A stretch of 32,497 nt of DNA from positions 1 through 32,497 of the forward strand of contig CANPDS010000002.1 of assembly GCA_947573015.1 (NCBI GenBank). Direction: 5' to 3'. Under the pieces are notes generated by a model. It searched no databases and had not been told where the DNA came from. It worked only from the letters and a program-made list of their open reading frames with translations. This stretch comes from an uncultured Muribaculum sp. Its GTDB lineage: Bacteria; Bacteroidota; Bacteroidia; Bacteroidales; Muribaculaceae. This document shows, in pieces, positions 1 to 32,497 of this stretch. Made by a program: the position numbers and the translations under genes. Numbering within the stretch: position 1 is the first letter of the stretch; every line of letters begins with the position of its first letter.

Positions 1-30
1 GTCTCAATGGCATCTGATCAGACTTCATAA

Positions 31-82
31 AGGGAGGATGCCGCCAGAATGTTCGCGACATTACTTCATCGGTATCCTCCCT
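31..82 (+). promoter_or_regulatory. Nested hairpin in leader of the first GlpT-like gene (or terminator of the preceding gene)
   Basis: AGGGAGGATGCCG (31-43) pairs with CGGTATCCTCCCT (70-82) with one G-U pair; inner AATGT (48-52)/ACATT (58-62). Confidence 0.5.
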
Positions 83-146
83 ACCCTGCTCCTCTCGCCT
101 TCTTAACCCCTATCACATTCCCTGAACAACACTACTATCTATTGCA

Positions 147-1706
147 ATGGAAAAAAAGGATATTTATGCTTCCTGGGATCCTGCCGTGACAAAGCGCTTC
201 AAGTCGTGGCAGCTGCGTACTATCGTCGTATCAATGATAGGTTACGCCATCTACTATTTCGTTCGTAAAAACTTTTCGCTGGCAATGCCCGGCCTGACGG
301 CCCAATATGGCATTTCCAACACCAGTTTCGGTATCGTAATCGGTATCGGCTCACTCATCTACGGTTTTTCCCGTTTTGCCAACGGATTTATCGTTGAAAA
401 ATTCAGCGCCAGAGCCATTATGGCAATCGGCCTTCTGCTCTGTGCATTAAGCAACTTTGCATTTGGCTGGGGTGTCAACATCTCATCATGGATCACCGGA
501 GTCAACGAAGGTCCCGACCTTATAAATATGCTCGTTCTGGTGATGGGTGTCACAATCGTACTCAACCAAGCATTCCAAGGTGTGGGATATCCACCATGCG
601 CCCGTCTTCTGCCATGCTGGATCCACCCATCCGAACTTGCCACCAAAATGTCAATCTGGAACACTTCACACTCAATAGGTGCAGGAGCAGCAATCATCGC
701 ATGCGGCTACATCATGGGTTCGATGGGTACCGACCTCAGCAACAATCCGGAGATTATCAACCGCGTGGCCGCCAACCTCAATCTTGATCCATCTACGGCC
801 GAAGGCATGAACCAGATATTGCAGTATGCAAAACATTGGGATGCATGGCAATGGTGCTTCTGGATTCCGGCAGTGATAGCCGTATTTGGCGCTGTATGGC
901 TCTACTTCGGTCTGCGAGACGATCCTCAGTCAGTAGGTCTTCCCGAACTCCCCGACACCAAGACCGGCAAGGCACAAGGTTCGGATGCAAAAAATCCCTC
1001 ACACAGTCGTTTCCTCAAAGCCATGGTGTGGACCAACCGCTGGATCTGGACACTCTGCGTGGCAAATGTATTCGTATACGTGATGCGTATGGGCATTCTC
1101 GACTGGGGACCAAAGTTCCTTACCGAATCGCGAGGTATGTCTATCGAAGCAGCCGCATGGTCAGTAGCCATATTTGAGATGTTTGCCATCGTTGGCACTA
1201 TCTTCGCAGGATGGGCCACAGACCACATCTTCAAAGGCAAGGCCCACCGCATGTGTCTCGTGTGCATGTGCGCAGCCGCCATCTTCATGGCTTTGTTCAT
1301 ATTATTCCCTGGCATGCCTGTAGTATGGTCTATCGCACTTCTCGCAGGAGCCGGATTCTTCATCTACGGCCCACAGGCCCTCATCGGAATCGGATCTGCA
1401 AATCAGGCCACAAAAGAGGCCGCAGCGACAGCCAACGGTCTCGCCGGCATCTTCGGCTATGTAGGATCATTCCTTTCGGCTATCGGCGTAGGTATCATCG
1501 CCGACACCTACGGATGGAACATGGTATTCTACCTGATCATCGGCGTAGGTATCCTCGGAGCCATCACTTTCGCCACCATGTGGTTTGCACCACGCGACGG
1601 TTATGCTCGCTCACAGGCATTTTATGCCCTCGAAGCCAAAAATGTAGCTGAGGCTGAAGAAAACATCGCCCGCAATGGTGACGGACCTGCCTCTACCGAC
1701 ATCTAA
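147..1706 (+). CDS. MFS transporter, GlpT/UhpT-like organophosphate:phosphate antiporter family
   Basis: 519 aa, multiple TM segments, N-terminal YAIYYFVRKNFSLAMPG typical of GlpT/UhpT family; next to HAD phosphatase and GDPD. Confidence 0.85.
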   Translation: MEKKDIYASWDPAVTKRFKSWQLRTIVVSMIGYAIYYFVRKNFSLAMPGLTAQYGISNTSFGIVIGIGSLIYGFSRFANGFIVEKFSARAIMAIGLLLCALSNFAFGWGVNISSWITGVNEGPDLINMLVLVMGVTIVLNQAFQGVGYPPCARLLPCWIHPSELATKMSIWNTSHSIGAGAAIIACGYIMGSMGTDLSNNPEIINRVAANLNLDPSTAEGMNQILQYAKHWDAWQWCFWIPAVIAVFGAVWLYFGLRDDPQSVGLPELPDTKTGKAQGSDAKNPSHSRFLKAMVWTNRWIWTLCVANVFVYVMRMGILDWGPKFLTESRGMSIEAAAWSVAIFEMFAIVGTIFAGWATDHIFKGKAHRMCLVCMCAAAIFMALFILFPGMPVVWSIALLAGAGFFIYGPQALIGIGSANQATKEAAATANGLAGIFGYVGSFLSAIGVGIIADTYGWNMVFYLIIGVGILGAITFATMWFAPRDGYARSQAFYALEAKNVAEAEENIARNGDGPASTDI

Positions 1707-1719
1707 GCTGAAACATATC

Positions 1720-2595
1720 ATGACACATTCAATCCAACACCACATATCCCCCATGAGCCATGACAGGCTCATGGAGATATGTCGGGGGATACGCCATGTA
1801 GCCCTCGACATGGATGGTACCATATACCTCGGGGCATCTCTGTTTCCCTTCACAAAAAACGTATTGAAGGCTTTTGATGACGCCGGGATCGGTTATTCTT
1901 TCCTCACAAACAACCCGACACGTTCGGTCAACGATTATCTGCTCAAACTCCAGAAACTCGGAATTGAAACCACACCCGAACGTATGTACACTACTGCGGT
2001 AGCCACCATCGACTATATCAAGGCAGAAATGCCGGATATTAAACGTATCTACGCAGTAGGCACTCCAAGCATGATCAAGGAGTTTGAAGAAGCAGGATTC
2101 GAGATATGTGGAGAAGACACCTCAACACTTCCGGATGCCCTGATTGTAGCTTTTGACACAACCATCACCTATCCCAGGCTGTGCCATGCAGCATGGCTCG
2201 CCACACAAGGTGTGCCATACATCGCGACCAATCCAGATCGAGTATGCCCTACCGACCAGCCTACAGTATTGGTTGACTGCGGTTCACTATGCAAATGCAT
2301 CGAACATGCCACAGGTCGCACACCGGATATCGTTATCGGCAAGCCCAACAGAGGAATGCTGGATGCGATCTGTCACCGCCATGGTCTGCAATCATCCGAA
2401 ATAGCAATGGTAGGCGATCGCATATACACCGATGTTGCCACCGCACGCAATGCCGGTGCTTTCGGTGTTCTTGTGCTTTCCGGAGAGACAACGTTAGACA
2501 CCGCGATGAATTCAGATCCGGTGCCTCCGCTCACAGTGCCGTCGCTTGTAGAACTTCTCGACCTTATCCTCGAGTCGCGGAAGACCGGTAGCTGA
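1720..2595 (+). CDS. HAD-superfamily IIA (NagD-like) phosphatase
   Basis: LDMDGTIYLG motif I, TNNPTRS motif II, GKPNRGM and MVGDRIYTDVATARNAG. ORF track starts at 1675 inside the upstream gene; ATG at 1720 or 1753 is more likely. Confidence 0.85.
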   Translation: MTHSIQHHISPMSHDRLMEICRGIRHVALDMDGTIYLGASLFPFTKNVLKAFDDAGIGYSFLTNNPTRSVNDYLLKLQKLGIETTPERMYTTAVATIDYIKAEMPDIKRIYAVGTPSMIKEFEEAGFEICGEDTSTLPDALIVAFDTTITYPRLCHAAWLATQGVPYIATNPDRVCPTDQPTVLVDCGSLCKCIEHATGRTPDIVIGKPNRGMLDAICHRHGLQSSEIAMVGDRIYTDVATARNAGAFGVLVLSGETTLDTAMNSDPVPPLTVPSLVELLDLILESRKTGS

Positions 2596-2749
2596 TGTTC
2601 TCGCAAAATTTTATCCGTGTCTCAGCCACAATGGCCCATAATTTGTCATTTAAATAGTTGTTCAAAACTAAAGGACAGCTACCATAAAAACAATTTTAAC
2701 CAGACACTTATTTATTAACCCAAATACCTCTTCAATTTTACCAAAAAAA

Positions 2750-3550
2750 ATGAAACGCTTTGCAATTTTTAGTGCTGCCATAGCACTTTGCGCCGGCACA
2801 CTATTTGCCCAGAAGGTTGTAGCACACCGCGGCTACTGGACAGCACCAGGATCTGCCCAAAACTCTATCCGCTCGCTTGTTAAAGCTGACTCAATCGGCA
2901 TATATGGCTCTGAATTTGACGTATGGATGCTCGCTGACGGCAACCTTGTGGTAAACCACGACCGCAAATTCAAAGGTGTACACTTTGAGATGGCTCCCAT
3001 GAAAGATGTTGCTGCCATCACTCTCGACAATGGAGAAAGCGTGCCTACTCTCGACGAATATCTCGCTGAATTTGTAAAACACCCTAAACTACGTTTGGTG
3101 CTGGAGATGAAATCACTCGTCGATCCGACACGCGAGGATGAAATGGCCGAAAAGATCGTGGCAGCTCTCCGCAAATACAACTTGCTTAAACGCACCGACA
3201 TAATCGCCTTCTCTATCAATGCCTGCATGGCATTCAAGAAACTGCTTCCAATCGGAGTGCCCATCTACTACCTTGATGGTGACTATACTCCGAAAAAAGT
3301 AAAGAGCCTCGGACTCGCTGGCATGGATTACTCCATGAAAGCGCTGAGAGAACATCCCGAATGGGTAGAGGAAGCTCACAAGCATGGACTTGAAGTAAAC
3401 GTCTGGACTGCCGACGAGCCCGAAGACATACAGTACTTCATTGATCTCGGTGTAGACTACATTACCACAAACTATCCCGAAAGAGCTACCGAAATGATCA
3501 AAGCAAAAACCGGCACAAAGTCAAACACAAAAGCTAAGAAAAAGAAATAA
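2750..3550 (+). CDS. Glycerophosphodiester phosphodiesterase family protein, secreted
   Basis: Signal peptide MKRFAIFSAAIALCAGTLFAQ; VVAHRGYW, EFDVW, VVNHDR GDPD motifs; C-terminal NVWTADEPEDIQYFIDLGVDYITTNYPE. Confidence 0.9.
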   Translation: MKRFAIFSAAIALCAGTLFAQKVVAHRGYWTAPGSAQNSIRSLVKADSIGIYGSEFDVWMLADGNLVVNHDRKFKGVHFEMAPMKDVAAITLDNGESVPTLDEYLAEFVKHPKLRLVLEMKSLVDPTREDEMAEKIVAALRKYNLLKRTDIIAFSINACMAFKKLLPIGVPIYYLDGDYTPKKVKSLGLAGMDYSMKALREHPEWVEEAHKHGLEVNVWTADEPEDIQYFIDLGVDYITTNYPERATEMIKAKTGTKSNTKAKKKK

Positions 3551-3574
3551 CCTCAATGGCTGCAAGCAGCCTAT

Positions 3575-3753
3575 AAGTAAGCCATGAAAATTATTTTATA
3601 CTATCCGGGTGCATAATTTCAGATGATTTTTTGCTTGAAGATGAAGGAGTGTAGTAATCTACACGACTGAAGATGAGAGCAAAAAGCATCGAAAGAATGC
3701 CGCGGAGAGTATTAAGGTATAAAATAATTCGCAATAATTTTCATGACTTACTT
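3575..3753. repeat. Nested inverted-repeat element (candidate MITE/REP-like element or structured RNA)
   Basis: Outer arms AAGTAAGCCATGAAAATTATTTTATAC (3575-3601) and GTATAAAATAATTCGCAATAATTTTCATGACTTACTT (3717-3753); middle arms GATGATTTTTTGCT (3622-3635)/AGCAAAAAGCATC (3678-3690); inner GTGTAG-TAAT-CTACAC (3649-3664). Confidence 0.7.
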
Positions 3754-3792
3754 ACCACTCTTAGTGTTTTTTTTAACACAAACCAAACTCTT

Positions 3793-3832
3793 AAAAGCCT
3801 GACCATTTTACACCGATTGGTCAGGCTTTTTT
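3793..3832 (+). terminator. Intrinsic terminator
   Basis: AAAAGCCTGACCA ... TGGTCAGGCTTTT followed by TT. Confidence 0.85.
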
Positions 3833-3846
3833 ATATGAATATTCCC

Positions 3847-3854
3847 TAACTTTG
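3847..3854 (+). promoter_or_regulatory. Possible Bacteroidetes sigma-ABfr -7 box (TAnnTTTG)
   Basis: TAACTTTG upstream of the maturase gene; no clear -33 TTTG. Confidence 0.4.
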
Positions 3855-3885
3855 ATATTATTTATCCATTTTTTTGACATAACCA

Positions 3886-3913
3886 TTTAGGGTATCGGCC
3901 AGGATAGTGGTCA
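3886..3913 (+). promoter_or_regulatory. Candidate ECF-type promoter, copy 1 (upstream of maturase/sulfatase)
   Basis: TTTAGGGTAT...GTCA; A(GGG) to GTCA distance 21 nt, one nt shorter than the other two copies. Confidence 0.5.
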
Positions 3914-3979
3914 TATATAATAGAACCTGCCATCCGAAAAAGCCAATCAATCACTGCCCAAAGACCTACAAACATCTTT

Positions 3980-5221
3980 ATGGAACAGATTCTGACACCA
4001 TTCGCCCATCCAATGTACATAATGACCAAACCAGCCGGATCATTATGCAACCTTGCGTGCGAATACTGCTACTACCTTGAAAAGAAAAATTTATATAAGG
4101 ATATTGAACGCTCCGGACGGCCATCGTTCATCATGAGCGACGACACACTCGAACGTTTCATCAAAATGTATATCGAGTCGCAGACCATGCCACAGATTCT
4201 ATTCAGCTGGCATGGCGGCGAAACGCTCATGCGTCCACTCTCTTTCTATAAAAAGGTAATCGAACTTCAGAAGAAATATGGTCAGGGACTGATTATCGAC
4301 AACTCCATCCAGACCAACGGCACACTACTCACAGACGAATGGTGCCGTTTCTTCCGCGACAACAACTGGCTCGTCGGAATCTCTGTAGATGGGCCACAGG
4401 AATTTCACGATGAATACCGCCGCAATAAGATGGGAGGTCCGTCATTCGCAAAAGTCATGCACGGAATCAATCTCCTCAAAAAACATAGGGTGGAATGGAA
4501 TGCACTTGCTGTAGTCAACGACTACAATGCCGACTATCCCATTGAATTCTACAATTTTTTTAAAGAGATAGAATGCCGCTACATACAGTTCACCCCGATT
4601 GTAGAGCGCATAGTAGCGCACAACGATGGCCGTCATCTGGCATCCATAAAAGACAATAATGATGCTCCGCTGGCAGATTTCTCCGTATCACCGCAGCAAT
4701 GGGGTGACTTCCTTTGCGCCGTGTTCGACGAATGGGTAAAAAAAGATGTCGGACAATACTTCATCCAGCTCTTCGACTCTACTCTTGCCAATTGGATGGG
4801 CGTGCAACCCGGAGTATGCACAATGGCTCGCACATGCGGACATGCGGGAATCATGGAATTCAACGGTGATGTATATTCTTGCGACCATTTTGTGTTCCCG
4901 GAATACAAACTCGGCAACATACGCACCCACACACTTGTCGAAATGATGTACAGCGAGCGCCAGCAGAAGTTCGGTACTGACAAGCATGACACATTACCTA
5001 AGCAATGCCGCAACTGCAAATACCTGTTTGCTTGCAACGGTGAATGTCCTAAAAACCGATTTGCCGTCACTCCCGATGGCGAACCAGGGCTAAACTATCT
5101 TTGCTCCGGTTACTATAAATTTTTCAACCACGTGGCACCATATATGGATTTCATGAAAAATGAATTACAGAACCAGAGACCACCGGCCAACGTGATGAAC
5201 GCAAACATTCAATCTCTATAA
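3980..5221 (+). CDS. Anaerobic sulfatase-maturating enzyme, radical SAM/SPASM
   Basis: CNLACEYCYY radical SAM CX3CX2C; SPASM-type cysteines (CTMARTCGHAGIMEFNGDVYSCDHFVFPEYKLGNI, CRNCKYLFACNGECPKNRF); followed by a sulfatase. Confidence 0.95.
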   Translation: MEQILTPFAHPMYIMTKPAGSLCNLACEYCYYLEKKNLYKDIERSGRPSFIMSDDTLERFIKMYIESQTMPQILFSWHGGETLMRPLSFYKKVIELQKKYGQGLIIDNSIQTNGTLLTDEWCRFFRDNNWLVGISVDGPQEFHDEYRRNKMGGPSFAKVMHGINLLKKHRVEWNALAVVNDYNADYPIEFYNFFKEIECRYIQFTPIVERIVAHNDGRHLASIKDNNDAPLADFSVSPQQWGDFLCAVFDEWVKKDVGQYFIQLFDSTLANWMGVQPGVCTMARTCGHAGIMEFNGDVYSCDHFVFPEYKLGNIRTHTLVEMMYSERQQKFGTDKHDTLPKQCRNCKYLFACNGECPKNRFAVTPDGEPGLNYLCSGYYKFFNHVAPYMDFMKNELQNQRPPANVMNANIQSL

Positions 5222-5257
5222 CTCATACATTTCTTCATAACCTTATAAATATTAACT

Positions 5258-6772
5258 ATGCGAAAAATCTCCTGCCTCGTATCGGCCATGTTGGCTGGAG
5301 CTGCCTGGGCTACCGCACAGAGCAAACCCAATGTCATTGTGGTACTCGCCGATGACCTCGGATTCGGCGATGTAAGCGCATATGGCTCAAAGACAATAAG
5401 CACTCCCAACATTGACAGGCTTGCCAATGAAGGTGTATGCTTCAACAATGCCTACGCTACATCCGCTACTTCAACTCCAAGCCGCTATGCACTCATGACC
5501 GGCATGTATCCATGGCGTAACCCAGATGCTAAGATTCTGCCAGGCGACGCTCCTCTGATCATCCGCGAAGATGAATACACTATCCCCAAAATGATGCAGG
5601 GAGCCGGATATACCACCGGTGCAATAGGCAAATGGCACCTCGGCATGGGCAAAGGTAAAATCAACTGGAATGAAACCGTAAAACCCGGTGCAAACCAGAT
5701 CGGATTTGACTACTCATGTCTCATCGCAGCTACACACGACCGCGTACCTACGGTCTACATTGAAAATGGCGACGTAGTAGGACTCGACAAAAACGATCCA
5801 ATCGAAGTCAACTACGAGCAAAACTTCCCCGGCGAACCAAATGCCATCGACAATCCGGATCAGGTACGCATGAAATGGCATCATGGTCACAACAACACCA
5901 TCATCAACGGTATTCCACGTATCGGATTTATGAAGGGAGGACACTCCGCCCGCTGGCGCGACGAGGATATGGCCGACTACTTTGTAGGCAAAGTAAAGGA
6001 TTATATCACCGCCCATGCTGACACTACATTCTTCCTCTACTACGGACTACATGAGCCCCACGTGCCACGTGCCCCACACGAACGTTTCGCAGGCTCAACT
6101 ACAATGGGTCCCCGTGGCGATGCCATCGTAGAAGCCGACTGGTGTGTTGGACAGCTCATCGAGCATCTTGAAAAAGAAGGCATCCTTGACAACACAATGA
6201 TTATATTCTCAAGCGACAACGGCCCAGTGCTTCAGGATGGTTACTATGATGACGCCGTAGAGAAGGTCGGAGAACATAGCCCCACAGGCGGTCTGCGCGG
6301 CGGAAAATACAGTCTGTTCGATGGTGGCACGCATATCCCATTCTTCATCTATTGGAAAGGACATATCACTCCTGCCACATCCAATGAACTTGTTTGCCAG
6401 ATGGATCTTCTGCCCTCTCTTGCAAAACTTGTAGGCGGATACACTCCGGCAGGGCTCGATGGTATCGAAAACCTTGAGGCATTCATGAGCGATGCTCCCT
6501 CAAAACGCCAAGATCTCGTGATCGAGGCCAAGAGCAAGGTTGCTTTCCGCACAGGACCATGGGTGATGATTCCTCCATATAAAGGGAAAAAGACAAACGC
6601 TACCGGAAACGAACTTGGCAATCTCAAGGAGTATGCCCTCTTCAACATCGTAGAGGATCCCGCACAAGTCAATAACGTAGCCGCACAGAATCCCGAAGTG
6701 CTTGAAGATCTCCGGCAGCGTCTTGCCGCCCAGACCGATGGCAAGATTGTAAACGGAGCAAATCAGAAATAA
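5258..6772 (+). CDS. Sulfatase (S1-type), Ser-type active site, exported
   Basis: Signal peptide; NVIVVLADDLGFGD; STPSRYALMTG modification motif (Ser codon TCA at 5471-5473); GKWHLG; SSDNGP. Confidence 0.95.
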   Translation: MRKISCLVSAMLAGAAWATAQSKPNVIVVLADDLGFGDVSAYGSKTISTPNIDRLANEGVCFNNAYATSATSTPSRYALMTGMYPWRNPDAKILPGDAPLIIREDEYTIPKMMQGAGYTTGAIGKWHLGMGKGKINWNETVKPGANQIGFDYSCLIAATHDRVPTVYIENGDVVGLDKNDPIEVNYEQNFPGEPNAIDNPDQVRMKWHHGHNNTIINGIPRIGFMKGGHSARWRDEDMADYFVGKVKDYITAHADTTFFLYYGLHEPHVPRAPHERFAGSTTMGPRGDAIVEADWCVGQLIEHLEKEGILDNTMIIFSSDNGPVLQDGYYDDAVEKVGEHSPTGGLRGGKYSLFDGGTHIPFFIYWKGHITPATSNELVCQMDLLPSLAKLVGGYTPAGLDGIENLEAFMSDAPSKRQDLVIEAKSKVAFRTGPWVMIPPYKGKKTNATGNELGNLKEYALFNIVEDPAQVNNVAAQNPEVLEDLRQRLAAQTDGKIVNGANQK

Positions 6773-6807
6773 CACACTATATAACAATCAATTACTACCT
6801 CAGATTC

Positions 6808-6850
6808 AATGGGATGTGTCAAACTTTTTTTTGCACATCCCATTATTTTT
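6808..6850 (+). terminator. Intrinsic terminator after the sulfatase
   Basis: AATGGGATGTG (6808-6818)/CACATCCCATT (6834-6844) followed by ATTTTTT. Confidence 0.85.
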
Positions 6851-6941
6851 TACTCCCTTATGCCTTTTCTTGATTACCTTTGTAAAGATTTCCAAACCTC
6901 CAAACGTCAAAAGCCTTTTTGCTTAAATTTTAATATCCACA

Positions 6942-6969
6942 TTAGGGTATGGCATGCAGTCATGCGTCA
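6942..6969 (+). promoter_or_regulatory. Candidate ECF-type promoter, copy 2 (upstream of ECF sigma gene)
   Basis: TTAGGGTAT-GGCATGCAGTC-ATGCGTCA. Confidence 0.65.
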
Positions 6970-7027
6970 CAAATAAAAACCTACTTTCCTCTCCTGCATA
7001 AAAACGCCACCTTATTCATCTCATTCC

Positions 7028-7579
7028 ATGGCAATCGACGATAATGAACTCCTACGTCTGATACAACGTGGCGATACAGTTGCGCTGGGGATGCTTTACG
7101 TGCGGTATTCAGCCCGTGTGAAAGCATTCGCCATGGGCTTTGTCCATAACGGGATAGATGCCGACGATATAACACACGATGTATTCTTCAATCTTTGGCA
7201 ACAACGAGAGTCAATCAATGACATAGCCTCATTAAAGGCATATTTATTCCGGATGACACGCAACGCAATTTTCTCTATATATCGCCACCGCCACATAGCC
7301 GATGCGTATCTCGCCAAAATGAAAGAGAATGTCCAGGAGGCTTCAAACGAAACCGAGGACAAAATCGCCACCGCCGATCTACTTGAATTGGTAAACCTCA
7401 TCATAAACGACATGCCGGAGCAGCGCCGCAGAATCTTCACAATGAACCGATTTGACAACAAGACATATGATGAAATCGCGACTGAACTTGGCATAAGCCG
7501 CAAAACCGTGGAATATCACATCAGTCAAGCCCTAATACAGCTCAGAAAAATCAACCGCCTGATGCTGTTTTTCATCTGA
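7028..7579 (+). CDS. RNA polymerase ECF sigma-70 factor
   Basis: 183 aa; DDITHDVFFNLWQQRESI region 2 and YDEIATELGISRKTVEYHISQALIQLRK region 4. Confidence 0.95.
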   Translation: MAIDDNELLRLIQRGDTVALGMLYVRYSARVKAFAMGFVHNGIDADDITHDVFFNLWQQRESINDIASLKAYLFRMTRNAIFSIYRHRHIADAYLAKMKENVQEASNETEDKIATADLLELVNLIINDMPEQRRRIFTMNRFDNKTYDEIATELGISRKTVEYHISQALIQLRKINRLMLFFI

Positions 7580-7625
7580 CAGTTGCCATTTAACCAAAAA
7601 TTCTCGAAAAAATTCAACTTCCTGT

Positions 7626-7653
7626 TTAGGGTATAATCCAACTCTATGCGTCA
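7626..7653 (+). promoter_or_regulatory. Candidate ECF-type promoter, copy 3 (upstream of BACON/FecR/SusCD operon)
   Basis: TTAGGGTAT-AATCCAACTCT-ATGCGTCA, same spacing as copy 2. Confidence 0.65.
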
Positions 7654-7731
7654 TAACATATGTAGCCGTAAGTCTACACCATCAACTCACCAATCATTCT
7701 AACCATTTTTTAAATCTAACCCCTATCACAA

Positions 7732-8088
7732 ATGAAAACGCTGACCAAAGGGCTCCTCTCTCTACTGTGCCTCACAGCAATGACGGCATGCAGTGAAGAT
7801 GATCCGGCACCCGGACCAGACAGCATGCACCTCTACACTACCGAGGCCACCGTCGATGCCGATGCCGGAGAGCAAGCCGTGACTCTTTTCACCAACCGAA
7901 GCTGGACAGTGTCACCTCAGAACGACTGGGTCACTGCAACCCCATCATCTGGCACTGACAAAGGCATCTATGAAGTGACACTCTCCTACACCGCCAATCC
8001 CGATCCAACACCACGCTCATGCGAGGTAATTTTCGCCGGAGGCACATATAAAGTCACTTACACACTCACACAAAAAGCGCGTCAATAA
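7732..8088 (+). CDS. Small lipoprotein with single BACON-like domain
   Basis: Lipobox MTACSEDD; NRSWTVSPQNDWVTATPSSGTDKGIYEVTLSYTANPDPTPRSCEVIF fits the BACON pattern. Confidence 0.75.
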   Translation: MKTLTKGLLSLLCLTAMTACSEDDPAPGPDSMHLYTTEATVDADAGEQAVTLFTNRSWTVSPQNDWVTATPSSGTDKGIYEVTLSYTANPDPTPRSCEVIFAGGTYKVTYTLTQKARQ

Positions 8089-8107
8089 CCACGAAGCCCG
8101 CAAAAAG

Positions 8108-9124
8108 ATGTCACTTCACCTGACTGAATGCCGAAAAATAATTGAAGGCGTCTTCTGCCGTCCGGATCTGCCCGAAGAATTGCGACACAAATTCTCCGAA
8201 TGGATGCTGGCACACGAAAATGACCATACGCTACAGCAGGTGATGCTTGAAATGTGGGCCAATCTACACGACGACCCATCAGAAGTGTCATCCGACGGGC
8301 TGCACAGGCTGCTCAACGATATTAAATTGCTCGAAGGCAATTCAAGCAAAGCGTCAAGGCATGGCAGAATCGCACGTTACTGTGCGGCTGCGGCAATAAC
8401 AGCGGTCATGTTCACTGCCGGATGGCTGGCATCCGGAGCATGGTTCGGGAATGACAATACAGAGCCAACCACCATTTTAGTTACCGCCCCTGGATCAACA
8501 GGACATCACATTCTCCCCGACGGCACCGAAGTGTGGCTCAACTCCGAAAGCAAGCTATGCTATACAGGCAATCTGGATGGTGCCATACGTCAAGTGAGCC
8601 TCAAAGGCGAAGCCTACTTCGATGTTGCACAAAACAAAGTCAGCCCATTTCAGGTTGTGATGGATAGTCTGCAAGTCGAAGTCACAGGCACCGCATTCGA
8701 TGCCATAAACTATCCATTCGCACCCGAACAGGTTGCGCTACAGAGGGGCAGTGTAAATGTGACAGGCAAGAGCAGCGGAATGGCTGTGACCCTCAGTCCC
8801 GACCAGATTGTGACCCGCAGACGTGGGACCTCTGAAATATCAGTAGGAAGCGCCGATTGCGACAACTACTGTGGATGGATGGCCCGACGTATCACGTTTG
8901 ACAACCGCCGCCTTTACGACATCCTGACAATCCTCGAACGCCGATATGCCGTAAGCATCACAGTCGGCCCACATGTCGACCTCGAGAAACGCCTGTCGCT
9001 CACCATCGGAGGAGAGACATTTGATGAAACGACACGTCTGATCGAGCGTCTTGTACCTATCAGATTCGAGACAAGCGGCAATACCGTCACTGTTACAATC
9101 TGCCGGCGCAATGCACGCTCATGA
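8108..9124 (+). CDS. FecR-family anti-sigma factor
   Basis: Single TM around residues 88-110, then LPDGTEVWLNSESKLCYTGNLDGAIRQVSLKGEAYFDVAQNKVSPFQV FecR motif. Confidence 0.95.
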   Translation: MSLHLTECRKIIEGVFCRPDLPEELRHKFSEWMLAHENDHTLQQVMLEMWANLHDDPSEVSSDGLHRLLNDIKLLEGNSSKASRHGRIARYCAAAAITAVMFTAGWLASGAWFGNDNTEPTTILVTAPGSTGHHILPDGTEVWLNSESKLCYTGNLDGAIRQVSLKGEAYFDVAQNKVSPFQVVMDSLQVEVTGTAFDAINYPFAPEQVALQRGSVNVTGKSSGMAVTLSPDQIVTRRRGTSEISVGSADCDNYCGWMARRITFDNRRLYDILTILERRYAVSITVGPHVDLEKRLSLTIGGETFDETTRLIERLVPIRFETSGNTVTVTICRRNARS

Positions 9125-9200
9125 TTCATAACCGGCGTGACGACTGGCAACCCGACACCCCCAACCTTTTCTGAATTTACCATTAACCCTATCTCTAATT

Positions 9201-12200
9201 ATGACAGCAAATAGCGTAATGAGAAGCATTATGCGGCACTCTTTGCCAACTATACTTCTCTGTGCTGCCTCGGTACCGGCGTTCGCCGCCACTGCCCCGA
9301 CGGTAAGCATCGACGTAAAAAACGTCACCGTAAAAGAGCTGCTCCACACCATCGAAGCCAACAGCAACTACACGTTTGCCTATGCCGACGATGATATCAG
9401 CTCTACCAAACGAATCACACTCAAGGCCGACGACCGGTCGATCGCCTCGATCGTCGCCGAAGTGCTCCCCGGCGCAAAAATCGATGTAGAGGGAAATAAA
9501 ATTATTATTACACGCAGTAATAATAACGCCGCGCAGCAGCCTGACAAGGCAGCCGCACGGCGCAAGGTGTCGGGCACTGTGCTCGACGAAGCCGGCGAAC
9601 CCGTAATTGGCGCCACAGTGAAAGTCAAGGGCACCAACGAAGCGGTTGCCACAGACTTTGATGGAAACTTCACGCTCAACGTTGCCTCGACACGCCCAAC
9701 AATCATTGTATCATATGTTGGCTACAGCTCTTCAGAGAAGCAACTCAATGCCAACCAGAACAATATCAAATTTACCATCGAACCGCAGGCGACAATGCTC
9801 GACGATGTGGTCGTAGTGGGTTATGGTGTGCAGAACAAACGCGACGTCACCACCTCTATCGCCTCAATTAAAGCCGAAGACTTCGCAAAGACCCCAACCG
9901 CAGATTTCCGCGACGCCATGGCAGCAAAAATGCCAGGTGTACAGGTGCTCTCACTCGGCGGTCAGCCTGACGGCAATGTGTCAATACGTATCCGTGGTAT
10001 ACAGTCGGCAACATCCGGCAACGACCCACTTTACGTAATCGACGGCGTAACTACTGATGCACGTGCTTTCGCCAATATCGAGAGCTCCGACATCGAGAGC
10101 CTTGAGGTGCTTAAGGATGCATCTGCAGCAGCCATCTACGGTTCTCGTGGTTCATGCGGTGTCGTTATTGTAACAACTAAACGCGGTAAAGGCTCAAAAC
10201 CAACTATTTCTTATGATGGACAAGTCGGTTGGTCAACAGTAAGCAAAAAGATGGATATGCTTGATGCCTACGAATTTGCACAAATGTTCAAGGAAGCACG
10301 CGACGGTGCCTATCTGAGCCAGACTCCAGGTGCAAGCATCAACGATCCTTACGATTTACGTCCATCGAGCTACCAGCGTGTCAACCCTATCATTTCCGCA
10401 TATCTTGAGGATAAGACCGGCCGACTCACTAACACAGACTGGCAGGACGAGATATTCCGCACGGCACTCTCAACCAAACACTCGCTAAGCGTTTCAGGCA
10501 AGACCCCAGATGTACGTTACTATGTAGGAGGCAGCTACCTATACCGCGAAGGTACCATCATCGGCAGCGACTTTGAGCGATTCAGCGCACGTGCAAATGT
10601 CGATGGCACACGCGGCAAGTTCAAGTATGGCATCAGCTTCTCCCCCTCCTATTCCGAGACAAATTATGTTAATTCAGATGCCCAGTACAATTCTGATGGT
10701 GTAATCGCATGTGCACTCCAAAGCGCACCGATCTTCCCGGTATACAACAGCGACGGCAGCTACAATCAGGATATGAATGGCTTGCTACGTCTTGACCCAT
10801 GGGACACTCAGCTCAACGTATGTATGAACCCCGTACTGCTTGCCAACGAGATTGATGATAAACGCAATAAGATCAACCTCATGGGTAACATCTACGCCGG
10901 TTACGAATTCATCAAGGGTCTTGAGTATAAACTCACTGTTGGTGGCGATTTTTATAGCTATACCAGAGATTATTACCGCCCAAGTTATATTGAAAAAAAT
11001 GGAATGGCAAACCATGGTAATCTCTCAGCCCCAAACGCACGGCATTGGGATCAAAGCTATTTTCACTGGACACTATCTAATCAAGTGATGTTCAACCGCA
11101 CATTTGGTGAACACAGCATTAATGCTGTGGCAGCATATGAAGCCGAAAAGCAAACGGTTCGCACAGCTCAGATATATGCTATCGGAACTCCAGGCGATGA
11201 CAAGATCCGCACTACCAAGGGCAAAACCATTGATCAGGATAATACGCTCGACAACCGCTACAGCTATACATTTGCCTCATGGCTTGTACGTGCACAATAC
11301 TCCTACAAAGGCCGTTATATGCTGTCTGCATCAATACGTGGTGACGGTAGTTCACGTTTCGCACCCAACACACGCTGGGGCTACTTCCCGGCAGCATCAA
11401 TCGGGTGGCGCATGAGCGATGAGAGATTCCTCCGCGATGTAACATGGCTCAATGATCTCAAGATCCGTGCATCAGTAGGTCAGACAGGTAACGCACAGAT
11501 CGGCAACTCGGCATATCTTGCCCTATACGGCGCTACTACTGCAGATCTTGGAGCGGGACTACAACAAACCATATATCCGACACAAATAGCTAATAACGAT
11601 CTCGGTTGGGAGAAAAACACCCAATGGAACGGCGGTATAGATTTTAACATATTCAACGGATATCTCCGAATGTCCGCCGACTTATATTATTCCAAGACCA
11701 CAAATATGATTTTTGATGTGCCTGTCAGCCAAGTTTCAGGCTTACAGACATCTACTATCAACATTGGCTCCATGGAAAACAAGGGTATCGAACTCCAACT
11801 GGCATCTGACCACCGTTTTGGAGATTTCACATACTCATTCAATGCCAACTGGTCGCTCAACCGCAATAAGGTGCTGTCACTTGGCGATGAGAATGCCGAT
11901 ATTATCAAGGAATCAAGCTATGCCGGTGGTTATTATATAACACGTGTAGGACAACCTGTAGGATGTTACTATCTTCTAATTCAAGATGGTATATTCCATA
12001 ACCAGCAGGAGCTGAATCAGTATCCACACTTTGAGACCAGTGAGGTCGGAGACTTCCGTTTTGTTGATGTCAATGGCAACGGTATTATCGAGAAAGATGC
12101 TGACCGCGCTATTGTCGGCAACTATCAGCCCGACTTCTACTATGGATTCGGTCTTACCCTCGGCTACAAAGGCTTCGATCTCGCCGCCAACTTCCAGGGT

Positions 12201-12620
12201 GTATATGGCAACGAGATCCTCAACCTCGAACGCCGTTACCTGCTCAACATGGAGGGATCATCCAATATGATGAAGGAGGCTCTGCAACGCTTCCCCTACG
12301 GCGAGCTAAACAAAGCCACACGTAAATCTACAGGTAATGATGGAGCCTGTACTTCCACATTCCATATAGAGGACGGATCATATCTGCGCCTGCAAAACCT
12401 TTCGCTTGGTTATACCGTACCCAAGGCATGGCTAAAACGTATGGGTATCACCAATCTGCGTCTCTATGTACAGGGCACCAACCTCTTTACATGGACAAAA
12501 TATACTGGCTACAACCCCGAAGTCAACAAGCGCTCCGACGATGCACTGCGTCCAGGTGAGGACTACTGCTCATATCCTCTGGCGCGCACATTCACCTTCG
12601 GTCTCAATTTCAGCCTATAA
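9201..12620 (+). CDS. SusC/RagA-family TonB-linked outer membrane protein with STN domain
   Basis: STN domain (VSIDVKNVTVKELLHTIEANSNYTFAY), CarboxypepD_reg-like domain (VSGTVLDEAGEPVIGATVKVKGT), plug (VVVGYGVQNKRDVTTSI), C-terminal FTFGLNFSL. Confidence 0.97.
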   Translation: MTANSVMRSIMRHSLPTILLCAASVPAFAATAPTVSIDVKNVTVKELLHTIEANSNYTFAYADDDISSTKRITLKADDRSIASIVAEVLPGAKIDVEGNKIIITRSNNNAAQQPDKAAARRKVSGTVLDEAGEPVIGATVKVKGTNEAVATDFDGNFTLNVASTRPTIIVSYVGYSSSEKQLNANQNNIKFTIEPQATMLDDVVVVGYGVQNKRDVTTSIASIKAEDFAKTPTADFRDAMAAKMPGVQVLSLGGQPDGNVSIRIRGIQSATSGNDPLYVIDGVTTDARAFANIESSDIESLEVLKDASAAAIYGSRGSCGVVIVTTKRGKGSKPTISYDGQVGWSTVSKKMDMLDAYEFAQMFKEARDGAYLSQTPGASINDPYDLRPSSYQRVNPIISAYLEDKTGRLTNTDWQDEIFRTALSTKHSLSVSGKTPDVRYYVGGSYLYREGTIIGSDFERFSARANVDGTRGKFKYGISFSPSYSETNYVNSDAQYNSDGVIACALQSAPIFPVYNSDGSYNQDMNGLLRLDPWDTQLNVCMNPVLLANEIDDKRNKINLMGNIYAGYEFIKGLEYKLTVGGDFYSYTRDYYRPSYIEKNGMANHGNLSAPNARHWDQSYFHWTLSNQVMFNRTFGEHSINAVAAYEAEKQTVRTAQIYAIGTPGDDKIRTTKGKTIDQDNTLDNRYSYTFASWLVRAQYSYKGRYMLSASIRGDGSSRFAPNTRWGYFPAASIGWRMSDERFLRDVTWLNDLKIRASVGQTGNAQIGNSAYLALYGATTADLGAGLQQTIYPTQIANNDLGWEKNTQWNGGIDFNIFNGYLRMSADLYYSKTTNMIFDVPVSQVSGLQTSTINIGSMENKGIELQLASDHRFGDFTYSFNANWSLNRNKVLSLGDENADIIKESSYAGGYYITRVGQPVGCYYLLIQDGIFHNQQELNQYPHFETSEVGDFRFVDVNGNGIIEKDADRAIVGNYQPDFYYGFGLTLGYKGFDLAANFQGVYGNEILNLERRYLLNMEGSSNMMKEALQRFPYGELNKATRKSTGNDGACTSTFHIEDGSYLRLQNLSLGYTVPKAWLKRMGITNLRLYVQGTNLFTWTKYTGYNPEVNKRSDDALRPGEDYCSYPLARTFTFGLNFSL

Positions 12621-12643
12621 ACTATTGTTTTATCATCCTTATT

Positions 12644-14044
12644 TTGATACTTAAGATGAAATTCAAATATATCAAACTCGCCGGATCCCTACTCTGTGCC
12701 GCGACACTAACCGCATGTGGTGACGCCTTTTTTGAGCAGTATCCTGCTAATAATATCACAGAAGGTAATTTTTACCAAAATGATGACGATTTCAATCAAG
12801 CCGTTCGCTGCTGTTATGCAAAATTAAAAACACAAAGTGCTTATTTCATTACAGAGCTTGGCTACCGTTCCGATGAAAGTACTCTTCTTGCCATGGCAAC
12901 GTCAACCCAAGACAGGTATGACATTGACCACTTTCAGGATGTTCCGTCAAATGGTATCCTCAACGATATATGGAATGCCTGGTATAATGCAATCTATAGA
13001 TGCAATGATGTACTTGATCATATTGCAGGCAAGAATAATCTCCAAAATTACAATCAATATCGAGGAGAAGCCTTATTTCTCCGTGCATGGAATTATTTCA
13101 ATCTTTACCGGGCATTCGGTGGAGTTCCTATTACACGTGTAGTTGTAAGTCCCGAAAAGGCCAAAACTATAGCACGTTGCTCAGATGAAGATATGTTCAA
13201 TTTATTAGTTGAGGATCTTACTGAAGCGGCATCATTACTTCCTGACAAACCTGGATCCGAAAAAGCACGTGTAGCCAATATTGCAGCCTGGACTCTTCTC
13301 GCAAAAGTATACCTTACTTTTAAGAAACCTGCAGAGGCCAAGAAAGCTCTTGACGAAGCGATGAAAAACAGTAATTATGGCTTGATGTCTTCCACCGAAG
13401 AAGCGTTTGATGTAACCAAGAAGTTCAACAAAGAGATGATTTTTGTTCTTCATTACGAAAAAACCAATGGTGAGGGGCATGGATACTGGTATTCTCAAAA
13501 GACAAACGTACTTGCTGAAATAAACTCACCTACACCATCTTTGCGTGCTATTTACTCAGATGAGGATAATCGTCGGCCATTAATAGCAGAATATGTAAAA
13601 CAAGGTTCCGTTTATGTACTCAAAAAGTATCTTGATCAATTTGATGCCACATATACAACACAAGTTGGCAATGATTTCCCATACTTGCGTTATGCTGATA
13701 TCATTTTAATGTATGCTGAAGCCCTAGCCGACACTTCAATAGCTGATGCGCTGACATGGCTTAACAAAACTCGCACACGTGCCGGACTTGCAGAACTTAC
13801 GACTGCCGAGATCTCATCACGCGACCAGTTTATACGCGCCCTTGCCGATGAACGCGCACGCGAATTCGCTCTTGAAGGACAACGTTGGTTCGACCTCGTG
13901 CGCCTCGGCCTCGCTATCGAGACAATGCGTGCAGAAGGCTTCACCCTCGACGAACACAATCTCCTCTTCGCCATCCCGCAAAACCAGATTGAGATTGTCA
14001 ACAATTCATCAATTCTCTGGCAAAACCCGGGATATAACTCTTAA
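12644..14044 (+). CDS. SusD/RagB-family nutrient-binding lipoprotein
   Basis: Signal peptide with LTACGDAFFEQYP; GEALFLRAWNYFNLYRAFGGVPI; DERAREFALEGQRWFDLVRLG; C-terminal NPGY. Confidence 0.97.
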   Translation: MILKMKFKYIKLAGSLLCAATLTACGDAFFEQYPANNITEGNFYQNDDDFNQAVRCCYAKLKTQSAYFITELGYRSDESTLLAMATSTQDRYDIDHFQDVPSNGILNDIWNAWYNAIYRCNDVLDHIAGKNNLQNYNQYRGEALFLRAWNYFNLYRAFGGVPITRVVVSPEKAKTIARCSDEDMFNLLVEDLTEAASLLPDKPGSEKARVANIAAWTLLAKVYLTFKKPAEAKKALDEAMKNSNYGLMSSTEEAFDVTKKFNKEMIFVLHYEKTNGEGHGYWYSQKTNVLAEINSPTPSLRAIYSDEDNRRPLIAEYVKQGSVYVLKKYLDQFDATYTTQVGNDFPYLRYADIILMYAEALADTSIADALTWLNKTRTRAGLAELTTAEISSRDQFIRALADERAREFALEGQRWFDLVRLGLAIETMRAEGFTLDEHNLLFAIPQNQIEIVNNSSILWQNPGYNS

Positions 14045-14059
14045 TAATCTGAACTCCCA

Positions 14060-16078
14060 ATGAAAAAGTTAATCAATATATTGATGCTCGGGGCTATGCT
14101 CGTGAGCTTCACCGGATGCTGGGACGACGAAGTTATCGATGCCGGCGCAGCACGTCCGCAGGTAGAGAACCTGAAAGCAGTGCCCGGCGACGAGGAGGCT
14201 GTCGTGACCTGGACCATGCCCGACGGATGGAATCCAACCGATTTCATCATAACATACTCGACACCCGAATCAGAAAAAGTATCTTTCCGTACGGGCAAAC
14301 TTGGCGAATACACCTATACAATCGGTCAACTTGTCAATGATTACCAATACTCATTCGACATACAGGCCGTATATGGCGAACTTATATCAGGCGCCGTGAC
14401 AGCCATAGCAAAACCATCCACATCTCGATTCCCGGTGACAGATCTCAGCGCAAATGGAGATAATGCAAGTGTAACTCTGACATGGACCCGTCCGTCGATG
14501 CTTGTCACTGGCTACACACTCACATACTTCCAGGATCCCACACCTGCCGATGTGAAGACAATGGATATAGCCGCTGATGCAGAGACTGTGACCGTGACCG
14601 GCCTTACCAATGACATAAGCCATACATTCAGTCTGGTGGCCAACTACACTCGCGGAGCATCCGACCCCGCTACTGTAAAAGCACTCCCGACTCTTGCTAT
14701 ACCTTACTTCGTCGATAAGACTGAGACAGCAATCGGACTCCCCGTCCACTTCTCATTCAACCGAGCCGACTATACCGATGCTGCCGACGTCACATGGACA
14801 TTCCCAGGAAATATAGTCAAGAAAGGCGATGAAGTCGACTATGCATTCACATCACAAGGCACACAGACTGTGGAACTATCGATACTCTCCGGTGTCAACA
14901 AGCGCACCTGGACTATCGAAATTCAGGTTCGCGAATATGCACTGTGGTACAGCGAGTGGGTCATGGACGGCACAACATTCAATGGCTTCAAAGGCTCATG
15001 TCCCGTATTCTCTCCTGACGGATCTACCGTATACGACATCACATTCAGCAAGATCACATCGCTCTATGCATTCGATGTGGCTTCCGGAAATTTGAAATGG
15101 GTATTCACTCCGACCGCCAAATCGGCAAGTTACAATATGCTTACCGTAAATCCGGTCAATGGCGACATATATTTCGGCACCACATCCGCCGGACAGTTCT
15201 ATTGCGTAAGTGCGGAAGGAGAACAACGATGGATGTTTACCGAAGCTCAGTCAATGCAATCGGCCGCACCGGCTGTAAATGCGACCGGTACGGTGGTATA
15301 TCTCGGCGACAAATCAGGCAACGTATTCGCACTCGATGCAGCTACCGGCACCAAGAAATGGGGCGGCAGTCTCGGCAACTCATGCACTGCAATTCTTGTC
15401 AACGGCAACGAAGTGGTGATGGGATCCACCGACAAAGGCATATTCTTCCTTGATTCGGAAACCGGAGCAGAAATTGCAAAAATCACTTTGTCTACAAAAA
15501 TATCCGATATTACCGGATTTGCTGTAGCCGCTGACAAACGCACAGTATACGTTCCTCAAAACAGCGGATGCATGTCGAAGATCGATATTATAGATCACAA
15601 GGTGCTTATCGACAGCAAGGTCAACTCAAATGCCTCACCAAATACCATGTACGAACCCATTGTGGCTCCTAATGGTGATGTGTTTGTAGGAAGCAAAGAT
15701 AGCTATGTGTATTGCTTCGACAGCGATCTCAACGAAAAGTGGAACTACAAAGTCCTCGACAAAGCCAATGCATTCAACTACTCACATCCATGCGTCGACA
15801 CTGAAGGCAACTTCTATATCACATCGGGGCAGGAACTCAACCACTGTCTCGGTTTCAGTCCGACTGGTGCGGTCATACTCGACCAGTCATTCGGCAGCAA
15901 TGGAACGGCACAAAAGCAAATGGGCGGAAACAACCTGCTCAACGGCGTGCTTTACAGTGCGTTTGTAGGTGCGAGCGGAGAAAACGGACTCTTCGTCGGT
16001 ATCGGTGTAGGTTATGACCGTGCCTCAAGCTGGTCAACCCACGGCGGTGATCCATGCGGCTCATGCTGTATCAAATAA
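14060..16078 (+). CDS. Surface lipoprotein with FN3-like repeats, PKD-like domain and PQQ-type beta-propeller
   Basis: Lipobox FTGCWDDE; FN3-like repeats (VTWTMPDGWNPTDFIITYS, LTWTRPSMLVTGYTLTYF); GNLKWVF, GEQRWMF, GTKKWGG, LNEKWNY propeller blades. Confidence 0.8.
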   Translation: MKKLINILMLGAMLVSFTGCWDDEVIDAGAARPQVENLKAVPGDEEAVVTWTMPDGWNPTDFIITYSTPESEKVSFRTGKLGEYTYTIGQLVNDYQYSFDIQAVYGELISGAVTAIAKPSTSRFPVTDLSANGDNASVTLTWTRPSMLVTGYTLTYFQDPTPADVKTMDIAADAETVTVTGLTNDISHTFSLVANYTRGASDPATVKALPTLAIPYFVDKTETAIGLPVHFSFNRADYTDAADVTWTFPGNIVKKGDEVDYAFTSQGTQTVELSILSGVNKRTWTIEIQVREYALWYSEWVMDGTTFNGFKGSCPVFSPDGSTVYDITFSKITSLYAFDVASGNLKWVFTPTAKSASYNMLTVNPVNGDIYFGTTSAGQFYCVSAEGEQRWMFTEAQSMQSAAPAVNATGTVVYLGDKSGNVFALDAATGTKKWGGSLGNSCTAILVNGNEVVMGSTDKGIFFLDSETGAEIAKITLSTKISDITGFAVAADKRTVYVPQNSGCMSKIDIIDHKVLIDSKVNSNASPNTMYEPIVAPNGDVFVGSKDSYVYCFDSDLNEKWNYKVLDKANAFNYSHPCVDTEGNFYITSGQELNHCLGFSPTGAVILDQSFGSNGTAQKQMGGNNLLNGVLYSAFVGASGENGLFVGIGVGYDRASSWSTHGGDPCGSCCIK

Positions 16079-16093
16079 TTTAACAATCATATA

Positions 16094-16135
16094 GCAGAGA
16101 GCCGGATTTTCACTCCCCGGAAGCCGGCCCTCTGC
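16094..16135 (+). promoter_or_regulatory. Intra-operon hairpin between the two propeller lipoprotein genes
   Basis: GCAGAGAGCCGG (16094-16105)/CCGGCCCTCTGC (16124-16135), one mismatch, no T-tract. Confidence 0.5.
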
Positions 16136-16155
16136 TCATCCAATAAATCAATGCT

Positions 16156-17844
16156 ATGTATATCAATAAAAAAATGTTGATTCCCCATATCATCGTTGGA
16201 GCATGTCTGGCAATGTCGGTATCAGCGTGCAGCGATGACGATGATACAAATGTCAATGATATAATTGACCGTCCGACAAAAACCACCCTAAACCTCAACA
16301 GATATTATGATGAGTCCGGAGCAATAAAACAATTCAAATGGACAGATGAGGATATGGCCATTCTTACCGTGCCTTCCACCGGCTATAAAGCCCAAGCCTC
16401 TCCGATACAACCGGGACTCTCATCCTCTCTCTTCCTATTTACTGTAAAAGCTCCTGCTCAGGCAACCGTAGTGAGCTACTATCCTACCGATGCCCCTGTG
16501 ACTGTAGGTAGCGGTAAAGTGAATCTCGAAATTCCAGCAATACAAGACGGCAAGATTTCTCCCCTACTCCTCGGCCACGATTGCAAAGTGCTCTCTTCGT
16601 ATGAGGGTTGCACTATCGACCTAAAGCATTTCCCGGCTACGCTGATGGTAAATATCGCCCGTGGCAACCATTATATCAAGAGCGTGGAGGTACGCGCAAA
16701 TGGCGGCGAGAATATCGCCGGCAAAATTACCATAGATGCAGACACATGGAGCATAAACGCATCAGAGGCGACCGCACGTGTCGATCTACCATCTCCACTT
16801 GATTGCACTCTAAATCCTGGGACGGTAGCTGTACAACTTGCTCCAATATATCTTTCGCAAGGATACAGCGTGACGGTAACCGATACTAACGGCCATACTA
16901 TCGGCACATCGACCGATGCTCCGCTGGAACTCACCTCGGCAACAGTCTTCACTACCGACAATGCCGCAGACAACGAACCAATGCGCATCATAGCCTGCGG
17001 AACCAACAAGGTGCATGTGATCGATGCCGGAGCGGCTATCGGCGGTGCATATACCAACGGACTACTCTGGACATGGGACGCCAAAACAGCGGCATCAGAT
17101 ATTGGACTTGCCGAATCACGTTGTGACCATATCGACGATTGCAAGCCTGTTGATGGAGGAAGTAAGTTCTTGATTACAAGTTCCTACAACTGGTGCGTGC
17201 TTCTCGACCGCGAGACAAAGAAGGTGCTGTTCTCAGCCAATCAGTGTTCCAACGCACACTCTGCAGAACTGCTTCCAGGCAACCGCATTGCTGTAGCATG
17301 CAGCGAAGGGACATCCACTACCCACAATCAGGTACAGATATATGACATCTCGAAACCCAATTCCATTCTCTTCAGCACGCCACTCACCTCTGGTCACGGA
17401 GTAGTATGGAGCAACGATACTCAACGTCTGTATGCCATGGGAGGACAATCATTGAATGTATACAGCCTTGTCGACTGGGATACAGCCTCTCCTAAACTGA
17501 AACTGGAGAAAAGCATCACCACTCCTCAAAGCGGCACTCATGATCTTACAATGGCCGATGCCACGACCCTTGTAGTAGCCGGCAAGAAAGCATATCTATT
17601 TGATATCTACTCGGAAAAATTCACAGAAATGACCCATTTCTCTGCATGTACAGCATTGAAATCGGTCAACTACAATCCCCTCACATCCGAGCTTTGGTAC
17701 ACCGATGCCACCGTGCCCGAAGGTACACAAAGCTGGTCGACTCATACCCTCCGTTATGCAACCGACATAGCTGCATCCTCAATGGCCGGCTCAATCAGCA
17801 TTACCGACATGGATGTATACAAAGTGCGTGTACTCAATTGGTAA
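16156..17844 (+). CDS. Lipoprotein with C-terminal beta-propeller (DUF6528-like)
   Basis: Lipobox SACSDDDD; C-terminal half MRIIACGTNKVHVIDAGA...LLWTWDAK...LITSSYNWCVLLDRETKKVLFS resembles DUF6528 propellers; family named from memory. Confidence 0.65.
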   Translation: MYINKKMLIPHIIVGACLAMSVSACSDDDDTNVNDIIDRPTKTTLNLNRYYDESGAIKQFKWTDEDMAILTVPSTGYKAQASPIQPGLSSSLFLFTVKAPAQATVVSYYPTDAPVTVGSGKVNLEIPAIQDGKISPLLLGHDCKVLSSYEGCTIDLKHFPATLMVNIARGNHYIKSVEVRANGGENIAGKITIDADTWSINASEATARVDLPSPLDCTLNPGTVAVQLAPIYLSQGYSVTVTDTNGHTIGTSTDAPLELTSATVFTTDNAADNEPMRIIACGTNKVHVIDAGAAIGGAYTNGLLWTWDAKTAASDIGLAESRCDHIDDCKPVDGGSKFLITSSYNWCVLLDRETKKVLFSANQCSNAHSAELLPGNRIAVACSEGTSTTHNQVQIYDISKPNSILFSTPLTSGHGVVWSNDTQRLYAMGGQSLNVYSLVDWDTASPKLKLEKSITTPQSGTHDLTMADATTLVVAGKKAYLFDIYSEKFTEMTHFSACTALKSVNYNPLTSELWYTDATVPEGTQSWSTHTLRYATDIAASSMAGSISITDMDVYKVRVLNW

Positions 17845-17968
17845 TATAGCGACCACATCATCCTGCGTCCGTCTGGCAAGCGGTAAAACGCAATAACTAT
17901 TCAACCAAGCTACAAATCATAACACGCTGAATAGTTACCAAAACGGACGTTTGTGGTTAAAAAAAGTT

Positions 17969-18011
17969 AAACCTCACCTCGGCGATTAGCGTTCCCTCCG
18001 GGGTGAGGTTT
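17969..18011 (+). terminator. 3' hairpin, probable terminator
   Basis: AAACCTCACC (17969-17978)/GGTGAGGTTT (18002-18011). A second weaker inverted repeat AACTATTCA (17895-17903)/TGAATAGTT (17928-17936) lies upstream. Confidence 0.5.
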
Positions 18012-18122
18012 CATTATAAATGAGCGTCAGAATTTGCAATGGCCAAAACACATTCAATTTCTGCTAATCTCAACCCAATCATTAACCTGCATAACCAATC
18101 AAAAAAATACCCTCACAACATC

Positions 18123-19025
18123 ATGAAAAAAGCAATACTTGCAATTTCATCATTGATTCTGGCATTTTCTGCCATGGCCGGCGGAAACCGTGCTGCCGAT
18201 ATCATCAAAGAGATCAACAATCCCGCATCAAAGAAAGTGCTTGTAGCATGCCACCGTGGCGACTGGCGCAACTATCCTGAAAACTCGCTCAAAGCCATGG
18301 AAAGCGTAATCAAGATGGGTGCCGACATTGTAGAGATCGACCTCGCATTGACCAGCGACAGTGTACTCGTAGTGTGCCACGACCGCACAATCGACCGCAC
18401 CACAACAGGCAAAGGTCTTATTGCAGACATCACATACGATTCGATACAGCGCGTCAATCTGCGTCGCGCACATGGTGCAGCCACACGTCTGAAGATGCCG
18501 ACACTCCGCGAGGCCCTCGAACTTTGCAAGGACCGCATCGTGATCAACATCGACAAAGGCTACGAATATTACGACATGATTCTTCCTATCTCCGACTCTC
18601 TCGGCATGACCGAGCAGCTCCTCATCAAAGGAAAGAAGCCGGTAAAGTCTGTCGAAAAGAAAATGGCACAGCATAAGCACAACATGATGTACATGCCTAT
18701 CATCGATATCCAGAAACCGAAGGGAGAGAAGCTCTTCAAGGAGTATCTGTCGACCAACACCATACCTCTGGCCTACGAAGTGTGCTGGGATAAGATGGCA
18801 CCAGAAGTAACCGACTGCTTCAAGGCTATCGTCAACCAACCTTCAAAACTTTGGGTCAACACTCTCTGGGAGAGCCTCAATGGTGGCCTGGAAGATGACT
18901 TGGCATTCGACGGCAATCCCGACGACGTATATGGTGTCCTCATCGATATGGGTGCTACCATGATCCAGACCGACCGCCCTGAGTTCCTGCTCAACTACCT
19001 GCGCTCACGTAAACTCCACGATTAA
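18123..19025 (+). CDS. Glycerophosphodiester phosphodiesterase family protein, secreted
   Basis: VACHRGDWRNYPENSLKAMESVIKMGADIVEIDLALTSDSVLVVCHDRTIDRTTTGKG. Start set to ATG 18123 because MKKAILAISSLILAFSAMAGG is a signal peptide; ORF track starts at 18039. Confidence 0.93.
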   Translation: MKKAILAISSLILAFSAMAGGNRAADIIKEINNPASKKVLVACHRGDWRNYPENSLKAMESVIKMGADIVEIDLALTSDSVLVVCHDRTIDRTTTGKGLIADITYDSIQRVNLRRAHGAATRLKMPTLREALELCKDRIVINIDKGYEYYDMILPISDSLGMTEQLLIKGKKPVKSVEKKMAQHKHNMMYMPIIDIQKPKGEKLFKEYLSTNTIPLAYEVCWDKMAPEVTDCFKAIVNQPSKLWVNTLWESLNGGLEDDLAFDGNPDDVYGVLIDMGATMIQTDRPEFLLNYLRSRKLHD

Positions 19026-20452
19026 TGCCTACTGACACTGTAACCGCAGGAGCACGCAGCTCCTCCTCGATATTTTCACGGATAGCATCATTCTATGCTA
19101 TCAGTCCAAACGCTCCGGAACGCGATTTCGCTACCGACGATGAACGCGCCCGCTTCTACAAAAAACTGAAGCTTCAAGCCTTCTTCGCAGCGACACTCGG
19201 CTATAGTCTGTACTATGTATGCCGCACATCGCTCAACGTGATGAAAAAACCCATCATCGACAGCGGAGTGCTTGATGCCACACAGCTCGGTATAATCAGT
19301 TCCGCCCTGCTGTTTGCATACGCTATCGGCAAGTTTGTCAATGGATTCGTTGCCGACTACTGCAACATCAAGCGCTTCATGGCCACCGGTCTCATCATCT
19401 CCGCACTTGCCAACGCCTTTATGGGAATGATGGGTATCGCATCAGCCGCTATTCCGGCGTCTGTCATGTGCATATGCTTCGCTGTCATGTGGTGTTTCAA
19501 CGGTTGGGCCCAGTCAATGGGAGCCCCCCCTGCCATCATCAGTCTGTCGCGCTGGTTTCCGCTGAAAGAGCGTGGTACATATTATGGATTCTTCTCCGCA
19601 AGTCATAACCTCGGCGAGTTCTTCTCTTTCCTTTTCGTCGGCTCAATCGTGGCCGTCGCCGGATGGCAGTCAGGATTTTTCGGTTCGGCCATCGCAGGTG
19701 CCATAGGCATAGCCCTCGTAGTATTCTTCCTTCACGACCATCCCCGCGCCCACGGCCTGCCTGCCGTAGAAGCAATGGCCGGTGAGAAAACAAGCAAAGC
19801 CGACAAGATGTCGACACGCGACATTCAGAAGATGGTGCTCCGCACTCCTGCAGTATGGGTACTCGCGGCAGCAAGTGCATTCATGTACATATCGCGCTAC
19901 GCAATCAACGGCTGGGGCATGCTTTTCCTTCAGGAACAGAAAGGATTTACCGACGTTGAAGCTCTGTCGATCATTTCTATCAACGCCCTGCTCGGCATCG
20001 CCGGCACAGTTCTGTCAGGATGGTTCTCCGACAAACTTTTCAAAGGCGACCGCCAGATTCCCGCACTTATTTTCGGTATGCTCAACGCAGCCGCCCTTGC
20101 TCTCTTCCTCTTCGGTGGTAACGCAATGTGGGTAAACATTCTGGCAATGGTGCTGTTCGGCATCGCTATCGGAGTGCTCATCTGCTTCCTTGGCGGCCTC
20201 ATGGCAATCGATATTGTTCCGAGACGAGCCACAGGTGCCGCTCTGGGTGTAGTAGGTATCGCATCCTATGTCGCCGCAGGCATTCAGGATGTGGTGTCCG
20301 GATGGCTTATCAACAGCCACATCACCACAGTCGATGGTGTAAACCATTACAACTTTCTCCCCGTAGCCATTTTCTGGCTGGGAGCTTCCATAATATCATT
20401 CCTTCTGCCATTGCTCAATGCACGTCGTAAAGTGCAGCAGGACGAGGAATAA
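19025..20452 (+). CDS. MFS transporter, GlpT/UhpT-like
   Basis: 475 aa; GYSLYYVCRTSLNVMKKP; ATG overlaps the GDPD stop (TAATG), consistent with translational coupling. Confidence 0.9.
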   Translation: MPTDTVTAGARSSSSIFSRIASFYAISPNAPERDFATDDERARFYKKLKLQAFFAATLGYSLYYVCRTSLNVMKKPIIDSGVLDATQLGIISSALLFAYAIGKFVNGFVADYCNIKRFMATGLIISALANAFMGMMGIASAAIPASVMCICFAVMWCFNGWAQSMGAPPAIISLSRWFPLKERGTYYGFFSASHNLGEFFSFLFVGSIVAVAGWQSGFFGSAIAGAIGIALVVFFLHDHPRAHGLPAVEAMAGEKTSKADKMSTRDIQKMVLRTPAVWVLAAASAFMYISRYAINGWGMLFLQEQKGFTDVEALSIISINALLGIAGTVLSGWFSDKLFKGDRQIPALIFGMLNAAALALFLFGGNAMWVNILAMVLFGIAIGVLICFLGGLMAIDIVPRRATGAALGVVGIASYVAAGIQDVVSGWLINSHITTVDGVNHYNFLPVAIFWLGASIISFLLPLLNARRKVQQDEE

Positions 20453-20524
20453 ACTTTCATCAATGTCCGAGAGGAATAATTTTTTTTGTTTTAGGTTCTT
20501 TTAGGGAATTCAAAAAAGTGAATG

Positions 20525-20560
20525 AGGAGGCGCCTGTCACAGGTTGGCCTCCTTATTTTA
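20525..20560 (+). terminator. Intrinsic terminator
   Basis: AGGAGGC (20525-20531 region) pairs with GCCTCCT (20547-20553), then TATTTT. Confidence 0.7.
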
Positions 20561-20631
20561 CTTAAAAAAGGAGTTAACAAGTGGACATATCCATTAACAT
20601 CCGTTTAAATAACCCATTCAAAGATTTTTCG

Positions 20632-20639
20632 TAAATTTG
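20632..20639 (+). promoter_or_regulatory. Possible sigma-ABfr -7 box upstream of DUF4494 gene
   Basis: TAAATTTG matches TAnnTTTG; -33 element unclear. Confidence 0.45.
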
Positions 20640-20682
20640 TTCCCCACAAATTATTCACACGATAAAATCTCGACACAACATT

Positions 20683-21129
20683 ATGAGCACCTGGTTTGAA
20701 TGTAAAGTACGCTACGATAAAATGCAGGAAAACGGATCTGCAAAAAAAGTAAACGAACCATATATGGTCGATGCACTCAGCTTCACCGAGGCTGAAGCCC
20801 GCATCACCGAAGAGGTCGCACCTATGATTTCCGGAGAATTTTCGGTATCAGCAGTAAAGCGTACCAACATCACCGAAATTTTCTGGGACGACAGCGCCGA
20901 CAAGTGGTATCACGTCAAAGTCAACTTCATAACCCTCGATGAAAAGACCGCTGTTGAAAAAAAGACCACATCCCACATACTTGTAGCCGCAAATGACTTC
21001 CGTGGTGCCCTTGACCACTTCATGGAATGCATGAAAGGAACCATGGCCGACTTTGAGGTAAACTCAATCGCCGAAACCCAGATCATGGATGTCTACAAGG
21101 CAAAACTGGAAAGCCGCAACGCCGAATAA
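20683..21129 (+). CDS. DUF4494-family protein
   Basis: MSTWFECKVRYDKMQENG...KVNEPYMVDALSFTEAEARI matches the conserved Bacteroidetes family as remembered. Confidence 0.8.
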   Translation: MSTWFECKVRYDKMQENGSAKKVNEPYMVDALSFTEAEARITEEVAPMISGEFSVSAVKRTNITEIFWDDSADKWYHVKVNFITLDEKTAVEKKTTSHILVAANDFRGALDHFMECMKGTMADFEVNSIAETQIMDVYKAKLESRNAE

Positions 21130-21142
21130 TCACCCTACCCTG

Positions 21143-21817
21143 ATGTCATCAGTAACTGAACGTCTGCGATACATAAAGGAGCAGCTGCCTGGAGACGTAA
21201 CTCTTGTGGCGGTATCAAAGTTACATCCTGTCGAAGCGATACGCGAGGCGTACGAGGCCGGACAGCGCGACTTCGGTGAGAGCCGTGCCCAGGAACTTTC
21301 ACAGAAAGCACCCGCAATGCCCTCCGATGTACGCTGGCACTTCATAGGCCACCTCCAGACCAACAAAGTCAGACAGGTAGTGCCGCACGTCACGCTCATC
21401 CACAGCATCGATTCGTTAAGGCTACTGCATACGATAAACGATGAATCAGCCAAAATAGGACGCATCACTGATGTGCTCCTGCAAGTGCATGTAGCTCAGG
21501 AAGAGACAAAATTTGGCTTCTCTCCTGCCGAACTGATCGACAACTTCACTAACGAATGGACCCCTGCCTCCACCCCGGCAGTAAGAGTGCGTGGAGTAAT
21601 GGGAATGGCATCTCTTACCGATGACGAGAACAGAATCGAATCCGACTTTTCCGAGATAGCACGCATACACCATCACCTCGCAACCACAATATTCGCAGAA
21701 GACAGTTCATTTGATACCATCTCAATGGGAATGAGCGATGACTTCCACCTTGCTATCAGTGCAGGAAGCACTATGATACGTATAGGAACGGATATATTCG
21801 GTCCCCGTGAATATTAA
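21143..21817 (+). CDS. YggS/PROSC-family PLP-homeostasis protein
   Basis: VTLVAVSKLHPVEAIREAYEAGQRDFGESRAQE, WHFIGHLQTNKV, SMGMSDDFHLAISAGSTMIRIGTDIFG. Start ATG 21143 preferred over 21089, which overlaps DUF4494. Confidence 0.95.
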   Translation: MSSVTERLRYIKEQLPGDVTLVAVSKLHPVEAIREAYEAGQRDFGESRAQELSQKAPAMPSDVRWHFIGHLQTNKVRQVVPHVTLIHSIDSLRLLHTINDESAKIGRITDVLLQVHVAQEETKFGFSPAELIDNFTNEWTPASTPAVRVRGVMGMASLTDDENRIESDFSEIARIHHHLATTIFAEDSSFDTISMGMSDDFHLAISAGSTMIRIGTDIFGPREY

Positions 21818-21854
21818 ATAAGCATGTTAAAAATATTTTTGAATAGATTCTAAG

Positions 21855-21899
21855 ATATGTTTTACAGCATGTTGTTACTGCTGTAAAACATATTTTTTA
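21855..21899 (+). terminator. Intrinsic terminator
   Basis: ATATGTTTTACAGCA (21855-21869)/TGCTGTAAAACATAT (21879-21893), then TTTTTT. Confidence 0.9.
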
Positions 21900-21964
21900 T
21901 AATTTTACCCAATCGAATCTACTTAACCTAAAATATCAATAAATTTAAACACAGTAAATCAGCA

Positions 21965-23323
21965 ATGGAAACTGCTCAATCTAAATCAAACAATGGCAGG
22001 TTGATTGCAATCATCGCGATGTTCTTCCTATTCGCAATGATTTCTTTCGTCACAAACCTCGCCGCTCCTATCGGAACAATCTGGGGATACAAATTTGAAG
22101 GCAACTCAATGCTCGGCATGATGGGCAACATGATGAACTTCCTCGCCTATCTGTTTATGGGTATTCCCGCAGGAAATCTGTTGGTAAAGATCGGCTACAA
22201 GAAGACTGCACTTTGGGCCATGGCAATCGGCGCCATCGGCTTGTTCGTACAATGGTTGTCAAGCGTGCTCGGAGGTGAAGCCACTCTCGGTACAGTAGCC
22301 GGCACACCGGTGCCCGTAAGCTTCTACATCTACCTTCTCGGTGCTTTCATCTGCGGTTTCTGTGTATGTATGCTCAACACCGTGGTAAACCCCATGCTCA
22401 ACCTCCTCGGCGGTGGTGGTAACAAGGGCAACCAGCTCATCCAGACAGGTGGCTCACTCAACTCACTTGCAGGCACACTTACACCATTCTTCGTAGGCGC
22501 CCTCATCGGTCAGCTCACCGACAAAACTACTATGAGCAATGTAGCTCCCCTCCTTTGGGTAGCGATCGCAGTATTCGTACTCTCATTCCTTGTTATCTCT
22601 TTCGTATCAATTCCTGAGCCCAACCAGACCAAATCAGGCAAGAAAGTAAAATACGCTCACTCTCCCTGGAACTTCCGTCACCTCGTGTTCGGTGTGATCG
22701 CCATCTTCTTCTATGTAGGTATTGAGATCGGCATCCCCGGTACACTCAACTTCTACCTCGCCGAACCGGGAGCACGCGGCGCCGGCCTCGTTGGAAACGC
22801 CTCTGTAATAGCAGGTGCCATCGTCGCCATCTACTGGCTATTCATGCTCATTGGCCGTTTCTGCTCAAGTATCATCAGTGGTGCTGTATCTACCCGTGCT
22901 CAGATCATCACCGTATCAACAGTAGCCATAGCACTCGTGGTCGCTGCCATATTCATACCCAAGACCGTTACTCTTCCAGTTCCGGAATTCGTTTATGAAG
23001 GTGGCGCACAGGTGCCCGTAAGCGCATTCCTCCTGGTGCTTTGCGGTCTCTGTACATCAGTAATGTGGGGCGGCATATTCAACCTCGCGGTAGAAGGCCT
23101 TGGAAAATACACCGCACAGGCTTCAGGCATCTTCATGATGATGGTGGTTGGCGGCGGTATCATGCCACTTATCCAGAACTGGATTGCCGACATGGCAGGC
23201 TATATGGCATCATACTGGCTCATCGTAGCTATGCTCGCATGGATACTCTTCTACGGTGTGGCTGGCTCAAAGAATGTCAACACCGACATCCCTGTTGACG
23301 ACACCATTCAGGACGCCCTATAA
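21965..23323 (+). CDS. MFS sugar transporter, FucP/GluP-like
   Basis: Multiple TM segments; MFFLFAMISFVTNLAAPIGTIW, NPMLNLLGGGGNKGNQLIQTGGSLNSLAGTLTPFFVG. Confidence 0.8.
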   Translation: METAQSKSNNGRLIAIIAMFFLFAMISFVTNLAAPIGTIWGYKFEGNSMLGMMGNMMNFLAYLFMGIPAGNLLVKIGYKKTALWAMAIGAIGLFVQWLSSVLGGEATLGTVAGTPVPVSFYIYLLGAFICGFCVCMLNTVVNPMLNLLGGGGNKGNQLIQTGGSLNSLAGTLTPFFVGALIGQLTDKTTMSNVAPLLWVAIAVFVLSFLVISFVSIPEPNQTKSGKKVKYAHSPWNFRHLVFGVIAIFFYVGIEIGIPGTLNFYLAEPGARGAGLVGNASVIAGAIVAIYWLFMLIGRFCSSIISGAVSTRAQIITVSTVAIALVVAAIFIPKTVTLPVPEFVYEGGAQVPVSAFLLVLCGLCTSVMWGGIFNLAVEGLGKYTAQASGIFMMMVVGGGIMPLIQNWIADMAGYMASYWLIVAMLAWILFYGVAGSKNVNTDIPVDDTIQDAL

Positions 23324-23348
23324 TCGGCTTCTCCACTAACCTATACAT

Positions 23349-23384
23349 ATGCTTGCCGACACATTCCTTGCTGCCGGCAAGCAT
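23349..23384 (+). terminator. 3' hairpin after FucP-like gene
   Basis: ATGCTTGCCG (23349-23358)/CGGCAAGCAT (23375-23384); weak U-tract. Confidence 0.55.
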
Positions 23385-23406
23385 TGTTATAAAGAATGGT
23401 GATACC

Positions 23407-23459
23407 ACATCATACAATAAATACCAATCATAACCCGTTAGTTAGATATTGTATGATGT
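23407..23459. promoter_or_regulatory. 13-bp perfect inverted repeat upstream of tkt
   Basis: ACATCATACAATA (23407-23419)/TATTGTATGATGT (23447-23459), 27-nt spacer. Confidence 0.5.
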
Positions 23460-23563
23460 ACAATATGATATGCTATTATCATCAGCAGACGTATCGCCAT
23501 CATATATTTATCCAATATCCGGAAAGACAGAAACAGATATAATTCTCTAAATAACTGACAACA

Positions 23564-25594
23564 ATGGACACTAAAGTCATGAACCGTGCTGCCGACAACA
23601 TCCGCGTGCTGGCAGCCTCGATGGTCGAAAAGGCCAAATCAGGTCACCCTGGAGGCGCTATGGGTGGAGCCGATTTCGTAAATGTGCTCTACTCCAACTT
23701 CCTCGTCACTGACCCAGACAATCCCACATGGATTGCCCGTGACCGTTTCTTCCTCGATCCGGGCCACATGTCGCCCATGTTATACGCTATTCTCGCACTT
23801 ACAGGCAAGTTCACCATCGACGAGCTAAAAGGATTCCGCCAATGGGGAAGCGTGACTCCAGGTCATCCCGAGCTCCATCCCGAACGCGGAATTGAGAATA
23901 CATCAGGTCCTCTGGGACAAGGACATGTAATGGCTGTAGGATGTGCTATTGCAGAACGTTTCCTTCAGGCCCGCTTCGGCGACTGGATGACCCACAAGAC
24001 ATACGCATTCATTTCTGACGGTGGTATTCAGGAGGAGATCTCCCAAGGCGCAGGACGTTTGGCAGGATATCTCGGGCTTCACAACCTCATCATGTTCTAT
24101 GACAGCAACGACATCCAGCTCTCTACCGAAGTCAATGCAGTCACCACCGAAGATACCGCTGCAAAATACCGTGCATGGCATTGGAATGTGATTGAAGTAG
24201 ACGGTACAGATCCCATGGCAATGGCCGGCGCGCTCCAGACTGCCATAGAGGAGAAGCATCGCCCCACCCTCATCATCGGTAAGACAATCATGGGCCGTGG
24301 TGCCGTCACCGCCGACGGTGAGAATTTCGAAGCAAAATGCTCCACCCATGGCAACCCCCTGAGTGCATCCGGAGCATCATACGAAAAGACAATGGAAAAC
24401 CTCGGCGCTGATCCCGCCGATCCATGGTATATATGGGATGATGTAAAGGCCCTCTATGCAGAGCGCACCGAACGACTTCGTGCCATTGTAAAAGAGCGTC
24501 GCGAGGCTGAAAAAGCATGGCGTGAGGCCAATCCCGAGAAAGCAGCTCTGCTTGACAGCTATCTCGCCGGCAAGCTCCCCGAAATCGATTGGGAAAATAT
24601 AACCCACAAGCCGGGCATAGCCACCCGTCAGGCTTCAGCTGATGTTCTTGCTGAACTCGCAAAGAAAGTCGGCAATATGATCGTAGCCTCTGCCGACCTC
24701 GCCAACTCCGATAAAACCGATGCATTCTTAAAGAATACACACGCATTCACCAACGGAGACTTCTCCGGTGCATTCCTCCACTGCGGAGTTGCCGAGCTCA
24801 CAATGGCAGCTATCATGAACGGTATCGTGCTCCACGGCGGTCTGATCGCTGCATGCGGCACATTCTTTGTATTCTCCGACTATATGAAGCCCGCAGTGCG
24901 CATGGCTGCCCTCATGGAACTCCCAGTAAAGTACATCTGGACACATGATGCATTCCGCGTAGGCGAGGACGGCCCGACACACGAACCCGTTGAGCAGGAA
25001 GCCCAGATACGTCTTATGGAAGAGTTACGCAACTTCAAGGGCCAGCCTTCGATGCTCGTGCTCCGTCCTGGTGATGCAGTAGAGACCTCAGTATGCTGGA
25101 AGATGGCAATGGAAAATACGAAGACTCCTACCGCTCTCATCCTGTCGCGTCAGAATATTCCCGATCTCCCTGCCATTACAGGCAACCGCTACGCCGAGGC
25201 TCTCGGTGCAGAAAAGGGTGGTTACATTGTAAAACAAGTTGAAAATCCGGCAATCACCCTCGTTGCCAACGGTTCTGAGGTATCGCTCCTCGTAGAGGTC
25301 GCCAATGAGCTCGACAAGGAAGGTGTTGCCACACGTGTTGTATCCATTCCTTCGATCGGTCTATTTGAATGTCAGGACTCTGCTTACCGCAACAGTGTGA
25401 TTCCAGCAGATGGCAAGGTATTCGGTCTGACTGCCGGTCTCCCATCAACACTCCGTGGTGTGGTCGGAGGAAAGGGTGAAGTATTCGGTCTCGACCACTT
25501 CGGTGCATCAGCACCCTACAAAGTGCTCGATGAGAAATTCGGCTTTACCGCACCTGCAGTGCTCGCACAGGTAAAAGCATACCTCGCGAAGTAA
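23564..25594 (+). CDS. tkt: Transketolase
   Basis: 676 aa; KSGHPGGAMGGADFV, PGHPE, GPLGQG, SDGGIQEEISQGAGRLAGYLGLHNLIMFYDSNDIQL, THDAFRVGEDGPTHEPVEQ. Confidence 0.97.
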   Translation: MDTKVMNRAADNIRVLAASMVEKAKSGHPGGAMGGADFVNVLYSNFLVTDPDNPTWIARDRFFLDPGHMSPMLYAILALTGKFTIDELKGFRQWGSVTPGHPELHPERGIENTSGPLGQGHVMAVGCAIAERFLQARFGDWMTHKTYAFISDGGIQEEISQGAGRLAGYLGLHNLIMFYDSNDIQLSTEVNAVTTEDTAAKYRAWHWNVIEVDGTDPMAMAGALQTAIEEKHRPTLIIGKTIMGRGAVTADGENFEAKCSTHGNPLSASGASYEKTMENLGADPADPWYIWDDVKALYAERTERLRAIVKERREAEKAWREANPEKAALLDSYLAGKLPEIDWENITHKPGIATRQASADVLAELAKKVGNMIVASADLANSDKTDAFLKNTHAFTNGDFSGAFLHCGVAELTMAAIMNGIVLHGGLIAACGTFFVFSDYMKPAVRMAALMELPVKYIWTHDAFRVGEDGPTHEPVEQEAQIRLMEELRNFKGQPSMLVLRPGDAVETSVCWKMAMENTKTPTALILSRQNIPDLPAITGNRYAEALGAEKGGYIVKQVENPAITLVANGSEVSLLVEVANELDKEGVATRVVSIPSIGLFECQDSAYRNSVIPADGKVFGLTAGLPSTLRGVVGGKGEVFGLDHFGASAPYKVLDEKFGFTAPAVLAQVKAYLAK

Positions 25595-25605
25595 AACTAT
25601 TTCCA

Positions 25606-25656
25606 CAGACAACAAGACGGTGTACGGACAATGTCCGTACACCGTCTTGTTGTCTG
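25606..25656. terminator. 25-bp perfect palindrome between convergent genes, possible bidirectional terminator
   Basis: CAGACAACAAGACGGTGTACGGACA (25606-25630), A, TGTCCGTACACCGTCTTGTTGTCTG (25632-25656). Confidence 0.65.
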
Positions 25657-25676
25657 ATACACACCCAGCATTAATC

Positions 25677-26801
25677 CTATACCGGAATCGCCATCATGGG
25701 GATATCGGAATGGAACAGAAGTCGATGGGCCAATGATGGATTAAACAGGCGCGCAAACATATTCTTCTTTTTATTAGGCACCACAATGAAGTCGACATGA
25801 TGTCTGCGGTGCATTTCTTCAAAATCCTCCACCACATTGCCAGGATTCACATTAGCCGAATTGTATTCAAAACGCGGGTAATGCTCTCTACAATACTCAA
25901 TGAGAGGTTTAAGCGACTGCTCCTTGCGTCGCAACAGATTCTTTTTATCAGGCAGACTGACAAACGTGATACACAAGTGCTCATGTGAAAACATTCTATA
26001 CATGGCATCCATAGCAAGGATATCCTCCTGATCAAGATTACTGAATACCACAACATGCTTCACATCATCGACACGCTTGAGATCGACAGATTCAGGTACA
26101 GTAATAATAGGAAGCCTACAGGAATCAAGCACCTCGGCAGTGACACTGCCTACAAGCTCACGACCTTTCTTCTCACTTTCACGTGTACCCATCACTATTA
26201 GTGCAGGATTATGCTCCTTTGCGTATGTCGATATTACCTCCTCCGGAAGTCCTTCGAGCACCTCTGTGGTAAATTTGACAGCAGGAAGCTCAGCCGATTT
26301 GATCCGCTCCCGCAGCTTACGCGCAAATCCATCCATCGTACGTCTCATCTCCGCATCGATCTCCTGACTCATGATTGCATCGGGCACCTCATAATCGTAG
26401 CTCATCGAATCAGACAATTGTGCGGGCATGGCCACATCCGGATCAAGATACGCATTCAACAGCACAATCCGGCATCCTTGACGCTTGGCCAAATTAAAAG
26501 CAATATCTATAGCCTTGAGAGAATGATCCGCAAAATCGACCGGCACAAGAATCATGTGCTCCGACCTATGATCGACATCCGAGGGTGGCAGAATGAAAAT
26601 ATCTCGATTCTCGATAATACGTAAAGCTTTCGGCAGATCACTCTCCATTATGCGGACTCTCACTCCGGAGCTCACCACCGGTGTCGATAAATTTACGTTC
26701 TGCAACACAGCTTTTACTCCCTTGCTCTCAAGCAAAGCCTTCAAAGCCACAGCATGATCATAAGTATGTATTGCTACTGTAATAAGGCGGTCTTCTGCCA
26801 T
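25677..26801 (-). CDS. Universal stress protein with tandem Usp domains and N-terminal DUF2007-like domain
   Basis: N-term ALKALLESKGVKAVLQNVN...VRVRIMESDLPKALRII; ILVPVDFADHSLKAIDIAFNLAKRQGCRIVLLNAY; VMGTRESEKKGRELVGSVTAEVLDSCRLPIITVP. Confidence 0.88.
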   Translation of the reverse strand: MAEDRLITVAIHTYDHAVALKALLESKGVKAVLQNVNLSTPVVSSGVRVRIMESDLPKALRIIENRDIFILPPSDVDHRSEHMILVPVDFADHSLKAIDIAFNLAKRQGCRIVLLNAYLDPDVAMPAQLSDSMSYDYEVPDAIMSQEIDAEMRRTMDGFARKLRERIKSAELPAVKFTTEVLEGLPEEVISTYAKEHNPALIVMGTRESEKKGRELVGSVTAEVLDSCRLPIITVPESVDLKRVDDVKHVVVFSNLDQEDILAMDAMYRMFSHEHLCITFVSLPDKKNLLRRKEQSLKPLIEYCREHYPRFEYNSANVNPGNVVEDFEEMHRRHHVDFIVVPNKKKNMFARLFNPSLAHRLLFHSDIPMMAIPV

Positions 26802-26868
26802 AGTAAATTCAATTTATAATGAAACGACTGTGTAGGGATACATGTTCGCAGAAATCAGGTATACAACA

Positions 26869-26892
26869 AGGGCGCATTAAATCATGCGCCCT
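26869..26892 (-). terminator. Hairpin downstream of the small HTH-like gene
   Basis: AGGGCGCAT/ATGCGCCCT, 6-nt loop; minus strand continues TGTTGTATACC, weak U-tract. Confidence 0.5.
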
Positions 26893-26943
26893 ATGCTTAT
26901 GGTGTCATATACATTCAGGGGATGAGATCCCACAGTCACGCGA

Positions 26944-27204
26944 TCAATTCTCTGCGGCGTTTTCTTCGAGTATGGCTATAGCCATATCGTATATTGTAGT
27001 ATCATCAAGCACCACGATACCTCCATCAGGACCCGGCTCGATATGCACGCCACAGTTATTGCCAAATTCGTAATTGCTTCCGCCGAAATAATTGCGCACG
27101 GTCTGCACTGTAGTGTTGAGTTGATCGGCAATTTTATGCATCGAGCCGTCAGGGAGGCTGTCTTTAATACGGCGGAGATCGTTGAAAGAGATGGTCTTGG
27201 TCAT
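26944..27204 (-). CDS. Small HTH-like DNA-binding protein
   Basis: 86 aa; SMHKIADQLNTTVQTVRNYFGG resembles a helix-turn-helix. Confidence 0.6.
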   Translation of the reverse strand: MTKTISFNDLRRIKDSLPDGSMHKIADQLNTTVQTVRNYFGGSNYEFGNNCGVHIEPGPDGGIVVLDDTTIYDMAIAILEENAAEN

Positions 27205-27399
27205 GATACTATAATTTTAAATGTTGATAAATACATTTATAAAGATACCGCAGGTCCTATTTCCAGGACAAGGAGAGACTACGGAATCTTGATTTCCCTA
27301 AAATTAGGATTTTCTATCAATAAAAACAAATTTTACCACATGTAATGTTTTCTGTTTTACAACATGTTTTTGTTAAAACACCATATGATTGCATGTTAA

Positions 27400-27430
27400 A
27401 AATAATGGCGCATAAAATTATTATGCGCCA
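27400..27430 (-). terminator. Terminator of the Bat operon
   Basis: Minus strand TGGCGCATAA-TAATT-TTATGCGCCA followed by TTATTTTTAA; 39 nt past the last gene. Confidence 0.75.
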
Positions 27431-27468
27431 CATCATTATTCGGTGTAATTTGTCACGATTCAATCATA

Positions 27469-28260
27469 TCAGATAATCGCGATAGCATTACCGTTTATCC
27501 AAGCCCGATGATCATTGTCAACCTTGACATCATACCATTTCACCACCGTAGAATCGACTCGTGTGGCTACAGAATCAAGTATCTCCACACAAGTACCTTC
27601 GTGAAGCAACATAGCTTCTTCCGACCGGTCCTTAGGAACACGAGGTGAAGTGCTCAAAAGAGTGGACGGCTCAATCACTACCGCATGATCGTGCGAGGTA
27701 GAATAGCGCGTGGATACAGATGCGAAAACATTTGCCACAATACACATTGCCAGCAATATAAACCCACCGAAGAATCCGAGTTTGCGCAACGGTACGACAG
27801 ATGAGAAAATATACAATGCTATCGCTCCGAGAAGCAATATGAAACATCCGAGAGCAATCCCAGACCAGATGTTACCCGACATGCGGCATGCTATGCCATT
27901 TACCGTGTTGGAAATAAACATACCACGATCGCCAGGCTCATCCGTGATTCTTGAATTGACAAATTCAAGATTGGCACGTGCATCGTCATTGGACGGATCC
28001 AGTCTAAGAGCACGCTCATAATATAGTATAGCCATGCCAGGCTTGCCCTGACGGTAGTAACTGTTGGCAAGATTATAATACAGGTTGCTTGATGTGCCCT
28101 CCTCCTCGGCGATCTGCAGATAAAGGCGCGTAGCCTCGGCGAAATCATCGCCTGCATACGCCGAATCGGCACGTTCAGTAAGGCTCTCTGCCTTAAGCAC
28201 CAACGACGGACAAAACACAGCCCATAGAGCTATGATATATAATATTTTGAAATTCATCAC
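27469..28260 (-). CDS. batE: BatE-like TPR and SH3-like domain protein
   Basis: Signal peptide, TPRs (NLYYNLANSYYRQGKPGMAILYYERALRLDPSNDDARANLEFV), two TMs, C-terminal SH3-like segment; last in the bat operon. Confidence 0.85.
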   Translation of the reverse strand: MMNFKILYIIALWAVFCPSLVLKAESLTERADSAYAGDDFAEATRLYLQIAEEEGTSSNLYYNLANSYYRQGKPGMAILYYERALRLDPSNDDARANLEFVNSRITDEPGDRGMFISNTVNGIACRMSGNIWSGIALGCFILLLGAIALYIFSSVVPLRKLGFFGGFILLAMCIVANVFASVSTRYSTSHDHAVVIEPSTLLSTSPRVPKDRSEEAMLLHEGTCVEILDSVATRVDSTVVKWYDVKVDNDHRAWINGNAIAII

Positions 28261-28305
28261 ATTCTTATTTTTTTTGCAGTTTCAGAGTTTGTTTTACCGC
28301 ATATT

Positions 28306-30108
28306 CTATTTCTTTCGGATACCTTCCATCTCATTCATCACATTTGAAGCCTGATCAAACAACTGTTCAATCTGCTCATTGCTTCTTGCTGGAGAGTAGC
28401 GTGCCATCTCACAATCGTCAATGATACTGATGAATGTATCGGTAATCTCCTGTGGAGCACCATAGGCCGCGAGCTGACCTGCAATATTATCACGTGTAAG
28501 CTGCGATGCCGGGAGGCCAAGTTTATCTCCAAGATAACCCCATATCGCACCCAATAATTCTGCATAGAACCTATCGGAATCATGCGCCGCCATAGCTGCA
28601 CGCGCACTCTTCAGCCGACGACGTGCAACCTTGCCGGCACGAGCCAGTCGACGGCCCTGTACGTCGGCATTCAGACGCGCCTGCTTGCCATACAACCATA
28701 CGATAAGCACGAGAATACCGGCAAAAAAAATGTAGCATGGCCAATACCACCACGAGTTGTAGTAATATGAGTGGAACTTCTGCAAATCAAGATCGCCAAG
28801 CTTTATATGGAGTATATCGGAATTCTTGCTCGATACGCTCTGCTTGCCCACTACCGCAGAGGATGTAGCGGCACCCTGAAGCACCTTTATGTCATAGGAA
28901 GGCGTGGTAAGGGTGACATACTGTTTCGATTCGGGATTGAAGTATACAAATTTGTCAGCACCTATAGTAAACGATCCTACGCTCTGAGGCACAAAAGTAT
29001 AGTCAATCGTCATTTTGCCGGTAACTGTGTTTCCGCTTACATGAGCATCGATATCCGTCTGAGGCTGATATTGCTCAAATTCCGAAGGGAAATCAATCAC
29101 TGGTTCCTTCACATACTTCACGTTGCCAGTGCCAGTGATGGTGTATACCAGCGATGCTGCTTCATTGGTCTTGAATACTTGCCCGTTGAGACGACTGTCG
29201 ATACTGAACTTACCTACAGCCCCCGTGAATCCCTCAGGCTGAGGCTGAGGAAGCGGATCGATGACGATAGATGCCGAATTGGAAGTGGTCTTTATCTGCT
29301 TTTCTATCGGACGTGAACCACCCCAGAATCCACCCATGCGTTCATATTGCACGACAGTCACATCATACTTGCCCGAATTGATGGTCAGCTTACCAGATTT
29401 CTGCGGAAATATGATGCATTGCTTCAATATTGCAGTCATGTAATTCTGCCCGTTATAGTGCTCAACCTCGTTTAGAGTGGGATTGAGTGGCACCTCATCG
29501 ATAAGGAAGCCATCGAATGAAGGTTGTGTGGTTGGGATGAAAGAACTTATGCTATGCTTTGTATACAACTTTATCGTACATACGATAGCCTCCTGCTCAT
29601 AAGCGTGAGTCTTGTTAAGTATTATCCTCACCAACACATCGTTGGCATTGACTGAGCGATCAGCGCTCTGTGTGCCGATATCATCTACACGTGCCGATGG
29701 TTGCGCACCTGGCTGTGTCTTGTCAGGAGGAAGCACCGTAAACGATGCAGAACGTGTAGTATATGTCTTGCCGCCTACCGAGATCCTTGCCTCGCCGATA
29801 GTATAATTACCAGGATTATCAGCACGGTAAGTAAATGAATAGTCAATAGTTGTTGATGATGTCGACTGCCCGTTGACCCACTGATAGTTCTGCATACGAG
29901 ACGTAGATGGGCCATAAAGCAGTGTACACCCCTTTATCTCCGGAGCCTTCAGCCCCGAACCTTCGCCATCCTTCAGCCGGAAGGTAACATTAAACTTATT
30001 GCCCGCAATCACGGTGCGCGGCGGTATCACCGTGAACGAGGTCTCCGCCATGGCAGCCAGCACAATGCCCACCATCAGGAGAATTGTCATTAATATCCTT
30101 CGTGTCAT
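28306..30108 (-). CDS. batD: BatD-like protein
   Basis: Signal peptide, FTVIPPRTVIAGNKFNVTFRLKDGEGSGLKAPEIKGCTLLYGPSTS typical BatD N-terminus, one C-terminal TM; operon position. Confidence 0.93.
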   Translation of the reverse strand: MTRRILMTILLMVGIVLAAMAETSFTVIPPRTVIAGNKFNVTFRLKDGEGSGLKAPEIKGCTLLYGPSTSRMQNYQWVNGQSTSSTTIDYSFTYRADNPGNYTIGEARISVGGKTYTTRSASFTVLPPDKTQPGAQPSARVDDIGTQSADRSVNANDVLVRIILNKTHAYEQEAIVCTIKLYTKHSISSFIPTTQPSFDGFLIDEVPLNPTLNEVEHYNGQNYMTAILKQCIIFPQKSGKLTINSGKYDVTVVQYERMGGFWGGSRPIEKQIKTTSNSASIVIDPLPQPQPEGFTGAVGKFSIDSRLNGQVFKTNEAASLVYTITGTGNVKYVKEPVIDFPSEFEQYQPQTDIDAHVSGNTVTGKMTIDYTFVPQSVGSFTIGADKFVYFNPESKQYVTLTTPSYDIKVLQGAATSSAVVGKQSVSSKNSDILHIKLGDLDLQKFHSYYYNSWWYWPCYIFFAGILVLIVWLYGKQARLNADVQGRRLARAGKVARRRLKSARAAMAAHDSDRFYAELLGAIWGYLGDKLGLPASQLTRDNIAGQLAAYGAPQEITDTFISIIDDCEMARYSPARSNEQIEQLFDQASNVMNEMEGIRKK

Positions 30109-30177
30109 CTGATAATCTATTTATTTAACCATTACAAGGAGAAGAGAATATCCATCATACATAGCAGCGCACTGCCA

Positions 30178-31026
30178 TCACCACTGCGGTCCGGTAGTGC
30201 GACGACCACCTTGAGCTTCTTTCTTTTGCATTTCCTGCACCTTGCGGCGAGTAGCATTCTCCTCATTCTCCATAGTCTTGAGGATTTTAGCTGCATTAGC
30301 ATCACTTATGCCGCCTTGCTGTTGCTGAGGCTGTTGTTGCTGCTGATCGTTCTTCTGCTTATCCTGATTCTGGTTTTGATCCTGGTCCTTGTCCTGATCT
30401 TGATTCTGGTCTTGATTCTGATCCTTATTTTGCTGTTGATCTTTGTTCTGATCTTTATTTTGATCCTGATTCTGGTCTTTGTTCTGATCCTTATCCTGAT
30501 TTTGGTCTTGATTCTGATCCTGTTCCTGCTTCTTCAGCTGTGCCAGACGCAGATTTTCACGAGCCTTATCATTATCAGGATTTTTGCGCAATGCACCTTT
30601 GTACATCGATATTGCCTGATCGTACTGCTGCTGATTAAACGCGACATTGCCAAGATTATAGAATGAGCGCTCGCTTATCGATGCATCCTGAGCAGTTTTA
30701 GCCAGATCGGTAAGTAGCGACTGAGCCTCTGCCATAGGATTGTTCTGATTGTTTGGATCAGCATCACCGCTCTGGCGCAAAAGCGACAATGCCAGATTAT
30801 ACATGGCCTTCTCGCTCATGGCATTCTCTTCAAGCGCCTTGCGATATTCCACCTCGGCATCGGCATATTGCTTCTGCTCGTAGTGTTTATTTCCGGCGCG
30901 TATATGATTGCGTTCCTTACGTGTGGAGTTGTCATCACCGGTAGAGGCGAAAGCACACGGGGTAGCCGACAGCATCATGGCCGCAACGGTTCCCAAGGAA
31001 ATCAGTATATTCTTTACGGTTATCAT
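30178..31026 (-). CDS. batC: BatC-like TPR protein with long Q/D/N/K low-complexity tract
   Basis: Signal peptide; TPRs (HYEQKQYADAEVEYRKALEENAMSEKAMYNLALSLLRQ; FYNLGNVAFNQQQYDQAISMYKGALRKNPDNDKARENL); operon position. Confidence 0.88.
   Translation of the reverse strand: MITVKNILISLGTVAAMMLSATPCAFASTGDDNSTRKERNHIRAGNKHYEQKQYADAEVEYRKALEENAMSEKAMYNLALSLLRQSGDADPNNQNNPMAEAQSLLTDLAKTAQDASISERSFYNLGNVAFNQQQYDQAISMYKGALRKNPDNDKARENLRLAQLKKQEQDQNQDQNQDKDQNKDQNQDQNKDQNKDQQQNKDQNQDQNQDQDKDQDQNQNQDKQKNDQQQQQPQQQQGGISDANAAKILKTMENEENATRRKVQEMQKKEAQGGRRTTGPQW
30315..30532 (-). repeat. Degenerate hexanucleotide coding repeat in batC (QD/QN/KD units)
   Basis: Plus strand repeats of (CTGATC/CTGATT/CTGGTC) with GTTGCTGCTG runs; encodes QDQNQDQNQDKDQNKDQ...QQQQQPQQQQ. 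Confidence 0.9.
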
Positions 31027-31029
31027 AGG

Positions 31030-32070
31030 CTATTTACCGAAGAAGTTGAATTTCTTAAGCCAGCCGATCTTACGCTCGGGTAGAAGCAGATCGGCAATAA
31101 GGAATGCCAAAGCCAACCACGCAAACACAGGGAATTGTTCGGCGCTGGCCTGATAGGTCACCTTTTCAAGCGAAGACGTGGCAAGAGTCTTCAATTGATC
31201 ATCCACATCCTTCACCACACTCGACGATGCGCCCTGCACATATATGCCGTCGCCAGCCTGTGCAATCTTCTGAGCCATCTCCTCGTTAAGACGTGTCGTG
31301 ACAGGATTACCATTATCATCACGCAGGAACTGCCCGTCGCGGCCAATAGGTATGAGCGCACCCTTGGCAGAACCAAGACCTATCACATCTACCTGAATAC
31401 CCTGCTTGGCGGCAGCCTCCACAGCGGCCACCGGATCATCCTCGAAATTCTCACCATCGGTAATCACGATGATCGCCTTATGCACATCCTCATCAGGGGA
31501 GAATGATGTGACGGCCATATCCACGGCGGCGCCGATAGCAGTGCCCTGTGTAGGCACCATCTCGGTAGAGATGCTATTGAGAAACATCTTGGCTGAGGAG
31601 AAATCACTAGTCACAGGCAACTGCGTATACGCATCACCGGCAAATACGATCAAGCCAACCTTGTCGTTGCCAAGTTTGTCGAAAAGTTTTTCAAGAATAA
31701 GCTTAGCACGTTGCAGACGGCTCACACCACGTGGGTCATCGGTAGATGATGCGAGCATAGAATTTGATACGTCGAGACACACCATCACTTCAATACCCTG
31801 CACTTCGCTTACCTCCTCTTTAGCTCCAGCACGCGGACGTGCAAGCACAATAACCAAGGCAGCCAAAGCCACAAGCTGAAGCACGAGTTTCAGTCCGGGA
31901 GTATAGCGCGATGCCTCAGGCATGAGGGTCGAAAGCACTTCGGGGTCGCCATACATGCGCAACCTGCGCCGACGCGTATAGCGTGCCCACAGAAACAGTC
32001 CCGCCACTGCAAGCAGCGCGAACATCAGATATAACAGACCAGGATTGGCAAAACTGAACATAGTGAACAA
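31030..32070 (-). CDS. batB: BatB-like von Willebrand factor A membrane protein
   Basis: VMVCLDVSNSM MIDAS motif; VTSDFSSAKMFL; IIVITDGENFEDDPV; flanking TMs. Confidence 0.93.
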   Translation of the reverse strand: MFTMFSFANPGLLYLMFALLAVAGLFLWARYTRRRRLRMYGDPEVLSTLMPEASRYTPGLKLVLQLVALAALVIVLARPRAGAKEEVSEVQGIEVMVCLDVSNSMLASSTDDPRGVSRLQRAKLILEKLFDKLGNDKVGLIVFAGDAYTQLPVTSDFSSAKMFLNSISTEMVPTQGTAIGAAVDMAVTSFSPDEDVHKAIIVITDGENFEDDPVAAVEAAAKQGIQVDVIGLGSAKGALIPIGRDGQFLRDDNGNPVTTRLNEEMAQKIAQAGDGIYVQGASSSVVKDVDDQLKTLATSSLEKVTYQASAEQFPVFAWLALAFLIADLLLPERKIGWLKKFNFFGK

Positions 32071-32076
32071 CGGTGT

Positions 32077-32497
32077 TTAGGGTAACGTGCGGAGCACAGT
32101 GCGCCGCAATACAATCTCGGCCATAAACAGGCCGAAGGCAAGCCACGCCCAAAGCATATAGTCATCCTCTGTATGCGAGAAATGCTTTACATCCATCTGA
32201 GTCTTCTCCAGACGGTCAATTTCCGCAAATATATCTTTGAGCACGGTATTACCGGTGGCACGGAAATACTTGCCGCCGGTAGAACGGGCAATATTCTGAA
32301 GAGTGGCTTCATCAATCACTACAGGCATTGGCACATAGTCGATACCTCCGAAGTAGTTGCGCTGCGGCATTGGAGCAGTACCATTTCGGCCAACACCGAT
32401 AGTATATACCTTGATCCCCATCTTCTTGGCGATCTCAGCGGCGGTCATCGGAGCCACAACGCCGGTATTGTTCGTACCGTCGGTAATGAGGATTATG
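32077..32497 (-). CDS. batA: BatA-like VWA protein, 5' end truncated by the window
   Basis: Frame is open to the window edge upstream of the tracked start: IILITDGTNNTGVVAPMTAAEIAKKMGIKVYTIGVG; C-terminal TMs. Confidence 0.88.
   Translation of the reverse strand, partial: IILITDGTNNTGVVAPMTAAEIAKKMGIKVYTIGVGRNGTAPMPQRNYFGGIDYVPMPVVIDEATLQNIARSTGGKYFRATGNTVLKDIFAEIDRLEKTQMDVKHFSHTEDDYMLWAWLAFGLFMAEIVLRRTVLRTLP

Follow-up and report, generated by a model that had tools for sequence, protein, structure and literature searches.

A two-box motif as the predicted promoter of a FecI-like ECF sigma factor and its uptake operon in Muribaculum

Which promoters does the ECF sigma factor of a Muribaculum uptake locus read, and is that of its own gene among them? 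Gut Bacteroidota carry dozens of ECF sigma factors each, many of them inside uptake loci, and we know of almost none with an identified DNA target. We analysed a stretch of 32,497 nt (the window; contig C2 of genome G000, in a genus represented by 14 genomes) in which the motif TTAGGGTAT-N11-ATGCGTCA occurs twice on the forward strand, at 6942-6969 before the sigma gene and at 7626-7653 before an operon that opens with a BACON-domain gene. The half-sites are identical in the two copies and the 11-nt spacers are equal in length and unlike in sequence, exactly as the preliminary description had stated, and a match to the motif was seen in 0 of 100 dinucleotide shuffles of the window. The distance from motif to start codon, given there as 62-82 nt, had to be corrected: from the end of GCGTCA we measured 58 nt to the ATG of the sigma gene (7028) and 78 nt to that of the BACON gene (7732). 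A shuffle test for gapped blocks shared by the two intergenic spacers, in which 2 of 2000 shuffles reached 17 matches, is insensitive because of A-runs, and we therefore relied on genome-wide counts.

The first copy is made up of TTAGGGTAT as a predicted -35 (6942-6950), the 11-nt spacer and ATGCGTCA as a predicted -10 (6962-6969); in the second copy the same elements lie at 7626-7634 and 7646-7653. Reduced to TTAGGGTA-N14-GCGTC, the motif has the layout of a -35 and a -10 with a fixed spacer and a -10 of the CGT(C) type, and all four sites found at this locus in two species conform to it. We consider it very probable that the two copies are promoter elements for an RNA polymerase holoenzyme containing the ECF sigma encoded at 7028-7579, which would activate its own gene from the first (P1) and the uptake operon from the second (P2).

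The gene content reported earlier for the locus (ECF sigma, BACON, FecR, SusC and SusD) agrees with the profile matches, all on the forward strand. The sigma factor (183 aa, 7028-7579) matches Pfam Sigma70_r2 and r4_2 and scores 160.5 bits against TIGR02985, for which the cut-off is 126.4; it has sigma70 regions 2 and 4 only, which places it in the FecI-like family, and in the alignment its region 4.2 helix is SRKTVEYH (residues 157-164). The BACON-domain lipoprotein (7732-8088) is the first gene of the P2 operon and is followed by a FecR-type sigma regulator (anti- or pro-sigma, 8108-9124), with FecR and FecR_C matches above cut-off. Next comes a SusC/RagA TonB-dependent transporter (9201-12620), so that the regulator and the transporter of a FecI/FecR/FecA-type system are present; its match to the STN signalling domain, on residues 31-66, is weak (E 1.5e-4, below Pfam's cut-off). 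A SusD-like lipoprotein (12644-14044) completes the SusC/SusD pair expected of a polysaccharide utilization locus. The two genes at 14060-17844, encoding an fn3/PQQ-propeller protein (14060-16078) and a DUF6528 protein (16156-17844), are probably co-transcribed with each other and the operon, as their close spacing suggests.

If the motif is the target of this sigma, it should be found where the sigma is found. The only close ortholog that we detected is in a second Muribaculum genome, G012 (L033, NZ_JAIDKI010000154.1), at 72% identity; the BACON and FecR orthologs there are 76% and 58% identical. Both sites are retained in G012 before the same two genes, as TTAGGGTA-N14-GCGTCA before the sigma gene and TTAGGGTA-N14-GCGTCC before the BACON gene. 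Written out, they are TTAGGGTA-taccccttgctcgg-GCGTC and TTAGGGTA-agccctcggactgt-GCGTC, and the intergenic spacers in which they lie are mostly unconserved. The alignment of the two sigma leaders is near-random except for the two boxes and the start-codon region, while the BACON leaders share the boxes, a ACATATGT block just 3' of them and the start-codon region. The 5' neighbourhood is not the same in the two species: the sulfatase and sigma genes of G012 are separated by a GH85 gene and a further SusC gene. As a separate observation, more than 25 near-identical copies of TTAGCGCATAGCCCCTTTGGGGGCGTC lie on both strands in G012 (for example, in C5, C15, C97 and C243) and form a dispersed palindromic repeat; palindromic TTAGCGCATAGCCCC repeats in this genome are likewise dispersed and were rejected as sigma sites.

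The preliminary description had named many unrelated copies as evidence against its reading, and the counts show no such excess. Among 399 Muribaculaceae genomes, the exact core TTAGGGTA-N13-TGCGTC gave five matches, four in G000 and one in G012; these are exactly the two genomes with a close ortholog of the sigma, and the other 397 have none. The reversed core, used as a control on the same 399 genomes, gave about 11 scattered matches. With one base fewer fixed, the core has exactly two exact sites in G012, both at the sigma locus, and none in G011 or G036. Occurrence of the core is thus tied to the cognate sigma, as expected of an ECF promoter, on the evidence of the two genomes that bear the ortholog.

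Related sigma factors offer a second comparison. The helix reads GISRKTVEYH in both orthologs of the window type and DISP[KR]TVQYH in their nearest relatives (Muribaculum and G036; 46-54% identical). For the C247-type sigma, common to G004 and G012, the FecR leader contains a conserved TTAGCATA-N13-GCGTCTTGGATAAACAAAAC, and in G011, whose operon is the same as that of the window (SusC 71%), CTAGCATA-N13-GTGTC precedes the BACON gene. A search of 12 genomes for YTAGCATA-N13-GYGTC returned only the FecR-leader sites of G004 and G012, the BACON site of G011 and one more in G004 (L142, G004:C1:885592-885617), 52 nt before the start of a sulfatase gene. The G012 sulfatase, 98% identical to that of G004, retains TTAGCATA-N13-TAGTCATATATAA (L092, reverse strand 5407), and these two sites are probably distant members of the regulon of the sister sigma. 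No TTAGCATA-type site lies just upstream of the window's own sulfatase gene (87-88% identical). The third sigma type, with helix SHKTVQYH, is accompanied in the G004 operon by TTAGCATA-N13-TTGTC; the stricter form predicted for the C44-type sigma, TTAG..TA-N13/14-G[C/T]GTC, was missed there by one base, and the prediction held only in part. The background is low: TTAGCATA-N13-GCGTC has 15 matches in the 399 genomes, three of which are the sister-sigma sites already described.

In these comparisons the -35 core changes from GG to CA together with the helix, and the -10 stays near GYGTC; with few sigma types compared, the pattern is suggestive. It could reflect a specificity code in the FecI-like sigmas of Muribaculum, a proposal to which we give slightly less than an even chance, whereby the helix would set two bases of the -35, the -10 would remain roughly constant as G[C/T]GTC and the spacer would differ by one base. 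The residues concerned would then be S-R-K-T-V-E-Y-H versus S-P/H-K/R-T-V-Q-Y-H (R158 and E162 in the window sigma), and the corresponding -35 elements TTAGGGTA and TTAGCATA, though we hold this assignment as tentatively as the code. Were such a code real, the regulons of uptake loci would be predictable from the sigma sequence alone.

The proposal with which we started, that the sigma controls both itself and the uptake operon, is supported by conservation in a second species, by occurrence that follows the ortholog and by the co-variation of -35 and helix. The last two observations are hard to reconcile with the view that a distinct DNA-binding regulator (a repressor, an AraC-type protein or a hybrid two-component system) uses the repeat as its operator and controls both units. 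Loci of this type often carry regulators of these kinds (PMC3878776), and half-sites about two helical turns apart could fit a dimer; however, the half-sites are not palindromes and do not repeat one another directly, their layout is that of a -35 followed by GCGTC, and the proteins scanned near the sites included no further recognisable regulator. We regard an operator of this kind as very unlikely.

It must also be asked whether the sites are indeed ECF promoters but are read chiefly by a different ECF sigma encoded in the genome, or by several. There are 14 TIGR02985-like matches in G000, and the motif itself extends beyond the window. A search of G000 allowing up to three mismatches found two perfect sites, one with a single mismatch (in C60), one with two mismatches (in C99) and nine background matches with three. 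The C60 site (L014, 2660-2687) falls within the coding sequence of a DUF6377 protein, 517 nt 5' of the next gene, and is probably a chance match, though a match of such a kind is rarer than expected. The C99 site (L015, 3542-3569), in contrast, is an intergenic TTAGGGTA-N14-GCGTC, 44 nt before the start codon of an FAD-dependent oxidoreductase gene, in a locus with an ECF sigma and FecR of its own; the C99 sigma is 23% identical to that of the window. The site is plausible as a distant target of the window sigma, and cross-regulation between the two uptake loci is possible. It is absent from the orthologous intergenic position in G012 and G004. A TTAGGGTG-N14-ACGTC before the FAD gene in those two genomes was treated as chance, because it lies in the last part of the coding sequence that precedes the gene and does not align with the G000 site.

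The FecR promoter of the C99 type likewise has a GCGTC -10, which speaks for this alternative. Its -35 is different, however: the C99-type FecR leader carries a conserved promoter-like ACCTATAGATTC...GCGTC in three species (L015 704-845, L105 3155-3311, L106 8397-8548). Furthermore, G004 possesses C99-type and C44-type sigmas, yet has no match to the TTAGGGTA core. Another sigma as the principal reader of P1 and P2, or several sigmas sharing them, therefore seems very improbable to us, and we retain the sigma of the locus itself as the predicted one. The C99-type sigma gene keeps a TAnnTTTG box, and this type shares its -10 with the window type, has a different -35 and is probably not autoregulated. 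None of the other FecI-FecR groups that we surveyed has a GCGTC box, so that this -10 is not universal and the survey does not support GCGTC as a rule for FecI-FecR groups at large.

Finally, we dismiss as highly improbable the view that the motif arose twice by recent duplication within the locus, or belongs to the leader of the transcript, and has no promoter role, the units being driven by housekeeping promoters. In its favour, a possible housekeeping box (TACCTTTG) lies 5' of the sigma gene, and the leaders are conserved at ACATATGT and around the start codon as well. Against it, the flanks and spacers of the two window copies are unrelated, the spacer 5' of the BACON gene has no TAnnTTTG, a third copy is found on a different contig, at 44 nt from the start codon that follows it, and the same pair persists in a second species.

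The TACCTTTG box (6875-6882, forward strand) matches the -7 box TAnnTTTG of housekeeping sigma-ABfr promoters, whose consensus is TTTG / TAnnTTTG (PMC7366714); the paired motif, by comparison, has no such -7 box. The pattern is short and occurs 28 times in the window, where 17.8 occurrences are expected, so that the match is weak taken alone; the box is a possible basal promoter of the sigma gene. Autoregulation would then supplement basal transcription. We looked for a motif paired between sigma leader and downstream leader at the loci of other sigmas and found one only in the window and G012, so that among the loci tested autoregulation is not a general trait. The sister sigmas have no conserved counterpart of P1, and promoters of the TAnnTTTG type are seen for several of them instead. 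Autoregulation thus seems to characterise the window type, superimposed on the possible TACCTTTG promoter.

A mechanism can be proposed by analogy with FecA/FecR/FecI. Substrate bound at the SusC-type transporter would send a signal, by way of the STN domain, through FecR, which would release or activate the sigma. RNA polymerase with this sigma would recognise TTAGGGTA as -35, 14 nt from the -10 core GCGTC, and transcribe the sigma gene from P1, closing a positive feedback loop, and BACON-FecR-SusC-SusD-PQQ/fn3-DUF6528 from P2; levels of the sigma itself, the transporter and FecR would rise. A circuit that activates itself and has FecR in the operon under its control suggests that uptake is induced in the manner of a switch.

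The locus resembles the E. coli fec system in its FecI-like ECF sigma, FecR and TonB-dependent transporter (here with a weak STN match) and in the predicted control of the transporter promoter, as at fecA. It differs in that the sigma gene has its own predicted copy of the promoter and FecR lies in the target operon, whereas in E. coli fecIR lacks autoregulation and depends on sigma70 for its transcription (PMC9249621). Since a copy of the predicted promoter stands before the sigma gene and is conserved in G012, we describe the system as fec-like in its working and do not assign it to the fec subtype. The ECF sigma/FecR polysaccharide utilization loci of Bacteroides also combine sigma, FecR and SusC/SusD, with the sigma controlling the uptake operon (PMC3878776, PMC12596196); what sets the present locus apart is a defined motif of two boxes that is supported across species. 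Ravcheev et al. 2013 made no predictions for ECF promoters (PMC3878776), Ryan et al. 2020 reported that no recognition motif was known for any ECF of B. thetaiotaomicron (PMC7366714), and BtModulome proposed a motif for one, SigW-1, that was non-significant (PMC12596196). The SM6 promoters of Flavobacterium psychrophilum carry at -10 a CGT box that is ascribed to ECF sigmas, which favours our reading of GCGTC, and one ECF/anti-sigma unit is among their targets (PMC9723704). The SM6 targets, however, are Type IX secretion genes and not an uptake locus, and we found no TTAGGGTA or TTAGCATA -35 described for them (PMC9723704). We found no paper on ECF sigma promoters in Muribaculum. The kind of element is known, and the motif and its pairing with an ECF sigma of the polysaccharide-locus type were not found in the literature searched. 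A motif paired with its sigma, together with a sister sigma that differs in helix and -35, opens the way to direct tests of sigma specificity, to prediction of distant targets and to the design of orthogonal promoters.

The surrounding genes bear on what the operon might take up. No glycoside hydrolases or lyases were seen among the window proteins scanned; present instead, around the SusC/SusD operon at 1-25594, are two GDPD genes, MFS transporters (one GlpT-like) and HAD, radical SAM/SPASM and sulfatase-family genes. This set suggests uptake of glycerophosphodiester or phosphoglycerol compounds rather than of a plain polysaccharide, and our guess, prompted by the GDPD and GlpT-like genes, is that the substrate would be a compound bearing one of these groups. 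On the 5' side of the sigma gene lie MFS transporter, HAD, GDPD, radical SAM/SPASM and sulfatase-family genes, followed by an inverted repeat, GGGATGTG...CACATCCC, with a T-rich run (6809-6855, forward strand, read directly from the sequence), a probable terminator of the upstream sulfatase unit. On the 3' side, a terminator-like hairpin, aacctcacc...ggtgaggttt (17970-18011), lies between the DUF6528 gene and those for a GDPD/DUF4996 phosphodiesterase and a GlpT-like MFS transporter (18039-20452, forward strand, by profile matches). Because the hairpin precedes them, these two genes may form a separate unit with a promoter of their own; the same GDPD and GlpT-like pair also adjoins the related sigma in G036.
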